DNA of 64,000 nucleotides. Origin: Microbacterium aurantiacum. GTDB taxonomy: Bacteria > Actinomycetota > Actinomycetes > Actinomycetales > Microbacteriaceae. The position numbers and the translations under genes were made by a program. The notes under the pieces are model-generated. The model had not been told where the DNA came from, did no database searches, and saw only the letters and a list, made by a program, of their open reading frames with translations. The number at the start of each line of letters is the position of its first letter. Position 1 is the first letter of the stretch. Location of the stretch: the NCBI RefSeq assembly GCF_002872075.1, contig NZ_PGGU01000004.1, positions 1-64,000 on the forward strand, in the 5' to 3' direction. Of this stretch, positions 1-64,000 are shown in pieces.

Positions 1-89
1 GCCGGGGGCTGCGTCTGCACGCCCCCGGCCGGGCCCGGTGTCCCGGGCGCGATCGCCGCGCCCTGCGGTGGCACGCGAGTGGTAGTCAT
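1..89 (-). CDS. Start of a probable sugar ABC transporter permease (cut by the left edge)
   Basis: An open frame begins with ATG 11 nt after the stop of the binding-protein gene and stays open to the edge (29 codons: MTTTRVPPQGAAIAP then more Pro/Gly/Gln). A flexible proline-rich cytoplasmic tail is a common start for permeases of the MalF/UgpA type, and the gene order binding protein then permease is standard. No transmembrane segment is inside the window, so the family is inferred from context. The start has no clear Shine-Dalgarno sequence, suggesting translational coupling. Bases 1-9 and 21-29 form a perfect 9-bp hairpin but lie inside this frame. Confidence 0.5.
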   Translation of the reverse strand, partial: MTTTRVPPQGAAIAPGTPGPAGGVQTQPP

Positions 90-99
90 GCGATTCCGC

Positions 100-1383
100 T
101 CAGGACTTCGCAGCGGCGCTGTTCACGGCGTCGACGATGTCCTGCGCCGTGCCCTGGCCGGCGAACATGTTCACGACCGCGACGTTCAGCGCGTTGCCCA
201 CGCTCTGGCCGTAGAGGGTGTCCAGCCACACGACGACATACGGTGCCGCGCTGTACGCGTCGAGGATGTTCTTCAGCACCGGGTCGGTGACGGCGGCCTG
301 AGCCTCGGAGGAAGCAGGCACCGTCTGGAACGCCTTCGCGTAGGCCTCCTGGTTGCCCTTCTCGGCGATGAAGTCGAGGAAGTCCACGCACTCCTTCGGC
401 GCGTTGACCCAGCACGAGAAGCCGTCGACGCCGCCCATCATGGCGCCGGCTTCGCCGTCGCCGCCCTCGACCTCGGGGAACGGGAACCAGGAGAGGTCCG
501 GGAGGGGCTTCTCATCTGGTGTCAGCGAGGCGATCACGCCGGGATCCCACGCGCCCATGAGCTCCATCGACGCCTTGTGGTTGGCGAGCAGGCCTGCCGA
601 GGAGCCGGCACCCTGCTGCGCGGTCGTCGTGAGGAACCCGTCGTTGAACGGCTCGGCATCGATGAGCTTCTGCAGGTTCTCGCCCGCGGTCAGCCAGCAT
701 TCGTCGTCGAACGTCCGGGTGGAGGCGGCCTCGTCGAGCGCGTCCTTGGAGCACGCGCGCAGGGCGAAATTGTAGTACCAGTGCGCGGCAGGCCACGCGT
801 CCTTCGCTCCGACGGCGATGGGCGCGACGCCGGAGGTGCGGAGATCGGCGGTGACGTCCGTCAGCTCCTCGATCGTCGTGGGCGCCGTCGTGACCCCGGC
901 CGCCTCGAACAGGTCGGCGGAATAGAAGATGCCGGACGGCAGCACGGCCGTGGGCACACCGTAGTTCTTGCCGTCGATCTCGAAGGCCGAGAGCGAGCTG
1001 CTGACGGCGGACTTCGTCGCGTCCGAGATCTTGTCGGTGATGTCCATCACCTGACCGGCTTCCACCACATCGGCGAGCTTTCCTCCACCGCGCGCCATGA
1101 AGATGTCCGGGCCCTCGTTGGAATTGAGCGAGGTCTGGAGCTTGCCGTCCATCTCCTCGTTCTGGATCGACTGCATCTTGACGGTGACGTCGGGGTACTT
1201 CGCCTCGAATGCGGCGATCGTGTCCTTCCAGTACTTCTGGCCGTCGCCGGTGGTCGAGTTCTGCCAGAACGTGAGCGTGACCTCGCCGTCGGCGGATTCG
1301 CCGGGCGAGGCGCTGCATCCGCCGAGCGCGAGAGCGCCCGCGGTCACGATGGCTGATGCCAGCAGGATCTTGGTGGCTTTCAT
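100..1383 (-). CDS. Carbohydrate ABC transporter substrate-binding lipoprotein
   Basis: Extracellular solute-binding protein (family 1 type) that would capture a sugar or oligosaccharide and deliver it to the membrane permeases encoded to the left. The 427-residue product starts with a lipoprotein signal peptide ending in LALGGC (Cys23 becomes lipidated), followed by a classic VTLTFWQNSTTG-type binding fold and acidic, aromatic-rich ligand cleft segments (WYYNFALRAC, LSWFPFPEV). Length is usual for the family. It is divergent from a LacI-type regulator, and a palindromic operator lies between them, so it is probably repressed in the absence of its sugar. The exact substrate cannot be told from sequence. 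Confidence 0.92.
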   Translation of the reverse strand: MKATKILLASAIVTAGALALGGCSASPGESADGEVTLTFWQNSTTGDGQKYWKDTIAAFEAKYPDVTVKMQSIQNEEMDGKLQTSLNSNEGPDIFMARGGGKLADVVEAGQVMDITDKISDATKSAVSSSLSAFEIDGKNYGVPTAVLPSGIFYSADLFEAAGVTTAPTTIEELTDVTADLRTSGVAPIAVGAKDAWPAAHWYYNFALRACSKDALDEAASTRTFDDECWLTAGENLQKLIDAEPFNDGFLTTTAQQGAGSSAGLLANHKASMELMGAWDPGVIASLTPDEKPLPDLSWFPFPEVEGGDGEAGAMMGGVDGFSCWVNAPKECVDFLDFIAEKGNQEAYAKAFQTVPASSEAQAAVTDPVLKNILDAYSAAPYVVVWLDTLYGQSVGNALNVAVVNMFAGQGTAQDIVDAVNSAAAKS

Positions 1384-1476
1384 GTGATTCCCGTTCTCTT
1401 CGTTGAGGGCCTCGTCGTGGTCAGCGTCACAGGGAGGCGTGGGAGAGCTTGGCGGGATCAGCCGACATCGTCAAAC

Positions 1477-1488
1477 GTTTTCGAAAAC
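1477..1488. promoter_or_regulatory. LacI-type operator palindrome
   Basis: GTTTTCGAAAAC is a perfect 12-bp palindrome with the central CG step typical of LacI-family operators. It lies between the start codons of the binding protein (1383, minus) and the LacI-family gene (1530, plus), where it could control both. Confidence 0.7.
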
Positions 1489-1529
1489 AGTTTCCGTCCG
1501 ATGGGGAGCCGACGCTACGCTGTGCAGAC

Positions 1530-2537
1530 ATGAGCGGACGAACGACGATCCACGACGTCGCCAAAGCGGCGGGAGTCTCGGTCTCCACGGTCTCCAAAGC
1601 GGTCAACGGACGATACGGAATCGCGGATGCCACGGTTCGGCGCGTCCTCGACTCGGTGCGCGAGCTGGGGTACGAGTCCAGCCTGGTCGCCAGCAGCATG
1701 CGGGCGCGACGCACCGGGGTGATCGGCGTTCTCCTGGCGGACTTCGAGCCGTTCAGCGCCGAGATCCTCAAGGGCGTCGGATCCGCGGCGCACGGAACCG
1801 CCTTCGATCTGCTCGCGTACAGCTCGCGCCAGGGAGCATCCGAGGGCTGGGAGCGACGCTCGCTGAGCAGGCTGTCCGGCACCCTGATCGACGCGGCGAT
1901 CATGGTGACGCCGACGGTCGTGAGCGCATCGACGGAGATCCCGGTGGTCGCGATCGATCCGCATACCGGCCGGGCGGGGCTCCCCACGGTGGAGTCCGAC
2001 AGTTTCGGCGGCGCCCTGGCGGCCACGCGGCATCTGATCGAGCTCGGGCATCGGCGGATCGGTTTCCTGGCAGGGCGCCCCGACCTGCGCTCAGCCGGCC
2101 TCCGCGACGCCGGCTACCGGCGGGCGCTGGGAGATGCCGGCATCCCCGTCGATCCCGCTCTGATCGGCATCGGACGATACGACCTGGAGACGACGCGGGA
2201 ATCGGCTCGGGTCCTGCTCGCCGGCGACAGCCGCCCGACGGCCGTCTTCGCCGCCAATGATCTCTCCGCGATCGCGGTCATCGACGTCGCCCAGGAGCTG
2301 GGGTTGCGGGTGCCGGACGACCTGTCGGTGATCGGCTTCGACGATGTCCCCGAGGCGTCCCGGAGGGCGGTGCCGCTGACGACCATCCGGCAGCCGATGA
2401 ACCGCCTCGGAGCGGTCGCCGCAGAGATGGTGTTCACCCTGCTCTCCGGAGCGCCGCTGGAACAGCTGCACGTGATCCTGCCCACGAGGCTCGTGGTGCG
2501 GGCGACCACCTCATGCCCCGGAGTCAGTCCGCGCTGA
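1530..2537 (+). CDS. LacI-family transcriptional regulator
   Basis: DNA-binding repressor with an N-terminal helix-turn-helix (TTIHDVAKAAGVSVSTVSKA, about residues 4-23), a hinge and a periplasmic-binding-protein-like sensor domain ending in the usual dimer region (FDDVPEASRRAVPLTTIRQP). I chose ATG 1530 (335 aa) because the HTH begins there as in the family; the longer frame from 1449 would run through the operator. A -10-like TACGCT lies 8 nt before the start, so the transcript may be leaderless. It most likely senses the sugar imported by the divergent ABC system. Confidence 0.92.
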   Translation: MSGRTTIHDVAKAAGVSVSTVSKAVNGRYGIADATVRRVLDSVRELGYESSLVASSMRARRTGVIGVLLADFEPFSAEILKGVGSAAHGTAFDLLAYSSRQGASEGWERRSLSRLSGTLIDAAIMVTPTVVSASTEIPVVAIDPHTGRAGLPTVESDSFGGALAATRHLIELGHRRIGFLAGRPDLRSAGLRDAGYRRALGDAGIPVDPALIGIGRYDLETTRESARVLLAGDSRPTAVFAANDLSAIAVIDVAQELGLRVPDDLSVIGFDDVPEASRRAVPLTTIRQPMNRLGAVAAEMVFTLLSGAPLEQLHVILPTRLVVRATTSCPGVSPR

Positions 2538-3372
2538 GCCCGACCGTCGCGCGCACGAAATCCCATGCGGGGGCGGCGAGCTGCGCCGACAGCCGCGCGT
2601 GCGCGTCGAAGCTGCGCTGGCCCGGCCAGTCGGGCGGGAGCAGCTGCGCGGGAAGGCCGGGATCGCGGTAGGGCAGCACCCGCCATGCGTCGATGAGACG
2701 CACGTACGCGGCGAACGGCTCGGAGACGGCATCCGGCAGCGCCACGATAGACTCCTGGAACAGTTCGTGCTCGGCGCGCAGGGCAGTGAGATCCCACCAA
2801 CCCGCCACGGCGGTGGCGAGAGACCCGGCGACCTGCGGGGTCTGCGTGCGGAACAGCGTCGCCGACTCGCGGGCGTCGAGCTCGGCCAGGATGTCCTCGA
2901 CCTCGTCCTGCAGGTACCCGGGGCAGATCCACAGCGCGGGGGAGACCATGCCGCAGCCGATCCACTGCAGTCGGCGGCGCAGCCGGTGCCGCAGGTCGCG
3001 GCGGGTCTCCGGGATCGAGAACGACAGCAGGCACCACGGATCCCCGATGGCCATCTGCCGCACGTCGAAGATGCGCCGGTCGCCGCGCTCGAGCATGGGG
3101 ATCGCCGCGGGGTTGAGCCGATAGCCGATGCCGCCTTCGCGGGCGGCGAGAAGCAGGCCCTTCTGCTTGAGGCGCGTGAACCCGGTGCGGGCCTGGGCGG
3201 GCGGGATGCCGAGGCGGCCCGCGAAGCGCACGAGGTCGGATGCGGAGATCCAGCCGTCGAGGCGGCGCAGGTAGAGGCCGATGAACGTGCGCAGCAGCGA
3301 GGCGGTGCTGCCGGGGCGTGCATCGATGTCGTCGAGGATCACGCCCTCCGAGGGTGCCTGCGAGCTCTGCAT
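2524..3372 (-). CDS. PaaX-family transcriptional regulator
   Basis: Product of 282 aa with the PaaX layout: an N-terminal winged helix (TASLLRTFIGLYLRRLDGWISASDLVRFAGRLGI followed by a recognition helix containing TGFTRLKQKGLL), a middle domain and a C-terminal helical domain. PaaX proteins usually repress aromatic catabolism genes and respond to CoA-thioesters. Here it is the last gene of the kynurenine run, 4 nt after kynU, so it probably regulates tryptophan or anthranilate breakdown; the effector is unknown. It converges with and overlaps the end of the LacI gene by 14 bp. Confidence 0.8.
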   Translation of the reverse strand: MQSSQAPSEGVILDDIDARPGSTASLLRTFIGLYLRRLDGWISASDLVRFAGRLGIPPAQARTGFTRLKQKGLLLAAREGGIGYRLNPAAIPMLERGDRRIFDVRQMAIGDPWCLLSFSIPETRRDLRHRLRRRLQWIGCGMVSPALWICPGYLQDEVEDILAELDARESATLFRTQTPQVAGSLATAVAGWWDLTALRAEHELFQESIVALPDAVSEPFAAYVRLIDAWRVLPYRDPGLPAQLLPPDWPGQRSFDAHARLSAQLAAPAWDFVRATVGLSAD

Positions 3373-3376
3373 CCGA

Positions 3377-4591
3377 TCACCCGCGCAGGGCGTCCCTGAC
3401 CGCCAGGACTCCGGTCACCGTCTCGACGTGCGAGGTGCTCAGCGGCGAGAGACCGAGGCGGATCCCATCGGGGAAGCGGAAGTCCGGGATGATGCCGTCC
3501 GCCCACAGCCGCTGCGTCACCGCGCGGAAGTCGGGGTGGCCGATCGTGACGTGACCGCCGCGCGACTCCGCATCCCGTGGGCTCAGCAGCCGCACCCCGA
3601 GCGGGGCGAGCGTCTCGTCGTACGCCCGGACGGCGAGGTCGGTGAGCGACCTCGACTTCGCCCGGACCAGCTCGATCGTCGACTCCTCGATGAGATCGAG
3701 CATCCCCTGCATCGCGAGCATCGAGGTGACCGGCGGAGTGCCGCTGAGCAGCTGGCGGATGTCGCCGGCCGGGGCGTACTCCGGCCCCATGGCGAAGATG
3801 TCGGCCGCGCTCCACCAGCCCTGGATCGGCTGCTGCAGCACGCCCTGATGCTCGCGGCGCAGATAGGCGAACGCAGGGGAGCCCGGTCCGCCGTTCAGGT
3901 ACTTGTAGGTGCAGCCGACCGCCATGTCGACACCCCAGGCGTCGAGCTGCATCGGGACGACGCCGACCGAGTGGCAGAGGTCCCACATCATCAGCGCGCC
4001 GGCCTGATGCGCGACGGCGGTGATCGCCGGCATGTCGGCGAGGGCTCCCGAGCGGTAGTCGACGTGGCTGAGCGAGACCAGCGCCGTCCGTTCCGAGACG
4101 ACAGCTGCGACGTCGGCCGGTCGCACGCCGTGCACCGGGTCGGGCTCGAGCCAGCGCAGGGTCATCCCGGTCTCGGCGGCGACGCCTTCCGCGAGGAAGC
4201 GGTCGGTCGGGAAGTTGCCCGCCTCGATCACGAGCTCGGTGCGGGCGGCATCCGCGGCGGCCGCGGCGCGCATCAGCTTGTAGATGAGCACGCTGGTCGA
4301 ATCGGCGACGACCGTCTGGCCGGGCGCGGCGCCGAGCGCGATGCGCCCGATCCGGTCGCCGAGCTCGAGGGGGAGCGCCATCCACTGCTCGTCCCACGAG
4401 CGGATGAGCCTCGTCCCCCAGTCGTCGCGCACGAATGCGGCGAGCTTCTCGGGGATGTCCTTGAGCGGCCGCCCCAGCGAGTTGCCGTCGAGATAGGCGC
4501 TGACTCCCGGCGCTTCTGCGAAGGCGTCGAGGTGCGCGGCGAGTGGATCGGCGTCATCGAGCGCGCGAGCCGTGTCGAGGAGGTCGGTCAT
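3377..4591 (-). CDS. kynU: Kynureninase
   Basis: PLP enzyme that splits L-kynurenine into anthranilate and L-alanine. The 404-residue protein has the fold type I aminotransferase layout with the N-terminal substrate segment (YLDGNSLGRPLKDIP), the cofactor Asp/His region (MMWDLCHSVGVVPMQLD) and the PLP-binding lysine in CTYKYLNGGPGSPAF. Length matches bacterial KynU. It starts 1 nt after the stop of the amidohydrolase gene, itself overlapping kynA, so the three are cotranscribed. Confidence 0.95.
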   Translation of the reverse strand: MTDLLDTARALDDADPLAAHLDAFAEAPGVSAYLDGNSLGRPLKDIPEKLAAFVRDDWGTRLIRSWDEQWMALPLELGDRIGRIALGAAPGQTVVADSTSVLIYKLMRAAAAADAARTELVIEAGNFPTDRFLAEGVAAETGMTLRWLEPDPVHGVRPADVAAVVSERTALVSLSHVDYRSGALADMPAITAVAHQAGALMMWDLCHSVGVVPMQLDAWGVDMAVGCTYKYLNGGPGSPAFAYLRREHQGVLQQPIQGWWSAADIFAMGPEYAPAGDIRQLLSGTPPVTSMLAMQGMLDLIEESTIELVRAKSRSLTDLAVRAYDETLAPLGVRLLSPRDAESRGGHVTIGHPDFRAVTQRLWADGIIPDFRFPDGIRLGLSPLSTSHVETVTGVLAVRDALRG

Positions 4592-4592
4592 G

Positions 4593-5615
4593 TCACACCT
4601 TCAGGGGTCGGGCGTCGAGGGGGTCGAGAGTCTTCTGCGTGAGACGGAGCAGCGTCGATGCCGGATCGAGGGGATCCTGCGGCGCGAGCGCTCGCAGCAG
4701 GTCGACGCCGTCGATCCCGGCTTCGCGCAGGGCGGCGACCTCAGCGGGATTCAGGCCGACGGGCGTCGGGCCGTTGCCCATGTCGGTGCCGTAGAGCACG
4801 GTGCCCCCGGCGGCGTGGAAGCGGCGCACGTTGTCCAGTGCCCGTACACGGTCCGCTCCGTCGTGGATCGCGAGCGTGGAGATCCAGGAGACGGATGCCG
4901 CCTGCGCGGCGATCTCATCGTCAGTGAGGCGTTCAGTGAACGGTGCGTGCGCGAGCATGCGGACACCGAGTCGTGCCGCGCGCTGCGCCTCGCCATCTCC
5001 CTCGGCGTGCGCGACCACCGGCAGGCCACGGCCAGCCGCGAGCACGACGATCGTGCGGAGGGTCTCGTCGCCGAAGACGGGGCCGGCTGTGCTGTTGCAG
5101 GCGACCTTGATGACGGATGCTCCGGCATCCGCCATCTCGGTGATCACCGCCTCGGCGTCCGAGATGGTCGCGATCTCACGCCACGACCCGGCCGGCGCCC
5201 AGTCGCGGTCCGATGGGTATCCGCCCGACGCGGTCAGGAACGCCCCCGCGAACTCGATGCGGCACGATCCCCCCGCGTGCGAGGTCGAAAAAGCATCCGA
5301 AAAGGGCGATTCCGATGCGTTTTCGACCTCGCGGAAAGGCGCAGATGTACTTTTGGCCCCGCTACGCGCGTCAGCGGCGAGGGCGCGCAGCACGCTGGGG
5401 TTCCCGCCGAGGTCGATCACACGCCCGAGCGTGGAGTGGGCGAGGAGCGACGAGTCGACGAGTTGCAGGTGCACGTGATGGTCGGTGAAGCCGCCGACGA
5501 TGACGCCGTCGAGCCGGGGGAGGTCGGCGGGCGGCCGCTCGTCGCGCAGCAGCATCCGGTCGTCGAGGATGCCGTCGCGCAATCCTTCGCCGTCGAAGAA
5601 CGTGGCGGCCTGCAT
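4593..5615 (-). CDS. Metal-dependent amidohydrolase, candidate N-formylkynurenine formamidase
   Basis: About 340 aa starting at MQAATFFDGEG; its ATG shares one base with the kynA stop (TGATG). Visible metal-site features of the amidohydrolase superfamily are FTDHHVHLQL (HxH), the lysine in GASVIKVACNST, His in VVAHAEGDG and MLAHAPF, and a late Asp in VLYGTDMGNG. No usual kynurenine formamidase (cyclase-like kynB) lies in the run, and this gene sits exactly between kynA and kynU, so it may do that step; this is inference. A segment of about 30 residues (from about SGAKSTSAPFREVE to TSHAGGSC) looks like an insertion and is encoded by a palindromic element at 5279-5332. The longer frame running upstream into kynA is not real. 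Confidence 0.85.
   Translation of the reverse strand: MQAATFFDGEGLRDGILDDRMLLRDERPPADLPRLDGVIVGGFTDHHVHLQLVDSSLLAHSTLGRVIDLGGNPSVLRALAADARSGAKSTSAPFREVENASESPFSDAFSTSHAGGSCRIEFAGAFLTASGGYPSDRDWAPAGSWREIATISDAEAVITEMADAGASVIKVACNSTAGPVFGDETLRTIVVLAAGRGLPVVAHAEGDGEAQRAARLGVRMLAHAPFTERLTDDEIAAQAASVSWISTLAIHDGADRVRALDNVRRFHAAGGTVLYGTDMGNGPTPVGLNPAEVAALREAGIDGVDLLRALAPQDPLDPASTLLRLTQKTLDPLDARPLKV
5279..5332. repeat. Palindromic element inserted in frame in the amidohydrolase gene
   Basis: Arms 5279-5297 (GCGAGGTCGAAAAAGCATC) and 5314-5332 are inverted copies with one mismatch in 19 bp, separated by a 16-nt loop. The 54-bp unit is a multiple of three and is translated. Its low-complexity product (Ser, Glu, Phe rich) interrupts an otherwise normal domain between AADAR and RIEFAGAFL. 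Confidence 0.7.
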
Positions 5616-6469
5616 CAGCTGCCGATCGAGGTGCGCACGGTGTACAGCTCGGGGAAGAAGGTCAGTTCCAGGGCGCGCTGCAGGAAGCCGGCGCCGCTGG
5701 ACCCTCCGGTGCCGACCTTCATGCCGATGGTCCTGGTCACCGTCTTGAGGTGACGGAAGCGCCAGAACTGGAAGTTGTCCTCGAGGTCGACGAGGTCTTC
5801 GCATGCCTCGTACAGATCCCAGTGCTCCTGGTGGTTCTCGTAGATCTCGCGGATCGCGGGCACGAGGGCGGGGGATTCGCGGTACGGCAGCCGCACGTCG
5901 CGCTCGAGGATCTCGGCCGGGATCGGAAGTCCACGTCGTGCGGCGAAGCGGAGGAACTCGTCGTAGACGGTGGGCTTCTCCCACTCGGCGGTGAGCAGGG
6001 CGAGGTTGGCCGGATGGTCGGCGAAGACCTGCAGCATCCGCTCGTTCTTGTTGCCCAGGGCGAACTCGACGGCCCGGTACTGCACCGACTGGAAGCCGGA
6101 GGAGTTGCCGAGCGCACCGCGGAACTGGGCGTACTCGGTGGGCGTGAGGGTGGCGAGCACCGACCACTGCTGGGTCATCACGTCCTGGATCTTCTTGACG
6201 CGTGCGACCCGCTTCAGCGCCTCGCGCAGGTCGTCACTGGCGAGCAGCTCGCGCGCGGAGGAGAGCTCGTGCAGCAGCTGCTTCAGCCAGAGCTCGGTCG
6301 TCTGGTGCTGGATGATGAACAGCAGTTCGTCGTGGTGCTCGGGGCTCGAGACCGGATGCTGCGCGGTGAGCAGCCGATCCAGGTCGAGGTAGGACCCGTA
6401 GGTCATCTTGCCCGAGAGGTCGGTGACGATCCCCGTCTCGAGTTCGCGCTCGTTCTGCTCGGTGCTCAT
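5615..6469 (-). CDS. kynA: Tryptophan 2,3-dioxygenase
   Basis: Haem dioxygenase opening the indole ring of L-tryptophan to N-formylkynurenine, first step of the kynurenine pathway. Hallmarks of the 284-aa protein: MTYGSYLDLDRLL, the substrate-binding HDELLFIIQHQTTELWLKQL helix, the FQSVQYRAVEF segment, the axial haem histidine in FRHLKTVTRTIG, and the closing loop GTGGSSGAGFL. Length is typical of bacterial TDO. It is preceded by its own promoter-like boxes that place the transcript start at or very near the ATG, so it can be expressed apart from the upstream amidase genes. Confidence 0.96.
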   Translation of the reverse strand: MSTEQNERELETGIVTDLSGKMTYGSYLDLDRLLTAQHPVSSPEHHDELLFIIQHQTTELWLKQLLHELSSARELLASDDLREALKRVARVKKIQDVMTQQWSVLATLTPTEYAQFRGALGNSSGFQSVQYRAVEFALGNKNERMLQVFADHPANLALLTAEWEKPTVYDEFLRFAARRGLPIPAEILERDVRLPYRESPALVPAIREIYENHQEHWDLYEACEDLVDLEDNFQFWRFRHLKTVTRTIGMKVGTGGSSGAGFLQRALELTFFPELYTVRTSIGS

Positions 6470-6475
6470 GGCCCG

Positions 6476-6503
6476 AATATATCACCGATGTGGCGGGCGT
6501 CAC
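6476..6503 (-). promoter_or_regulatory. Probable kynA promoter (leaderless)
   Basis: Read on the minus strand: GTGACG (-35-like, 6503-6498), 16-nt spacer, TATATT (-10, 6481-6476), then 6 nt to the kynA ATG. No Shine-Dalgarno fits in such a leader, supporting a leaderless mRNA. The -35 overlaps the stop codon of the small membrane protein gene. Confidence 0.6.
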
Positions 6504-6706
6504 AGATCTGAAATGTTGGCCTGATGCTTCCTCACGTAGGCGCGCTCACTGCGGCGACGGTTCGCGGCGAGGATGCCGTCGATCATGATCCGGAGCACAA
6601 CGTTGAGACCGATGGGGATGAGCAGAAGGAGCACGATTCCGACAGTGATGATGCCCATCCAGAACGGCAGGGCGAAGATCGCGTAGACGAACGCTCCGTT
6701 GTCCAT
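6500..6706 (-). CDS. Small membrane protein of unknown function
   Basis: A 68-residue protein with one strongly hydrophobic N-terminal stretch that may form one long or two short membrane helices (ALPFWMGIITVGIVLLLLIPIG), then a basic amphipathic tail (AANRRRSERAYVRKHQ). I do not recognise the family. It lies between the amidase gene (30 bp) and kynA (30 bp) on the same strand, and may be cotranscribed with either. Confidence 0.65.
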   Translation of the reverse strand: MDNGAFVYAIFALPFWMGIITVGIVLLLLIPIGLNVVLRIMIDGILAANRRRSERAYVRKHQANISDL

Positions 6707-6736
6707 GCGCTCAGCCTAGACCTGCGCTCTCGGCCG

Positions 6737-8452
6737 TCAGAGGCGCGGGGTGCGCGGTGGCGGCGTGCGGCGGGAGCCGGGGGTGCCGATCGTCTCGAAG
6801 CCGGCGGCGAGGCGCAGCAGTTTCCCGTCGTCGTAGGCACGGCCCGCGAACGTGAGGCCGATCGGCATGCCGATGTCGGCCATGAGTCCCATCGGAACCG
6901 TGACGGTGGGGATGCCGAGGTGGCGCATCGCGAGGTTGCCGTTGGCGATCCAGGTGCCGTTGCGCCAGCCGAGATCGGCGGATGCCGCGTTCACGTCCAT
7001 GTCGGCCGGGCCGACATCGGCCACGGCCGGGAACACGACGGCGTCGAGGTCGAGGGCGTCCATCCACGCTTCGAGGTCTACACGGCGCGTCTCCTCCAGC
7101 CCGCGCAGACCGGACTCGAGTTCCGGCATCACGTCGAAACCGGCGCCGGGGTTGTCCCGCACCCAGCCCGGATACTCGGCGATGTCGTCGTCGAACCCGG
7201 TGTAGCGGTCGGGCAGGGCGCCTTCGGGATGCGGGAAGATCGCGGCTCCCTCGACGTCGGCCAGCGTGCGCAGTCGGGCGTCGCCGTTCGCCTGCAGGAA
7301 GTCCTCCCAGCCCCAGGCCGAAAGGTCGACGATCTCGCGCTTCAGGTACTCGGGCGAGACGAGACCGCGGGTGGCGATCGTCGGGGCGCCCGGCCGGTCG
7401 CCCTCGTAGTTCGAGACCACGGGGAAGTCGACCTCGACGACCGTCGCACCGGCCTCGTCGAGATCTCGGCGAGCAGCTTCCCACTGCGCGATGATGCTGG
7501 CGCGCGTGTCGATGCGCCGGCCGGTCGGGCCGCCGATCCCCGGGCTCTCCGCCGTGCCGGCATCCGGGTCCGCGTTGATGTACATCCGCGGGATGCCGAC
7601 CCGCGTACCGGCGAGGGCGCTCGCCGCGTCCACGGCCAGCTCCGGGTATGACGCCGGGCGCAGGGAGGATGCCGGCGGAATCGCGACCCAGGGCTGCACT
7701 CGCCAGAAGTCTCCGCGGGTCTCGACGTCGTCGGCGACGATCACGTCGAGCACCTCGAGCAGGTCGGCCATGTTCCTCGTGTGCGGCACGACGACATCCA
7801 TCGTCGGCACGAGCGGCCAATTGCCGCGCACCGAGATCACGCCGCGGGAGGGCGTATACGCGCACAGGGCGTTGTTCGTGGCGGGACCGCGGCCGCTCGA
7901 CCAGGTCTCTTCGCCGAGCCCGAAGGCGGCGAAGCTCGCGGCGGTCGCCGTGCCGGAGCCGTTCGACGAGCCGGAGGCGAAGGGAGCCGTCAGGAAATCG
8001 GCGTTGTACGGGCTCTCCGCGCGGCCGTACACGCCGCGCTGCATGCCGCCGTTCGCCATCGGCGGCATGTTCGTCAGGCCGAGGCAGATCGCCCCGCCGG
8101 CCCGGAGCCGTTCGATCGTGAACGCATCGTGCTGGGCGACGAGGTCCCGGAAGGCGGGGCTGCCCGCCGCGGCGGTGAGCCCGCGCACCAGGTAGCTGTC
8201 CTTCGCCGTGTACGGGATGCCTTCGAGCGGACCGAGCGTCTCGCCGCGGGCGCGACGGACATCGGACGCGGCGGCTTCGGCGCGGGCATCCGGGTTGGAG
8301 ACGACCACGGCGTTCAGCGCCGTCTCGGTGCCCGGGGCATCGAACACCGCGATGCGCGCGAGATAGGCGTCGACGAGATCGACCGCGGTCGTCGCCCCCG
8401 TCTCGAGGGCGCGGCGGAGGTCGGCGATGGAGGCTTCGACGACGTCGAACAT
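6737..8452 (-). CDS. Amidase (amidase signature family)
   Basis: A 571-aa amidase-signature enzyme hydrolysing a carboxamide. The catalytic Ser-cisSer-Lys triad is visible: the lysine in PYTAKDSYLVRG, the cis-serine and nucleophile serine region in ASGSSNGSGTATAASFA, and the C-terminal FPAVADVGPADMD to GNLAMRHLGIPTVTVP segment. Its start codon shares one base with the stop of the agmatine deiminase-like gene (TGATG), so the two are translated together and may act in sequence on a nitrogenous substrate. The actual substrate is unknown. Confidence 0.92.
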   Translation of the reverse strand: MFDVVEASIADLRRALETGATTAVDLVDAYLARIAVFDAPGTETALNAVVVSNPDARAEAAASDVRRARGETLGPLEGIPYTAKDSYLVRGLTAAAGSPAFRDLVAQHDAFTIERLRAGGAICLGLTNMPPMANGGMQRGVYGRAESPYNADFLTAPFASGSSNGSGTATAASFAAFGLGEETWSSGRGPATNNALCAYTPSRGVISVRGNWPLVPTMDVVVPHTRNMADLLEVLDVIVADDVETRGDFWRVQPWVAIPPASSLRPASYPELAVDAASALAGTRVGIPRMYINADPDAGTAESPGIGGPTGRRIDTRASIIAQWEAARRDLDEAGATVVEVDFPVVSNYEGDRPGAPTIATRGLVSPEYLKREIVDLSAWGWEDFLQANGDARLRTLADVEGAAIFPHPEGALPDRYTGFDDDIAEYPGWVRDNPGAGFDVMPELESGLRGLEETRRVDLEAWMDALDLDAVVFPAVADVGPADMDVNAASADLGWRNGTWIANGNLAMRHLGIPTVTVPMGLMADIGMPIGLTFAGRAYDDGKLLRLAAGFETIGTPGSRRTPPPRTPRL

Positions 8453-9480
8453 CAGCTGTTCTCCAGCGCCGGCTGCTGCTGGGTGATGCAGTGGATGCCG
8501 CCGCCGCGGTCGAACAGCGGGCGGGCGTCGACGGTCACCACGCGGCGGCCCGGGTAGGCGTCGGCGAGGATCGACCGCGCCGCCGCATCCGCCTGCTCGT
8601 CACCGAACCCGCATGCCACGACGCCGTCGTTCGTGACGAGGTGGTTCACGTAGCTCCAGTCGACGAAACCCTCGTCGTCGCGCAGCGTCGTCGGCGCAGG
8701 AAGGTCGATGATCTCGAATCGGCGGCCGGCGGCATCCGTCTGCTGCTCGAGATGCGCGCGGAGTTCGCGCGTCACCGCGTGGTCCGGGTGCGCCGGGTCC
8801 CGCTGGTCGTGCAGGAGGATGTGCCCGGGCGCGGTGATCGTCGCGACGATGTCGACGTGCCCGTTCGTGCCGAACTCGTCGTAGTCGCGGGTGAGGCCGC
8901 GCGGCAGCCAGACGGCCTTCGTCGCGCCGATCGTGCGCAGCATCTCGGCCTCGACGCGCTGCCTGTCGGCATAGGGGTTGCGGCGTGGGTCGAGCTGCAC
9001 GGTCTCGGTGAGCAGCACGGTGCCCTCGCCGTCGACATGGATGCCGCCGCCCTCGTTCACGAGCACCGAGCTGACGAGTTCCGCACCGACTGCGCCCGCG
9101 ATGAGGCGAGCGTGCTGTGCGGCCTTGTGCCACTGTGCCCAAGCGGGCGCGCCCCAGCCGTTGAACACCCAGTCGACCGCGCCGAGCCGGCCCTCGTCGA
9201 CGACGAAGGTGGGGCCGGAGTCGCGCATCCAGAACTCATCGACCGGCGCTTCCACGATCTCGATGCTGCCGCTGAGCATGCGCCGGGCACGCGCCGTTTC
9301 GCTGGGATCGACGAGCATGGCGACCGGCTCGAACTCGGCGACGGCGTGCGCGACTGCTGTCCATGTGGAGTAGCCCTCTTCGCGCTCCGACGCCGTCTCG
9401 CCGAGAGTGATCCCCTCGGCGGGGAACGCCATCCAGGTGCGTTCGTGGCGTGCGGTCTCGGCGGGCATGCGCCAGTTCAT
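8452..9480 (-). CDS. Agmatine deiminase family protein
   Basis: Guanidino-group-modifying enzyme of the Porphyromonas-type peptidyl-arginine deiminase/agmatine deiminase family, 342 aa. Signature parts: MNWRMPAETARHERTWMAFP at the start, DEFWMRDSGPTFV (guanidine-binding Asp), NEGGGIHVDGEGTVLLTE, and the nucleophilic cysteine in GGGIHCITQQQP at the C-terminus. The start at 9480 has GAGGAG 5 nt upstream; the longer frame reaching 9558 runs into the divergent TetR promoter. Agmatine is the classic substrate; with the amidase and a nearby PLP decarboxylase this suggests a polyamine- or arginine-derived amine pathway, unproven. Confidence 0.9.
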   Translation of the reverse strand: MNWRMPAETARHERTWMAFPAEGITLGETASEREEGYSTWTAVAHAVAEFEPVAMLVDPSETARARRMLSGSIEIVEAPVDEFWMRDSGPTFVVDEGRLGAVDWVFNGWGAPAWAQWHKAAQHARLIAGAVGAELVSSVLVNEGGGIHVDGEGTVLLTETVQLDPRRNPYADRQRVEAEMLRTIGATKAVWLPRGLTRDYDEFGTNGHVDIVATITAPGHILLHDQRDPAHPDHAVTRELRAHLEQQTDAAGRRFEIIDLPAPTTLRDDEGFVDWSYVNHLVTNDGVVACGFGDEQADAAARSILADAYPGRRVVTVDARPLFDRGGGIHCITQQQPALENS

Positions 9481-9505
9481 CGGGTCTCCTCGCTGCAGCG
9501 CTCTA

Positions 9506-9534
9506 TTGAACACGTGATCAACAGCTGCTACGGT
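9506..9534 (+). promoter_or_regulatory. Promoter and operator between agmatine deiminase and TetR genes
   Basis: On the plus strand TTGAAC (9506-9511), 17-nt spacer and TACGGT (9529-9534) form a good promoter, with the GTG start of the TetR gene 5 nt later. TTGAACACGTGATCAA (9506-9521) is a 16-bp palindrome with a single mismatched pair covering the -35 box, a fitting site for the TetR protein to repress itself and the divergent genes. Confidence 0.65.
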
Positions 9535-9539
9535 AGCCG

Positions 9540-10175
9540 GTGATGAAGACCACGTCAACAGGTGCGACGCCCCGGCGGATGTCTCCGGAGCAACGCGATC
9601 GAGCGATCCTCGACGGCGCGATCGCGCAGGCCCGCGACGATGGCCTCGACAGCCTCACCGTGCGCTCCGTCGCCGCTCGCGTCGGCGTGACTCCCGCCCT
9701 GGTCGCCCACTACCGCCCGGCCATGGGAGCGTTCGTGGCAGAGGTGTTCGGCACGATCGTCGGCGCCGAGCGCGATGAGGTGCTTTCCGGATTCGAGTCC
9801 GGCGCCGTCCGGCGCGCCGATCTGCTCAGGCTGGTCGAGACGCTGCTCGACCCCGCTCGCGACGACGTCACGCTGATCTGGGTGCAGGCCTGGGCGCTCG
9901 GCACCCGCAATGACGATCTCGCCGCGCGCGTGCGATACGAGATGGATCTGTGGCAGCATGCCCTCGAGAATGCCCTCACCCGCGCAGCATCCACCGGCGC
10001 CATCCCCGCCGTCCATGCCGCGTCCGCCGCCTGGCTGCTGCTCGCGATGGTCGACGGCATGAGCGCGCATTCCCTCGTGAAGTGGGCGCCGCACGACCGC
10101 GCCGACCTCGCGCGCCGCGCGCTGTCCGCCGTGCTCGACCGTGCCGACCCTCCCGCTCACCCCGCCGAACCCTAA
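9540..10175 (+). CDS. TetR-family transcriptional regulator
   Basis: A 211-aa regulator with an N-terminal TetR HTH (RAILDGAIAQARDDGLDSLTVRSVAARVGVTPALVAHY) and an all-helical ligand domain. GTG 9540 and ATG 9543 are both possible starts; the -10 box 5 nt upstream favours the GTG as a leaderless start. It is divergent from the agmatine deiminase-amidase genes and 9 nt ahead of the decarboxylase gene, so it probably controls both sides in response to an amine or amino-acid derivative. Confidence 0.9.
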   Translation: MMKTTSTGATPRRMSPEQRDRAILDGAIAQARDDGLDSLTVRSVAARVGVTPALVAHYRPAMGAFVAEVFGTIVGAERDEVLSGFESGAVRRADLLRLVETLLDPARDDVTLIWVQAWALGTRNDDLAARVRYEMDLWQHALENALTRAASTGAIPAVHAASAAWLLLAMVDGMSAHSLVKWAPHDRADLARRALSAVLDRADPPAHPAEP

Positions 10176-10184
10176 GGACCGCTC

Positions 10185-11558
10185 ATGGACGCTGTGCGCA
10201 TGCACGCCGCCTCGCCCGAATCGACCGCGATCGTCGATGCCGTGCTCGACTACTCGCGGCGCCGGATGCTCGCCTCCGACGTGCCGCTGGACAAGCCGCA
10301 GACCGAGGCCGAGCTCAACCGCCTCGTCGGCGCGACCATCACAGATTCGGGTCTCGGTGCCCAGCGCGCGCTCAGCGTGTTCGAGCACATCCTCGCGCCG
10401 GCGTGCCTGACGACGAGTCATCCGCTCTATCTGTCCTTCATCCCCACCGCGCCGACGATCGCGGCGATGGCGTTCGACCTCGTCGTCTCGGCATCCGGCC
10501 TGTACGGAGGCAGCTGGCTCGAGGGTGCGGGTGCCGTGCACGCCGAGAACGAGGTGCTCTCCTGGCTCGCCGCCGAGTTCGGCCTGCCGGAGACCGCCGG
10601 GGGCGTGTTCGTGCAGGGCGGCACGATCGGCAACCTCTCGGCGCTGGTCGCCGCCCGGGAGTCGGCGAAGGCGCGGCTAGCCGAAGCGGGCAAGCAGCTG
10701 CCGGCGCGCTGGAAGATCGTCTGCAGCGTCGAAGCGCACTCCTCGAACAAGTCGGCGGCCAAGATCATGGATGCCGATGTGCTGCTGGTTCCTGCCGGGG
10801 CCGACGGCGTGCTGCGGGCCGAAGGCGTGCGCGAGGCGCTCGCCGAGCACGGTGACGAGATCTGCGCCGTGGTCGCGACGGGCGGATCGACGAACTTCGG
10901 AATCGTCGACGACATCGCCGGCATCGCCGCCCTCAAGGACGAGTTCGACTTCTGGCTGCACATCGACGGCGCCTACGGTCTCACCGCGATGCTCGCCCCG
11001 GAGGCGCGGCACATCTTCGCCGGCGTCGAGCGCGCCGATTCGGTGATCGTCGACCCGCACAAGTGGCTGTTCGCCCCCTTCGACTGCTGCGCGCTGATCT
11101 ACCGCGACCCCGACAGCGGGCGACGTGCGCACACCCAGCACGCCGAGTACCTGGACACGCTGACGGATGCCGCCGAGTTCAGCCCCTCGGACTACTCGAT
11201 CCAGCTGACCCGTCGCCCGCGGGGCCTGCCGATGTGGTTCTCCCTGGCGACATACGGCGTCGCGGCGTACCGCGATGCGGTCAGCTCGACGCTCGCGCTG
11301 ACCCAGCGGATCGCCGCAGAGATCGCCCGCCGCCCCGAACTCACGCTGGTGCGCGACCCGCAGCTTTCGGTCGTCGTGTTCGAGCGCAACGACTGGGACC
11401 GTGCCGACTACGACCGGTGGTCGGACGAGCTGCTCGATTCGCAGCGCGCCTTCGTCGTGCCGAGCTCGCACGGCGGCCGGCCGAACACCCGGTTCGCGAT
11501 CCTCAACCCGATGACGACGTTCGACGACCTCGTCGGGATCCTCGACACGATGAAGTAG
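10185..11558 (+). CDS. PLP-dependent amino acid decarboxylase (group II)
   Basis: Fold type I group II decarboxylase, 457 aa, removing CO2 from an L-amino acid to form an amine. Seen: VQGGTIGNLSALVAARE (cofactor phosphate segment), the Asp in WLHIDGAYGLTAM, and the Schiff-base lysine in DSVIVDPHKWLFAPFDCC. Relatives act on aromatic amino acids, glutamate, diaminobutyrate or tyrosine; substrate cannot be fixed here. It follows the TetR gene by 9 nt and likely shares its transcript. Confidence 0.9.
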   Translation: MDAVRMHAASPESTAIVDAVLDYSRRRMLASDVPLDKPQTEAELNRLVGATITDSGLGAQRALSVFEHILAPACLTTSHPLYLSFIPTAPTIAAMAFDLVVSASGLYGGSWLEGAGAVHAENEVLSWLAAEFGLPETAGGVFVQGGTIGNLSALVAARESAKARLAEAGKQLPARWKIVCSVEAHSSNKSAAKIMDADVLLVPAGADGVLRAEGVREALAEHGDEICAVVATGGSTNFGIVDDIAGIAALKDEFDFWLHIDGAYGLTAMLAPEARHIFAGVERADSVIVDPHKWLFAPFDCCALIYRDPDSGRRAHTQHAEYLDTLTDAAEFSPSDYSIQLTRRPRGLPMWFSLATYGVAAYRDAVSSTLALTQRIAAEIARRPELTLVRDPQLSVVVFERNDWDRADYDRWSDELLDSQRAFVVPSSHGGRPNTRFAILNPMTTFDDLVGILDTMK

Positions 11559-11563
11559 GCCGC

Positions 11564-12634
11564 TCAGCCGTTCGTGTGCGCGCTCAGGAAGTCGAGTGTC
11601 TTCTGCAGTGAGGTCTGGGCGTCCGGCATGTCCAGGTGGAACTGGTATTCGTGCGGCAGTGCCGGTTCATGGGGTGCCGGCCAGAACAGGGTGGTGACGT
11701 CGACGCCGAGCTCATCGAGCCGCTGGGCCATCGGGATCGACTGCAACCAGGTGAGCCCGTCGCCGTTGCCGCCGGAGATGTATGTCGTCGGGAAGTCGGC
11801 GGTGACCCAGTTCACGGTCGACATCGTCGCTCCGGTGGAATCCTCCGCCCAGGTGCGCGTGCCGGAGTACGCCCACATCGACGTCTTGAATCCCCAGCCG
11901 ATGATGCCGTCGAGCTCGGCCAGTGCGGCGAGGTCGTAGACGCCGCAGTTGAGCACCGTGGCGACGACCTGGTCGGCGTCGATCTTGGGGGTGATGCCGA
12001 GGATGTCGGCGTAGTCCGTGCTCGTGACGAGGGTCGCCATCTGACTGGCCAGCTGTGCGCCGGCCGAGTCCCCGGCGAGCACGATCTGCGAGGGGTCGAC
12101 GCCGAGTTCGTCGGCGTGCTCGTCGATGTAGCCGAGCGCGTCGTTGAGCTGGTGCACGGCGAGCGGGTAGACGCCCTCCGGTCCGATCGTGTAGTTCACC
12201 GCGATGGTCGTGTAGCCCTCAGCGGCGAGGATGCGCATGTACGGGTCGACGTTCTCCTTCGAGCCCGATACCCAGGCGCCGCCGTGGATCCACACGATCG
12301 TCGGGAGGGGGCCGGTGGCGGATGCCGGTCGGAAGACATCCATGGTGGTGTCGGCCCCGCCGTCGGCGTAGGCGACATCGAGAGTCTCGGTGAGCTCGGT
12401 GTCGGGAACGTGCTTGTCCATCTCGGCGGCGGTCTGGTCGCCGCCCTTCTCGAACACCGAGCGGATCAGCATTGCGGAGGGCCACGGGGTGATCGAGCCG
12501 ACCACGACCACGATCGCGACGACGGCGGCGACCACGCCGACGGTCACCTTGGTGCGGTGCCAGGGGCGTCGCGTCTTCCTGCGGCCATCGGTGTTCTGGC
12601 CATCGGCCTCATCGGTGTGCGCGTGCGCGGTCAT
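11564..12634 (-). CDS. Membrane-anchored alpha/beta hydrolase (carboxylesterase-like)
   Basis: A 356-aa esterase of the BD-FAE/hormone-sensitive-lipase-like type. A cytoplasmic hydrophilic head is followed by one membrane helix (VTVGVVAAVVAIVVVVGS), then the catalytic domain with oxyanion motif WIHGGAW, nucleophile serine in LAGDSAGAQLA and a C-terminal His region (PHEPALPHEYQFHL). It is therefore expected to act at the outer face of the membrane on short-chain esters. It ends 5 bp from the decarboxylase stop (convergent). AGGGGGGC is the ribosome site. Confidence 0.88.
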   Translation of the reverse strand: MTAHAHTDEADGQNTDGRRKTRRPWHRTKVTVGVVAAVVAIVVVVGSITPWPSAMLIRSVFEKGGDQTAAEMDKHVPDTELTETLDVAYADGGADTTMDVFRPASATGPLPTIVWIHGGAWVSGSKENVDPYMRILAAEGYTTIAVNYTIGPEGVYPLAVHQLNDALGYIDEHADELGVDPSQIVLAGDSAGAQLASQMATLVTSTDYADILGITPKIDADQVVATVLNCGVYDLAALAELDGIIGWGFKTSMWAYSGTRTWAEDSTGATMSTVNWVTADFPTTYISGGNGDGLTWLQSIPMAQRLDELGVDVTTLFWPAPHEPALPHEYQFHLDMPDAQTSLQKTLDFLSAHTNG

Positions 12635-12693
12635 GGCGCCCCCCTTCTGGCATCAGTCTGGCAGGAGTCGGTGCGATTCCGGGGAATCGCGTT

Positions 12694-13284
12694 TCACGGT
12701 GACAGCGACGCCGCCGCGGCGAGGATCGCCGCCGTGTCGCTCACGGTGATCTGCGGCGGATACAGCCCCATCACGTGGATGGCCGCGGCGTGATTCTCGG
12801 CGGTCGAGCCCGCGCATGCGTCGGCGGCGACGGTGACGAAGGCGCCCGCGTCGGCTGCGGCCAGGGCGGTGGAGATCACGCAGCAGTCGGTGGAGACGCC
12901 GGCGAGGACCACGTTCGCGCCCCGCCCGACGATCGCCTCCAGTTCGGGCCCCCACTTGCCGAAGGTCGGCAGATCGAGGGTGGGATGGGTGCTGAGACTC
13001 TGCGCCTCCGGCACGAGATCGAACAGAGCGTCGCTCGGGGACTGGTCGGCGAACGGCCAGGCCGAGAAGTATGCGCCCCATGAGGTGGAGCGGTCGGCGG
13101 TCGGCATCCACCGGGTCACGAGCACGCGGTCGCCGAAGATCTCCGCGAGGAAACGGATGCGTGGCATCGCGTCGGCGAAGAACGGCGAACCCCAGGCGGA
13201 GTCCGCCGAGGCGAAGATCGCCTGCGGGTCGATGACGACCAGCCAGGGTGCGGAGCCCGTCGATGTGCCAGCGGCATCCGTCAC
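12694..13284 (-). CDS. Isochorismatase-family hydrolase
   Basis: Cysteine hydrolase of 196 aa. The catalytic triad is visible: Asp in WLVVIDPQAIF, Lys in FGKWGPELE, and Cys in VSTDCCVISTALAA. Family members cleave nicotinamide, ureidoacrylate, N-carbamoyl or isochorismate substrates. Its GTG start overlaps the stop of the NCS1 permease gene (GTGA), so the permease probably imports the compound that this enzyme hydrolyses, for example a nucleobase or hydantoin breakdown product. That pairing is inference. Confidence 0.88.
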   Translation of the reverse strand: MTDAAGTSTGSAPWLVVIDPQAIFASADSAWGSPFFADAMPRIRFLAEIFGDRVLVTRWMPTADRSTSWGAYFSAWPFADQSPSDALFDLVPEAQSLSTHPTLDLPTFGKWGPELEAIVGRGANVVLAGVSTDCCVISTALAAADAGAFVTVAADACAGSTAENHAAAIHVMGLYPPQITVSDTAAILAAAASLSP

Positions 13285-14732
13285 GCCTGCTCCTGACGCC
13301 GGATCTTCCCCGCCCTGGCGAACCACGTCACCAGGAACGACAGCACCAGAGCGAAGAAGACGCCGAGGTTCGCGTAGGCCCACTCGCCCTCCCTGCCGCC
13401 GACGAGGACCAGCAGGTAACCCTGCCAGTTGTTCCACGGCGCGGCATCCGCGAAGAGATTGACCACGAGCCCCCAGCCGATGACGGAGGCGACGATCATC
13501 GTGACTATCGAGACGGCGTCCCAGGCGCCGTAGCGGCCGTTCGCATCGAACAGCGCTTCGTCGTCGTAGTCCTTCTTGCGCCGCAGGATGTCGGCGATGA
13601 GGATGCCGGCCCACGATGCGAGTGGCACTCCGAGGGTGATCAGGAAGCTCTGGAACGGGCCGAGGAAGTCCGTCGCGAAGAACACCACGTAGATGGTGCC
13701 GATCGTCAGGATCACGCCGTCGATGGCCGCGGCGGAGGGCCGCGGGATGCGGATACCGAGGCTCAGCAGCGTCAGGCCCGAGGAGTAGATGCCGAGCACC
13801 GCACCGGAGACGAGGGCGAGCACCGCCGTGAGCAGGAACGGCACGAGCACCCAGATCGGCAGGATGCTCGCCAGGGCGCCGATCGGATCGCCGGCGATCG
13901 CGGCGCTCAGGTCGTCATCGGAACCGGCGAGCAGCAGGCCGAAGACGACCAGGATCACCGGGGCGATGGATCCGCCGAACGTGTTCCAGGCGACGATCGC
14001 GCCGTCGGATGCCGTGCGCTTCTGGTAGCGAGACCAGTCCGCGGCGATGTTGATCCAGCCGAGGCCGAATCCGGTCATCACCATGACGAGAGCGCCGATG
14101 ACCTGGCCGATGCCGCCGTCGGGCTTCGTGAGGACGGCGGAGAGGTCGATGGCGGGGATCGCGAGGACGACGTAGAGGATCGTCACGACGCCGGTGACCC
14201 AGGTGAGCACCGACTGCAGCTTCATGATGGTGTGATACCCGAGCACGGATGCCGTGACGATGAGAGCCGCGACGATCACCGTCGCGACGATCTTCAGCGC
14301 GACGCTGTCACCGTCACCGCCGAGCTGCGTGATCACCGTCGCCGTGGCGAGCACGGCCATGATCGCCAGGAACGTCTCCCAGCCGATCGACGTCAGCCAC
14401 GACACGATGCCCGGCACCTTCTGGCCGTGCACGCCGAAGGCGGCGCGCGAGAGCACCATTGTCGGGGCAGAACCGCGCTTCCCGGCGATCGCGATGAGTC
14501 CGCAGAGCAGGAACGACACCACGATGCCGATCACCGAGACGAGCGTCGCCTGCCAGAAGGAGATGCCGAAGCCGAGCACGAACGACCCGTACGACATGCC
14601 GAACACCGACACGTTCGCCGCGAACCACGGCCAGAACAGGTCTCGGGGTTTCGCGGTCCGCTCGGACTCGGGGATGATCTCGATGCCGGCGCGCTCGATC
14701 AGTGCCGGCGCTGCTGCGATCTTCTCGCTCAT
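13281..14732 (-). CDS. NCS1-family nucleobase/cytosine permease
   Basis: Integral membrane symporter of 483 aa with about twelve helices. NCS1 hallmarks are the N-terminal RDLFWPWFAANVSVFGMSYG, GISFWQATLVSVIGIVVSFLL, and APTMVLSRAAFGVHGQKVPG. The family takes up purines, cytosine, uracil, hydantoins or thiamine precursors with Na+ or H+. It is the first gene of a two-gene operon with the isochorismatase-like hydrolase. Confidence 0.92.
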   Translation of the reverse strand: MSEKIAAAPALIERAGIEIIPESERTAKPRDLFWPWFAANVSVFGMSYGSFVLGFGISFWQATLVSVIGIVVSFLLCGLIAIAGKRGSAPTMVLSRAAFGVHGQKVPGIVSWLTSIGWETFLAIMAVLATATVITQLGGDGDSVALKIVATVIVAALIVTASVLGYHTIMKLQSVLTWVTGVVTILYVVLAIPAIDLSAVLTKPDGGIGQVIGALVMVMTGFGLGWINIAADWSRYQKRTASDGAIVAWNTFGGSIAPVILVVFGLLLAGSDDDLSAAIAGDPIGALASILPIWVLVPFLLTAVLALVSGAVLGIYSSGLTLLSLGIRIPRPSAAAIDGVILTIGTIYVVFFATDFLGPFQSFLITLGVPLASWAGILIADILRRKKDYDDEALFDANGRYGAWDAVSIVTMIVASVIGWGLVVNLFADAAPWNNWQGYLLVLVGGREGEWAYANLGVFFALVLSFLVTWFARAGKIRRQEQA

Positions 14733-14788
14733 GCCATCATCCTGGCACTGCCGAGGGCATTGCGGCCGGAATCAGCGTTTCGACCCGC

Positions 14789-16072
14789 TCAGCCGCGGAA
14801 GAACGCCTCGGCCACCCGGGTGAGGTCATGCAGATCGGCGACCCCGGCGAGCTCGCGGGCCGAATGCATCGACAGGATCGGAATGCCGACGTCCACCGTG
14901 CGCAGCCCGAGACGGGTCGCGGTGATCGGACCGATCGTCGAACCGCAGGGGACGGTGTTGTTCGACACGAATTCCTGCGACGCGATGCCGGCGCGCTCGC
15001 ACCACGACGACCAGGCTGAGGCGCCGACGGCATCGGTCGCATAGCGCTGGTTGGCGTTGATCTTCAGGATCGGTCCCGAACCGAGCACCGGCTGCACGAC
15101 AGGGTCGTGTTTGGCGACGTAGTTCGGGTGCACCGAGTGCCCGACGTCGCTGGAGAGGCACCACGACGACGCGTACGCCTGACGGCGCTGGGAGGGATCC
15201 GCGCCGAGGCTCGCGTACACGCGCTCCAGGACGTCTTCGAGGAAAGGGCCGGCGGCTCCGGACCGCGATCCGGAGCCGAGTTCTTCATGATCGAAGGCGG
15301 CGAGGACGGCAATCGGGTCGCCAGCGGCCGGGTCGAGCGATGCGAGCGCCACGACCCCGGCGTGCACCGAGGCGAGGTCGTCGAGGCGGCCGGCGGCGAA
15401 GAAAGCGTCGTCCTTGCCGAACACGGAGCCACGTGCCGAATCGGCGACGACCGCGTCGTAGCCGCGGATGTCGGCGGCATCGACATCGGCCGAGGCGGCG
15501 AGCTCGGCGAGGATGTCGGCCGAGGTCGGGTCGCCGAGGCCCCATACCGGCTGCGTCTGGAGCTGCTTGTCGAGTTCGAGTCCGCTGTTCGCGCCGCGGT
15601 CGAGGTGGATCGCCAGCTGCGGCAGGCGCAGCAGCGGTCCGGTGTCCGCCAGCACGACCCGTCCGTCGGCGAGGGCGAGGCGCCCGGCGAGCCGAAGTTC
15701 ACGGTCGAGCCACGAGTTCAGCAGCGGGCCGCCGTAGATCTCGACGGCCGCCTGCAGCCAGCCCTTCGTTCCTGTGGTCGGCTGCGGCTTGAGCTTGAAA
15801 CCGGGGGAGTCGGTGTGCGCGCCGAACACCTGCACGGGAGTCGTGGCAGCGGCATCCGCCGGCACGACCCAGGCGATCGCCGCCCCGTCGCGCACGACCA
15901 CGAAGCGTCCGCCGGGCTGTGATGGCCACGGCTGGGTCTCGTCGAGACGGACGAATCCGGCATCTTCCAGGCGGCGAGCCACCTCGGACGCCGCGTGGTA
16001 GCTCGACGGAGACGCGGCGATGAAGTCGGCGAGATCGTCGGCGTGAGCGAGGGCTACCGGGGTGACGGGCAT
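14789..16072 (-). CDS. M18 family aminopeptidase
   Basis: Cytoplasmic zinc aminopeptidase of about 427 aa removing N-terminal acidic or other residues from peptides. Metal and active-site segments: His in FGAHTDSPGFKLKP, FDHEELGSGSRSGA, and SSDVGHSVHPNY. I set the start at 16072 (MPVTPVALAHADDLADF) because the family begins with this helix and CAGGAAGG lies upstream; the frame extending to 16384 overlaps the divergent phosphotransferase gene and has no family match. Confidence 0.92.
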   Translation of the reverse strand: MPVTPVALAHADDLADFIAASPSSYHAASEVARRLEDAGFVRLDETQPWPSQPGGRFVVVRDGAAIAWVVPADAAATTPVQVFGAHTDSPGFKLKPQPTTGTKGWLQAAVEIYGGPLLNSWLDRELRLAGRLALADGRVVLADTGPLLRLPQLAIHLDRGANSGLELDKQLQTQPVWGLGDPTSADILAELAASADVDAADIRGYDAVVADSARGSVFGKDDAFFAAGRLDDLASVHAGVVALASLDPAAGDPIAVLAAFDHEELGSGSRSGAAGPFLEDVLERVYASLGADPSQRRQAYASSWCLSSDVGHSVHPNYVAKHDPVVQPVLGSGPILKINANQRYATDAVGASAWSSWCERAGIASQEFVSNNTVPCGSTIGPITATRLGLRTVDVGIPILSMHSARELAGVADLHDLTRVAEAFFRG

Positions 16073-16162
16073 GAAGGACCTTCCTGAAAGGGGGTGCTTC
16101 GATCGTAATCGGGCGGATGGTGCGGGTGAGTCACTCCCGGATACAGCCGTTACGGTTGTGCG

Positions 16163-17104
16163 ATGGAGAACGCCGTGACGACCCGGACCGCCTGGGCAGA
16201 CCTGCCCGATGACGTGCGCGAACGGGTCGCCGAGCTTCTGGGCGGACCCGTCACTCGTGCCGTGAGCCAGAGCAACGGATTCTCCCCCGGTAGCGCAGAC
16301 CGGGTGAGCACAGCAGCGGGGGAGCGCGCGTTCGTCAAGACCGCGCATCGCACACCGCACCATCCCGGCACCTACGATCTCCATCGGCGTGAGCTCGGCG
16401 TCATGAAGGTGATGCCGCGCGGCGTCAGAGTGCCGTCACTGCTGGGCTCCTTCGTCTCGGACGATTGGGTGGCACTGATCCTCGACGACATCGACGGGCG
16501 CCACCCCGGCGAGGCCCTCGACGGCGCGGACATCGTCGCCGTCCTCGACGCACTCGCGACGCTTCCTGAGATGCGCGGAGCGGCGGCCGCCGACCTGCCA
16601 CGCGCTGCTGACGAACTGGCCGTCGACGCGTCCGGATGGGCGAAGATCCAGGATGCGGGTGCCGTCGGCGAACTGCCCGACTGGGCTATCGACAACTTCG
16701 ATCGCCTCGGCCGCACGGCCGAGCAGATCGCCGACGCCGCAGAGGGCGACCACCTGCAGCACCTCGACTGCCGAACCGACAACGTGCTCATCGACCGCGC
16801 CGGGACAGCCTGGATCATCGACTGGCCGTGGGCCGGCGTCGGTGCGCGCTGGCTCGACGGACTCTGCTATCTCCTCGACGCACGCCTGCGCGGTGAAGAC
16901 GTCGACGCCGAAGAGCTTCTGCGAACGCATCCGCTCTTCGCCGGCGTCGTTGGGTCGCACATCGATGCACTCCTCGCCGCCCTGACCGGCGGGTTCTTCG
17001 CCAAGGCGCGACGCCCCGCGGTCCCGAGCATGCCGACGCTTCGCGACTTCCAGCTGAGCGAAGCGCTCGCGGGCATGGAGTGGCTCCGGCAGCGCTGGGG
17101 CTGA
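16163..17104 (+). CDS. Aminoglycoside phosphotransferase-family kinase
   Basis: A 313-aa small-molecule kinase of the APH/choline kinase fold. Brenner motif HLDCRTDNVLI (catalytic Asp) and metal-binding WIIDWPWAGVG are seen near residues 200-220; an N-terminal nucleotide-binding lobe includes SQSNGFSPGSADRV. TACGGT 6 nt before the ATG suggests a leaderless transcript. Such proteins phosphorylate antibiotics or ordinary metabolites; nothing here shows resistance. Confidence 0.85.
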   Translation: MENAVTTRTAWADLPDDVRERVAELLGGPVTRAVSQSNGFSPGSADRVSTAAGERAFVKTAHRTPHHPGTYDLHRRELGVMKVMPRGVRVPSLLGSFVSDDWVALILDDIDGRHPGEALDGADIVAVLDALATLPEMRGAAAADLPRAADELAVDASGWAKIQDAGAVGELPDWAIDNFDRLGRTAEQIADAAEGDHLQHLDCRTDNVLIDRAGTAWIIDWPWAGVGARWLDGLCYLLDARLRGEDVDAEELLRTHPLFAGVVGSHIDALLAALTGGFFAKARRPAVPSMPTLRDFQLSEALAGMEWLRQRWG

Positions 17105-17121
17105 TCCGGCACGACAGCGCG

Positions 17122-17781
17122 TCAGCGGAAGTCGACGAGCCCGGCGTGCGCCGCCGCCACAAGGATCTGCACCCGGTCGCGCACCTGCCACTTGGACATG
17201 ATGCGGCCGAGATGCGCCTTGACGGTGCCTTCGGACACGATGAGCGTCCGTGCGATCTCGGCGTTCGACATGCCCTGCGCCAGACGCTCGAGCACCTCGG
17301 TCTCGCGTTCGGTGAGTGATTCCAGAGCGCGTGCTCCGCGGCCTCCTGCGGGCTCGGCCTCGCGCACGTGCTTGATGAGCATCGACGCGATCCGCGGCGA
17401 GAGCGAGCTGGCGCCCCCGTGGACCTCGTGCACGCCGAGCACGATGTCGTCGGCGCTCGAGTCCTTCAGCAGGTACCCGGAGGCGCCCGCGTTCAGCATC
17501 GGGAGGACGGTGTCGCTGCCGTCGAGCGTGGTCACCGCGAGGATGCGGACGTCCGGCCAGCGCTCCGTGATCGCTGCGGTCGCCTCGATCCCGTCCATCT
17601 CCGGCATCTGAACATCCATCATCACGACGTCCGGGCGGTCCCCCTCCAGGAAGGCGATCGCCTCGAGTCCGGTCTCGGCTTCCCCGACCACCTCGATCCC
17701 CGGATCACGCGATACGAAATGCGACAGTGCGGAACGGACCAGGGGATCGTCATCGACGATGAGAACGCGGATTGCCGGCAT
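17122..17781 (-). CDS. NarL/LuxR-type response regulator
   Basis: Two-domain regulator of 219 aa. Receiver: acidic pocket IVDDDPLVR, phospho-Asp in VVMMDVQMPEMDG, Thr in ILAVTTLD, Lys in GYLLKDSS. Output: LuxR HTH LTERETEVLERLAQGMSNAEIARTLIVSEGTVKAHL. It is divergent from the histidine kinase gene at 18012 and is its obvious partner. The shared upstream region has two TTGT-N3-ACAA dyads and a tiny peptide gene, suggesting an autoregulated signalling unit. Confidence 0.93.
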   Translation of the reverse strand: MPAIRVLIVDDDPLVRSALSHFVSRDPGIEVVGEAETGLEAIAFLEGDRPDVVMMDVQMPEMDGIEATAAITERWPDVRILAVTTLDGSDTVLPMLNAGASGYLLKDSSADDIVLGVHEVHGGASSLSPRIASMLIKHVREAEPAGGRGARALESLTERETEVLERLAQGMSNAEIARTLIVSEGTVKAHLGRIMSKWQVRDRVQILVAAAHAGLVDFR

Positions 17782-17829
17782 GGGGGAAGCCTAACGGCGG
17801 TAGTGGGTGGGTCTCGTGTCGATGTAGAC

Positions 17830-17908
17830 CTTTGTCCAACAAAGACTGCCGAGTAGTCCGATGTGGTGCCCCTCGATCAGCGCGAAGATCAAGTCAGTTG
17901 TTCGACAA
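17830..17908. promoter_or_regulatory. Two TTGT-N3-ACAA dyads between response regulator and peptide gene
   Basis: CTTTGTCCAACAAAG (17830-17844) and TTGTTCGACAA (17898-17908) share the half sites TTGT and ACAA around a 3-bp centre; their centres are 66 bp apart. They lie between the regulator start (17781) and the peptide ribosome site (17921), and are candidate binding sites for the regulator dimer. Confidence 0.5.
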
Positions 17909-17928
17909 AAGACCAATCGAGGAGGTGT

Positions 17929-17982
17929 ATGACCATGACTTTCTGGCAGCAGCTTTGCTACATTCTGGGCATCATTCGCTAG
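17929..17982 (+). CDS. Tiny hydrophobic peptide gene of a two-component locus
   Basis: ATG 17929 or 17935 opens a frame giving MTMTFWQQLCYILGIIR (17 aa) or the 15-residue form from the second Met. A near-perfect ribosome site, AGGAGGTG (17920-17927), is 9 nt before the second ATG, which I think is the true start. The peptide is hydrophobic with one Cys and a C-terminal Arg. It lies 146 bp from the response regulator and 29 bp before the kinase, in the kinase direction. It could be a secreted signal, a membrane micro-protein or a translated leader. I know of no family match. Confidence 0.5.
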   Translation: MTMTFWQQLCYILGIIR

Positions 17983-18011
17983 ATTACCTGGCCGGTAGGA
18001 GATAGTGAACT

Positions 18012-19154
18012 ATGGCGTCCATCCCTTCGACGCGGGATGACCCGGGAATCCTCCGGCTGGGCCGGGGGCAGGCGCTGAGCACCCTCGAGCGCATCTTCGT
18101 CCTGGTCGTCATCGTGGTGGTCGTCGCGGTCGATCTGCTCGGCCTGATCTTCTCGCCCGGTGTCGACGTCATCGCATCCGTGCTCAGCATCGCGACCACA
18201 TCGGTGCTGGCCCTCTATCTCTGGTCACCCCTCGCCGCCACATCGGCGCTGGGGCTCATGCTCGCCCTCTCCTTCGTGACGGGCAACGAACTTCAGGCTC
18301 TCCTGGCCGCCGCCGTCGCGGCCGGAATCGTCATGCGTCTCGGGTGGAATTCGCTGATCCTGTCGTACATCGGCGGCTTCGTCATCGCTTCGGCGATCAT
18401 CGCGTACGGTGACCTGAGCGGTCCGGTGAACGTCGGGATCTATCTCATCGTCGCCACCGTGGCCGGCGCCATCGGCTTCGCGCTGAGGATGGCCTCTGCG
18501 CGCGGGCAACGCCTGGAACAGCAGCTCGTGGAGCAGGCGCAGCAGGAACGCGAGGCTGTGCTCGCCGAGCGACGCTGGATCGCCGGCGAACTGCACGACA
18601 GCATCGCCCATCACCTCACCGTCGTGGCCATGCACGTCCAGATGCTCGACGACGCCCGAGTCGGCCGAGACTCCCAGGAGGCCATTCGCGTCGCCGCGCG
18701 GAAGGCGATGGCCGATCTGCGCTTCGTGATCGAACTCGCCGATGACGGTCCGCGCGCATCTGCGCTGCAGACCGGAGACCTCGCGGCGGCGATCGATGAG
18801 GCCAGGAACGAGTTCGAATCGGCCGGGCATCCGGTGCTCACCCGAGGCGACCCGCAGGATGAGCGGATTCCCCGAGCGGCGGAGATCGTCTTCGCGCGCA
18901 TCATGCGCGAGTCCGCGACGAACATCCTGAAGCACGCGGGGCCGGGCGAAGTCGGAATCCGGCTCGATGTCGACGACGAATCGGCGACATTGACGATCGA
19001 CAGCCCCCTGCCGGCGACGCCGCGGCGCGACCTGCCCTCCAGCGGCACCGGACTGAACCGGATGGCCGAGCGCGTGCTCGGCGCGAGCGGAGAGTTCCAT
19101 GCCGGTGCGGTCGACGGCCGGTGGCGGGTTTCAGCGCGCCTCTCGATCGCCTGA
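18012..19154 (+). CDS. Membrane sensor histidine kinase (HisKA_3 type)
   Basis: A 380-aa kinase with about six membrane helices in the first 160 residues and almost no extracellular domain, so it senses something in or near the membrane. The dimer/phosphoacceptor helix is WIAGELHDSIAHHLTVVAMH (His in ELHDS), and the ATPase domain has the N-box RESATNILKHA and a degenerate G-box (SSGTGLNRMAERV). TAGGAG precedes the ATG. It should phosphorylate the divergent NarL-type regulator. The preceding 17-codon peptide is probably cotranscribed. Confidence 0.93.
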   Translation: MASIPSTRDDPGILRLGRGQALSTLERIFVLVVIVVVVAVDLLGLIFSPGVDVIASVLSIATTSVLALYLWSPLAATSALGLMLALSFVTGNELQALLAAAVAAGIVMRLGWNSLILSYIGGFVIASAIIAYGDLSGPVNVGIYLIVATVAGAIGFALRMASARGQRLEQQLVEQAQQEREAVLAERRWIAGELHDSIAHHLTVVAMHVQMLDDARVGRDSQEAIRVAARKAMADLRFVIELADDGPRASALQTGDLAAAIDEARNEFESAGHPVLTRGDPQDERIPRAAEIVFARIMRESATNILKHAGPGEVGIRLDVDDESATLTIDSPLPATPRRDLPSSGTGLNRMAERVLGASGEFHAGAVDGRWRVSARLSIA

Positions 19155-19164
19155 GCGGCTGATC

Positions 19165-19204
19165 GCCGGCATGGCGACCGTGCGGCCGGCATGGCAACCG
19201 TGCG
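19165..19204. repeat. 20-bp tandem repeat, two copies
   Basis: GCCGGCATGGCGACCGTGCG is followed directly by a second copy with one change (G to A), then by a partial third start (GCCGCCAT). It begins 10 bp after the kinase stop codon. Confidence 0.8.
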
Positions 19205-19262
19205 GCCGCCATCGGGCGCGGGCACAGTCTGGCCAGACGTCTAGGACGGTTTCGACCTTTGG

Positions 19263-19340
19263 CGCTTCTCGCCGGCACCGCCTATTACTACCGTAGACAG
19301 TGCCCCAATTGAGGCGCCCCCAGCGCCTTGGCGAGAAGCG
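19263..19340. repeat. 11-bp inverted repeat
   Basis: CGCTTCTCGCC (19263-19273) and GGCGAGAAGCG (19330-19340) are perfect inverted copies 56 nt apart, enclosing the least GC-rich part of this intergenic region. Confidence 0.6.
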
Positions 19341-19354
19341 TCCCCAGCGCTTCT

Positions 19355-19406
19355 GCGATCGCGAGCGCGATCTTCGGCTTCTGAATAGCATTGCGCTCGC
19401 GATCGC
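19355..19406. repeat. 14-bp perfect inverted repeat
   Basis: GCGATCGCGAGCGC (19355-19368) pairs with 19393-19406 across a 24-nt loop. Each arm contains the palindrome GCGATCGC. It could fold into a strong hairpin on either strand. Confidence 0.7.
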
Positions 19407-19637
19407 ACTCTCTTCTGGGCGAGTGCCCCTTCCCCTTCGCGGAAGCGCCCATCGCCGAGCCGTTCGCGGAATGTTCATCTCTGGGCAACTTCCCGGCAAA
19501 CAGCCGTTGAACAGTTCCCTGTCAGGTGTATTCCTCCGTCGAAATCCCGCCAGAGTTGTTGGCGGATCATCGCGCGCCCTCGGCGAGCGCGGCATGCTCC
19601 GCCTGAGCGCCACACACGGAGGAACGGAGCGTCTGAC

Positions 19638-20726
19638 ATGGGCACGTCTCTGATGCGGCCGGCCGTCCCGCGCACGGATGTCGCCCTGCGCCCCGCAGCG
19701 CTCGCGATGGTCTGGCTCGGCGTGGGGCATCCGCACGAGACGATCGCGGTACCCGGCGTCGCGCTCGCCGATGCGGACGTGCTGGTCGCCGTGGAGATGT
19801 CGACGATCTGCGACTCCGATGTGGACACGGTGCTCGGGCTGCGCTCGGCGCCCGCGCCGCTGGTGCTGGGGCACGAGAGCGTCGGCCGGGTGATCGCCAC
19901 GGGCCACGTCGGGGCGTCTGCCGTCGACGGCACACCGCTGCGCATCGGCGACCGGGTTGTGTGGTCGGCGACCGTCTCCTGCGCGAACTGCGAACGGTGC
20001 CGGCGCGGGATGCCGCAGCAATGCCGCAGCCTCGCCGAGTACGGGCACGAGCGCATCGGCGCCCACGGCGACCTCACCGGCGCGTTCGGCACGCACGTGC
20101 AGTTGCGGGAGGGTACGGCCATCGTGCGGGTGCCGGAGTCGCTGCCGGCCGTCGTGCTCGCCCCGGCATCGGGCGCGACGGCGACGGCCTGGGCAGCCGT
20201 GGCTCGCGCCCGCCGCGACCGTGACCTCGAGGGAGCTTCCGTGCGGATTTACGGGGCCGGCCTCGTCGGGCTGTCCGCTGCGGCGATCGCGACCGAGTTC
20301 GGTGCGTCCGTCGAGGTCTTCGACCGGGACCCGTCGCGCCGCGAACTGGCCGCCCGGTACGGAGCAGGATCCTCCGGCCGCGTCCCGGACGTGGTGATCG
20401 AGGCCTCCGGACACGCCGTCGCCGCGGCGATCGACGCCGTCGACCTCGGTGGCACGGTCGTGCTCACCGGCAGACCGCCGCGTCCGGAACCCGTGGCGCT
20501 GGATGCCGACGGCATCGTGCGCCGTCTGATCACCGTGAGTGGCGTGCGTGACTACAGCGGCACCGACCTCGCCGAAGCCGTCGCGTTCCTCGCCGGTCGC
20601 GGTCGCGCCTACCCGTTCGCCGAGGTCGTGGGCGATGTCCGGCCGCTGGCAGACATCGACGATGCGCTGCGCGCGGCATCCGCCCCGGATGCTCCGCTGC
20701 GGATCGGCCTCATCCCGGGGCGCTGA
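19638..20726 (+). CDS. Zinc-dependent alcohol dehydrogenase (MDR family)
   Basis: Medium-chain NAD(P)-dependent dehydrogenase, 362 aa. Catalytic zinc ligands appear in STICDSDVDTV (Cys) and LGHESVGRV (His-Glu); the structural zinc lobe is CANCERCRRGMPQQC; the Rossmann motif is RIYGAGLVGLSAAAIA. The N-terminus resembles dehydrogenases linked to phosphonate or polyol use, but no such genes are nearby. The ribosome site GGAGGAACGGAG supports the start. Confidence 0.9.
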   Translation: MGTSLMRPAVPRTDVALRPAALAMVWLGVGHPHETIAVPGVALADADVLVAVEMSTICDSDVDTVLGLRSAPAPLVLGHESVGRVIATGHVGASAVDGTPLRIGDRVVWSATVSCANCERCRRGMPQQCRSLAEYGHERIGAHGDLTGAFGTHVQLREGTAIVRVPESLPAVVLAPASGATATAWAAVARARRDRDLEGASVRIYGAGLVGLSAAAIATEFGASVEVFDRDPSRRELAARYGAGSSGRVPDVVIEASGHAVAAAIDAVDLGGTVVLTGRPPRPEPVALDADGIVRRLITVSGVRDYSGTDLAEAVAFLAGRGRAYPFAEVVGDVRPLADIDDALRAASAPDAPLRIGLIPGR

Positions 20727-21246
20727 CGTCCTCCGGGAGAGCCTGTCCGGTGCGGCGAGGGCCGGCCGGGTGGACCGTCTCGACGTGGAAGGCGAGCAGC
20801 CGTGTCGCCGCAGCGACACAGGCATCGAGCACGCTCTGCGGGTCTCCTGGCAGCGCGAGCCGTCTATGCCCGACGGCGCCGGGAGTGGCCCATCCGAGAT
20901 AGACGGTTCCCGGCGGATGGCCCCCTTCGGGGCCGGGGCCGCCGACGCCGGTCGTCGACACGCAGATGTCGGCGTCGAAGAGCTGTCGAGCTCCGGCGGC
21001 GAGTTGCTCCGCGCAGGCCGCAGAGCACGGATCCGTTCCCGGGGCGAGCCCGAGTACCCGCTCCTTCACGTCGGTGAGGTAGGCGACGATCCCTCCGGCG
21101 AACCAGGTCGAGGCGTCTGCGCCGGCACCCACGGCGCTCGCCAGCTGCCCGGAGGTGAGAGACTCGGCGACGCAGACGCGCAGCCGGCGCGCGCCGGCGA
21201 GTTCGCTCAGCCGGTCGATGTGCTCCCCGGGCGAATCCTCGGTCAC
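20710..21246 (-). CDS. CinA-like C-terminal domain protein (nicotinamide-nucleotide amidase)
   Basis: A 178-aa stand-alone CinA C-terminal domain, whose family deamidates nicotinamide mononucleotide in NAD salvage. Motifs: CVAESLTSGQLASAVG, WFAGGIVAYLTDVKERVLG and STTGVGGPGPEGGHPPGTVYLGWA. No molybdopterin-like N-terminal half is present. The GTG start at 21246 overlaps the stop of the CBS gene (GTGA). It overlaps the end of the dehydrogenase gene convergently by 17 bp. Confidence 0.88.
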   Translation of the reverse strand: MTEDSPGEHIDRLSELAGARRLRVCVAESLTSGQLASAVGAGADASTWFAGGIVAYLTDVKERVLGLAPGTDPCSAACAEQLAAGARQLFDADICVSTTGVGGPGPEGGHPPGTVYLGWATPGAVGHRRLALPGDPQSVLDACVAAATRLLAFHVETVHPAGPRRTGQALPEDVSAPG

Positions 21247-21656
21247 TGGGAGATGCTCTCGACGGTCCCCCCGGTCTGCTGGGCCGAAAGCGACCGGGCG
21301 ATGTCGGCCTGGCTCACGATTCCCACGAGGAGGTGGTCTTCGATCACCGGCACCCGGCGGATCTGATGCTCCTGCATCCGCTCGAGCGCGACGTCGATGT
21401 CGTCGTTCGCGTCCACCGTCACCGGCTTGCCCTGCGCGAGTGCGCGGGCCGGAGTCGTTTCGGGGTCGAGTCCGAGCGCGATGGCCCGCACCACGATGTC
21501 GCGGTCGGTCAGCATTCCCTTCAGCTTGCTGTCCTCTCCGCAGATGGGGAGGGCGCCGACATCGAGGTCGGACATGACGGTCGCGGCGATGTGCAGGGAG
21601 TCGTTCTCGCCGATGCAACGGGGACTCGGCGTCATGATGTCGCGTGTGATGGTCAT
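21243..21656 (-). CDS. Tandem CBS-domain protein
   Basis: A 137-aa protein made of two CBS domains: MTITRDIMTPSPRCIGENDSL with DVGALPICGEDSKLKGMLTDRDIVVR, and PVTVDANDDIDVALERMQEHQIRRVPVIEDHLLVGIVSQADIARSL. Such pairs bind adenine nucleotides and sense energy state; the partner is unknown. I chose ATG 21656 because the first CBS begins there. It leads a two-gene unit with the CinA-like gene, driven by a diverged copy of the shared TCAACCCCCT box at 21739. Confidence 0.9.
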   Translation of the reverse strand: MTITRDIMTPSPRCIGENDSLHIAATVMSDLDVGALPICGEDSKLKGMLTDRDIVVRAIALGLDPETTPARALAQGKPVTVDANDDIDVALERMQEHQIRRVPVIEDHLLVGIVSQADIARSLSAQQTGGTVESISQ

Positions 21657-21728
21657 TGGCTCAATGCCTCTCATGCTTCGATGGCCTACCTGATCCGGCC
21701 GACGATACGACCCGGGTGGTGAAGGGGC

Positions 21729-21739
21729 AGGGGCATTGA
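21729..21739 (-). promoter_or_regulatory. Variant of the shared TCAACCCCCT promoter box
   Basis: On the minus strand GTTGTCAATGCCCCT, 72 nt before the CBS-gene start; it is back to back with the exact box at 21758, with 18 bp between them. Confidence 0.4.
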
Positions 21740-21757
21740 CAACGGAGCGTGCGTGCG

Positions 21758-21767
21758 TCAACCCCCT
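21758..21767 (+). promoter_or_regulatory. Shared GTCAACCCCCT promoter box, copy 1
   Basis: GTCAACCCCCT, 51 nt before the start of the 37-aa membrane peptide gene. The same word stands before three other transcription units in this 5-kb group. Confidence 0.5.
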
Positions 21768-21818
21768 GTCACTGATCGGATGCGGTCGACAGCATCGCTT
21801 TTGACGAGGGAGGGAACG

Positions 21819-21932
21819 ATGCCGGAGCGCACGGGACAGACGACGGGGATGCTGCTGGTCTTCTGGAGCTGGATGACGATCATCGTCGTGGGACTCGCGG
21901 TGATGATCGTCACGCCCGTCGGGGGGCGGTGA
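21819..21932 (+). CDS. 37-aa membrane peptide upstream of DUF6766 gene
   Basis: A short gene with a strong ribosome site (GAGGGAGGGAACG directly before ATG). The product, MPERTGQTTGMLLVFWSW then MTIIVVGLAVMIVTPVGGR, has a single membrane helix. Its stop is 4 nt before the ATG of the DUF6766 gene, so they are translationally coupled. Function unknown; it may be a small subunit of the DUF6766 membrane protein. Confidence 0.65.
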   Translation: MPERTGQTTGMLLVFWSWMTIIVVGLAVMIVTPVGGR

Positions 21933-21936
21933 GATC

Positions 21937-22614
21937 ATGCGCAAGGCGATCAGGGACAACGGGCTGAGCCTGTTCTTCCTCCTGCTCTTCGTCCTCGCGC
22001 TCGCCGGTCAGGCGGTCGCCGGGTTCATCCGCAACAACACGGAGCTCGCAGATCACGGGCGACCCGAGATCGGCTTCGGGGACTTCCTGTCGTCGTCGGA
22101 TTTCCTCGTCGACGTCGCCGAGAACTGGCAATCCGAATTCCTGCAGTTCTTCCTGTTCATCGCGGCCACCGTATGGTTCGTGCAGCGCGGGTCACCGGAG
22201 TCGAAGAAACCCGGCGACGAGGGGCCGGGTGATGATGCGGATCAGCTCGTCGCAGAACACGCGCAGTCGGACTCGCCCCTGTGGGCGCGCATCGGCGGCT
22301 GGCGTACCGCGCTCTACGGGAACTCCCTGCTGCTCGTGATGGGCGCGATCTTCGTGCTCTCGTGGCTGGCTCAGTCCCTCGCCGGACTGGTCGTCATCAA
22401 CGAGGAGAACTCCATGCACGGCACGGCTCTGCTGAGCTGGATCGAGTACGTCGGCTCTGCGGACTTCTGGGATCGGACATTGCAGAACTGGCAGTCGGAG
22501 TTCCTCGCCGTCGGCACGATGGTGGCGTTCTCAATCTACCTCCGTCAGCGCGGTTCAGCGGAGTCGAAGCCGGTCGGCGTGCCGCATCACGTCTCGTCGG
22601 TGGAATCCGACTGA
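21937..22614 (+). CDS. DUF6766 family membrane protein
   Basis: A 225-aa integral membrane protein built of two similar halves: each has a hydrophobic helix (SLFFLLLFVLALAGQAVAGF; SLLLVMGAIFVLSWLAQSLAG), a WQSEFLQ or WQSEFLA motif, then a second helix ending in V/LRQRGS(P/A)ESK. This internal duplication is plain in the sequence. The family is of unknown function and common in stress-tolerant bacteria. It overlaps the FHA gene tail to tail by 28 bp. Confidence 0.85.
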   Translation: MRKAIRDNGLSLFFLLLFVLALAGQAVAGFIRNNTELADHGRPEIGFGDFLSSSDFLVDVAENWQSEFLQFFLFIAATVWFVQRGSPESKKPGDEGPGDDADQLVAEHAQSDSPLWARIGGWRTALYGNSLLLVMGAIFVLSWLAQSLAGLVVINEENSMHGTALLSWIEYVGSADFWDRTLQNWQSEFLAVGTMVAFSIYLRQRGSAESKPVGVPHHVSSVESD

Positions 22615-23123
22615 CGCTCGGCCTGCTCCGAAGCAGCGTCGTCGCGGTAGTCGGGACGCGGCGGCTGCAGCCGCTGATCGGAGTACTCGCCACCGATTCG
22701 TCCGCCATACGGTCGGCCGTGGTCGGCGTACTCGTCGCGCGCGAACACGAAGGTCCACGGCCCCGCTGTGAAGCGAGCGCCGGTGCGGAGCGTCTGGGTG
22801 CGCTCGCCGTCGTGCGTCGCCGCGGCGTCGGGGTGCGAGTTCATCTCGCCCTCGCCATGCAGCGTCAGGACGTACTCGTCGCGGTCGTCGTGCTCGATCG
22901 TCGCGTGCACGGGCGCCGTGTCGGAGAGTCGCAGTTCGTTGCCCGCGGCGGAACCGATGCGCACGACATCGGCATCGAGGGCGTATTCGGTCCGCTCGTC
23001 GTCCCGGGTGATCAGCAGGTGCGGGTTGCCCGCGCCCCATTCCGCGTGCGTCGTGGTCGGGGAGTTCCCCTCGGGCGCGTTCTTCTCGTCGATGGTGTTC
23101 TCGTCAGCGCGGTGCTCGTCCAT
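22587..23123 (-). CDS. FHA-domain protein
   Basis: A 178-aa protein with a forkhead-associated-like fold (about residues 33-130: YALDADVVRIGSAAGNELRLSDTAPVHATIEHDDRDEYVLTLHG), normally a phosphothreonine reader. The key GS and the H that replaces the usual SRxH arrangement (PVHATIEH) are there. Both ends are charged and disordered. GAGGAGGCGAGCC precedes the ATG. The promoter region carries the GTCAACCCCCT box. No Ser/Thr kinase is nearby. Confidence 0.75.
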   Translation of the reverse strand: MDEHRADENTIDEKNAPEGNSPTTTHAEWGAGNPHLLITRDDERTEYALDADVVRIGSAAGNELRLSDTAPVHATIEHDDRDEYVLTLHGEGEMNSHPDAAATHDGERTQTLRTGARFTAGPWTFVFARDEYADHGRPYGGRIGGEYSDQRLQPPRPDYRDDAASEQAERQSDSTDET

Positions 23124-23181
23124 GGCTCGCCTCCTCGGCAGGTCTGGATGACGACGCTAGACGCCGCCGATCTCCGGGCCG

Positions 23182-23191
23182 AGGGGGTTGA
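23182..23191 (-). promoter_or_regulatory. Shared GTCAACCCCCT promoter box, copy 2
   Basis: On the minus strand GTCAACCCCCT, 58 nt before the FHA-gene start. Confidence 0.5.
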
Positions 23192-23193
23192 CT

Positions 23194-23526
23194 TCACGAC
23201 GGCGCGGAGACAGGAGCATCCGAGGGGAGCAGGATCTCCGGCACGAGGGCGATCCCTCCGGTGGAGTTCGCCGAGTTGGCCATCGCCTGGATCAACTCGG
23301 CCGAGAGCGGCGGCGGCTCCGGTTCGTCGAAGACGAATCTGAGCGGGATCGACGGGTGCAGCCAGATCGTCGAACGCCCGGGGGTATGACCACTGGGATG
23401 GCTCCAGGACAGGGTGAAGCTCTCGTTGCGCCGGAGCTTCGTCGCGATGACGACCTTCAGATGCGCGAGAGCGCGATCCTCGATCTGGACGGGGTCGGCG
23501 GTGCCGCCGTAGTAGAGCATGCCCAT
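23194..23526 (-). CDS. DUF7882 family protein, copy 1
   Basis: A 110-aa soluble protein (start MGMLYYGG) with the pattern VQIEDRALAHLKVVIATKLRRNESFTLSW, RSTIWLHPSIPLRFVF and a helical end ELIQAMANSANSTGGIALVPE. It is a clear paralogue of the divergent gene at 23608. Some family members are misnamed ATP-dependent DNA ligase in databases because the domain occurs at their N-terminus; there is no ligase domain here. Function unknown. Confidence 0.75.
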   Translation of the reverse strand: MGMLYYGGTADPVQIEDRALAHLKVVIATKLRRNESFTLSWSHPSGHTPGRSTIWLHPSIPLRFVFDEPEPPPLSAELIQAMANSANSTGGIALVPEILLPSDAPVSAPS

Positions 23527-23552
23527 AGGCCATACGCTACGCAGTAGGAATA

Positions 23553-23579
23553 CGATCCGACAGTCCCGATGTCGGATCG
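23553..23579. promoter_or_regulatory. 10-bp perfect palindrome between the divergent DUF7882 genes
   Basis: CGATCCGACA (23553-23562), 7-nt centre, TGTCGGATCG (23570-23579). It lies between the two divergent start codons (23526 and 23608), where it can control both copies. Confidence 0.6.
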
Positions 23580-23607
23580 GCGTGTCATCGGTCGAGGAGG
23601 CTTCTGC

Positions 23608-23958
23608 ATGGGCAAGTTCATCTACGAAGGTGGAGTGAAGACCGAGGTCGAGGATCGCGCTCTGACGCATCTGCAGCTCGTCATCACCGCCAAGCTGCGC
23701 AGAGGTGAGCCGTTCCCGTTCAGCTGGCGTGAGGATGCCAGCGTCGGCGGTGGCCGCACCACCGTGTGGATCCAGCCCGGCAGCTCCCTGGTCTTCAAGT
23801 ACTTCGGCAGCAGACAGCCGTCGATCAACCGCGCCTGGATCGAGGCACTGGCCTTCACCGCGAACGCGCCGAGCGGTCTCTACCTCGTTCCCGAGCCGGC
23901 AGAGGCCGGTGACGCGCCAACCAGCTCTGCCGAACTCCCGGTCACACCACCTGTGTAA
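23608..23958 (+). CDS. DUF7882 family protein, copy 2
   Basis: A 116-aa paralogue of the neighbouring divergent gene: MGKFIYEGGVKTEVEDRALTHLQLVITAKLRRGEPFPFSW, GRTTVWIQPGSSLVFKYF, INRAWIEALAFTANAPSGLYLVPEP. GAGGAGG lies 7 nt before the ATG, which fixes this start over the longer frame from 23569. Unknown function. Confidence 0.78.
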   Translation: MGKFIYEGGVKTEVEDRALTHLQLVITAKLRRGEPFPFSWREDASVGGGRTTVWIQPGSSLVFKYFGSRQPSINRAWIEALAFTANAPSGLYLVPEPAEAGDAPTSSAELPVTPPV

Positions 23959-24007
23959 CGCGACCGGGGCGGCACGCGTCGCACGGATCGTTCCTGCGCG
24001 CGAGTTG

Positions 24008-24017
24008 TCAACCCCCG
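24008..24017 (+). promoter_or_regulatory. Shared GTCAACCCCC promoter box, copy 3
   Basis: TTGTCAACCCCCGT, 36 nt before the LLM-oxidoreductase start; the last base differs from copies 1, 2 and 4. Confidence 0.45.
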
Positions 24018-24053
24018 TGCATCGCGGTGCGCGCGGCGGCAGGATCGCACCCC

Positions 24054-25013
24054 ATGACGGTCATCGGATACCACGCCTCCCATGAACAGCTGCCCCCGGG
24101 GATGCTCCTCTCCGCTGTGCGGCTTGCCGAGTCGGTCGGCTTCGACGCGGCGATGTGCTCGGATCACCTCGCTCCGTGGACGCGGGCGCAGGGCGAATCC
24201 GGATACGCGTGGAGTTGGCTCGGGGCAGCACTCGCCCGGACGGACTTTTCGATCGGGGTGGTGACCGCACCGGGACAGCGGTACCACCCGGTGATCGCCG
24301 CGCAGGCGATGGCCACATTGGAGGAGATGTTCCCCGGCCGGTTCTGGGCAGCCCTCGGCAGCGGTGAAGCTCTGAACGAACACGTCACCGGCGACTCGTG
24401 GCCGACCAAAAGCGCCCGCGAGGGTCGCCTTCGTGATTGCGTTGCAGTCATCCGACGGCTCCTGACCGGAGACCGGATCAGCTTTGACGGAAGCATCCGT
24501 GTGCATGACGCGCAGATATGGAGTCTGCCGGCGTCACCGCCGCCCCTGCTCGGTGCGGCAGTGAGCCCGGAGACGGCCGAGTGGGTCGCGGAATGGGCCG
24601 ACGGCTTGATCACCGTCGGATCGGATGCCGCCGCCACCCAGGAGGTCCGGGCGGCGTACCGCGGTGCGCGAGGAACCGGCGAGACCGCGTTGCAGGTGCA
24701 CGTGTGTCTCGAAGAGAGCGACGAGGAGGCCCTCCGGGTCGCCGGCGAGCAGTGGTCGCATGCCACCGCGCCACCGGGGCGCATGTGGGATGTCGAGCAA
24801 CCCGAGGATTTCGAGGAGCTCGCCGACCCGACGGAGGAGGCGCTGCGGAAGGCTGTCCTCATCGCCCATTCGACCGAAGATCTCGCCGACCGGATCGCGC
24901 GGGCCGCCGAAGGGTTCGACCAGGTATACCTGCACCATGTGGGCACCGACCAGGCCGCGTTCCTACGTCGCTGTGAAACCGAACTCCTCCCGGCGCTGCG
25001 GAGCCGGATATGA
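24054..25013 (+). CDS. LLM-class flavin oxidoreductase (TIGR03885-like)
   Basis: A TIM-barrel flavoenzyme of the luciferase-like monooxygenase group, 319 aa. Start MTVIGYHASHEQLPP with FDAAMCSDHLAPW, the cofactor loop VVTAPGQRYHP and FWAALGSGEALNEHVTG are typical. The family includes F420-dependent sugar dehydrogenases and a subgroup thought to use FMN, which is often beside trehalose synthase-like amylases as here. Its stop overlaps the next start (ATGA), so both are translated together. Confidence 0.87.
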   Translation: MTVIGYHASHEQLPPGMLLSAVRLAESVGFDAAMCSDHLAPWTRAQGESGYAWSWLGAALARTDFSIGVVTAPGQRYHPVIAAQAMATLEEMFPGRFWAALGSGEALNEHVTGDSWPTKSAREGRLRDCVAVIRRLLTGDRISFDGSIRVHDAQIWSLPASPPPLLGAAVSPETAEWVAEWADGLITVGSDAAATQEVRAAYRGARGTGETALQVHVCLEESDEEALRVAGEQWSHATAPPGRMWDVEQPEDFEELADPTEEALRKAVLIAHSTEDLADRIARAAEGFDQVYLHHVGTDQAAFLRRCETELLPALRSRI

Positions 25014-26647
25014 GACCGGCCGACACGAGCGATCTCTGGTGGCGCACCGCTGTCATCTACTGCCTCGACGTCGAGACCTTCCAGGATTCGGATGGCGACG
25101 GCATCGGCGATCTCGAGGGCATCGCCACCCGGATCGACTACCTGGCCGACATGGGCGTCACGTGCCTCTGGCTGATGCCCTTCCAGCCCACCCGCGACCT
25201 CGACGACGGCTACGACATCACCGACTTCTACGGAGTGGATCGGCGGCTGGGAGATATCGGGCACGTCGTCGAGTTGCTGCGCATCGCCCACGGCCGAGGG
25301 CTCCGAGTGATCATCGACCTCGTGGTGAACCACACCTCGGACCGGCATCCTTGGTTCGTGTCGGCCCGCCGGTCGCGCACCTCCCGCTACCGCGACTACT
25401 ACGTGTGGCGGGACAGCCCGCCCCGCGTCCAGCAGGCCACTGTGTTCCCCGGCGAAGAGAGCAGCGTGTGGGAGAAGGACGAGAAGAGCGGGCAGTACTA
25501 CCTGCACAGCTTCTATCGGCACCAACCCGACCTCAATCTCGCCAACTCCGAGGTGCGCGCGGAGATCGCCAGGATCCTCGGATTCTGGACCGAGCTCGGC
25601 GTCGACGGATTCCGGATCGACGCGGTTCCTTTCCTCATCGAGAACGAGGGCGCACCGAAGACGGCAGATCCGCACGACTTCCTCCGCGAGCTACGCCGTT
25701 TCGTGACGCGCAGGCGCGGGGAGGCGGCGCTGCTGGGCGAGGTGAACCTGCCGCACAAGGCGCAGCTCGACTTCTTCGGGAAGAAGGGAACGGAGCTCGA
25801 CCTGCAGTTCGATTTCGCGACGATGCAGGCGTGCTTCCTCTCCTTCGTCCGGCACGACGCCGCGCCGCTCGCCAAAGCCCTGCGCACCCGTCCCGTGATC
25901 GACGTGCGGCAGGGGTGGGCGATGTTCCTGCGCAACCACGACGAGCTGACCCTCGATCAGTTGAGCGAGGACGAGCGCCAGGAAGTGTTCGAGGCACTGT
26001 CACCGGACGAGGAGCAGCGCGTCTACGGTCGGGGGATCGTGCGGCGATTGGCGCCCATGCTGCAAGGGGATCCTCGCCGCCTTCGAATGGCGTACAGCCT
26101 CATGTTCGCCCTGCCCGGCACACCCGCGCTCTTCTACGGCGAGGAGATCGGCATGGGGGAGGTGCCCGGCTGGGGGGACCGAATGGCGGTCCGCCCTCCC
26201 ATGCAGTGGCGACCGGAGAAGAACGGCGGATTCTCGACGGCTTCCCGATCCCGCGTCCCGACCGCGCTCGCCGAAAGCGGATACGGACCGGATCGGGTCA
26301 ACGTGCATGATCAGCAGCGCGATCCCGACTCGCTGCTCTCCTTCATCAAGACGCTCATCTCGCGCTACCGGGAAGCTCCGGAGATCGCATGGGGAGCACT
26401 CACGGTTCTGGACGTGGAGGATTCGACGGTCCTCGCGCACACTCTGAGCGCGGAAGGGGCCACATTCCTGGCCCTCCACAACTTCAGTGACATCCCGCGG
26501 CGGATCGAACTCTCCACCCGGGACATCGGCGGGGAGCAGCTGCTCGACCTGCTCGGCTCGGCAGCCGCGATCGCCGCCGAGCGCGGCACGTTCGAGATCG
26601 ATCTGGACCCCTATGGCTTCCGCTGGTGCCGTGTGACGCCGGAATAG
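25010..26647 (+). CDS. GH13 alpha-amylase family enzyme, trehalose synthase-like
   Basis: A 545-aa GH13 protein resembling the TreS/maltose glucosyltransferase subfamily. Conserved regions: VIIDLVVNHTSDRHPWF, catalytic nucleophile Asp in DGFRIDAVPFL, acid Glu in ALLGEVNLP, and FLRNHDELTLDQL. TreS interconverts maltose and trehalose, a stress protectant. There is no maltokinase domain. Coupled to the LLM oxidoreductase by a 4-bp overlap, downstream of the shared stress-type promoter box. Confidence 0.88.
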   Translation: MRPADTSDLWWRTAVIYCLDVETFQDSDGDGIGDLEGIATRIDYLADMGVTCLWLMPFQPTRDLDDGYDITDFYGVDRRLGDIGHVVELLRIAHGRGLRVIIDLVVNHTSDRHPWFVSARRSRTSRYRDYYVWRDSPPRVQQATVFPGEESSVWEKDEKSGQYYLHSFYRHQPDLNLANSEVRAEIARILGFWTELGVDGFRIDAVPFLIENEGAPKTADPHDFLRELRRFVTRRRGEAALLGEVNLPHKAQLDFFGKKGTELDLQFDFATMQACFLSFVRHDAAPLAKALRTRPVIDVRQGWAMFLRNHDELTLDQLSEDERQEVFEALSPDEEQRVYGRGIVRRLAPMLQGDPRRLRMAYSLMFALPGTPALFYGEEIGMGEVPGWGDRMAVRPPMQWRPEKNGGFSTASRSRVPTALAESGYGPDRVNVHDQQRDPDSLLSFIKTLISRYREAPEIAWGALTVLDVEDSTVLAHTLSAEGATFLALHNFSDIPRRIELSTRDIGGEQLLDLLGSAAAIAAERGTFEIDLDPYGFRWCRVTPE

Positions 26648-26658
26648 CCGAAGGCGTG

Positions 26659-26668
26659 TCAACCCCCT
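26659..26668 (+). promoter_or_regulatory. Shared GTCAACCCCCT promoter box, copy 4
   Basis: GTGTCAACCCCCT, 64 nt before the SDR start. GGATGC-TCGACAG downstream also resembles GGATGCGGTCGACAG at copy 1. Confidence 0.5.
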
Positions 26669-26732
26669 GGGGTTCTCGGGACGGGCATCGGATGCTCGAC
26701 AGACCGGATCCACGACTCGAGGAGAGATCACG

Positions 26733-27617
26733 ATGGCAGACAACACCCCCGATCCCCGGACCCTCCACACCGACGGCCCTTTCCCTCCGCAGCAGCAGGA
26801 CCAGCCGGGGCTGACCGATGAGACGCGTCCGACGCCCGACCACGGCGAATCGAGCTACGTCGGCCACGGCCGGCTCGAGGGGCGGCGTGCGCTGATCACC
26901 GGCGGCGACTCCGGCATCGGACGGGCGGTCGCGATCGCCTTCGCCCGAGAGGGCGCGGATGTCGCGATCGTGCACATGGCCGAGGAGCAGGACGACGCGG
27001 ATGCGACGCTGGAGCAGGTGCGGGAGGCGGGCCGCAAGGGCGTGGGTCTCGCCGGCGATGTGCGCGAGGAGTCCTTCGCCACGGATGCCGTCGCCCAGGC
27101 GCGCCGGGAGCTCGGCGGTCTGGACGTCCTCGTTCTCAACGCCGCCTTCCAGCATGACATCCAGGGATTCGAGACGCTCCGCACCGAGGACATGCGCCGC
27201 GTGTTCGAGACGAACCTGTTCGGTCTGCTCTTCTCGGCGCGCGCTGCCTACGCCGATCTGGAGGCGGGAGCGAGCATCATCGTCACGGCATCCATCCAGG
27301 CCTGCAACCCGTCCCCTGGGCTCATCGACTACGCGATGACCAAGGCGGCGCAGGTCGCCTTCGTGAAGGCGCTCGCAGAAGAGGCGGGCCCGCGCGGCAT
27401 CCGGGTGAACGCCGTCGCGCCGGGGCCGATCTGGACCCCGCTGATTCCGGCCACGGGGTGGGATGCCGACAAGATCGCCTCGTTCGGGCAGGACACGCCC
27501 CTGGGGCGTGCCGGCCAGCCCGCCGAGCTCGCCGGCGCCTACGTCTACCTCGCATCGGAGGAATCGTCGTACGTGTCGGGTGCGGTGCTCCCGGTGACCG
27601 GAGGCAAGCACCTCTGA
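26733..27617 (+). CDS. SDR-family oxidoreductase (general-stress type)
   Basis: A 294-aa short-chain dehydrogenase of the YhdF/YhxC/YghA sort with an N-terminal extension. NAD(P) motif ITGGDSGIGRAVA, NAAF, catalytic YAMTKAA (YxxxK) and the DTPLGRAGQPAELAGAYVYLASEESSYVSGAVLPVTGG end. Homologues belong to general-stress regulons in other Gram-positives. Ribosome site GAGGAGAG. Substrate unknown. Confidence 0.9.
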   Translation: MADNTPDPRTLHTDGPFPPQQQDQPGLTDETRPTPDHGESSYVGHGRLEGRRALITGGDSGIGRAVAIAFAREGADVAIVHMAEEQDDADATLEQVREAGRKGVGLAGDVREESFATDAVAQARRELGGLDVLVLNAAFQHDIQGFETLRTEDMRRVFETNLFGLLFSARAAYADLEAGASIIVTASIQACNPSPGLIDYAMTKAAQVAFVKALAEEAGPRGIRVNAVAPGPIWTPLIPATGWDADKIASFGQDTPLGRAGQPAELAGAYVYLASEESSYVSGAVLPVTGGKHL

Positions 27618-27670
27618 TACGGCGTCGCCGAGGTTGTCCCGAAGCGGCGTGATGCCCCAGGCTGGGGTGC

Positions 27671-28612
27671 GTGCAGTCGAACGCGTCACCTCGTCCTCTC
27701 GTCGGTATCGCGCTCGTCATCGGGTCGTGCCTGTCGCTGCCCTTCGGGGCCGCGATCGCGACCCAGCTCTTCCCGGTGCTCGGCGCCTGGGGCGTGACTT
27801 CGCTGCGCATCGCCATCGCCGCGCTTCTGCTCGTCGTCATCGTGCGACCTCGCCCGCGCGGCTGGACCCGTGAGCAGTGGACGGCTGCCGCGCTGTTCGG
27901 ACTCTCGCTCGCGGGGATGAACGGCTTCTTCTATGCCGCCATCGACCGCATCCCGCTCGGCCCCGCCGTCGCCATCGAGTTCCTCGGCCCTCTCATCCTC
28001 GCGGCGGTGCTCACCCGGCGACTCGCGGATGCCGCGTGGGTGGGTGTCGCTCTGCTCGGGATGGCATTGCTCGGCGTCGACGGGATGATCGGCGCAGATC
28101 CGCTCGACCCGCTCGGCGTGCTGTTCATCCTGATCGCGGCCGGGTTCTGGGTGATGTACATCCGCATGAGCGCGCGCGTGGGAGCGGTGATCCCAGGAAC
28201 CTCGGGTCTGGCCGTCGGTCTGGTCATCGCCGCGGTGCTGCTGCTGCCGGTCGGCGTGCCTGCGTCGATCACCGTCGTGGGAGACGGGCAGCTGATCCTG
28301 CTCGCGGTCCTCACAGCCGTGCTCTCGTCGGTGATCCCGTACAGCTTCGAGCTCGCCGCGCTCCGCCGTCTGCCGCAGCGCGTATTCGGGGTGCTGCTGA
28401 GCCTCGAGCCCGCCTTCGCGATCCTGGCCGGCTGGCTCGTGCTCGGACAGGATGCGACGCCGTTGCGGCTGGGAGCCGTCGCTCTGGTCGTCGCGGCGAG
28501 TGTCGGAACGACCGTCGGCGTGCGCGGGGCGCGCCGCCGCGCGGATGCCGAGGCGCGGGACGACGGCGATGCGCCCACGGTTTTCACCGGACCGATCCCG
28601 CTCCCGGACTGA
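27671..28612 (+). CDS. EamA/RhtA-type transporter
   Basis: A drug/metabolite-superfamily exporter, 313 aa with ten predicted helices in two EamA repeats (GVTSLRIAIAALLLVVIV in the first; VIPYSFELAALRRLPQRVFGVLLSLEPAFAILAG in the second). Closest in look to RhtA, which exports threonine and homoserine. GTG start. Its 3' end overlaps the YidC gene by 29 bp on the opposite strand. Confidence 0.9.
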   Translation: MQSNASPRPLVGIALVIGSCLSLPFGAAIATQLFPVLGAWGVTSLRIAIAALLLVVIVRPRPRGWTREQWTAAALFGLSLAGMNGFFYAAIDRIPLGPAVAIEFLGPLILAAVLTRRLADAAWVGVALLGMALLGVDGMIGADPLDPLGVLFILIAAGFWVMYIRMSARVGAVIPGTSGLAVGLVIAAVLLLPVGVPASITVVGDGQLILLAVLTAVLSSVIPYSFELAALRRLPQRVFGVLLSLEPAFAILAGWLVLGQDATPLRLGAVALVVAASVGTTVGVRGARRRADAEARDDGDAPTVFTGPIPLPD

Positions 28613-29354
28613 CAGCGTCCGGCAGCGGGAACCGTCGGCGCAGCAGCATCCGCTGCACGAGGGTCCAGACGACGGTCACGGCGAGGTACACGGCCGCGGC
28701 GAGCGGGACGAGCACCGCGAACACCGCCGTCAGGTAGTGCATCGCCGCCACCACCCGCAGCATGCCGGGTGAGTTCAACGGCGAATCATCGAGCGGCGCC
28801 GGCCGGAAGACCCGGCGGGTGACCTCGGCGACGACGATCATCAGCGCGAGGAGCCCGGCCCACACGAGAAGCGTCGCTGCGCCCGCCGTGCCGTCGAGCA
28901 CGGCCGAGACGAAGCTGGTGCCCAGCGGAGCGCCGAGCAGATCATGGGTGAGCAGCTCATTCGGGTGCCCGGCGATGTCCGGTCGCAGGAACAGGGTGTA
29001 CAGGATGCCGATCACCGGCGCCTGGGCGAGCACGGGCAGCATCCCGGCGAAGGGCGAGGTGTTCTCACTCCGGTACAGCGCCATGGTCTCGCGCTGAAGA
29101 CGCTCCGGGTTCTTCTTGTACCGACGCTGGAGTTCGCGCAGCTTAGGGGCGAGACGGGCGCGGGTCTGCTCGGCCTTCGCCTGCGAGACGCCGACCGGGA
29201 TGAGGAGCGCGCGCACCAGCAGGGTGACGAGAACGACCGCCATCGCCGCGGCGGCGGCTCCGGCGAGAGGTTCGAGAGCGGTGGAGAGGCCGGCGAGCGC
29301 GCCGTAGGCGGCGTTCAGGAGCGCGGCGAGAGGGGGGAAGGCAAAGGGGTCCAT
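28584..29354 (-). CDS. YidC/Oxa1-family membrane insertase (accessory copy)
   Basis: A 256-aa YidC-like protein with five membrane helices: AAMAVVLVTLLVRALLIPVGVSQAKAE, the cytoplasmic LAPKLRELQRRYKKNPERLQRETMALYRSENTSPFAGMLPVLAQ (positions read as two segments of the classic motif) and a long C-terminal hydrophobic pair. It is shorter than the main actinobacterial YidC and not beside rpmH-rnpA, so it is probably a second copy. Start at 29354 chosen because the first helix follows directly. Confidence 0.88.
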   Translation of the reverse strand: MDPFAFPPLAALLNAAYGALAGLSTALEPLAGAAAAAMAVVLVTLLVRALLIPVGVSQAKAEQTRARLAPKLRELQRRYKKNPERLQRETMALYRSENTSPFAGMLPVLAQAPVIGILYTLFLRPDIAGHPNELLTHDLLGAPLGTSFVSAVLDGTAGAATLLVWAGLLALMIVVAEVTRRVFRPAPLDDSPLNSPGMLRVVAAMHYLTAVFAVLVPLAAAVYLAVTVVWTLVQRMLLRRRFPLPDAVSPGAGSVR

Positions 29355-29421
29355 GAAGGTCCGTTCGTGACGTGGGGGAAGGGTCGGCCGAAGCCGCGTT
29401 TCCCGAGCCAGGAAGGACGGG

Positions 29422-29694
29422 CTACGCGGCGGGCACGACTCCCGGCGCACGAGGACGCGGATGCCCAGCGGCATCAGGGTCGCTCTGCGGGAGGAGGGTT
29501 CCGATGTCGATGGCGCGACGTGGATGCGGCGACCCGCCGCCACCGGCGGGAAGCGCGCTGAGCGCCACGGCGAGTGTCAGAACCGTGACGGCGACGATCG
29601 CGATGGCGAGCCCCAGGGCGGCGGCATCGGGTGCGGAGACGAGTCCGAGCGCGGTGAGGACGATGCTCAGCATCTGCCCGAACCACTCGCCCAT
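29422..29694 (-). CDS. DUF6412 small membrane protein
   Basis: A 90-aa protein with a membrane helix (MLSIVLTALGLVSAPDAAALGLAIAIVAVTVLTLAVALSAL region, read as two helices) and a Pro/Ala-rich tail. This small family often neighbours accessory YidC genes in actinobacteria, as here (68 bp upstream, same strand). Function unknown; perhaps a client or partner of the insertase. Confidence 0.65.
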   Translation of the reverse strand: MGEWFGQMLSIVLTALGLVSAPDAAALGLAIAIVAVTVLTLAVALSALPAGGGGSPHPRRAIDIGTLLPQSDPDAAGHPRPRAPGVVPAA

Positions 29695-29782
29695 GTGCGC
29701 GCCCCCTTCGGTGCGAGAGTACCACCGGCGGCTGGACGACCCCACGCGCCTCGATCCTCCCAGCCGGGCGTAGCCTCGGAGG

Positions 29783-30826
29783 ATGAGTGATCTGCGCACG
29801 CTGCTCGGCATCGAGCATCCGATCGTCCTCGGCCCGTTCGGCGGGCTCTCCTCCGTCGCGCTGACGGCAGTCGTGAGCGAAGCCGGCGGCCTGGGCTCAT
29901 ACGGCCTGTACGGCTACGACGGCGACCGCATCCGGTCGACGGCTGCAGAGCTGCGCGCGGCGACGTCACGGCCGTTCGCCCTGAACCTCTGGCTGCCCAC
30001 CGGAGACGAGGTCGAGCCGAACCCTCAGCACGCGATCTTCGCGCAGGCGCTCCAGCCGTTCTTCGAGGCGGTCGGCATCGAGACGCCGGCGCGTCCGAGC
30101 AGCTACCTTCCAGACCTCGCCGAACAGTTGGATGCGATCTGGGACGCCGCCCCGGCGGTGCTCAGCTTCGTGTTCGGCGTTCCCTCGGCGGAGGTCGTCG
30201 AGGAGGCGCATCGTCGCGGCATCCGCGTCGTCGGCACCGCCACCACTGTGGCCGAGGCGAGGGCCCTCGCCGACGGCGGAGTCGATGCGGTCGTCGCCAC
30301 GGGCTCTGAGGCCGGAGGTCACCGCGTCTCGTTCCTGCGCCCGGCTGAGGAGTCGCTCGTCGGGACCTTCGCGCTCGTGCCGCAGGTCGTCGACGCCGTC
30401 CCGGTTCCCGTGATCGCGGCCGGCGGCATCGCCGATCGTCGCGGAGTGGCCGCCGCGCTCGTCCTCGGCGCGTCCGGCGTGCAGGTGGGCACCGCGTTCC
30501 TCGCGGCGGCGGAGTCGGCGGCGAATGACGCGCATCGTGCGGCGATCGGCTCGACCGCCGCCGATGAGACGGTGCTCACTCGGGCGATGAGCGGGCGACT
30601 CGCGCGCGGCGCACGCAACCGGGTGGTGCGCGCGATCGAGGCCAGTGGCACGATCGCGCCCTTCCCGATGCAGAACTGGCTCACCGGGCGCTTCCGGACG
30701 GCCGCCGGTCAGCAGAACCTCGGAGAGCTGCAGTCGCTCTGGATGGGTCAGGCGGCGCCTCTTGCGCGCTCCGGTGCGGCGGACGGAGTCTTCGCGGAAC
30801 TTCTCGCTGGTGTGCCGGCGCGCTAG
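29783..30826 (+). CDS. Nitronate monooxygenase
   Basis: FMN-dependent TIM-barrel enzyme of 347 aa oxidising alkyl nitronates such as propionate-3-nitronate. Motifs: GIEHPIVLGPFGGLS, VVATGSEAGGHRVSF (substrate His), VIAAGGIADRRGVAAALVLGASGVQVGTAFL (phosphate-binding). TAGCCT 6 nt before the ATG could be a leaderless promoter although GGAGG is also there. Its last 4 bp overlap the purU end. Confidence 0.92.
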   Translation: MSDLRTLLGIEHPIVLGPFGGLSSVALTAVVSEAGGLGSYGLYGYDGDRIRSTAAELRAATSRPFALNLWLPTGDEVEPNPQHAIFAQALQPFFEAVGIETPARPSSYLPDLAEQLDAIWDAAPAVLSFVFGVPSAEVVEEAHRRGIRVVGTATTVAEARALADGGVDAVVATGSEAGGHRVSFLRPAEESLVGTFALVPQVVDAVPVPVIAAGGIADRRGVAAALVLGASGVQVGTAFLAAAESAANDAHRAAIGSTAADETVLTRAMSGRLARGARNRVVRAIEASGTIAPFPMQNWLTGRFRTAAGQQNLGELQSLWMGQAAPLARSGAADGVFAELLAGVPAR

Positions 30827-31674
30827 AGGATGACGGTCGAGCGGCCGTGCACGATCACGCGGTCCTCGGCGTGCCACTGCACCGCACGGGCCAGCACCAG
30901 GCGTTCCACGTCGGCGCCGCGGCTCTGCAGCTCGGCGGCGGACTCGGAGTGGGTGACGCGGGTGACGTCCTGCTCGATGATCGGTCCCTCGTCGAGGTCC
31001 GCCGTCGCATAGTGCGCTGTCGCGCCGATGAGCTTCACGCCGCGGTCCTTCGCCCTGGCGTACGGGTTCGCACCGATGAAGGCCGGGAGGAACGAGTGAT
31101 GGATGTTGATCACCGGGGCACCGACGCGCTCGATGAAGTCGTCGGTGAGTATCTGCATGTACCTGGCCAGCACCACCAGGTCGACATTGCCCTGCAGCAG
31201 CTCGAGCTGACGAGCCTCCATCGCCGCCTTGTCGCCGGAGGGGATGTGCACGAACGGCACCCCGAAGGTGCGCACGGACTCGGCGAGATCCGGGTGATTG
31301 GACACCACCATCGTGATGTCGATGTCGAGCTGTCCGCGCTGGGTGCGCCAGAGCAGCTCCATCAGGCAGTGGTCGTACTTCGACACGAAGATCGCGACGC
31401 GCTTGCGGCGTGCGACGTCGTGCAGCGACCACTCCATGCCGAAGCGCTCGGCGACGGCCGCGACGTCGGCCTCGAGTGCCGGACGCGCGGCGGACAGCCC
31501 TTCGAGGTGGATCACGGTCCGCTGGAAGAAGCGCCCGCCCTCGGCATCCGTCGAGTGCTGGTCGAGGGAGATGATGTTCGCCCCGTGCTCGGCGAGCACA
31601 CCGGCCACGGCTGCGACGATGCCGGGCTGGTCGTCGCAGGCGATCAGGAGGCGGGCGGTATCGGGCTGGGACAT
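30823..31674 (-). CDS. purU: Formyltetrahydrofolate deformylase
   Basis: Hydrolyses 10-formyl-THF to formate and THF, balancing one-carbon units. The 283-aa protein has an N-terminal ACT domain (ARLLIACDDQPGIVAAVAGVLAEHGANI) and a C-terminal formyltransferase domain with the catalytic region VVLARYMQILTDDFIERVG, NIHHSFLPAF and YATADLDEGPIIEQDV. Length is normal. GAGGAG ribosome site. Confidence 0.95.
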   Translation of the reverse strand: MSQPDTARLLIACDDQPGIVAAVAGVLAEHGANIISLDQHSTDAEGGRFFQRTVIHLEGLSAARPALEADVAAVAERFGMEWSLHDVARRKRVAIFVSKYDHCLMELLWRTQRGQLDIDITMVVSNHPDLAESVRTFGVPFVHIPSGDKAAMEARQLELLQGNVDLVVLARYMQILTDDFIERVGAPVINIHHSFLPAFIGANPYARAKDRGVKLIGATAHYATADLDEGPIIEQDVTRVTHSESAAELQSRGADVERLVLARAVQWHAEDRVIVHGRSTVIL

Positions 31675-31762
31675 GGGGACTCCTCGGACGTGTCAGTCGA
31701 TTCTGCCGTGGATGCGGTGATCGGAACGAATCGCCGGGTCGCCGGGTCGCTAACCTGAGAGC

Positions 31763-32977
31763 GTGAACGCGGGCGACGTCGGACTGGTGCTGATCCCGCT
31801 GCTCGCGGTCGCGGCACCTCTGCTGGCGCGGGGAGTGCGCCCCGTGCTCCGCGTTCCGATCATCGTCTTCGAGCTGATGCTCGGGATTCTGGCAGGACCG
31901 GCGGTGCTCGGCTGGATCCAGCCGCACGAGATCCTGCAGAAGCTGAGCGACTTCGGTCTGGCGATGCTCTTCTTCGTCGCGGGGTCCGAGATCGACTTCC
32001 GTGCGGTGTCGGGGAAGCCGCTGATGCGGGCATCGATCGGCTGGGTGATCAGCGTCGGCCTCGGCGTCGGCGTCGGGTTCCTCCTCGCGCCGGGTGACGG
32101 CATGATCGTGATCGGGATCGCGCTGAGCTCGACCGCGCTGGGCACGCTGATGCCGATCCTGCGCGACGCCCGAGAGCTCGATACCCCGTTCGGCAGAGTG
32201 GCCACCGTGATCGGCGCCGTCGGCGAGTTCCTGCCCCTCATCGCCATCTCCGTCTTCCTCAGCGCCCGCACGACCCCGGTCGCGGCCGCGATCCTGCTCG
32301 CCTTCGTCGTGCTGGCGGCGCTCGCCGTCGTGCTGGCGCGCCGGCTGCCGCATGGAAGGCTGCACGCGTTCATCCGGGCGACCTTGCACACCTCCGACCA
32401 GTTCGGGGTGCGGTTCGTGCTGCTGCTCGTCGCCGCGCTGGTCGGGCTCAGCGTGCTGCTCGACCTCGACATGCTCCTCGGCGCCTTCGTCGCCGGAGCC
32501 GTGTGGCGCATCATCATGTCCCGTGCGCCGCGGGATGACGCGGCGGCGGTCGAGAGCAAGGTCGAAGCGGTCGCCTTCGGTTTCCTGGTGCCGATCTTCT
32601 TCCTGTACACGGGCGTGAACTTCGACCTCGCCGCCCTGCTCGCCTCTCCGGCGGCGCTCGGCCTCCTGCCGCTGTTCCTGGTCGCGCTCCTCCTGATCCG
32701 CGGGTCGGCGGCACAGCTGTCGGCCCCGCGCGGGATGAGCCAGCGCGACCGTACGGCTCTCGGGATGCTCGCCGCCACCGGACTGCCGATCATCGTCGCG
32801 GTGACGGCCATCGGCGTCGAGCGGGGAATGCTCGACAGCGGAACGGCCGCGGCGCTGGTGGGAGCCGGGATGCTGTCGGTGCTCATCTACCCGCTCGTCG
32901 CGATGACCCTCCGGGGGGATCGCGCGCGCGTCGTCGGACGGCCGCGAGGCGATGTGCGGCCGCAGGGGGAGCTGTGA
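31763..32977 (+). CDS. Cation:proton antiporter (CPA2 type)
   Basis: A 404-aa membrane protein with about twelve helices of the Na+/H+ exchanger fold: LMLGILAGPAVLGWIQP, GLAMLFFVAGSEIDF, GIALSSTALGTLMPILRD, and FVAGAVWR. There are no TrkA-type C-terminal domains. TAACCT 6 nt before the GTG start suggests a leaderless mRNA. It overlaps the next gene (GTGA). Confidence 0.9.
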   Translation: MNAGDVGLVLIPLLAVAAPLLARGVRPVLRVPIIVFELMLGILAGPAVLGWIQPHEILQKLSDFGLAMLFFVAGSEIDFRAVSGKPLMRASIGWVISVGLGVGVGFLLAPGDGMIVIGIALSSTALGTLMPILRDARELDTPFGRVATVIGAVGEFLPLIAISVFLSARTTPVAAAILLAFVVLAALAVVLARRLPHGRLHAFIRATLHTSDQFGVRFVLLLVAALVGLSVLLDLDMLLGAFVAGAVWRIIMSRAPRDDAAAVESKVEAVAFGFLVPIFFLYTGVNFDLAALLASPAALGLLPLFLVALLLIRGSAAQLSAPRGMSQRDRTALGMLAATGLPIIVAVTAIGVERGMLDSGTAAALVGAGMLSVLIYPLVAMTLRGDRARVVGRPRGDVRPQGEL

Positions 32978-33432
32978 CGACCGCATCCGATCTGCTGACC
33001 GAAGCACGGGCCGCGCTCGCCGGCGCGCCGCAGGAGCGGCTGGGCGAAGAGCGCAGCTCGCGCTGGCGCGGGCAGCGCATCGTGCCGGTCGGTGCGGCCT
33101 GGCATCTCGGCGTGCTGCTGCTCACCGATACGCATGTGCTGGCGACGGCCGAGGTGCTGCGGGCCGCGGACCCCGGCCGTCGCGGCTACACCGCGGAATC
33201 TGCTCGCGCCCGAGCGGCGCGCAGGGAGGAAGCACTGCGCGGGGGCTTCGCCGAGGGCGAGGTGGTGCACGTCGGCTGGAGCGTCATCGACGTCCAGGCG
33301 GTGGACGCCGGCGGGTCATCCGGTCCTCTGGCCATGATCGACGGGGCTGCGGTTGTGCGCTGGAGCACCGCGGGTGGTTACATGCCACTGGAGGCATACC
33401 TGCGGGAGCGGATCGAACTGCTGCGCGGCTGA
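32974..33432 (+). CDS. Conserved-looking protein of unknown function
   Basis: A 152-aa soluble protein translated from a GTG that overlaps the antiporter stop. Recognisable blocks: LLTEARAALAGAPQERLGEERSSRWRGQRIVPVGAAWHLGVLLLT, an Arg/Ala-rich helix (SARARAARREEALRGGFAEGEVVH) and GYMPLEAYLRERIELLRG at the end. I do not recognise the family. The tight coupling suggests a link to the antiporter. Confidence 0.75.
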   Translation: MTTASDLLTEARAALAGAPQERLGEERSSRWRGQRIVPVGAAWHLGVLLLTDTHVLATAEVLRAADPGRRGYTAESARARAARREEALRGGFAEGEVVHVGWSVIDVQAVDAGGSSGPLAMIDGAAVVRWSTAGGYMPLEAYLRERIELLRG

Positions 33433-33447
33433 GTGGTGCGGTGTCGG

Positions 33448-34164
33448 TCAGGCGAAGGTCTCGGCGAACCGTCGGAGGAGGGCTGCGCCCTCGGTGACGG
33501 ATGCCGCGAGCACCTGCCCCTGCACCGCGTCGAACTCGGAGGGGTCGAAGTATCCGGTCGTGCGGTAGAACGTCATCCGATCAGCGAAGTCGCGCGGGGT
33601 CGGCTCGGGGTGGAACTGCGCGGCGTACAGATGGGTGCCGACGCGATACGCCTGCACGGGGCACACATCGTTGGTGGCGAGCAGCTCGGCCCCGGGAGGG
33701 ACGGATGCTGCACTCTCCTTGTGCGCGGTGAACACGGTCAGCGCGGGGGAGCTGGGTCCGAACACCGGGTCGGCGTCTCCCGCGGGAGTCGTGCGGATGA
33801 CGGTGGCGCTCGCGGCCTCCGGCGTGTCGATCGTCACCTCGCCGCCCAGCATCCGGGTCACGACGCCGATGCTGAAGCACGTGAAGAAGCCGGCGAGATC
33901 GCCGGTGGCGGCCCGATGTGCGATGCGCTCCAGGTCGGCTTCGACACGGGCCTGCAAGGGGGACTTCTCCGCATCGCTGACGTTGAACGGCGAGCCGCCG
34001 ACGACGATGCCCCGGTAGTGCGCGAGCCGGGCGGGATCCAGCGGCTCGGAGAGCAGATCGAGTCGATCGACGACGTCCACGCCGAGTGCTCGCCGGAACG
34101 AGGCGTGCTCGGCATCCGCCGCCCCGGTTTCCGGGCGCACGCACACGTAGAGAAGCGAGGCCAT
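33448..34164 (-). CDS. Class I glutamine amidotransferase-like protein
   Basis: A 238-aa GMP-synthase-like amidotransferase: oxyanion strand IVVGGSPFNV, nucleophile Cys in FFTCFSIGVV, and His-Glu in YAAQFHPEPTPRDF. Stand-alone members release ammonia from glutamine or cleave gamma-glutamyl compounds. TAGAAT 6 nt before the ATG suggests a leaderless start. Confidence 0.88.
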   Translation of the reverse strand: MASLLYVCVRPETGAADAEHASFRRALGVDVVDRLDLLSEPLDPARLAHYRGIVVGGSPFNVSDAEKSPLQARVEADLERIAHRAATGDLAGFFTCFSIGVVTRMLGGEVTIDTPEAASATVIRTTPAGDADPVFGPSSPALTVFTAHKESAASVPPGAELLATNDVCPVQAYRVGTHLYAAQFHPEPTPRDFADRMTFYRTTGYFDPSEFDAVQGQVLAASVTEGAALLRRFAETFA

Positions 34165-34208
34165 CAGGAGATTCTAACGTTCGGCTGACGCGGGGCTGCG
34201 GCCGCGGG

Positions 34209-34949
34209 TCAGCGGGAGGAGTTCGAGGTGCGCCCGCGGACGATGCCGACGAACGTCTCGACATCCGCGGTGGTGCGCTCTCGCGGCCAGACCAGCGCGA
34301 CGGTCGACGTCGGCCCGTCGATGAGGGGCCGGTGGCCGGCATCCTTGCGGTGGTGCATCCGTGCCAGTGACATCGGCACCACGACGATTCCGGTTCCGGA
34401 GGCGGCGGTGGCGATGGCCTCCTCTGTCGTCGCCAGCGGCGGGAAGGCCGGGGCGAGCGTGCCGGGAAGATCGAGGGGGCCGAGAACGTCGTCGTCGGGA
34501 GTGATCAGCACTTCTCCGGCGAGATCCGCAGGCGAGAGCTCTTCCACGGCCATCAGATGCGAGTCGATCGAGGCGACGACGACCGGGGCCTCTTCGTAGA
34601 GGGTGATGATGTGGAGTGTGTCGTCCTCGAGCGGCAGACGGATGAGCGCCGCATCCAGGTCCTCGAGCGCCGCGCGCTGCCCCGCCGCCTCGATCGCGAC
34701 CAGTTCCAGCGGCACGTGCGGCATCCGCTGCTTCCAGGCATCGATCCACTTGCCGGGTGTCGCGCCGGGGACCGCGCCGAGCCGGAATGTCCGGGGCTCC
34801 TCCGCCTCAGGCGCGGCGTCGAAGACGACCTTCGCCTGCTTCTGCTGGCGCTTCGTGGGCTGCGCCCTCGTGGACCCCGCGCCGACGGGACGCTTCCCGC
34901 CGCGCGCGGGCGCAGCCCTGCGGCCGCGCGCGCCACCCTGTTTCGCCAT
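34209..34949 (-). CDS. LysR-type substrate-binding domain without a DNA-binding HTH
   Basis: A 246-aa protein: residues 1-45 are a basic, low-complexity segment (MAKQGGARGRRAAPARG, then KRPVGAG, KRQQKQAKVV); the rest matches the effector domain of LysR regulators (FRLGAVPGATPGKWIDAWKQRMPHVPLELV, TTEEAIATAASGTGIVVVPMSLARMHHRK, VALVWPRERTTADVETFVGIVRG). The usual N-terminal winged helix is absent and no frame upstream supplies it. The basic tail may contact DNA or RNA. Confidence 0.8.
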   Translation of the reverse strand: MAKQGGARGRRAAPARGGKRPVGAGSTRAQPTKRQQKQAKVVFDAAPEAEEPRTFRLGAVPGATPGKWIDAWKQRMPHVPLELVAIEAAGQRAALEDLDAALIRLPLEDDTLHIITLYEEAPVVVASIDSHLMAVEELSPADLAGEVLITPDDDVLGPLDLPGTLAPAFPPLATTEEAIATAASGTGIVVVPMSLARMHHRKDAGHRPLIDGPTSTVALVWPRERTTADVETFVGIVRGRTSNSSR

Positions 34950-34970
34950 GCCTTCAGGGTATCGGGCCGC

Positions 34971-35273
34971 TCAGCGCGAAGTGCGCCGCTGCGCGTGGCG
35001 GATCAGGCCGGCTGCTCCGCCCACGAGTACCAGGGTGCCGACGCAGAGGAGCACGGTCGCCGTGATCGTGCCAGGGGTCATCCCCAGCGCCCAGTCCGCG
35101 ACGCCCTCGCTGCGGTCCCGGTCGGTCAGAAGCCAGAGACCGATCGCCGACAGCGCGGCGAGGAATGCACCCCACACGATGGCGGCCCAGCGCGTGCGCG
35201 GTGCCGACTCCGTCGGAGCCGACTCTGCCGGAGTGGGCGCTGCCGGGATCGGTGTCGTGGTGTCGATGCTCAT
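34971..35273 (-). CDS. Small membrane protein with two helices
   Basis: A 100-aa protein: acidic, Ala/Pro-rich head (TPIPAAPTPAESAPTESAPRT), helix AAIVWGAFLAALSAIGLWLLT, a loop, helix GTITATVLLCVGTLVLVGGAAGLI and a basic end. Its start overlaps the PspC-protein stop by 4 bp (ATGA), so it belongs to that operon. No family recognised. Confidence 0.7.
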   Translation of the reverse strand: MSIDTTTPIPAAPTPAESAPTESAPRTRWAAIVWGAFLAALSAIGLWLLTDRDRSEGVADWALGMTPGTITATVLLCVGTLVLVGGAAGLIRHAQRRTSR

Positions 35274-36817
35274 TCTTCGCCGTTCTTGTTCTCGTAGACC
35301 GTGATGGAGATCTCACCCGCGGCCTGATCGATGGTCATCTTCTGTCTCGTCACGATCGGTGCGCCGTTCGCGCTGATCGTCTCCTCGTAGACCCGATCGC
35401 CGTCCCCGTCGTCGCGCGGCTGCCACGTGCCCACCTCGATCACCGCTCCGGTCTCCGCGTCCACCCGCTTCCACACGATAGAGGCGGTGTCGACGGTCGC
35501 CTCGAGGTCGAGCTCCACACCCTCGGCGACGGCGATCAGCGTGCTGCCGGTCCCCTTGTCGACAGTCATCAGCGGAGGTTCGCTCTCATGCGGGTCGAGG
35601 GTGATGGTGAGGGTGCCGAACGGCTGCTGAAGTCCCAGAGAATGTGCGTTGCTCGCCCAGACATCGCCGAACGTGAACTGCCGCAGCGTGGCGACGCCCG
35701 TCGCGGTGGCACCGCCGAGCAGCACCAGGACCGTGAGGAAGGCGAGGAAGCCGCTGCGGCGGCGGAGCGCCCCGGCGACGATCATTCCCACCGCGAGCAC
35801 CAGCGCGCCCGAGAGCAGTCCCGCGGCCAGCCGGAGGCGCTCGTCGCCCCCCGACCAGAGCCCCGTCGCGGCACCGGCCACCAGCGCCAGGCCGATGACC
35901 GACGCGACGAACGCGAAGCTCGCGCGGGGGTTGGACGCACGGCGGATCCGCCGGCGTTCTGCGGCCTCTGCGGCAAAGGCCGCCGCGATCGCCTGTCGCT
36001 CGCGCCGGCCCTGGTCGCGGGCGGCGCGCTCGGCATCCTGTTGCTGCCGGCGCCAGGCCTGATCCTGTTCCTTCCAGGCCGCGTGCTGCAGGCGCCACGC
36101 CTCGACGTCCTCGGGACTCTGCGGTCCGGCCGGAAGCGGGGCAGGGGCGAGCGGCGCGGGCTCGAGCAGAGCGGATGCCGGAGCCGCCGTGTCGGCGAGA
36201 GCTCCGGCATCCGTCTCGATCGCGTCTGTGGCGTCGACGGTACCCGTACCGTCGACGGCAGCAGACGCATCCGGGGCCGCGGAGACCGTGGAAGCCATCG
36301 ACGGACTCGACGCGAAAGCGCCCGGGGTGCGGCGTGCGGCGCGCACGATGAGGAAAAGCAGTGAGCCGGCGAGGACGAGACCGACGATCCAGCCGAGGAC
36401 CGACAGCGCCGACCAGTCGGCATACCAGACGCCGAAAAGGGACCCGGTGATCGGTGCCGTCGGGATCAGCCCGACGATCGCCATGGCGAGGATGCCGAGC
36501 TGCGTCGGCTGGAAGTCCTGCGCCAGCAGGTCGCGGGTGTGGATGCGACCGTCGGCGTCCGGCAGCAGTGCCCAGCCGACGGCGTAGAGGAAGATCGCCG
36601 GCAACCCGAACAGCGCCGCGACGACGAACACGCCGCGGACGATCAGCGGATCGATGCGCAGCCGCGCCGCAATCCCTGCGCAGACCCCGCCGAGCCACCC
36701 GTCGGAGCGGGCGACGCCGAGTCCGGAGACCCAGAGGAAGAACCTGTCGGAACGGAGCGCCTTCGCGGAGGGCGGGGTGGTGTCGGCAGCGGGTGGCGGC
36801 GCGGTCGGAATCGTCAT
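35270..36817 (-). CDS. PspC-domain membrane protein
   Basis: A 515-aa protein: N-terminal PspC domain (GVARSDGWLGGVCAGIAARLRIDPLIVRGVFVVAALFGLPAIFLYAVGWALLP read across residues 33-85), further helices, a long Ala/Arg/Gln-rich coiled segment (AWRLQHAAWKEQDQAWRRQQQDAERAARDQG, in part), two or more C-terminal helices and an extracellular adhesin-like beta domain (ITLDPHESEPPLMTVDKG to ISITVYENKNGEE). It is divergent from a PspC-bearing histidine kinase, an arrangement typical of actinobacterial envelope-stress loci. Start 36817 chosen at MTIPTAPPP. Confidence 0.88.
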   Translation of the reverse strand: MTIPTAPPPAADTTPPSAKALRSDRFFLWVSGLGVARSDGWLGGVCAGIAARLRIDPLIVRGVFVVAALFGLPAIFLYAVGWALLPDADGRIHTRDLLAQDFQPTQLGILAMAIVGLIPTAPITGSLFGVWYADWSALSVLGWIVGLVLAGSLLFLIVRAARRTPGAFASSPSMASTVSAAPDASAAVDGTGTVDATDAIETDAGALADTAAPASALLEPAPLAPAPLPAGPQSPEDVEAWRLQHAAWKEQDQAWRRQQQDAERAARDQGRRERQAIAAAFAAEAAERRRIRRASNPRASFAFVASVIGLALVAGAATGLWSGGDERLRLAAGLLSGALVLAVGMIVAGALRRRSGFLAFLTVLVLLGGATATGVATLRQFTFGDVWASNAHSLGLQQPFGTLTITLDPHESEPPLMTVDKGTGSTLIAVAEGVELDLEATVDTASIVWKRVDAETGAVIEVGTWQPRDDGDGDRVYEETISANGAPIVTRQKMTIDQAAGEISITVYENKNGEE

Positions 36818-36931
36818 GGTCCGATCCTCTCGCCCGGCTGCAGGCCGCGACCATGGGGTGTTCCCCTGAGTCGACCCTGATCTTCGGACGCTGGTCCGCC
36901 GGGGGAGCACTCCGGGTGATTGGATGGCGGC

Positions 36932-38122
36932 ATGTCTTCTTCGGCCCAGACCGCGCAGCCGCGCCGCGTGCCGGCGCCGCCGCGTCCGCCGCTGGTGCGC
37001 GATCGAGAGTGCCTGGTCGCCGGCGTCAGTGCGGGCATGGCGAGGCACCTCGGGGCACCGACCTGGATCGTGCGCGCCCTGTTCGTCGCGCTCGCGCTCT
37101 GCGGCGGTGCGGGCGTGCTCCTCTACGTGTGGTGCTGGGCCTTCATGCCGTGGCAGGCGGGGGAGTCTGCACCGTCCCGGCGGGCACCGGTCGCGTGGAT
37201 GCTCCTGGCACCGGCGGTCGCCCTGGTCCTCGTCGCGTCTGTCGCCGTGGGCTCCTGGTCGGGCCTGCTGGCGCCCGGGGCGTTTCTCACCGTCGGGGCG
37301 GCCGCTTCCTTCGCGACCGCAGCGGGTCTCTGGGCCACGCTCATCGACCGCACCGATCCGGCGCGCGGGCCCCGGCATACGACGGTGATCCGGGTTCTCG
37401 CCTTGACCCTGCTCGGAGTGCTGTTCCTGATCCTGTTCTCCCGGGCGACCGGAGGATCGGTCCTGGCGCTCACGATGCTGCCCCTCGCAGGCTTCCTGGC
37501 GGTGCTCTCCTCGACGCTGATGCATCGCTGGCGCGAACTCGCCGGTGAACGCGTGCGACGCATCCGCGAGGAGCAGCGCAGTGAGATGGCGGCGCACCTG
37601 CACGATTCCGTGTTGCAGACGCTCGCGCTGATCCAGAACCGGGCGGGAGCCTCCAGCGAGGCGGCACGGCTCGCCCGCGCGCAGGAGCGCGAGCTGCGGG
37701 CATGGCTGTACGACGGCGATGCCCCGGCGGACAGCGACCTGCCGACGGATCTGCGCGATTACGCCGGCGGGCTGGAACTGGACTATCCCGTGCGCATCGA
37801 CGTCGTGTCGGCCGGACTGTCTGCTGAGCGCGCCAGCGGAGACCTCGCGGCGGCCGCTCGCGAGGCGATGCTCAACGCGGCCCGGCATGCCGGCGGCGAG
37901 ATCTCCGTGTACATCGAGGGCAACGGCACCGGCGTCGACGTCTTCATCCGAGACCGCGGTGAGGGATTTGCGCTCGCGGCCGTCCCGAGCGACCGTCTCG
38001 GGGTCCGGGAGTCCATCATCGGAAGGATGCGCAGGGCCGGCGGCGCCGGCACCGTGCGCAGCGACGAGAACGGAACAGAAGTGCACCTGCACATCCAAAC
38101 GACCGGAGGCGACCGTGGCTGA
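36932..38122 (+). CDS. PspC-domain sensor histidine kinase
   Basis: A 396-aa kinase whose input is a PspC domain (DRECLVAGVSAGMARHLGAPTWIVRALFVALALCGGAGVLLYVWCWAFMPW in residues 20-70) plus four more helices. HisKA_3 helix: EMAAHLHDSVLQTLALIQNRA; ATPase: AAREAMLNAARHAGG and the G-box region DRGEGFALAAVPSDRLGVRESIIGRM. It probably senses envelope state together with the divergent PspC protein. The stop overlaps the regulator start by 8 nt. Confidence 0.92.
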   Translation: MSSSAQTAQPRRVPAPPRPPLVRDRECLVAGVSAGMARHLGAPTWIVRALFVALALCGGAGVLLYVWCWAFMPWQAGESAPSRRAPVAWMLLAPAVALVLVASVAVGSWSGLLAPGAFLTVGAAASFATAAGLWATLIDRTDPARGPRHTTVIRVLALTLLGVLFLILFSRATGGSVLALTMLPLAGFLAVLSSTLMHRWRELAGERVRRIREEQRSEMAAHLHDSVLQTLALIQNRAGASSEAARLARAQERELRAWLYDGDAPADSDLPTDLRDYAGGLELDYPVRIDVVSAGLSAERASGDLAAAAREAMLNAARHAGGEISVYIEGNGTGVDVFIRDRGEGFALAAVPSDRLGVRESIIGRMRRAGGAGTVRSDENGTEVHLHIQTTGGDRG

Positions 38123-38795
38123 GGGCATCCGCGTCGTCATCGTCGACGATCATTCGATCTTCCGCTCGGGGCTCCGAGCCGACCTCGACTCGAGCGTCGA
38201 CGTCGTCGGCGAGGCCGCGGACGTGCCGTCGGCGATCGCGGTCATCCGTGCGACTGCGCCCGATGTGGTCCTGCTCGACGTGCATCTTCCGGGCGGCCCT
38301 TCGACGGGCTCAGGGGCGCAGTCTCAAGATGAGACGGGCGGCGAAGCGGTGATCCGCGGCTGCGCTCCGACATCGACGCGCTTCCTCGCGCTGAGCGTCT
38401 CGGACGCCGCAGCCGACGTCGTGCGGGTCATCAGGGCCGGAGCCCGCGGCTACATCACCAAGGGATCATCCGGCATCGAGGTGAGCAGCGCGGTCCAGGC
38501 CGTCGCCGACGGCGACGCCGTGTTCTCACCGCGACTGGCCGGGTTCGTGCTCGACGCGTTCGGCGCTGTCGCCGGGGAGACGGCCATCGCCGACTCCGAG
38601 CTCGACCGCCTCTCGGCGCGCGAGCAGGAGGTAATGCGGCTGATCGCCCGCGGCTACGCCTACAAGGAGGTCGCCGCGGAGTTGTTCATCTCGATCAAGA
38701 CCGTCGAGACGCACGTCTCCGCCGTGCTGCGCAAGCTGCAGCTCTCCTCGCGGCACGAGCTGACGGCCTGGGCATCGGAGCGCCGGCTGCTGTAG
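38115..38795 (+). CDS. NarL/LuxR-type response regulator with an in-frame repeat insertion
   Basis: A 226-aa regulator from a GTG overlapping the kinase stop. Receiver: VVIVDDHSIFRSGLRADL, phospho-Asp in VVLLDVHLPGG, ALSVSD, Lys in GYITKGSSG; output HTH LSAREQEVMRLIARGYAYKEVAAELFISIKTVETHVSAVL. The loop after the phospho-Asp is lengthened by PSTGSGAQSQDET, encoded by a repeat word (38298-38314) and a small dyad (38321-38335). The loop is close to the active site, so effect on phosphorylation is of interest. Confidence 0.92.
   Translation: MAEGIRVVIVDDHSIFRSGLRADLDSSVDVVGEAADVPSAIAVIRATAPDVVLLDVHLPGGPSTGSGAQSQDETGGEAVIRGCAPTSTRFLALSVSDAAADVVRVIRAGARGYITKGSSGIEVSSAVQAVADGDAVFSPRLAGFVLDAFGAVAGETAIADSELDRLSAREQEVMRLIARGYAYKEVAAELFISIKTVETHVSAVLRKLQLSSRHELTAWASERRLL
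38298..38314. repeat. CCTTCGACGGGCTCAGG repeat, copy inside the response regulator
   Basis: A 17-bp word, identical to 39294-39310. It is followed by GTCTCAAGATGAGAC (38321-38335), a perfect 6-bp hairpin with a 3-nt loop. The two together give an extra segment in the receiver domain. Confidence 0.65.
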
Positions 38796-38807
38796 CGCCC
38801 GCGGCAC

Positions 38808-39215
38808 TCAGGCCGCGAGCCAGAGCCCCTTGGGGTTGGTCGCGATCCTCATACCGGCCGCGACCGTCTCGTCATCGCCGATCTTGGCACCGCGCGCGAT
38901 GCGCGCGCCGGCGCCGACCTCGGTGCGGACTCCGATGTGCGCGCCGTCACCGACGGCGGCACCCTGGCCGATGTGCGCGTGCGCGTCGATGAAAGCGCCT
39001 TCGCCGATCACGGCATCCGGTTCCACCCATGCGCCGCGTGCGACCTTCGCACCGGCCGCGACCCGCGCGCCCGGTTCGATGTATGCGCCCGCTTCGACCA
39101 TGGCCCTCGGATGCACCTTCGCGCCGTGCGCGACGAGACCCCGGCCATTCGCGTGCTTGCGGTAACGCAGCGTCGCTCCCTGGTCGTTCTCGATGTCGAC
39201 GTAGTTCTTTCCCAC
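38808..39215 (-). CDS. Hexapeptide-repeat (left-handed beta-helix) protein
   Basis: A 135-aa protein with a short head (VGKNYVDIENDQGATLRYRKHANG) and about ten imperfect hexapeptide repeats such as GAKVHP, GAYIEP, GARVAA, GAKVAR, GAWVEP, DAVIGE, GAFIDA, GAAVGD, GARIAR. This folds as a left-handed beta helix, as in acyltransferases and gamma-carbonic anhydrases. No catalytic His triplet is evident, so enzyme activity is doubtful. GGGAGG ribosome site before the GTG. Confidence 0.82.
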   Translation of the reverse strand: MGKNYVDIENDQGATLRYRKHANGRGLVAHGAKVHPRAMVEAGAYIEPGARVAAGAKVARGAWVEPDAVIGEGAFIDAHAHIGQGAAVGDGAHIGVRTEVGAGARIARGAKIGDDETVAAGMRIATNPKGLWLAA

Positions 39216-39230
39216 GATTCCTCCCGTGCC

Positions 39231-39244
39231 CCGGAGTTCTCCGG
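39231..39244. promoter_or_regulatory. Small dyad in the leader of the hexapeptide gene
   Basis: CCGGAGTTCTCCGG: 6-bp arms around TT, 15 nt before the GTG start and next to its ribosome site. It could hide the ribosome site in a hairpin. Confidence 0.35.
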
Positions 39245-39293
39245 ATATATCAACAACCACGGGTGGTGCGGATTCATTCCCGTTGAGGGATGT

Positions 39294-39310
39294 CCTTCGA
39301 CGGGCTCAGG
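39294..39310. repeat. CCTTCGACGGGCTCAGG repeat, intergenic copy
   Basis: Identical to the copy inside the response regulator 1 kb away. It lies between the hexapeptide gene leader and the end of the Nei-type gene. From general experience such words recur in Microbacteriaceae genomes. Confidence 0.65.
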
Positions 39311-39319
39311 AAGCCAGGT

Positions 39320-40093
39320 TCACCTCTGGCACTGCGGACACCAGAATGTGACCCTCTCGCGGGTCGGATCGGCGCCGAGCTCACCCTTGCGGATGAGGGT
39401 TCCGCAGCGCCGGCAGGGGCGGCCGGCGCGACCGTACACCCACGTCGTGCGCCCCGCGCGGTTGACGCCGGTGAAGGTACGATCGGGGCGGTCGCGATTG
39501 GCGCGGATCGTGCGGACGCCGAGGTCGAGAAGGGCGGCGACATCGACCTCCGGAGTCGGCGTCGTCGGCAGCACGCCGCGCAGAAACAGCAGTTCCGCGG
39601 CGTATTCGTTGCCGAATCCGGCGACGTTGCGTTGATCGAGAAGGGCGACGTGGATGCTGCGGGCATCCGCGCCGAGCCGCCGAGCCGCCTCCTGCGCATC
39701 CCAGTCGTCCGCGAGCGGGTCCGGCCCGAGGTGGCCGATCAGCCGGTCCTCGTCACGCGTCGGAACGACCTCGACCTCGGCGAGATCGACGCCGACGGCC
39801 TCGCGCTCGGAGGTGCCGACGATGGCCCGCACCTTGAAGGCCGGATGCCGCCACTTCTCGCCCGGTCGGTAGAGGAACCAGGCGCCGTCCATGCGCAGGT
39901 GCGAATGGATCGTGTGGTCGCCGATGCGCAGCAGCAGATGCTTGCCGCGGGCCGCAGCTCCCTGCACGCGCTGACCGCGCAGATCGAGGGTCGCCGCGCG
40001 CGGCACTCGAAGGTCGAAGCGGGTGACCTCCGCCCCGGCCAGCGCCTCGTCGAGGCGCCCGGCTGTGCGGTGGACGGTGTCACCCTCAGGCAT
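39320..40093 (-). CDS. Fpg/Nei-family DNA glycosylase (endonuclease VIII-like)
   Basis: Base-excision repair enzyme, 257 aa, removing oxidised pyrimidines and nicking the abasic site. Catalytic Pro2-Glu3 in MPEGDTVHR, LRMDGAWFLY, helix-two-turn-helix in LLDQRNVAGFGNEYAAELLF, and the C-terminal zinc finger (CRRCGTLIRKG and FWCPQCQR). Resembles actinobacterial Nei2. Its ATG shares one base with the EI24 stop. Confidence 0.93.
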   Translation of the reverse strand: MPEGDTVHRTAGRLDEALAGAEVTRFDLRVPRAATLDLRGQRVQGAAARGKHLLLRIGDHTIHSHLRMDGAWFLYRPGEKWRHPAFKVRAIVGTSEREAVGVDLAEVEVVPTRDEDRLIGHLGPDPLADDWDAQEAARRLGADARSIHVALLDQRNVAGFGNEYAAELLFLRGVLPTTPTPEVDVAALLDLGVRTIRANRDRPDRTFTGVNRAGRTTWVYGRAGRPCRRCGTLIRKGELGADPTRERVTFWCPQCQR

Positions 40094-40902
40094 CAGGCCG
40101 GGCCTGTCGAGGGGATCCCCGGGCCGGAGACAGGGCCGGATGCCGACGGGCGCGGGCCGGACGGCAGTGTCGTCGCGCGATCGAGCATGGTCCGCGCGAG
40201 CATGGTGGACCCTGCGACCGCCGCGGGCATCGCGAAGACGGCGCCCAGAGGGATCAGGAAGCACAACTGCGTCGCGACACCGAAACCGAGTACGCGCGCC
40301 CTGCTGCCGGCGAACAGCGCGGCACGGTCCAGCGGAGTCAGATTCCGGGCATCGAAGGCGCGGCCGGTGAGTTCGCGCGCGAGAAGGCGCCCGGTGAACA
40401 CGACGCCGCCCACGGCGCCGAGTACTCCGCCGACGATCGGGATGAGACCGATCAGCAGCACGAGAACGGCGATGAGCAGCCCGAGCAGCACGAGTCGCAG
40501 ACCTTCGCCGAGCGCCGTCCAGAATCCGCCTCCGTCGGCGGGTGGCTCACCGCCGAGGTCGGTCTCGACCGCACGCCAGATCCGCTCGTAGAAGGGGTCG
40601 CCGATCGTGAGCGCGAGCGCGCTGAACACCGATGCGGCCAGTGCCAGCGCGGCGATGAACACGATGATCCCGACGGCGCCGCGCAGAATGCTGCGCCACG
40701 GCTCCGTCCATCCTGCCGCAAAGGGGGTGATCCACTCGGTGATGCCGCCGAGGGAGAGCAGCAGCGGTATGAGCGCGGCGGCGAGGAGCAGGAAGGCGAT
40801 CACGGCGGGGATGAGCCCGAGCGCCATGAGGCCGGGCCGGGTGCGCCACAGGCCGAAGCCCCGCAGCAGCGTGCGGACACCGGCACCGAACTCACGGATC
40901 AT
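40093..40902 (-). CDS. EI24/CysZ-family membrane protein
   Basis: A 269-aa membrane protein with four main hydrophobic spans (LMALGLIPAVIAFLLLAAALIPLLL, LALAASVFSALALTIG, GLLIAVLVLLIGLIPIVGG, VLGFGVATQLCFLIPLGAVFAMPAAVAG read in part) and the family DPFYERIWRAVE motif. CysZ homologues import sulfate; many actinobacterial members are uncharacterised. Translationally coupled to the Nei gene. Confidence 0.88.
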   Translation of the reverse strand: MIREFGAGVRTLLRGFGLWRTRPGLMALGLIPAVIAFLLLAAALIPLLLSLGGITEWITPFAAGWTEPWRSILRGAVGIIVFIAALALAASVFSALALTIGDPFYERIWRAVETDLGGEPPADGGGFWTALGEGLRLVLLGLLIAVLVLLIGLIPIVGGVLGAVGGVVFTGRLLARELTGRAFDARNLTPLDRAALFAGSRARVLGFGVATQLCFLIPLGAVFAMPAAVAGSTMLARTMLDRATTLPSGPRPSASGPVSGPGIPSTGPA

Positions 40903-40921
40903 GTTCTCAGCGTAGGCGGCG

Positions 40922-43900
40922 TCACAGCGCTTTGCGCAGCGTATACCCGCGCGGGGTGACCACGAAACCGGCCTCCTGCAGCGCCGTCGCGAGGACCGTG
41001 CCGTAGACGCCCTCGCCGTTCACCTTCTCGACGGTGAGGGTGTCGAGTCGCCGGCCTCTCGCTGTCGCGGCCAGTTCGGAGGCCGCCGACTGCAGAACGT
41101 CAGGATCGTCACTGAACGACAGCACGGTGCGCCCGCCCCGTTCGAGGTACAGCACGAGCTCGCCGTCGACGAGCACGACCAGCCCGCCTGCCTTGCGCCC
41201 TGGGCGGTGCGAGACGCCTTCGCGGCGGGGCCAGCCGAGGGCCGCACCATAGGGGTTCGCCGGGTCCGTCGCGGCGAGCGTGATCGCCTTCCGCGGCGGG
41301 GGATCGCTGAGCCCGGCGAAGGTGCGCAAGCGGTCGACCGTGGCGGATGCCGCGAACTGCGCCGCCCCGAGCTTCTCGATCACGTAGCCGCGACGGCAGT
41401 GCCCGGCCTCCTCGAAGCCCGCGAGCACCCGGTAGGCCTGCGCGAAGCCGCCGGGCACGCCTTCGGCCTGCACGGCGCCGCGGGTGACGACGCCGTAGCG
41501 GTCGAGGAGGAGGCCGGCGGTCACGGTCGCCCGGCGGGCGGCATCCGCCTCCACCGAGGGCAGCAGCGACCAGCGGCCGCCTGCAGTGGCCGGCCGCGCC
41601 GTCGAGCGTCCCAGCGACATGCCGCGGTAGGCGCGGGTGCGCGGGGCGCGGCGGGTCACGCGATGCGCCTGAGATCCACCGCCGAGAAGCCCCCGGATCG
41701 GCGCGAAGGTGTCGTTCGTCACACGGCCGGCCCAGGTCAGCGTCCACAGCGCTTCGAGCACGGACTGCTCGTTCTCGGCGTCCGCCATCTCCTTGAGCTG
41801 AGCGGCGAAATAGGCGCCGCCGGCGCTGAGAGCATCGAGCAGCCGCGCCTCCAGCGATTCGGCCGCGATCTCGTCCTCCGGCTCGGGCAGCGTGAACGGC
41901 GCGAGGTCGGCCGGGTGCAGCGAGACCCAGCCGTCCCGTCCGGGGAGCGTGCCGTGACCCGACCAGATCACCTCGCCGCTGGCGGTGAGCTCGTCGAGCA
42001 ACGCCGGCGTGTAGTCGCGGACGCGCGTCGGAAGGATCAGCGATTCCCAGGCGCTCGCAGGGATCGGCACTCCGGCCAGCTGCTCGATCACGGCGAGCAC
42101 GCCGTCGATGCCCTCCTGCGGCCGGGTGAGGTGCTGCCACTCGGGGAGGAAACGCGCATATGCCGCGGGGGGCACGGGTTCGACGCTTCCCCGGATGGCG
42201 GCGAGCGACCGCATGCGCAGCCGGCGCAGCACCTCTGTGTCGCACCACTCGATGTCGGAGGCACTGCCTGCGGCTTCCGGCAGGAAGTAGCCGCTGGTCA
42301 CCCGCCCCGCGTTCTCGAGTCGTTGCAGCGTGTGGCGGGCGACGGCGGAGCCGATGCCGAACCTGGTCGCCACAGCATCCGTCGGGAACGGACCGTGGGT
42401 GCGCGCGTGCCGGGCGATGAGGTCGCCGAGCGGGTCGGCCACGGGTTCGAGGAACGCGACCGGGATGCCGGTGGGCAGGGCTGTGCCGAGGGCGTCGCGC
42501 AGGCGGCCGGCGTCTTCGATGGCGGCGATCCTGGCGACCCCGGCGACGCTGATCGGGATGGCGCGGCGCGCGACGACGAGCGCGTCGAGATGGGCGGCCG
42601 CCTCGGACGGCTCGTCGAGCCGCGCCGCGACCTCGGCGGCATCCAGCGGGCCGAGCAGGCGCAGCAGGTCTGCCGTGCCCTCGAGCCCGCGTGCATGCCG
42701 TTCGGGGTCGAGGCGCTGCGCCTCGCGCTCGAACTGCGCGATGACATCGGGATCGAGGAGCTCCCTCAGCTCGACGGTCCCGAGCAGTTCGCCGAGGAGC
42801 GCCGGGTCGACCGAGAGCGCGGCCGCGCGGCGTTCAGCCAGCGGTGAATCGCCCTCGTACATGAACGCGCCGACGTAGCCGAACAGCAGATCGCGCGCGT
42901 ACGGCGAGGGCTGCGCGGGCTGCGTCTCGACGAGCTTGACCCTGCGGTCGGCGATGGCGGTGGCGAGCTTCCGCAGCGAGGGCAGGTCGTACACGTCCTG
43001 CAGCACCTCGCGCAGGGTCTCCAGGATCACGGGGAACGTCGGATGCCGTCGCGCGACCTCGAGCAGCTGCGCGGAACGCTGCCGCTGCTGCCACAACGGG
43101 GATCGCCGATTCGGATTCGTGCGCGGCATCAGCAGCGAGCGCGCGGCGCACTCGCGGAACCGGGAGGCGAAGAGGGCGGATCCGCCGACCTCCTCCGTGA
43201 CGAGGTGCTCGAGCTCGTCCGGGTCGAAGACGAAGAGCTCGGCGCCCGGTGGCTCGGCCTCGGCATCCGGGATCCGCACGATGATGCCGTCGTCGCTGGC
43301 CACCGCCGATCCTTCGACCCCGAGCCGCTCGCGGACGCGCGCGTTGATGGCGAGCGCCCATGGTGCGTGCACCTTCATGCCGTATGGGGAATGGAGGATG
43401 ACCCGCCAGTCGCCGACCTCATCGCGGCCGCGCTCCACCGTGAGCGTGCGGTCGGTCGGGAGGGTGCCCGTGGCTTCCCGCTGTTCGGCGAGATGCGCGA
43501 GCAGGTTGGCGCGGGCCTGCTCGTCGAGACCGGCATCGATGAGCCGCTGCGCCGCTTTCTCGGGAGTGGCCGCCGACACCTCCCGGGAGAACTTCCCCAG
43601 TGCCTCGCCGAGCTCATAAGGCCGGCCGATGCCGTCGCCGTGCCAGAACGGGACCTTGCCCGGCTGGCCGTACGCGGGGATGACGTTGACCCGGTCGTGG
43701 GTGATCTCGGCGATCCGCCAGCTCGTCGTACCGAGGGTGAAGACGTCGCCGACGCGGGACTCGTAGACCATCTCCTCGTCGAGTTCGCCGACGCGCGCGC
43801 CCGTCGTCTCGCCGGCGACGAAGACGCCGAAGAGCCCGCGATCGGGGATCGTCCCGCCGCTCGTCACCGCGATCCGCTGCGCCCCCGGGCGCCCGGTGAG

Positions 43901-45493
43901 CGTGCCGGCATCCCGGTCCCAGACCAGGCGAGGGCGCAGCTCGGCGAACTCGTCGGAGGGATAGCGGCCGGCGAGCAGGTCGAGTGTCGCCTCGTACGCC
44001 GACCGCGGGAGCGACTGGAACGGCGCGCTGCGCCGCACCGTCTCGAACCACTCCTCCACGCTGATCGCGCCGAGCGCGCTGGCGGCCACCGTCTGCTGGG
44101 CGAGGATGTCCAACGGGTTGCGCGGCACCTGGATCGCCTCGATCTTGCCCGCCAGCATCCGCTCCGTGACGATCGCCGTGTGCAGCACGTCGCCGCGGTG
44201 CTTGGGGAACATCGCCGCCCGGCTGATCTCGCCGACCTGGTGGCCGGCTCGCCCGACGCGCTGCAGCCCGGAGGCCGCCGACGGCGGAGCCTCGACCTGG
44301 ATGACGAGGTCGACGGCGCCCATGTCGATGCCCAGCTCGAGGCTGCTCGTCGCGACGACGCAGCGGAGCACACCGGACTTGAGCTCCTCCTCGACGAGGG
44401 CGCGCTGCTCCTTCGACACCGATCCGTGGTGCGCCTTGGCGAGCACCGGATCGGCGCCGGCCGTGGCGCCGGCCTGCGCCATCATCGCGGCGGGTACGGC
44501 GGCTTCGGGAAGGGCGATGCCCATCCGCTCGGAGTAGATCTCGTTGAGACGGCCGGTGAGGCGCTCGGCCAGCCGCCGGGAGTTGGAGAACACGATCGTG
44601 GAGTTGTTCTGCAGGATGCGGTCGACGATCGCCTCCTCGACGTGCGGCCACACCGAACCGGTCACCTCGGTGTACTCGGCATCCGCTGCGTCGCCGGGAA
44701 CGCCGGGCGGCGGAGGGGGATTGGTCATGTCGTCCATCGGGACGACGACGCCGATCTCGAAGGTCTTGGATGCGGGGGGCGCGACGATCTCGACTGGAGC
44801 AGATCCGCCGAGGAACCGCGCGACCTCGTCGATCGGCCGGACGGTCGCCGACAGTCCGATGCGTTGCGCGGGCGCGGAATCGGGATCGTAGGAGCGCCGC
44901 AGAGCATCCAGGCGCTCCAGGCTCACGGCGAGGTGCGCTCCGCGCTTCGTGGCGGCGACCGCGTGCACCTCGTCGATGATCACGGTGTGCACGCCGCGCA
45001 GGGTCTCGCCGGCGCGGCTCGTGAGCATCAGGTAGAGCGACTCGGGGGTCGTGATGAGAATGTCGGGCGGATCGGAGACGAGTTTGCGCCGATCGCTGGA
45101 GGTGGTGTCTCCGGAGCGGACGCCGACGGTGACGGCGGGTGATGCGACGCCGAGTCGGCGCGCGGACTGGCCGATGCCGACGAGCGGCGATCGGAGGTTG
45201 CGCTCGACGTCGACGCCGAGCGCCTTCAGCGGAGAGATGTAGAGGATGCGGGTGCGCGGTTCGCCCCTGGCCGGCGGCGCCGCGTCCGCCATCCGCTCCC
45301 GGAACACGCTGTCGATCGCCCAGAGGAAGGCCGAGAGCGTCTTGCCCGACCCTGTCGGTGCGACGACCAGGGCGTGCTTCCCCGCCGAGATCGCATCCCA
45401 GGCGCCCGCCTGTGCCGGAGTGGGCGCCGCGAACGCACCCCGGAACCAATCCTGCGTGGCGGGGGTGAAACGCTCGAGCACGTCGCTCATCAC
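40922..45493 (-). CDS. lhr: Lhr-family ATP-dependent helicase (long form)
   Basis: A large superfamily 2 DNA helicase of about 1523 aa used in DNA repair. N-terminal RecA cores: VVAPTGSGKTLSAFLWAID (Walker A), IIDEVHAVAATKRGAHLA (DEVH box), LSATVRPIDEVARFLGG, VFSNSRRLAERLTGRLNEI, and ATSSLELGIDMGAVDLVIQ with QRVGRAGHQ; then a winged helix, and the Lhr-specific C-terminal half with PEWQHLTRPQEGIDGVLAVIEQLAG-type repeats. GTG 45493 or ATG 45490 are both possible starts. Length is normal for the bacterial long form. Confidence 0.95.
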   Translation of the reverse strand: MMSDVLERFTPATQDWFRGAFAAPTPAQAGAWDAISAGKHALVVAPTGSGKTLSAFLWAIDSVFRERMADAAPPARGEPRTRILYISPLKALGVDVERNLRSPLVGIGQSARRLGVASPAVTVGVRSGDTTSSDRRKLVSDPPDILITTPESLYLMLTSRAGETLRGVHTVIIDEVHAVAATKRGAHLAVSLERLDALRRSYDPDSAPAQRIGLSATVRPIDEVARFLGGSAPVEIVAPPASKTFEIGVVVPMDDMTNPPPPPGVPGDAADAEYTEVTGSVWPHVEEAIVDRILQNNSTIVFSNSRRLAERLTGRLNEIYSERMGIALPEAAVPAAMMAQAGATAGADPVLAKAHHGSVSKEQRALVEEELKSGVLRCVVATSSLELGIDMGAVDLVIQVEAPPSAASGLQRVGRAGHQVGEISRAAMFPKHRGDVLHTAIVTERMLAGKIEAIQVPRNPLDILAQQTVAASALGAISVEEWFETVRRSAPFQSLPRSAYEATLDLLAGRYPSDEFAELRPRLVWDRDAGTLTGRPGAQRIAVTSGGTIPDRGLFGVFVAGETTGARVGELDEEMVYESRVGDVFTLGTTSWRIAEITHDRVNVIPAYGQPGKVPFWHGDGIGRPYELGEALGKFSREVSAATPEKAAQRLIDAGLDEQARANLLAHLAEQREATGTLPTDRTLTVERGRDEVGDWRVILHSPYGMKVHAPWALAINARVRERLGVEGSAVASDDGIIVRIPDAEAEPPGAELFVFDPDELEHLVTEEVGGSALFASRFRECAARSLLMPRTNPNRRSPLWQQRQRSAQLLEVARRHPTFPVILETLREVLQDVYDLPSLRKLATAIADRRVKLVETQPAQPSPYARDLLFGYVGAFMYEGDSPLAERRAAALSVDPALLGELLGTVELRELLDPDVIAQFEREAQRLDPERHARGLEGTADLLRLLGPLDAAEVAARLDEPSEAAAHLDALVVARRAIPISVAGVARIAAIEDAGRLRDALGTALPTGIPVAFLEPVADPLGDLIARHARTHGPFPTDAVATRFGIGSAVARHTLQRLENAGRVTSGYFLPEAAGSASDIEWCDTEVLRRLRMRSLAAIRGSVEPVPPAAYARFLPEWQHLTRPQEGIDGVLAVIEQLAGVPIPASAWESLILPTRVRDYTPALLDELTASGEVIWSGHGTLPGRDGWVSLHPADLAPFTLPEPEDEIAAESLEARLLDALSAGGAYFAAQLKEMADAENEQSVLEALWTLTWAGRVTNDTFAPIRGLLGGGSQAHRVTRRAPRTRAYRGMSLGRSTARPATAGGRWSLLPSVEADAARRATVTAGLLLDRYGVVTRGAVQAEGVPGGFAQAYRVLAGFEEAGHCRRGYVIEKLGAAQFAASATVDRLRTFAGLSDPPPRKAITLAATDPANPYGAALGWPRREGVSHRPGRKAGGLVVLVDGELVLYLERGGRTVLSFSDDPDVLQSAASELAATARGRRLDTLTVEKVNGEGVYGTVLATALQEAGFVVTPRGYTLRKAL

Positions 45494-45550
45494 TCCATCA
45501 TGCGGCCTGCGTCCGACATCGGACCGGATGCTGCCTCTTGCGGATGGGGA

Positions 45551-45730
45551 CTACTCGTTCGGCATCACGATCCACAGGAGTATGTAGGCCCAGAGCGAGA
45601 GTCCGGCGAACAGCACGAGGATCACGGAGAGGATCCTCACGGTCGACGGCTTCATGTCGAATCGGCGGGCGATGCCGGCGCAGACGCCTGCGATGACGCG
45701 ATCGCCGCGAGGACGGGTGAGTGATTTCAT
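45551..45730 (-). CDS. Small PspC-domain protein
   Basis: A 59-aa protein consisting of a PspC domain alone: SLTRPRGDRVIAGVCAGIARRFDMKPSTVRILSVILVLFAGLSLWAYILLWIVMPNE, read over the whole length as N-terminal amphipathic part plus one membrane helix. Third PspC gene in 10 kb. Probably envelope stress-related. Confidence 0.85.
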   Translation of the reverse strand: MKSLTRPRGDRVIAGVCAGIARRFDMKPSTVRILSVILVLFAGLSLWAYILLWIVMPNE

Positions 45731-45812
45731 GCGTCCATCCTCTCCCGACTGCCGACCGGACGCACAGCATGCGCGGCGAGGTTGGGTGATACTGAGGGCC
45801 AGGAGGCACGAC

Positions 45813-47096
45813 ATGAAGCTCACGACCCCGGCCACGCAATCGGGCTACATCCTCAACGGCTCATCCGTGCAGTCGCCCGGCTGGCCGCCGCCCGAGAAGC
45901 CGCGCAAGGAGCCCGCCAAGGCCCGCGGGGTCGTCATCGCGGCTGTCGTCCTGGTCGTCATCATCGGCTCCGCGATCGCGCTGTCCGTGAGCGTACTGTC
46001 GCCGTCGGCCAGGGACATCGAGATCGCATCGACCTCGGGGATCGTCGACATCGGCGGTGAGGATGTCGCGGTCCTCGTCTACCAGGACTCCTCGCGACCC
46101 GGGCTCTTCGTCTCGGGCTTCCAGACGCGGGTCACCGCGATCCGCGCCTCCGACGGCGAGCAGCTGTGGGATCAGCAGCTCAACGACGATCTGATGGGCG
46201 ATGCCGTCGTGCTCGCCGGCGACTCGAAACTCGTGTACGTCGGCAGCGACGACGGCCTCGTCATCCTGGATGCCACGACCGGCGCCGTGCGCTCCCGGGG
46301 CCTCGAGATCGCCGGACTCGGCGCCGACGCGGTGCTCGCCGCCAGCGCCTACGGATACGACGCCGAGGCGAACGCCGTGGTCGCCCTCGCCGGAACCGGG
46401 CAGGTCATGCAGCTGCCCGTCGGACAGGAGCAGGCGACTCCCGCCGATGCGGCGGTCGCCGGGCGCTGGGAGGACGTGCTGAACTCCGGGCCCTTCTACG
46501 ACGACACGGTCCTCGTCGACCAGGTCGAACTCGCCGTGTCCGGAGAAGGCGCCACCTACGAGGTGGAGTCCGTTGCCGAGGCAGTCCAGCGTGATGCACT
46601 CACCGTCACCTCCGCCGAAGGGCAGGTCGTATTCCGGACCGAGCTCGTCGACATGTCGATCCTGCCGGTCACCGACATCGGCCCCCGACGCGGCGTGATG
46701 CTCGATACCGGTCAGTTCCTCGACGGCGATTTCAGCGACATCGACGAGGAAGACATCCAGGCGCTCATCGAGAACGTGATGGGCGCCGACGGGAAGATGC
46801 CGCCGGCGCCCGCCGGTCTCGGGCAGGGGTTCCTGCTCGTGCAGCACAAGGAGTCGGTCAACGCCGAACTGATGGCGCTGAGCAGCATCGATGCGGAAAC
46901 CGGCCGGATCGTCGACACCGTCGAGATGAAGGTCGACGCCCTGCGCGCTCTGACCGGCCCCGAGGGGACGACGGCCGTGATCGCCGCCGCCCCCGATGCC
47001 TGGCGGCCGAACACCATGGTGGTCCTGCAACCCGACGGGACCCTCCGGGTGGTCGAGGTCGGCACACTGCCCTGGTGGCAGCGCCTCTTCACCTAA
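45813..47096 (+). CDS. Membrane-anchored propeller-like protein (PA2928-like)
   Basis: A 427-aa protein with a short cytoplasmic head, one helix (GVVIAAVVLVVIIGSAIALSVSVL) and an extracellular domain of beta-propeller type: FQTRVTAIRASDGEQLWDQQLNDDLMGDAVVLAGDSKLVYVGSDDGLVILDATTGAVRSRG. It resembles what databases call PA2928 family; function unknown. AGGAGGCACGAC precedes the ATG. Its end overlaps the ABC-F gene by 4 bp. Confidence 0.75.
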   Translation: MKLTTPATQSGYILNGSSVQSPGWPPPEKPRKEPAKARGVVIAAVVLVVIIGSAIALSVSVLSPSARDIEIASTSGIVDIGGEDVAVLVYQDSSRPGLFVSGFQTRVTAIRASDGEQLWDQQLNDDLMGDAVVLAGDSKLVYVGSDDGLVILDATTGAVRSRGLEIAGLGADAVLAASAYGYDAEANAVVALAGTGQVMQLPVGQEQATPADAAVAGRWEDVLNSGPFYDDTVLVDQVELAVSGEGATYEVESVAEAVQRDALTVTSAEGQVVFRTELVDMSILPVTDIGPRRGVMLDTGQFLDGDFSDIDEEDIQALIENVMGADGKMPPAPAGLGQGFLLVQHKESVNAELMALSSIDAETGRIVDTVEMKVDALRALTGPEGTTAVIAAAPDAWRPNTMVVLQPDGTLRVVEVGTLPWWQRLFT

Positions 47097-48778
47097 TCCA
47101 CCTCGCTGAGCACCCCCTCCGCGTCGATCTCGAGCGTGAGGTCGAGGTCGAGTCGCTTCAGGAACGCATCGTCGTGGCTGACCACGAGCACGGCGCCGCG
47201 ATAGGCACGGAGCGTTTCGACGAGCTGACCGACCGTGTCGAGGTCGAGGTTGTTCGTCGGCTCGTCCAGCACCACGAGGTGCGGGGCCGGATCTGCGAGC
47301 AGCACCCGTGCCAATGCGACGCGGAAGCGCTCGCCGCCCGACAGGCCGGCCACCGGCCGGTCCGCCGTGCCGCCGCGGATGAGGAAGCGCGCCAGCCGGT
47401 TGCGCAGCTCCTTCTCGGGAACCTGCGGTGCCGCCTCGGCGACGTTCTCGATCACCGAGCGGCTCTCATCGAGGCCATCGATGCGCTGAGGCAGGTAGCC
47501 GACCCGCTCGGTGTGGGAGTGCGCCCACGTTCGCGGTTCATAACTCAGGAGATCCGGCCGAGATTCGCCGGAACCAGCTCGTTCGCGCCCGATCCGGTCC
47601 ATTTCTCCTGAGTTGTGAACAGCCGCCGCCGCGCTCTCGACCAGTCGCTGCAGCAGGGTCGTCTTGCCTGCACCGTTCCGCCCGATCAACGCGACGCGCT
47701 CGGGCCCCTGGATGACCCACGACCGCTCACCGTCGCCGACAGTCGCGATGCGGCGGCTGCGTGACACCTGCGGATCCGGCAGCTCGATCTTCATCGAGTC
47801 GTCGTCGCGGATCCGTCGGCCGGCCTGGTCGAGGGCCGCGCGGGCCGCCTCCTCCTTCTCTCCGACCTCGACCCGCAGCCTTCCGGCTGAGACCTCGGCA
47901 GCCATCTTCCGGCCGTGCGCCACGATCTTCGGCACCCGCTTCTCGATCTCCGCCTTGCGTGCGGTTCTGGCTCGGTGCGCCAGCTTCGTCTCGGCCTCGA
48001 TCCGCTGCCGCTTCTCCTTGCGGAGTGCTCGGGCGGCGGAGACCTCGGCCTGCTTCGCGGCACCCTGCTCGGCATCCAGCCATGCCCGCCATTCGGAGTA
48101 CGGCCCGCCGAACACGCTCAGTGTGTGCGCATACAGCTCGGCGGTGTCATCCATCAGCTCGAGCAGAGCGACGTCGTGACTGACGACGATGAGGGTCCCC
48201 TTCCAGGAGCGGATCATGGCGGCGAGCTTCGCCCGCGCGTCGCGATCGAGGTTGTTGGTCGGTTCGTCGAGCAGCGTGATCGGCGCTCGCCGAAGACGGA
48301 TGCCCGCGGTGGCGACGAGCACGGCTTCGCCCCCGGAGAGCTCTCCGACCCGGCGGTCCAGGAACGACGGGTCGAGGCCGGCTTCGGCGAGGGAGGCCTC
48401 GGCGCGCGCCTCGATGTCCCAGTCGTCTCCGACCGCGTCGAAATGCGCCGGGTCGACGTCGCCGGCGGTGATCGCGCGGACCGCGTCGAGCTGGTCGGCG
48501 ACACCGAGCAGCTCGGCGACGCGGCGTTCGACGTCGAGTGTCAGCCGTTGTGGCAGATACGCGACATCACCGGTGGCGTGGGCCGTGCCGGACGTCGGCT
48601 CGAGCTCGCCGGCGATCAATCGCAGCAGGGTGGACTTGCCGGAGCCGTTGCGCCCGACGAGCCCGGTGCGGCCGGTCCCGAAGGAGCCGGTGAGATGGTC
48701 GAGCGCGGTCGAGCCGTCCGGCCAGGTGAAGGTGAGGCGGTCGAGGGTGACCGGTGCGTGGGTGGTTGGTGATGACAT
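47093..48778 (-). CDS. ABC-F family ATPase with an in-frame repeat insertion
   Basis: A cytosolic ABC-F protein of 561 aa with two ATPase domains. Domain 1: GLVGRNGSGKSTLLRLI, LSGGEAVLVATAGI, TLLDEPTNNLDRDA. Linker: RKAEIEKRVPKIVAHGRKMAAEVSAGRLRVEVGEKEE (residues about 265-300). Domain 2: ALIGRNGAGKTTLLQRLVE, LSGGERFRVALARVLL, VVLDEPTNNLDLDT. ABC-F proteins act on ribosomes and may give antibiotic tolerance. Just after the second Walker A, about 30 residues (VHNSGEMDRIGRERAG, then SGESRPDLLSYEPR) interrupt the domain and correspond to a palindromic element. Confidence 0.92.
   Translation of the reverse strand: MSSPTTHAPVTLDRLTFTWPDGSTALDHLTGSFGTGRTGLVGRNGSGKSTLLRLIAGELEPTSGTAHATGDVAYLPQRLTLDVERRVAELLGVADQLDAVRAITAGDVDPAHFDAVGDDWDIEARAEASLAEAGLDPSFLDRRVGELSGGEAVLVATAGIRLRRAPITLLDEPTNNLDRDARAKLAAMIRSWKGTLIVVSHDVALLELMDDTAELYAHTLSVFGGPYSEWRAWLDAEQGAAKQAEVSAARALRKEKRQRIEAETKLAHRARTARKAEIEKRVPKIVAHGRKMAAEVSAGRLRVEVGEKEEAARAALDQAGRRIRDDDSMKIELPDPQVSRSRRIATVGDGERSWVIQGPERVALIGRNGAGKTTLLQRLVESAAAAVHNSGEMDRIGRERAGSGESRPDLLSYEPRTWAHSHTERVGYLPQRIDGLDESRSVIENVAEAAPQVPEKELRNRLARFLIRGGTADRPVAGLSGGERFRVALARVLLADPAPHLVVLDEPTNNLDLDTVGQLVETLRAYRGAVLVVSHDDAFLKRLDLDLTLEIDAEGVLSEVD
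47536..47620. repeat. Palindromic element inserted in the ABC-F gene
   Basis: GTTCATAACTCAGGAGAT (47536-47553) and the inverted arm 47603-47620 (reverse complement GTTCACAACTCAGGAGAA) match in 16 of 18 positions and flank a 49-nt centre. The unit is translated without breaking the frame. Confidence 0.7.
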
Positions 48779-49093
48779 GGAGCGTCTCCCGGGGTGTTCG
48801 GGGTGCGCTGACGCCGGGCATCCGGCGACGTCGAAGAATCGACGCCGGAAGGCGGATGCGGCCGTGTGAGTCGGCGATCGTCGGGTCAGCGCGCGGAAAG
48901 AAGAGCGCGGAGGCGACGGATCAGATCAAAGGACTTCCAGACACGGCGGACAGGACTCCATGACGATACCCGGGGCGTGTCGGCCTTCGCAACCCCCGGG
49001 CGTGTCGCGGTCGCTCTCGTCGTGTCCGGGGCATCCGGCATCCGTTCACCATCTGGTATCCCCAGCGTCACGGGACGGCGTTAGGGTGACCGC
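48779..49093. other. Leader region of the ABC-F gene and upstream spacer
   Basis: A 315-bp stretch without a firm gene. On the minus strand it holds a possible short frame ending LIRRLRALLSAR-stop at 48886, then a bulged hairpin (48822-48848: CCGGCG-ACG-TCGA pairing with TCGACGCCGG) and the ribosome site GGGAGACG of the ABC-F gene. The plus-strand side carries TAGGGT (49082-49087), a likely -10 for the EEP gene. Confidence 0.5.
48886..49071 (-). CDS. Candidate regulatory leader peptide with an RLR motif
   Basis: A 61-codon GTG frame, or 51 codons from an inner ATG (MPDAPDTTR), ending VWKSFDLIRRLRALLSAR. R-L-R resembles the +X+ motif at which macrolide-bound ribosomes stall in erm leaders, and the frame is placed between promoter side and an ABC-F gene with a hairpin after it. 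Weak points: no clear ribosome site and an uncertain start. Confidence 0.25.
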   Translation of the reverse strand: MTLGIPDGERMPDAPDTTRATATRPGVAKADTPRVSSWSPVRRVWKSFDLIRRLRALLSAR

Positions 49094-50356
49094 ATGAAGA
49101 TTCCGCACCGTCGCGCCCGCGTCGCCGGCCTCGCCGCTGTCCTGCTGATGACATCCGTTACGGCGGCCACCCCCGCCTTCGCCGACTCCCGGCCCGCCGC
49201 CGCTAGCGTGGCCGGCATGAGATTCGCCACGTTCAATGCCTCGCTGAACCGCGGCACCGAGGGCGCCCTGGTGCGCGACCTGTCGGAGCCGGGGAACGCG
49301 CAGGCGGATGCCGTCGCCGAGATCATCCAGCGGGCGGCCCCCGACGTGCTGCTCATCAACGAGTTCGACTACGACGCCGAGGGCGAGGCGCTGCGTCTCT
49401 TCCACGACAACTATCTCGCGGTGCCGCACGGCGATGCCGAGGCGGCGGATTACCCCTATCGCTACACCGCGCCGGTGAACACCGGCGTGCCCAGCGGGTT
49501 CGACCTCAACAACAACGGCGTCGTCTCCGGCGGAGACGACGCCTGGGGCTTCGGGCTGTTCCCCGGGCAGTACGGCATGGCCGTCTACTCGAAGTTGCCG
49601 ATCGACGAAGACGCGATCCGCACCTTCCAGAACTTCCGCTGGGCCGACATGCCCGGTGCTCTCCTTCCCGACGATCCGAGCACGCCGGAACCGGCCGACT
49701 GGTACTCGCCCGAGGAGCTGGCCGAGTTCCCGCTCTCGAGCAAGTCGCACTGGGACGTGCCGATCCGGGTGTCGAAGAACAAGACGGTGCACTTCCTCGT
49801 GTCGCATCCCACGCCCCCGACCTTCGACGGCGCGGAGGACCGCAACGGCACGCGCAACCACGACGAGATCCGATTCTGGGCGGACTACATCGCGGGAGGC
49901 AAGGCCGGCGGCTACATCGTCGACGATGCCGGCCGCACCGGCGCGCTGAAGGGCGGCTCCCTGTTCGTCATCGCGGGCGACCAGAACGCCGATCCGAACG
50001 ACGGCGACTCGACCGCCGGCGCGATCGATCAGCTGTTGCAGCATCCGAAGGTGAACACCGGGTCGGTGCCGACGAGTGACGGCGCTGCCGAGGCGGCAGA
50101 GCTGCAGGGCGGGGTCAACCTCGCGCACCTCGGCGACCCCGCCGAGGACACCGCGGACTTCTCGGAGCCGCCGGGAAACCTGCGTGTGGACTACGTGCTG
50201 CCGAGCCGGCAGATCCGGATCATCGACTCCGGTGTGTTCTGGCCGACGGCGACCGATCCTCTCGCGCGCCTGACGGGCAGCTACCCGTTCCCGTCGAGTG
50301 ATCATCGACTCGTGTGGGTGGATGCCGACGTGCCGGGAGCGAAGCCGGGGCGCTGA
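49094..50356 (+). CDS. Secreted endonuclease/exonuclease/phosphatase-family protein
   Basis: A 420-aa exported EEP enzyme: signal peptide MKIPHRRARVAGLAAVLLMT with cleavage near AFADS; catalytic segments MRFATFNASLNRG (Asn), DVLLINEFDYD (Glu), FVIAGDQNADPNDGDS (Asp/Asn), and FPSSDHRLVWVD (Asp-His). Relatives are secreted phosphoesterases or nucleases. TAGGGT lies 6 nt before the ATG, consistent with a leaderless transcript. Confidence 0.9.
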   Translation: MKIPHRRARVAGLAAVLLMTSVTAATPAFADSRPAAASVAGMRFATFNASLNRGTEGALVRDLSEPGNAQADAVAEIIQRAAPDVLLINEFDYDAEGEALRLFHDNYLAVPHGDAEAADYPYRYTAPVNTGVPSGFDLNNNGVVSGGDDAWGFGLFPGQYGMAVYSKLPIDEDAIRTFQNFRWADMPGALLPDDPSTPEPADWYSPEELAEFPLSSKSHWDVPIRVSKNKTVHFLVSHPTPPTFDGAEDRNGTRNHDEIRFWADYIAGGKAGGYIVDDAGRTGALKGGSLFVIAGDQNADPNDGDSTAGAIDQLLQHPKVNTGSVPTSDGAAEAAELQGGVNLAHLGDPAEDTADFSEPPGNLRVDYVLPSRQIRIIDSGVFWPTATDPLARLTGSYPFPSSDHRLVWVDADVPGAKPGR

Positions 50357-50362
50357 GGCGCT

Positions 50363-51031
50363 TCAGCTCTTGGTGCCGGTCTCGGCGGCGGCATCCCGCC
50401 ACTTCGTCACGAAGACGCCCACATCGGTGAGCTCCTGTTCCGAGATGCTGTGGGTGAGCCCGGGGTAGATGCGGCCGGAGAGGTCGGAGTGGTCGGGCAG
50501 CCATTGCGCCGTGTGCTCGACGAGGAACGCCGGGATGACGTCGTCGTGCGATCCGCGGCCCCAGAACACGGGTGGCCGCAGTTCTTGCAGCACGTCGTCG
50601 TGGGGCAGCTCGCCGGGCGCCGCGTATCCGCTGAGGGCGACCACGGCGCCGAAGCGCTCGGGGGCGAGCCGAAGCGCCTGCAGTGACACCGCCGCACCCT
50701 GCGAGAACCCGAGGAGGGCGACCTCGGTCGTCGTCGGCACATGCGCGTCGAGCCAGCCGAGCAGCGCCTCGGCTGCCGCCGACACGGCGAGGTAGTCGCG
50801 GCCGTTCAGACCCTCGATCGGATACCAGGACCGCCCCAGCATCGGCCAGGGTGCGGCGAGCGGAGCGGCGACGGATGCCACGGCGATCCCGCCGGGAAGA
50901 TAGGGCACCAGGCCGAACAGGTCGTTCTCGTCGGCACCATAGCCGTGCAGGAGCACGAGAAGCGGCATCCCCTCGGGCTGTTCGGGTGCCCACCGGGTCG
51001 CGTGCTCGTCGATGACGAGGGGAGTGGTCAT
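50363..51031 (-). CDS. Phospholipase/carboxylesterase-type alpha/beta hydrolase
   Basis: A 222-aa serine esterase of the acyl-protein thioesterase-like group: LLVLLHGYGADENDLFGLVPYL, nucleophile Ser in LLGFSQGAAVSLQAL, Asp in GRGSHDDVIPAF, His in GLTHSISEQE. The start at MTTPLVIDEH (51031) precedes the first strand; the frame beyond it overlaps the divergent DUF4916 gene. Cytoplasmic. Confidence 0.92.
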   Translation of the reverse strand: MTTPLVIDEHATRWAPEQPEGMPLLVLLHGYGADENDLFGLVPYLPGGIAVASVAAPLAAPWPMLGRSWYPIEGLNGRDYLAVSAAAEALLGWLDAHVPTTTEVALLGFSQGAAVSLQALRLAPERFGAVVALSGYAAPGELPHDDVLQELRPPVFWGRGSHDDVIPAFLVEHTAQWLPDHSDLSGRIYPGLTHSISEQELTDVGVFVTKWRDAAAETGTKS

Positions 51032-51119
51032 GCATCCATCCTGCCAGCGGCACCCGACACGTCCATTCGTCGCAGGCCGCCCCGTATCCGGAAGCCCATG
51101 CGGCTGATAGAAATGAGTC

Positions 51120-51722
51120 ATGTCCGTGCGCACTCCTGATCCCGACCCGGAACCGAACGACGGTCTCGGCGGTTTCGGCGACGGCTCCACCGGTTCCTCC
51201 GACGGCAACCCCGGCTGGCTGACCGATGTCGAGCTCGAGGAGGCGCGTCGTCGACTGCCGATGCTTTACGTCGAGGCCATCCCGGTGCGCACCGACGGGT
51301 CAGGTCAGGTGACCGAGATCGGCATCCTGCTGCGCTCCACGCCCATGGGCGAGATGACGAGGACGATCGTCTCCGGCCGGGTCCGCTTCGGCGAGACCAT
51401 CCGCGATGCGCTGTTCCGTCATGTCGAGAACGATCTCGGCCCGATGGCGTTCCCCCTGCTCCCGCCGCAGCCGCTGCCGTTCACCGTGGCCGAGTACTTC
51501 CCGATCCCCGGCGTCAGCGCCTACCACGACGACCGGCAGCACGCCGTGTCGCTGGCCTTCGTGGTGCCCGTCACCGGCACCTGCGAGCCGCGACAGGATG
51601 CGCTCGAGGTCACCTGGTTCCCGCCGGAGGCCGCTGCATCCGACGCGGTGTCCGCTGAGATGGAGGGTGGCCGCGGCACCCTGATCCGGCTGGCGCTCGC
51701 GAACCTGGGGCTGCTCCGGTAG
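51120..51722 (+). CDS. DUF4916 (NUDIX-like) protein
   Basis: A 200-aa protein with an acidic disordered head (TPDPDPEPNDGLGGF) then a NUDIX-like fold: GWLTDVELEEARRRLPMLYVEAIPVRTDG, LLRSTPMGEMTRTIVSGRVRFGETIRDALFRHVENDLG, and FPPEAAASDAVSAEMEGGRGTLIRLAL. The usual REx2EExGU box is degenerate, so hydrolase activity is uncertain. TAGAAA 6 nt before the ATG. Confidence 0.82.
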   Translation: MSVRTPDPDPEPNDGLGGFGDGSTGSSDGNPGWLTDVELEEARRRLPMLYVEAIPVRTDGSGQVTEIGILLRSTPMGEMTRTIVSGRVRFGETIRDALFRHVENDLGPMAFPLLPPQPLPFTVAEYFPIPGVSAYHDDRQHAVSLAFVVPVTGTCEPRQDALEVTWFPPEAAASDAVSAEMEGGRGTLIRLALANLGLLR

Positions 51723-51728
51723 GAGCGC

Positions 51729-52469
51729 TCAGTCCCGCAGGCGCTGCGCGAGTTCGTCGAGGCGGATGCCGTCCACTCCGGCTTCTCGCAGGTACTCCCG
51801 CACGTCCAGTCCGGCGATCCAGTCGCGCAGCACCGCCACGCGATCGGCGATCCGCTCCTCGATCTCCTCGTCGCTGAACATCGGCTCCACGTAGCCGCCC
51901 TGTCCGGGAATCGGTTGGGCCGGAAGATCGCGCGCGTGCCGCCGGCTCGCCTCACGGAACGCCGCGGCGTAGTCGTCGGCGATAGCCTCCGGCTCGGCGC
52001 CGGTCAGGGCCAGCAGCATCGCCGAGACCATTCCGGTGCGGTCGCGGCCGCCCGCGCAGTGCACGAGCACCGCTCCCCGCGCATCGGCGATGGCGGTGAA
52101 GACGGCGGCGAGCTTCTCCGGATACATCCGTGCGTTGTCGGCGTAGGAACGAGGGTGATCGAGCCACGGTCCGCAGACCCGCATGAACTCCGCGTCATCG
52201 GGGTCCTCGGTCGGCGCGTGCACGATGTCGACGCCCGTCGAATGGCCGTCGGAGAGCTGCGGGTCCGTCTCACGGCGCTGCCGCTCCGGCGTGTTGCGCA
52301 GATCGATCACGGTCGAGACGCCGGCGCCGCGGAGTGCGGCCCAGCCGGCGTCGGTCAGCGTCTCCGGACGCCCCGAGCGGTACACGCGTCCGGCCGTCGT
52401 CATCCCGCCGTCCTGCAGCGGAAGTCCGCCCAGATCGCGCAGGTTGAACGCGCCCTCCCAGCCGGTCAT
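51729..52469 (-). CDS. Tyrosine-protein phosphatase (dual-specificity like)
   Basis: A 246-aa phosphatase of the Mycobacterium PtpB/MptpB type. GAFNLRDLGGLP at the start, general acid region and the P-loop VLVHCAGGRDRTGMVSAMLL (Cys nucleophile, Arg), followed by the long helical C-terminus. It could dephosphorylate proteins or phosphoinositides. Start codon overlaps the aldolase stop by one base (TGATG). Confidence 0.92.
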   Translation of the reverse strand: MTGWEGAFNLRDLGGLPLQDGGMTTAGRVYRSGRPETLTDAGWAALRGAGVSTVIDLRNTPERQRRETDPQLSDGHSTGVDIVHAPTEDPDDAEFMRVCGPWLDHPRSYADNARMYPEKLAAVFTAIADARGAVLVHCAGGRDRTGMVSAMLLALTGAEPEAIADDYAAAFREASRRHARDLPAQPIPGQGGYVEPMFSDEEIEERIADRVAVLRDWIAGLDVREYLREAGVDGIRLDELAQRLRD

Positions 52470-53533
52470 CAGCGGGTGAGACGCGCGAGCTCGGCGACGA
52501 AGGCGTCGACGTCGGACTCCTCCGTGTCGAAGCCGCACATCCAGCGCACCTCGTTGCGTGCGGCATCCCAGTCGTAGAACCGGATCGACTCGCGCAGGGC
52601 GTCGGCGACGCCGTCCGGGAGCGTGGCGAAGACGCCGTTGGACTGCGTCGGCTGTGTGAACGCGACTCCGTTGATCGCCCCGTCGGCGATCCCCGCCTCG
52701 ATGGCGCCGCGCAGGCGCTGAGCCATCGCATTGGCGTGGCGGGCATTGCGCAGCCACAGGTCGCCCTCGAGCAGAGCGATCAGCTGCGCAGATACGAACC
52801 GCATCTTCGAGGAGAGCTGCATGTTGAACTTGCGCGAGTAGATGAGGCCGTCGGACGCCTCGGGATTCAGCACCACGATCGCCTCGCCCAGCATCGCGCC
52901 GTTCTTCGTGCCGCCGAAGCTGAGCACGTCGACGCCGACGTCGCTCGTGAAGGCGCGCAGCGGCAGGTCGAGGGCGGCGGCCGCATTGGAGAGCCGCGCG
53001 CCGTCGAGGTGCAGCTTCATGCCGCGCTCGTGCGCATGATCGGCGATCGCGCGGATCTCGTCGGCGGTGTACAGCGTGCCGAGTTCGGTCGACTGCGTGA
53101 TCGACACCACGAGCGGCTGCGCGCGGTGCTCGTCGCCCCAGCCCCAGGCCTCGCGGTCGACGAGCTCGGGGGTGAGCTTGCCGTCGTCGGTGGGCACCGT
53201 GAGCAGCTTGAAGCCGCCGATCCGCTCGGGCGCGCCGCCCTCGTCGACGTTGATGTGGGCGGTGGATGCGGCGATCACGGCACCCCAGCGGGGGAGCATC
53301 GACTGCAGCCCGGTCACATTCGCCCCGGTGCCGTTGAAGACCGGGAAGGCCTCGACGCCCTCGCCGAAGTGCTGCCGGAACACCTCCTGCAGGCGGGCGG
53401 TGTAGAAGTCCTCCCCGTAGGCGACCTGGTGGCCGCCGTTGGCCGCCGCGATGGCGGCGAGGACCTCGGGGTGGATGCCGGAGTAGTTGTCACTGGCGAA
53501 GCCCCGGATCGCGGGGTCATGCTGGATGCTCAC
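52469..53533 (-). CDS. Low-specificity L-threonine aldolase
   Basis: PLP enzyme of 354 aa cleaving L-threonine or allo-threonine to glycine and acetaldehyde. Seen: FASDNYSGIHPEVL, HINVDEGGAPERIGGFKL, MKLHLDGARLSNAA (Asp), and the PLP lysine in VLSFGGTKNGAMLGEAIV. GTG start with TAGGCT exactly 6 nt upstream, suggesting a leaderless transcript that also covers the phosphatase gene. Confidence 0.92.
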   Translation of the reverse strand: MSIQHDPAIRGFASDNYSGIHPEVLAAIAAANGGHQVAYGEDFYTARLQEVFRQHFGEGVEAFPVFNGTGANVTGLQSMLPRWGAVIAASTAHINVDEGGAPERIGGFKLLTVPTDDGKLTPELVDREAWGWGDEHRAQPLVVSITQSTELGTLYTADEIRAIADHAHERGMKLHLDGARLSNAAAALDLPLRAFTSDVGVDVLSFGGTKNGAMLGEAIVVLNPEASDGLIYSRKFNMQLSSKMRFVSAQLIALLEGDLWLRNARHANAMAQRLRGAIEAGIADGAINGVAFTQPTQSNGVFATLPDGVADALRESIRFYDWDAARNEVRWMCGFDTEESDVDAFVAELARLTR

Positions 53534-53653
53534 CGGACAAGCCTATGTCCCGGCGGATGTCCGCCCGTCCGGAGCCGCACGAGGACCCGTGGATCCGTGC
53601 GGAACCGCTGGGGGGCCTACCGAATGTCCGCGCCCCGATCTAATCTCGAAATC

Positions 53654-55198
53654 GTGACCGAGACCACAGGATCAGCGGACACGATCCGCAACGGGGCCGA
53701 GATGACGGGGCCCGGAAGTCAGCGCGCCAAGACGGCCTTCGCGAACGTGCTCGTCAACACGCTCATCGCCAACGTGACGACCAGCTTCCTCTGGTTCGCC
53801 CTGACCTTCTGGGTGTACATCGAGACTCAGTCCGTGCTGGCGACCGGCATCATCGGCGGTGCCTACATGCTGCTCGTGGCGTTCTTCGCCATGGCATTCG
53901 GGACCATCGTCGATCGGCATCGCAAGCACACCGTGATGGTGATCTCGAGCGTGATCTCGGCGGTCGCGTTCATGGTCGCCGGCGCGCTCTACCTGTGGCA
54001 GCCCGAGTCGTCGCTCCTCGACCTCGGCGGCCCATGGTTCTGGCTGTTCTCCGCCGTCATCCTGTTCGGCGGGGTGATCGAGCAACTGCGCAACATCGCT
54101 CTCTCCACGACGGTCACGCTGCTCGTCGCGGAGGACAAGCGTGCGAACGCGAATGGGCTCGTCGGAACGGTCCAGGGGCTGGCGTTCCTGGTGACGAGCG
54201 TGTTCTCGGGACTGTCGATCGGCTTCCTCGGCATGGGCTGGACGCTCGCGATCGCCGTGGTGGCGATGGCGCTGACGTTCGCGCACCTGCTGTTCATCCG
54301 CATCCCGGAGAGCACGCCTGAGGCCGACCCGAATGCTTCCAGCGCTCTCGACTTCCGTGGCAGCGTGACGGCGATCCGCCTCGCGCCCGGACTGTTCGCG
54401 CTGATCATCTTCTCCACCTTCAACAACCTCATCGGCGGCGTCTACATGGCGCTGATGGATCCCTACGGACTCACCCTGTTCGATGCTCAGACGTGGGGGT
54501 TCGCGCTGGCGTTCGCCTCGACCGGCTTCCTCATCGGAGGCGGGCTGGTGGCGAAGTTCGGGCTGGGCCCGAAGCCGATGCGCACGCTGCTCCTCGTGGT
54601 CATCGTGATGGGGCTGCTCGGCTCGATCTTCATGCTCCGAGAGTGGTGGCCGCTCTACGTCGTGGGCATGTGGCTGTACATGATCCTGATCCCGCCCGTC
54701 GAGGCGGCGGAGCAGACCATCATCCAGAAGGTGGTGCCGTTCGCCCGGCAGGGGCGCGTCTTCGGCGTCGCTGCGGCGATGGAGGCGGCCGCCGCGCCGA
54801 TCACGGCATTCCTGATCGCGCCGATCGCCGAGTTCCTCATCATCCCGTACATGCGCACGGCCGATGGTCAGCGGCAGTGGGGCTGGCTGCTGGGCGAGGG
54901 CGAGGCGCGCGGCATCGCCCTGATCTGCTTCTTCGCCGGCTTGATCATGGTGGTCGCGGCGCTGCTCGCTTTCCTCACGCGCTCCTACCGTCAGCTCACC
55001 GACCTCTATGCGCATGCGCCGGAGCAGGATATTCCAACCGAGGGTGCGGAAGGCGACGCCACGGATGCGACCGGCTCGGGCGTCGCCCCGCAGGAGCCCG
55101 GATCAGACGCCGCAGACGCGGGCGAGGAGCAACGCCGGTCTGACGCCCCGCCGCCGGTGAGAGGCCTTCCGCCGGAGATGAACGAACCGCGGAGATAG
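53654..55198 (+). CDS. MFS transporter
   Basis: A 514-aa major facilitator with twelve helices; FGTIVDRHRKHTVMV is the loop 2-3 motif. The N-terminal and C-terminal tails are acidic and disordered (EGAEGDATDATGSGVAP near the end). I set the start at GTG 53654 since TAATCT (53641-53646) lies 7 nt before it; ATG 53624 is an alternative. No substrate clue; resembles EntS/enterobactin-exporter-like carriers in outline. Confidence 0.87.
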   Translation: MTETTGSADTIRNGAEMTGPGSQRAKTAFANVLVNTLIANVTTSFLWFALTFWVYIETQSVLATGIIGGAYMLLVAFFAMAFGTIVDRHRKHTVMVISSVISAVAFMVAGALYLWQPESSLLDLGGPWFWLFSAVILFGGVIEQLRNIALSTTVTLLVAEDKRANANGLVGTVQGLAFLVTSVFSGLSIGFLGMGWTLAIAVVAMALTFAHLLFIRIPESTPEADPNASSALDFRGSVTAIRLAPGLFALIIFSTFNNLIGGVYMALMDPYGLTLFDAQTWGFALAFASTGFLIGGGLVAKFGLGPKPMRTLLLVVIVMGLLGSIFMLREWWPLYVVGMWLYMILIPPVEAAEQTIIQKVVPFARQGRVFGVAAAMEAAAAPITAFLIAPIAEFLIIPYMRTADGQRQWGWLLGEGEARGIALICFFAGLIMVVAALLAFLTRSYRQLTDLYAHAPEQDIPTEGAEGDATDATGSGVAPQEPGSDAADAGEEQRRSDAPPPVRGLPPEMNEPRR

Positions 55199-55250
55199 GC
55201 CCACCGGTATTTCCTGACGGCGCGTGAGGGGGCGCGGTCGTGCTTCTGGC

Positions 55251-55892
55251 TCAGGCGAGTTCCAGCACGCGATCGTTGAGGTCAGCGGCATCCGCATCCC
55301 AGAGCGCGAGGACAGCGGGGACGAGCGCCTCAGGATCCAGCGCCTTGGCGCGGAACACCACGGATGCCGCGCGCAGCGGCTCGCCGGCATCTCGAGCCGC
55401 TTTCGCGAACCCCTGTGCGACTGCACGGGTCCAGGCCTCGCTCGCCGCCTTCACGGCCGCGTAGTTGGCACCGCCGGCCAGCGGACGCGCGACAGCGGTC
55501 GATGACACGATCGCGAGGCGTCCGGCGTCCGAGACCCGGAGCGCCTCGTCGAAGGCGCGACTCGTCGCACGAACCGCCTGCAGCGCGGGCAGCAGCGCCT
55601 CGAAGTCGGCATCCGTCTGGCCGGCCAGGCCGCCACCGCCGCGCCAGCCTCCGACCAGCGGTATGACGGCGTCCACCGCCCCGATGCGGGTGGCCAGCGC
55701 GGTCATCGCATCCAGCGACGTCGCGTCGGTGACCTCGACGTGGGCGCCGGCCGCGCGCAGAGGCTCGAGGCGTTCGGCCGATCGGCCGGTCGCGATGACG
55801 CGTGCGCCTGCGTCGACGAGAGCGGCGGCGACAGCGAGGCCGGACGCGCTCGTGGCGCCGGCCAGCAGTACCGTACGGTCAGTGGTGCTCAT
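55251..55892 (-). CDS. SDR-family NAD(P)-binding protein
   Basis: A 213-aa short-chain dehydrogenase-like protein: LLAGATSASGLAVAAALV (variant of the TGxxxGxG cofactor motif), VEVTDATSLDAM, LAIVSSTAV (catalytic Ser), and YAAVKAASEAW (YxxxK). It lies downstream of the DUF6421 gene on the same strand (58-bp gap) and is probably cotranscribed with it. Confidence 0.88.
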   Translation of the reverse strand: MSTTDRTVLLAGATSASGLAVAAALVDAGARVIATGRSAERLEPLRAAGAHVEVTDATSLDAMTALATRIGAVDAVIPLVGGWRGGGGLAGQTDADFEALLPALQAVRATSRAFDEALRVSDAGRLAIVSSTAVARPLAGGANYAAVKAASEAWTRAVAQGFAKAARDAGEPLRAASVVFRAKALDPEALVPAVLALWDADAADLNDRVLELA

Positions 55893-55950
55893 CTGCACTC
55901 CTCGGACGCGAATGGGCGGGAGAGGACTCCCGCCCATTCATGCGAATCGG

Positions 55951-57381
55951 TCAATCGTCCGTGCCGCGGATGCCGACCGTCGATTCGATGACCGGCTTCA
56001 TCTTCTTGTCGAGCGCCTCGAAGAACATCGACAGCGGGAACTCGTCGTCCAGCACCGCGTCGGTGAAGCCCTTCGGCGCGCCCATGAGCACCTCGTCCGG
56101 CAGACCGCGCGCCCAGACAGACGCGGGGTGCGGGGTGAGGACGCTGCGGACCAGGTCGTAGGCGGCGAGCCAGTGCGACGTCTTCGGACGGTCGATCGAG
56201 CGCCAGTACAGTTCGTCGATCGCGTCGCCTAGGGCGACGACCGCATCCGGCACGCCCTCCCAGTCGAACGCCAGCCGGGTGTCGGTCCAGTGCAGCACGC
56301 CGCGCTGGTGCAGCCAGGCGAACAGCAGCTGGCCGCCCAGACCGTCGTAGTTGCGCACCCGGGTGCCGGTGATCGAAAACCGGAAGATCCGGTCGAAGAT
56401 CACCGCGTACTGCGCGAGGGGAGCGTGCTCGAGCAACTCCTGCTCGGCGGCGGTGAGCGCCTCGCCGGCCGAAACGCGTGCGGACAGCGCGCGCTGGATC
56501 TTCACCGACTCCCTGAACGCGGTCAGGTCGCAGCGCAGTTCCTCGAGCGAGTACAGGAAGAAGGGCATCCGCTGCTTGATCATGAACGGGTCGAAAGGCA
56601 GGTCGCCCCGCATGTGCGTGCGGTCGTGGATGATGTCCCACATCACGAACGCCCGCTCGGTGAGCGCCTGGTCGTCGAGCATCGCGGCAGCAGCGGCCGG
56701 CATGTCGAGCTTGGTGATCTCGGCTGCCGCGCGGGTGACCCGACGGTAGCGGGCGGCCTCACGGTCCTGGAAGATGGCGCCCCAGGTGAAGGTCGGGATC
56801 TCGCGCATGGCGACGGTCTCCGGGAACAGCACCGCGGAGTTCGTGTCGTACCCCGGAGTGAAGTCCACCAGGCGCAGCGAGAGGAACAGCTTGTTGCCGT
56901 AGTCGCCCGCCTCGAGCTCCGCGATGAAGTCCGGCCAGATCGCCTCGACGATGAGCGCCTCGACGAGGCGATCGCTGGAGCCGTTCTGGGTGTACATCGG
57001 GAACACGACGAGGTGGCGGATGCCGTCGACGCGGTGCAGCTGCGGCTGGAACGCCACGAGCGAGTCGTAGAAGTCCGGCACGCCGAAGTCCTCGGAGACC
57101 CAGCGGTCGAAGTCAGCGACGGAAGCGGTCAGGTAGTCGGCATCGTGCGGGAACGCCGGTGCGAGCGCGCGGATGCCCGCGGTGATGACGGCGACGAGCT
57201 CGCGGGCGGTGGCTTGGTGCTCGGCATCCGGAATCGAGCCGTCCTTGACCTGCAGCTCGCGGATCGCGATCGCCGCGTCCTTGAGCTGGATCCAGGCGGC
57301 GGATGCTTCGGCGAGGGAAGCGTCCTCGACGACCTCGGGTTCGCCGATGAAAGCGTTGCTGTGGGTGGTGGTGAGGGACAT
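55951..57381 (-). CDS. DUF6421 family protein
   Basis: A 476-aa soluble protein. Characteristic stretches: HDADYLTASVADFDRWVSEDFG, VVFPMYTQNGSSDRLVEALIVEAIWPDF, LVDFTPGYDTNSAVLFPETVAM, WDIIHDRTHMRGDLPFDPFMIKQRMPFFLYSLEELRCDL, FDRIFRFSITGTRVRNYDGLGGQLLFAWLHQ (read in order). The HDRTHxRGDLPFDPFM part could be a metal site. Function unknown. It leads an operon with the SDR gene, divergent from an Lrp-type regulator. Confidence 0.87.
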   Translation of the reverse strand: MSLTTTHSNAFIGEPEVVEDASLAEASAAWIQLKDAAIAIRELQVKDGSIPDAEHQATARELVAVITAGIRALAPAFPHDADYLTASVADFDRWVSEDFGVPDFYDSLVAFQPQLHRVDGIRHLVVFPMYTQNGSSDRLVEALIVEAIWPDFIAELEAGDYGNKLFLSLRLVDFTPGYDTNSAVLFPETVAMREIPTFTWGAIFQDREAARYRRVTRAAAEITKLDMPAAAAAMLDDQALTERAFVMWDIIHDRTHMRGDLPFDPFMIKQRMPFFLYSLEELRCDLTAFRESVKIQRALSARVSAGEALTAAEQELLEHAPLAQYAVIFDRIFRFSITGTRVRNYDGLGGQLLFAWLHQRGVLHWTDTRLAFDWEGVPDAVVALGDAIDELYWRSIDRPKTSHWLAAYDLVRSVLTPHPASVWARGLPDEVLMGAPKGFTDAVLDDEFPLSMFFEALDKKMKPVIESTVGIRGTDD

Positions 57382-57414
57382 CGGGACCTCCGATCGCTGA
57401 ATGCAGGAAATATT

Positions 57415-57428
57415 CCGGCGATTGCCGG
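57415..57428. promoter_or_regulatory. Dyad between DUF6421 and Lrp genes
   Basis: CCGGCGATTGCCGG: 5-bp arms around GATT, in a relatively AT-rich divergent spacer (57382-57451). A candidate Lrp-type site controlling both directions. Confidence 0.45.
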
Positions 57429-57451
57429 TAACTACAGTTATTCTTCCATGC

Positions 57452-57907
57452 ATGGATGATCCTGTCGACCACGCCATCCTCGCTGCCATCTCGCGGGACG
57501 GACGCGCCACGCTGGCGCAGCTCTCGGACGCCGTCGGGCTGTCGGTGTCTGCGGTGCAGTCGCGCCTGCGCCGCCTCGAGACCCGGGGTGTCATCACCGG
57601 CTATCGCGCGATCCTCGATCCCGAAGCCGTCGGCACGCCGCTGTCGGCGTTCATCGAGATCACGCCGCTCGATCCTGCTCAACCCGACAACGCGCCCGAG
57701 CTGCTCGAGCACCTCACGGCGATCGAGGCGTGCCACTCGATCGCGGGCGACGCCAGTTACATGCTCTTCGTGCGCGTCGCCTCGCCGCGTGCGCTGGAGG
57801 AACTGGTTCGCGACGTCCGTCTCGCCGCCAACGTCAGAACCCGTACGACCGTGGTGCTGCAGACCTACTACGAGCACCGGCCCATCGTGTCGGCCGAGGC
57901 GACGTAA
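57452..57907 (+). CDS. Lrp/AsnC-family regulator
   Basis: A 151-aa regulator with an N-terminal HTH (VDHAILAAISRDGRATLAQLSDAVGLSVSAVQSRLRRLETRGVITGY) and a C-terminal RAM/ACT-like ligand domain (SAFIEITPLDP, HSIAGDASYMLFVRVAS). Start MDDPVDH at 57452; the longer frame reaching 57401 overlaps the divergent promoter. It probably controls the DUF6421-SDR operon in response to an amino acid. Confidence 0.9.
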   Translation: MDDPVDHAILAAISRDGRATLAQLSDAVGLSVSAVQSRLRRLETRGVITGYRAILDPEAVGTPLSAFIEITPLDPAQPDNAPELLEHLTAIEACHSIAGDASYMLFVRVASPRALEELVRDVRLAANVRTRTTVVLQTYYEHRPIVSAEAT

Positions 57908-57910
57908 GCG

Positions 57911-58936
57911 TCACAGCACGGCGCCGACCATCGCCTCTCCGAGCGGGGTGCGCAGATGCAGCATCCGGGCGCCGTCGCGTGCGCTGCCGATGAGACCGGC
58001 TTTGCGCAGCACGGTCAGGTGGTGGGACGCCGTGGATGCCGCGATCCCCGCATCGTCCGCCACCTCGGAGGTCGTGCGCGCGGTTCCGGCGCCCAACAGG
58101 ATGCCCGCGCGAGCGGGTCCGAGCAGCGCTCCCAGCGACGCCTGGATCTCGACCTGATCACGGGCCCACCCGGCCGTGACACCGCGGGCGGGATAGAACA
58201 GCGTCGGCTGCGCCGGCGGTTCGGTCAGCACCATGCATCCCCACGACGACATCACCGACGGCACCAGCACGAGCCCGCTCCCGTGGCAGTCGACCTGTTC
58301 GCTGTGTTTGCGCAGCGAGACGCGCACGGCGCCGTCGCCCCAGCTGACCTTCGGGTGCAGATCGTTCGCCATCCCGGAGAGGCCGGACGCGGCGATGGTG
58401 CGAGCACGCACGGCGATGTCGGCACGCAGCAGGCGTTCGAGCTGCGGCCACACCGGGGCGAGCGCGGCGTCCCACACGACCGACCAGGCCTCGGCGATCA
58501 TGCTCCGCGCCCGGGCAGGATGCTGCTGCATGCCTCTCAGCGCCTGCTGTCGTGCACCTGTCGAGCGCAGCACCATCTTGCCGAAGTCGACGCGCATCGG
58601 CTCGAGCGCCGTCGCGCGCAGGGCGGCGAGCTCGGCCTCCGGCGTCATGTCCCAGTGGGGCGCGGCCGTGAGGAAGTCAGGCAGATAGCCGTCGTCGCCG
58701 ATGACGGCGGCGAGCAGCTCGAAGCTCTCCCGGGGAAGGCGGTCGCGCACCGCGCGCAGCCATCCCCATTGCAGAGGATGCTGCTGGGGACGAAGCAGGA
58801 CTCGCACGGCGTGCGCGAGCTCATGCCCGGGGGAGATGCCGAAGCGGACGGCCTGGATGTCACCCGGACTCAGCTGGAATTCGACGCGGTGGTCGGGATG
58901 CTCGATGCCCTCGATCGGGCCCATGTTTCGATCCAC
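57911..58936 (-). CDS. ArsR-like regulator with DUF5937 domain
   Basis: A 341-aa protein: N-terminal DUF5937-type region (VEFQLSPGDIQAVRFGISPGHELAHAVRVLLRPQQHPLQWGWL) and a C-terminal winged helix (LLGAGTARTTSEVADDAGIAASTASHHLTVLRKAGLIGSARDGARMLHLRTPLGEAMV). GTG 58936 is preceded 6 nt upstream by TAGAGT and fits a leaderless start; ATG 58924 is the alternative. A dyad covers the start, suggesting self-repression. Confidence 0.87.
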   Translation of the reverse strand: MDRNMGPIEGIEHPDHRVEFQLSPGDIQAVRFGISPGHELAHAVRVLLRPQQHPLQWGWLRAVRDRLPRESFELLAAVIGDDGYLPDFLTAAPHWDMTPEAELAALRATALEPMRVDFGKMVLRSTGARQQALRGMQQHPARARSMIAEAWSVVWDAALAPVWPQLERLLRADIAVRARTIAASGLSGMANDLHPKVSWGDGAVRVSLRKHSEQVDCHGSGLVLVPSVMSSWGCMVLTEPPAQPTLFYPARGVTAGWARDQVEIQASLGALLGPARAGILLGAGTARTTSEVADDAGIAASTASHHLTVLRKAGLIGSARDGARMLHLRTPLGEAMVGAVL

Positions 58937-58971
58937 ATCGAAACTCTAGGACGTCCAACGTGCGCTGTCGA
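58925..58971 (-). promoter_or_regulatory. Promoter and operator of the ArsR-like gene
   Basis: On the minus strand TCGACA (58971-58966), 17 nt, TAGAGT (58948-58943), 6 nt, GTG. GTTTCGATCCACATCGAAAC (58925-58944) is an 8-bp-arm dyad with a 4-nt centre that overlaps the -10 edge and the start codon. Confidence 0.65.
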
Positions 58972-58981
58972 GACTGGGGAC

Positions 58982-59344
58982 ATGAACAGCACATCACTTC
59001 CCCAGGGGGTCGTCGCCGAGGCTGACATCCGCATCGGCACGGGCCGCAGTCGCAAGTTCGTCGGTGCGGAGCATGACGCCGACGTGTCATATTTCTACGT
59101 GGAGAACCAGCCCGGCGAAGGGCCGGGGATGCACTGGCATCCGTACTCCGAGACCTGGGTCGTGCTCGAGGGCGCGACCCGGATCACCATCGGCGAGGAG
59201 ACGTTCACTGCCGGTGCCGGCGACACCGCCACCGGACCGGCGTACGTGCCGCACTGCTTCACCAACATCGGAGAGGGGACGCTGCGCATCATGGGCATCC
59301 ACGCCTCCCCGACCATCATCCAGACGTTCCTCGACGAGGACTGA
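58982..59344 (+). CDS. Cupin-domain protein
   Basis: A 120-aa single-cupin protein with motif 1 GPGMHWHPYSETWVVLEG (metal ligands His, His, Glu) and motif 2 AGDTATGPAYVPHCFTNIG. Could be a small dioxygenase or isomerase, or only a binding protein. It is divergent from the ArsR-like gene, and starts an operon with the DUF4287 and RibD-like genes. Confidence 0.88.
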   Translation: MNSTSLPQGVVAEADIRIGTGRSRKFVGAEHDADVSYFYVENQPGEGPGMHWHPYSETWVVLEGATRITIGEETFTAGAGDTATGPAYVPHCFTNIGEGTLRIMGIHASPTIIQTFLDED

Positions 59345-59359
59345 GACACAGGAGTACGA

Positions 59360-59650
59360 ATGTCGTTCCAGGCATATCTCGACAACATCGAGACCAAGAC
59401 CGGGCTCACCCCGCGCCAGTTCATCGAGCTGGCCACGGCGAAGGGATTCGACGAGACCACGAAGGCGACGCCGATCGTCGCCTGGCTGAAGGAGGACTAC
59501 GCGCTCGGTCAGGGACATGCGATGGCCCTCGTGCACGTGATCACGAAAGGCCCGCAGATCGGCGACAAGCATGTCGGAAGAAGCGGTCCGCACGGCGACA
59601 AGTCCGACACGCTCTGGCTCGACGGCAAAGACAGCAACCCGAACCCCTGA
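59360..59650 (+). CDS. DUF4287-domain protein
   Basis: A 96-aa protein: MSFQAYLDNIETKTGLTPRQFIELATAKGFDETTKATPIVAWLKEDYALGQGHAMALVHVI covers the whole DUF4287 domain (residues 1-61), then a charged tail. Function unknown; common in soil actinobacteria, often beside DinB or RibD-like genes. AGGAGTACGA is the ribosome site. Confidence 0.85.
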   Translation: MSFQAYLDNIETKTGLTPRQFIELATAKGFDETTKATPIVAWLKEDYALGQGHAMALVHVITKGPQIGDKHVGRSGPHGDKSDTLWLDGKDSNPNP

Positions 59651-59676
59651 CCCGCACACACCAGAGGAGCACGAAC

Positions 59677-60321
59677 ATGGCAGTCCGCATCGACCTGAAC
59701 ATCTCCCTCGACGGATTCGCGTCGACGACAGACCAGACGCCGGAGAACCCGTTCGGCGACGACTGGGGGCGCCTGGTGGCCGCATACGTCGCGACCAGGA
59801 CGATGCGCGAGCGCGTACTCGGCGATACGTCCGGTGCGGGCACGACCGGCATCGATGAGAAGTACGCGGGCGCGTACTTCGAGGGCGTCGGCGCCGAGAT
59901 CATGGGAGCCGGGATGTTCGGGCTGCACGCGAACCCAGACGACCCGGACTGGCGGGGATGGTGGGGCGACGAGCCGCCGTTCCATGTGCCGGTCTTCGTG
60001 CTCACCCACACACCGCGGCCCGCCATCGAGATGCTCGGCGGCACGATCTTCCACTTCCTCGATGCCACTCCTGCAGAGGCGCTCGCCAGCGCGACTGCGG
60101 CTGCAGGCGGCAAGGACGTGCGGATCGGCGGCGGCGTCGAGGTCGCGCGCGCCTTCATCGCGGCACGCCTCGTCGATCGTCTCCACCTCGCGGTGGTGCC
60201 GATCGTGCTCGGGCGCGGACAGCGCATCTGGGACGATCTGCGCGGGCTCGAGAATGACTACGACATCAGCAGCGAGGTCGCCGAGAGCGGCGTCACGCAT
60301 GTGACCTTCACCCGGCGCTGA
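59677..60321 (+). CDS. Dihydrofolate reductase-family protein (RibD C-terminal like)
   Basis: A 214-aa reductase-like protein: RIDLNISLDGFASTTDQ, FVLTHTPRPAIEMLGGTIFHFL, GGGVEVARAFIAARLVDRLHLAVVPIVLGRGQRIW. The fold binds NADPH and resembles the reductase half of RibD; many such copies have unknown substrates. Last gene of the cupin operon, AGAGGAGCACGAAC before its ATG. Confidence 0.87.
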   Translation: MAVRIDLNISLDGFASTTDQTPENPFGDDWGRLVAAYVATRTMRERVLGDTSGAGTTGIDEKYAGAYFEGVGAEIMGAGMFGLHANPDDPDWRGWWGDEPPFHVPVFVLTHTPRPAIEMLGGTIFHFLDATPAEALASATAAAGGKDVRIGGGVEVARAFIAARLVDRLHLAVVPIVLGRGQRIWDDLRGLENDYDISSEVAESGVTHVTFTRR

Positions 60322-60376
60322 CGACGGTCGCACGCCGGATCGACGCGGCTCCCTGGTCGCCCGCGCACGGACCAGC

Positions 60377-60417
60377 GAGGATGCTGCCAGTAGGATTCCC
60401 TGCGTGGCAGCATCCTC
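60377..60417. promoter_or_regulatory. 13-bp perfect inverted repeat over the menA start
   Basis: GAGGATGCTGCCA (60377-60389) and TGGCAGCATCCTC (60405-60417) flank a 15-nt centre that contains TAGGAT (60391-60396), 7 nt before the GTG start at 60404. It could act as an operator around the -10 box or fold the 5' end of the mRNA. Confidence 0.65.
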
Positions 60418-61381
60418 CCAGCGCAAGAAGAACACCGCCCAGAAGCGCAAGCCGAAGCGCACCAGCGGAAACCCGGCCAAGCGTCCCATCGTGGAGGCGG
60501 ACCTTGGTCCGGTCACGGCCCGCGATTGGATCGGTGCCGCCCGGCTGCGCACACTTCCGCTCGCCGTCGCACCGGTCCTGATCGGAACCGGTGCCGCGCG
60601 CAGCACCGGCCCGGAGTTCCACTGGGTCATCGCGCTCGCCTGCCTCGCCGTGGCGGTGCTGCTGCAGATCGGCGTGAACTTCACGAACGACTACAGCGAC
60701 GGCATCCGCGGCACCGACGCGCAGCGCGTCGGGCCCGCCCGGCTCACCGCATCCGGACGGGTCAAGCCGCGAACCGTGCTGGTGATCGGGCTGATCTTCT
60801 TCGCGCTCGCCGCAGCCGCAGGCCTCGCGATCATCATCCGCACCGGGCAGTGGTGGATGCTGGCCGTCGGCGCCGTGTGCATCGCCGCGGCGTGGTTCTA
60901 CACGGGCGGCAAGCGGCCCTACGGCTACTACGGCCTCGGTGAGGTCTTCGTCTTCGCGTTCTTCGGGCTCGTCGCGACCCTCGGCACGACCTGGGTGCAG
61001 ATCTTCGACCTGCCGCAGCAGGCGTGGCTCGGTGCGATCGCTGCCGGCCTCTTCGCCTGCGCCGTGCTGCTCGCCAACAACCTCCGCGACATCGATCAGG
61101 ATCGTGCCGTCGGCAAGCGCACGCTGAGCGTGCTCATCGGGCGGCGTGCGACCCAGGTGCTGTACACGGTGTTCGTGCTGGTGCCGTTCGCGATCTCCAG
61201 CTTCCTCGCGCTGCTCTTCCCGATCGCGTGGCTGGCGCTGATGGCGCTCCTCGCGGCGCTCCCGGCCATCCTCATCGTCTGGACCTACCGCAGGGCGCAG
61301 GAACTGGTCGTCGCCCTGGGGCTGACCTCGCTGGGGGCGCTGCTCTACGCCGGTGCGCTTTTCTGGGCGTTCGTGGGCTGA
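60404..61381 (+). CDS. menA: 1,4-dihydroxy-2-naphthoate polyprenyltransferase
   Basis: Membrane prenyltransferase of the UbiA family, 325 aa, joining the prenyl tail to DHNA in menaquinone synthesis. A basic cytoplasmic head (SSQRKKNTAQKRKPKRTSGN) precedes eight or so helices. The two Asp-rich diphosphate motifs are NFTNDYSDGIRGTDAQRVGPARLTASG (first part NDYSD) and NNLRDIDQDRAVGKRTLSVLIG. GTG start inside a long inverted repeat. Followed by the DUF4229 gene, as usual in actinobacteria. Confidence 0.95.
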   Translation: MAASSQRKKNTAQKRKPKRTSGNPAKRPIVEADLGPVTARDWIGAARLRTLPLAVAPVLIGTGAARSTGPEFHWVIALACLAVAVLLQIGVNFTNDYSDGIRGTDAQRVGPARLTASGRVKPRTVLVIGLIFFALAAAAGLAIIIRTGQWWMLAVGAVCIAAAWFYTGGKRPYGYYGLGEVFVFAFFGLVATLGTTWVQIFDLPQQAWLGAIAAGLFACAVLLANNLRDIDQDRAVGKRTLSVLIGRRATQVLYTVFVLVPFAISSFLALLFPIAWLALMALLAALPAILIVWTYRRAQELVVALGLTSLGALLYAGALFWAFVG

Positions 61382-61387
61382 CCGAGG

Positions 61388-61660
61388 TCAGGCCTGTCCG
61401 GTCGCCTCGTCCTCGGCATCCTCGTCGCGCTGTCGCTCCGCCGCGCGTGCGCTGCGCCGCTCGTGCAGCTCCGTCGAGGCCCCGGACAGCGGCGCGCGCA
61501 GGAAGAGCAGGGAGATGCTGGTGCCGATGAGAGCGGCGAAGATCGCCGCCAGCCACCAGAACTCGCGGAAGATCGGGAAGAAGAACCACAAGATCGCGAG
61601 CGGTACGAGGAACGCCAGCAACCGCAGCACGGTGTAGACGAGGAGGGGTGGCAGCTTCAC
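61388..61660 (-). CDS. DUF4229 membrane protein
   Basis: A 90-aa protein with two or three helices (LLVYTVLRLLAFLVPLAILWFFF, EFWWLAAIFAALIGTSISLLFL) and a charged tail (RRSARAAERQRDEDAEDE). DUF4229 genes commonly sit convergent to or beside menA. Function unknown. Confidence 0.87.
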   Translation of the reverse strand: MKLPPLLVYTVLRLLAFLVPLAILWFFFPIFREFWWLAAIFAALIGTSISLLFLRAPLSGASTELHERRSARAAERQRDEDAEDEATGQA

Positions 61661-61683
61661 CCGATCAGTCTACGTTCGCGTCT

Positions 61684-62580
61684 CTATGCGTCGAATCCGA
61701 GCTGAGCGAAGGGGATTCCGCGGACCACGCGACGCCACGGGTGCTCGCCCAGCGACCACAGCAGTCGCGCCTCCAGATCGAGTGCGAGGTCCTCGCAGCC
61801 GATGGGGAGCGGGATCCGGTCGCGTGACAGTGAATCACGATGTCCGCTCCAGAGGACACCGGCCCGCTGCTCATCGGACTGGGAGACGAGATGATGGTCA
61901 CCCCAGCGGACCGCGCCCTGCATGTTCGCGATGCCCGGAGTGTACAGGTCAACCCTCTCGAACCGGTCGTCCGGGCCCCCGGGAACGACGAACTCGCCGA
62001 TCCGGCCGTTCTCGTCGGCCCGGTATTCGCCGATGAGAACCCGGCGGAGCGGCTCGCCGGCGTCATCGAACACGCGTCCGAGGTAGGAGCACCTCAGCGC
62101 CACAGGGTGCACGCGTGTGCGCACCGCGACGAGTGCGACAGCACGCCAGCCCCGGCCCCGCGACCCAGCCAGCCGGCGCGCGATCGGACCGCGGACGCGG
62201 CGGAGCGCTGCGAGGTCGAACTCCCAGATCCCCTGTCCGGTCGCCGCGACGAACAGGCGATCACCGAACCAGGCGAGCCCGCCGGCGTGGATCTGCGCTG
62301 GGACCAGCTCTCCGTCGTCACCTTCGATCGCGAGTGCGACGTCGAGGTGGCGCGAGCGCTCCAGGTCGACGAACGCGATGCGGGATGCGACGTGCCTGCG
62401 CATCCGGTCCTGGCGGAACCAGCTGACGGCCAGCGTGCGCCGGCCCCGCCAGGTGCCGAGATCGATGCCCTGCGGATACCACTTCGTCGTCCAGGATCGT
62501 GCGGTCAGCCACCGCAGATCGACGGTGCCTCGGATCTTCTGCCGCATCGGACGCCAGGTCGTTCCGAATGGCCAGAGCAT
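61684..62580 (-). CDS. Protein of unknown function, possibly beta-propeller like
   Basis: A 298-aa protein with repeated beta-strand-like stretches (GVAWFGDRLFVAATGQGIWEFDL-like, LLWSLGEHPWRR, WGDHHLVSQSDEQRAGVLWSG) and no signal peptide or helix. This looks like part of a beta-propeller or a phytase-like fold, but I recognise no named family. It converges on nothing and stands alone between DUF4229 and the ABC-2 transporter genes. Confidence 0.65.
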   Translation of the reverse strand: MLWPFGTTWRPMRQKIRGTVDLRWLTARSWTTKWYPQGIDLGTWRGRRTLAVSWFRQDRMRRHVASRIAFVDLERSRHLDVALAIEGDDGELVPAQIHAGGLAWFGDRLFVAATGQGIWEFDLAALRRVRGPIARRLAGSRGRGWRAVALVAVRTRVHPVALRCSYLGRVFDDAGEPLRRVLIGEYRADENGRIGEFVVPGGPDDRFERVDLYTPGIANMQGAVRWGDHHLVSQSDEQRAGVLWSGHRDSLSRDRIPLPIGCEDLALDLEARLLWSLGEHPWRRVVRGIPFAQLGFDA

Positions 62581-62640
62581 GCTCCCATCGTCGCCGATCC
62601 GCAGGCGGATTGCACGCCGCGACGAGGGAGCATGCCGTCT

Positions 62641-63420
62641 TCAGCTGCTGCGGCGGATAGAGCGGACTCCGACGATCAGCCCGACCACGGCCACCGCGAC
62701 CGCTGAGACGGCGCCCCACAGCACGGCGCTGCTGCCGAGGTCGCCGGCGAACAGCGCTCGTTCGGCCTGGACGATCCAGTTCACCGGGTTCACCGACGCG
62801 ACCGCGCGCATCCACGCGGGCCCGTCGTCGAGTGGCAGAAGCATGCCGGAGAGGATGAGCAACGGGAAGATCAGCGACTGCTGCACACCCCAGAAGAGCC
62901 ATTCGCGATCCTTCGTGGCCAGCGCCAGCGCGTAGGACAGTGAGCCGAGGCCGACACCGAACACCGCGAGCAGCGCGAGCCCGATGAGGAGTCCGCCGAC
63001 GTGGACGGCGAACCCGAACGGCCAGGCGATCAGCACGATCACGAGCGCCTGGATCACGATCGGTGCGATCTCCTTCAGCGCTCGTCCGACGAGGAGCGAG
63101 GACCGTGCGAGCGGGGCCACCAGGGTGCGCTCGTGCGAACCCGTCATCATCTCGTACTGCAGGTTCGACCCGGTCGCGCCGGTGCCGAACAGCACGATCA
63201 TCACGAGCACGCCGGGAACGAACCACGCCAGCGTCTCGCCCGCCGGCTCGCCGGAGCTCCCGACGAGCAGGGGACCGAACAAGCCGAGGAAGACCAACGG
63301 CTGCAGCAGGCTGAAGATCAGCGTGAAGGGATCGCGGACCACTGGCCGGAGTTCGCGGACGAGGACGTTGCGGGTGTCGCGGGCGAGATTCGGCCGGACG
63401 AGGGTTTCGTTCATGGTCAT
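62641..63420 (-). CDS. ABC-2 type transporter permease (DrrB-like)
   Basis: A 259-aa permease with six helices of the drug-efflux ABC-2 family: ELRPVVRDPFTLIFSLLQPLVFLGLFGPLL, MIVLFGTGATGSNLQYEMMTGSHERTLVAPL, and the end GSSAVLWGAVSAVAVAVVGLIVG. Start codon overlaps the ATPase stop (ATGA). Exports an unknown drug, lipid or peptide. Confidence 0.92.
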   Translation of the reverse strand: MTMNETLVRPNLARDTRNVLVRELRPVVRDPFTLIFSLLQPLVFLGLFGPLLVGSSGEPAGETLAWFVPGVLVMIVLFGTGATGSNLQYEMMTGSHERTLVAPLARSSLLVGRALKEIAPIVIQALVIVLIAWPFGFAVHVGGLLIGLALLAVFGVGLGSLSYALALATKDREWLFWGVQQSLIFPLLILSGMLLPLDDGPAWMRAVASVNPVNWIVQAERALFAGDLGSSAVLWGAVSAVAVAVVGLIVGVRSIRRSS

Positions 63421-64000
63421 GACAGGACTCCGGTCTTCTCGGTCTGGGCCGCCGGCGCCGCGGTCGCGGTGTCGGCGGATTCGGATTCGGATTCGGGTTC
63501 GGCGGTGCCTTCGCCCGCCTCGCGGAGCGTGCGGCCGGTGAGGGCGAGGAACACGTCGTCGAGGGTCGGCGGAACGCCGGTCGCGCTCTGCACGGAGATT
63601 CCGGCGGCGTGGAGCTCACGGATCACGATGGGCAGCAGCCGGTCTCCGTCCGGTACCGCGAGCGAGAGGGATGCGTCATCGAGCGCGACATCGACATGGC
63701 TGAGCCCGGCGACGATCGCTCGCGCCCGGGTCGCATCCGCAGCATCCGCGAATCCGAACGTGAGCAGGTCGCCGGCGAGAGTCGCCTTGAGCGCCGTAGC
63801 GGCGTCGTCGGCGATGATGCGTCCCTTGTCCATGACCATCACCCGTTCGGCATAGCGGTCCGCCTCTTCCAGGTAGTGCGTGGTGAGGAAGACGGTGGTG
63901 CCGTGCTGGATACGCAGGTCGAGGATGTGATCCCAGAGGTTCGCCCGGCTCTGCGGATCCAGTCCTGTGGACGGCTCGTCGAGGAAGATGAGCGGCGGAG
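63417..64000 (-). CDS. ABC transporter ATP-binding protein (DrrA-like), cut by the right edge
   Basis: C-terminal two thirds of an ATPase. Seen from the window edge: Walker B and D-loop LIFLDEPSTGLDPQSRANLW, the H-loop LTTHYLEEADRYAERVMVMDKGRI, and a DrrA-type C-terminal domain (PTLDDVFLALTGRTLREAGEG). The tail is low complexity (PESESESAD) encoded by three GGATTC repeats at 63477-63494. The Walker A lies outside the window. It forms an exporter with the permease. Confidence 0.93.
   Translation of the reverse strand, partial: PPLIFLDEPSTGLDPQSRANLWDHILDLRIQHGTTVFLTTHYLEEADRYAERVMVMDKGRIIADDAATALKATLAGDLLTFGFADAADATRARAIVAGLSHVDVALDDASLSLAVPDGDRLLPIVIRELHAAGISVQSATGVPPTLDDVFLALTGRTLREAGEGTAEPESESESADTATAAPAAQTEKTGVLS

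Follow-up and report, generated by a model that had tools for sequence, protein, structure and literature searches.

The question raised by this locus is whether an inverted repeat inside an ABC-F protein gene of Microbacterium aurantiacum is a genuine genetic element and, if so, of what kind. The stretch of DNA analyzed, referred to here as the window, comprises 64,000 nucleotides. The original prediction placed the repeat after the second Walker A motif and before the YLPQRIDGLDE segment, and suggested that families of coding palindromes may be active in this genome. The repeat was present, and its ends coincide with those of the family described below, whose symmetry stops 7 bases outside ACTC; in the minus-strand coding sequence it does lie between these two landmarks (Table 1). 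The window arms (47533 to 47552 and 47604 to 47623) are 20 nt long, 90% complementary, and 51 nt apart, and the second arm is read in the ABC-F frame as GTT CAC AAC TCA GGA GA (V H N S G). By itself, this dyad is borderline against chance: with 16 of 18 pairs and a gap of 40 to 60, the window held 4 matches, and at least one match was found in 7 of 40 shuffled windows (10 matches in all). We nevertheless count it as real because a genome-wide family of such dyads exists.

Table 1. Positions of the dyad, its parts, and its host gene in the window
Feature	Position	Strand	Basis
Whole dyad element, 85 bp here	47536..47620		71-nt core span plus 7 on each side; family arm symmetry
First arm, GTTCATAACTCAGGAGA	47536..47552	+	Window dyad; family arms
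Second arm, GTTCACAACTCAGGAGA on the minus strand	47604..47620	-	Window dyad; reading of the ABC-F frame
Centre, 51 nt	47553..47603		Shared across the family as A/T windows at intervals of about 10 bp rather than as sequence
ABC-F protein gene, 561 aa, with the dyad in a loop of variable length	47093..48778	-	Coding sequence; comparison of orthologues

Searching genomes with the pattern ACTCNGGA-N38..68-TCCNGAGT, with the reversed pattern as control, recovered 11 dyads in the same genome (G000; 3.83 Mb), compared to 0 with the reversed pattern. Fifteen relatives, picked for having arm matches, held 201 dyads compared to 5 reversed-pattern controls, counted per strand (3 to 29 dyads each). The genome-wide search called for by the original prediction thus yielded further copies; three other exact AACTCAGGAGA matches in the same genome were not dyads. 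The single arm 12-mer occurred in 67 of 366 genomes of the genus, which is most likely Microbacterium, judging by the named proteins closest to the ABC-F product, and a stricter dyad pattern in 22 of 398 genomes of the bacterial family, representing 9 of 85 genera. We conclude that the window dyad is one copy of a dispersed family of roughly 86-letter paired DNA sites. Among the matches listed in titles and abstracts of the open-licence literature, no earlier description of this family was found.

Placement within genomes bears on the idea of coding palindromes. Using a simple purpose-made gene caller, and counting orthologous copies of sister genomes as well, we classified 121 copies, of which 106 were intergenic (46 convergent, 47 tandem, and 13 divergent) and 15 lay inside genes. 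Copies prefer gene ends, with few divergent placements. Reading phases of the in-gene copies, also named for comparison in the original prediction, included all three (6, 2, and 7 copies). Therefore, the predicted repeated family stands, but its description as coding does not. The Rickettsia palindromic element is conserved and inserted mainly in genes, in frame. That the dyads are coding palindromes of this type, spreading by adding peptide segments to proteins, agrees with the stop-free reading frames that contain the 15 in-gene copies and the window copy; it is largely refuted by the intergenic majority, the three reading phases, and a centre that is not conserved, and we regard it as exceedingly improbable.

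Across the family, two inverted arms of about 17 bp (GTTCAYAACTCMGGAGA) bound an element of about 86 bp. Symmetry between halves extends from -7 to about +9 relative to ACTC with a sharp outer edge, and the arm core AACTCMGGA is constant, while the outer bases vary by lineage. The core span was 71 to 72 nt in 71 of 76 copies, with 54 to 84 allowed. In 184 distinct dyads, spans fell into classes of 61 to 62 (8 dyads), 69 to 74 (117), 82 to 86 (39), 93 to 94 (5), 105 to 106 (3), and longer (10), with odd spans of 41 and 57; those above 84 are underrepresented, most loci having been retrieved with the 54-to-84 pattern. Genome G159 had the 61-to-62 span in seven of nine copies, and a cluster in G747 also showed arm distances of 44 to 45, 54 to 56, 67 to 68, 79, 89, and 100 bases, with some larger. 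Span classes differ by steps of about 11 bp. The arm spacing is a whole number of helical turns, and loops of 6, 7, or 8 turns are proposed.

Composition of the centre is also periodic. In 60 non-redundant 72-nt copies, A/T content peaked at positions 9 to 11, 20 to 21, and 29 to 31 and at their mirror images, with a period of 10.2 bp (power 0.444; flanking DNA, 0.009; maximum of 2000 shuffles, 0.025). The centre sequences themselves were seldom alike: among 676 within-genome pairs, 10 reached a similarity score of at least 18 (9 in G182 and 1 in G006). The G182 pairs mostly shared a common central motif, and one pair, 11 kb apart, was alike over most of the centre; the G006 pair is 164 bp apart, and two more G006 copies, 1.3 kb apart, also look alike. 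Nearby copies can thus share a centre, whereas distant ones in the set compared do not. Since distant centres differ yet A/T windows recur every 10.2 bp, the centre seems to be kept as DNA bendable on one face, in a tight loop or wrap, rather than as sequence. Comparison with phages and plasmids gave no source for a centre (best match E = 0.08). The 84-nt class carries a central palindrome, about CCSCGNRATYNCGSGG, which is strongest in G182; there (loci L243 to L257) it is common to the copies and could be a third binding site.

Folding and pairing were also considered as constraints. A hairpin in the centre has little support, as centres fold hardly better than their shuffles (mean z = -0.25; standard error of the mean, 0.14; 7 of 87 below -2). 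Agreement between the two arms of one element far exceeded that of random elements, and most of it was gone after within-genome shuffling, so that stem pairing was rejected as the constraint on the arms; within-element agreement appears to reflect lineage-specific arm types. These results bear on a role at the RNA or transcriptional level, with dyads serving as bidirectional terminators or as operators of nearby genes. The share of convergent placements (46 of the 106 intergenic copies, compared to 15 of the window's 63 pairs of neighbouring genes) is in keeping with such a role. However, the 13 divergent placements make promoter operators unlikely as a rule, the little extra arm pairing and the poor folding of the centres speak against an RNA structure, helical spacing and A/T phasing are not explained by RNA, and no Rfam match was found at E values up to 1 in window positions 47000 to 48900. 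We consider this role highly improbable.

Rates of change were compared between arms and centres. In 15 orthologous pairs from G103 and G125, 17 of 510 arm positions differed, compared to 63 of 772 centre positions (P = 0.0004). These pairs were found by their flanks (15 of 16 G103 copies, one being without an orthologue), with the flank count of locus L090 inflated by rearrangement; pairs found by pattern are unsuitable for rates, since in both genomes the search pattern already determines the bulk of the 16 core positions. Six G015/G016 pairs, in which this bias remains, differed at 3 of 204 arm and 10 of 309 centre positions, without significance (P = 0.26). We conclude that arms change more slowly than centres, which speaks for selection in place. 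At L284 of G125 (about 9050 to 9170), compared with L090 of G103, both arms of one copy had changed alike (AACTCCGGAG in G103 and GACTTCGGAG in G125), a concerted change.

The dyad in the ABC-F gene occupies the same place in six genomes: G000, G015, G016, G103, G125, and G147, the last with one arm decayed. The ABC-F proteins of the carriers are 80 to 82% identical to that encoded in the window. Between lineages, these copies, which were found by their arms, were identical at 29 to 32 of 34 arm positions and 18 to 25 of 51 centre positions (G147 excluded); the G103/G125 pair showed the reverse trend (3 of 34 arm and 2 of 51 centre positions differing). Several orthologous ABC-F genes, for example at L143 and L145, are without the insert segment. 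The original prediction had named as contrary outcomes the lack of any other copy in the genome and the presence of the segment in every ABC-F orthologue, and neither was found. These observations are most simply read as a single old, inherited insertion, the arms of which have probably been kept as DNA. Codon rarity was considered as a sign of constraint on the arms and dropped, since the centre is equally rare (mean relative codon usage of 0.38 in arms, 0.38 in the centre, and 0.52 in the gene).

A gain by insertion was observed in G015, where a dyad lies between a stop codon and a start codon; in G016, a close relative, these two codons overlap as TGATG. The insert measures 110 bp (16 + 86 + 8) and is flanked by two copies of CATCAG. 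The uninterrupted site was found in 30 of 30 fetched places, including G016, with at most 2 of 20 mismatches; therefore, the G015 copy is a derived, recent insertion with a 6-bp duplication. A search of 361 genomes, which scored the two best places in each, revealed no donor sharing this centre, and copying from an existing dyad is accordingly not supported for this insert. As to the predicted activity of the family, one recent insertion in a relative speaks for it, but nothing in the M. aurantiacum genome itself does. In G747, locus L133 (14823 to 15122; G747:C1:1704823-1705122) carries three left arms followed by three right arms in steps of about 55 bp; each layer adds 110 to 111 bp, much like the G015 insert in length, as though dyads had entered the centres of other dyads.

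Miniature inverted-repeat elements (MITEs) have inverted arms and duplicate their target on insertion. The dyads resemble them in the inverted arms and in the target duplication CATCAG, in one case (G015 compared to G016). Under this explanation the dyads would be non-autonomous elements whose arms are ends read by some transposase, with the spacing a synaptic need and the nuclease gene described below a passenger. Besides the duplication, the nested arms of G747, the dyad-gene-dyad layout, and the shared centres of nearby copies (the G182 pair at 11 kb and the G006 pair at 164 bp) fit such elements. Unlike MITEs, however, distant copies in the set compared have no common interior, and in the one insertion examined the 16 and 8 bp outside the arms indicate that the arms are not its ends. 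Arms slower to change than centres also weigh against the explanation, and no transposase family was among the 25 most frequent in either flanking-protein scan (126 of 140 scanned). We judge it unlikely.

A candidate partner for the dyads was found beside them. Two dyads of the G000 genome, 1.06 kb apart on contig C7, frame a gene of 303 aa (about 419141 to 420052; L042:1676-2584), and an arm encodes the tail of its product. Thirteen genomes of three genera contained homologues (eight in genus g1, two in g51, and three in g75), with the start codon not fixed in G724 and G002. A dyad or an exact arm lay within 300 bp of the gene in 13 of 13 homologues, 10 of which were seen in loci retrieved because of a dyad or arm match and 3 in dyad-rich g75 regions; dyads or arms were on both sides of the gene in G000, G103, G147, G178, G006, G747, and others. 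A profile search of the 1.58 Mb of fetched sequence (overlaps and the window included) found no homologue beyond these 13, and none was found in 110 control loci (80 ABC-F and 30 empty-site loci). No partner gene lay beside the fetched dyads of G038 (15 of 15), G015 (7 of 7), G016 (6 of 6), or G125 (13 of 14), a result that weighs against the pairing.

At E < 0.01, the homologues matched the Pfam families REase_MTES_1575 (13 of 13), AbiEi_4 (PF13338; 10 of 13), and DUF559 (9 of 13); REase_MTES_1575 scored below the Pfam gathering threshold in the three members shown, as did AbiEi_4 and DUF559 in G103. The PADLOC AbiEi model PDLC02225 matched 11 of 13 members. Invariant residues include E193, D220, E230, D232, H237, D246, and D250. 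The partner is thus predicted to join an AbiEi-type winged helix to an endonuclease domain of the Vsr/DUF559 type in which E, D, H, D, and D residues are invariant. By sequence, no relative of solved structure was found below E = 0.89; viral contigs gave no match to the protein, and plasmids and phages gave three partial, distant ones.

In G000, G103, G147, G178, and G002, the dyad-gene-dyad unit lies between mnhG and an alpha/beta hydrolase gene. In AbiE systems, the neighbour of the AbiEi gene encodes a nucleotidyltransferase toxin, AbiEii. Both neighbours are present in G125 without the unit that G103 has; at this place in G125 (L283, about 5723 to 5795) there is a different palindrome (CCTTTCGAATCGC...GCGATTCGAAGGG). 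From the location of the gene beside dyads we infer the pairing of dyads and nuclease.

Chromosomal position was examined in relation to both the replication origin and the partner gene. In six g1 genomes, dyads lay mainly in the origin half (mean normalised distance to dnaA, 0.22 to 0.30; P = 0.0002 to 0.017), in tests in which related genome pairs are not independent and G125 enters with 13 of 14 copies. In two g75 genomes, dyads lay in a short stretch near the antipode. An integron-like array was considered for the g75 cluster and rejected, as the intervening called genes look like ordinary core genes by sequence. Wherever the partner gene was located, it lay inside the dyad cluster, with a median dyad-to-gene distance of 15 kb (G501), 16 kb (G747), or 384 kb (G103). 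The gene is near dnaA in genus g1; in G103, 69 kb separate the two, and dyads clustered at least as tightly around dnaA (mean test, P = 0.0002) as around the gene (median test, P = 0.006). Spread around the partner gene would explain both the g1 and the g75 patterns, with gene and dnaA indistinguishable in G103.

These positions could also be those of chromosome-organising sites, at which an architectural protein of the MatP or Noc type binds phased dyads and structures one domain. Sites of the MatP/matS type are confined to one chromosomal domain, and the origin-half dyads of six g1 genomes and the antipode stretch of two g75 genomes would suit this, as would the slow change of the arms and the few divergent placements. 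However, the region varies between genera and contains the partner gene where that gene was located, and the arm 12-mer is present in just 67 of the 366 genomes of the genus. Such a role therefore seems to us quite improbable.

Among short repeats that persist over long times alongside a single-copy partner gene, REPINs with their RAYTs are the best known. In Pseudomonas fluorescens SBW25, 430 doublets were described (PMC3116915). REPINs resemble the dyads in having two inverted, conserved ends (about 16 bp, compared to the dyad arms of about 17 bp), a spacer of set length, and even the 71-bp spacing; they are likewise scattered mainly between genes, with a partner gene that has the same elements beside it (PMC3116915). 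They differ in their partner, that of the dyads being an AbiEi helix with a Vsr-like nuclease, and in number, with tens of dyads (3 to 29 in 16 genomes) compared to hundreds of REPINs; the dyad centre, moreover, is helically phased without a spacer hairpin. The Y1 (RAYT) transposase PF01797 was found in 0 of 22 dyad-bearing genomes, compared to matches in 5 of 14 reference genomes searched as a control. REPIN/RAYT membership is ruled out by this result, and the spacer hairpin and copy number fail as well. REPIN-RAYT is therefore the closest known system, of the same logic, but the dyads are not a member of it.

The two domains of the partner also have known relatives. In the AbiE system, cooperative binding of two AbiEi monomers to inverted repeats bends the DNA (PMC7319586). 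The likeness lies in the winged-helix family of this type IV antitoxin and in one AbiEi monomer per repeat arm, with bending, as is proposed for the dyads; the differences are that AbiE repeats are 23 bp, 3 or 13 bp apart, at one promoter, whereas the arms of a dyad are separated by six to eight turns and occur at many places, and that the helix of the dyad partner is fused to an endonuclease-like domain (PMC7319586). The partner belongs to the same Vsr/DUF559/REase_MTES_1575 domain family as, and this family is named from, a protein of Microbacterium testaceum, a far larger polypeptide that also contains helicase and HEPN domains; the portion of the source available to us makes no mention of dispersed DNA sites for REase_MTES_1575 domains (PMC3710099).

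Taken together, the constant architecture, the phased centres, the slowly changing arms, the observed insertion, the association with the gene, and the AbiEi precedent lead us to the reading that we hold to be probable, namely, that the dyads are paired binding or landing sites of the predicted winged-helix nuclease, with the arms paired across a bent loop and the protein probably helping the sites to spread. Each arm would be bound by the winged helix of one putative partner monomer, and two monomers would meet over a sharply bent loop of 6, 7, or 8 turns. The putative endonuclease would let the dyad-gene-dyad unit and the short dyads enter new places, often near the partner gene. In the ABC-F gene, an old insertion may have come to rest in a tolerant loop with the frame unbroken, its arms kept in several species. 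This suggests that the dyads and the nuclease gene form a little-known genome-colonising system that may work in a REPIN-like manner with different parts. A further proposal, tentative and in our estimate doubtful, is that they represent a class of genome-colonising system not described in the literature consulted, in which looped sites of double-stranded DNA are written or spread in the surroundings of a nuclease gene by its own winged-helix, Vsr-type product, with the sites kept by selection in place and at least some new sites having centres that were not copied from an existing site.

If this class exists, separate palindrome families could accompany other AbiEi/DUF559-type genes, one for each. 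The same REPIN-like logic built from unrelated parts would mean that such a way of life arose more than once, and a group of nuclease-like genes that lacks an explanation would gain a role that can be tested. In addition, since the phase of the centre is kept while its sequence is not, such a system offers a way to measure, under natural conditions in cells, how DNA bends and what its helical repeat is.

A separate short palindrome lies elsewhere in the window (5279 to 5332), with 23-nt arms of the GCGAGGTCGAAAAAGCATCCGAA type and an 8-nt loop. The window dyad arms are unlike it, in agreement with the distinct arm type claimed originally, and it possibly belongs to another family.
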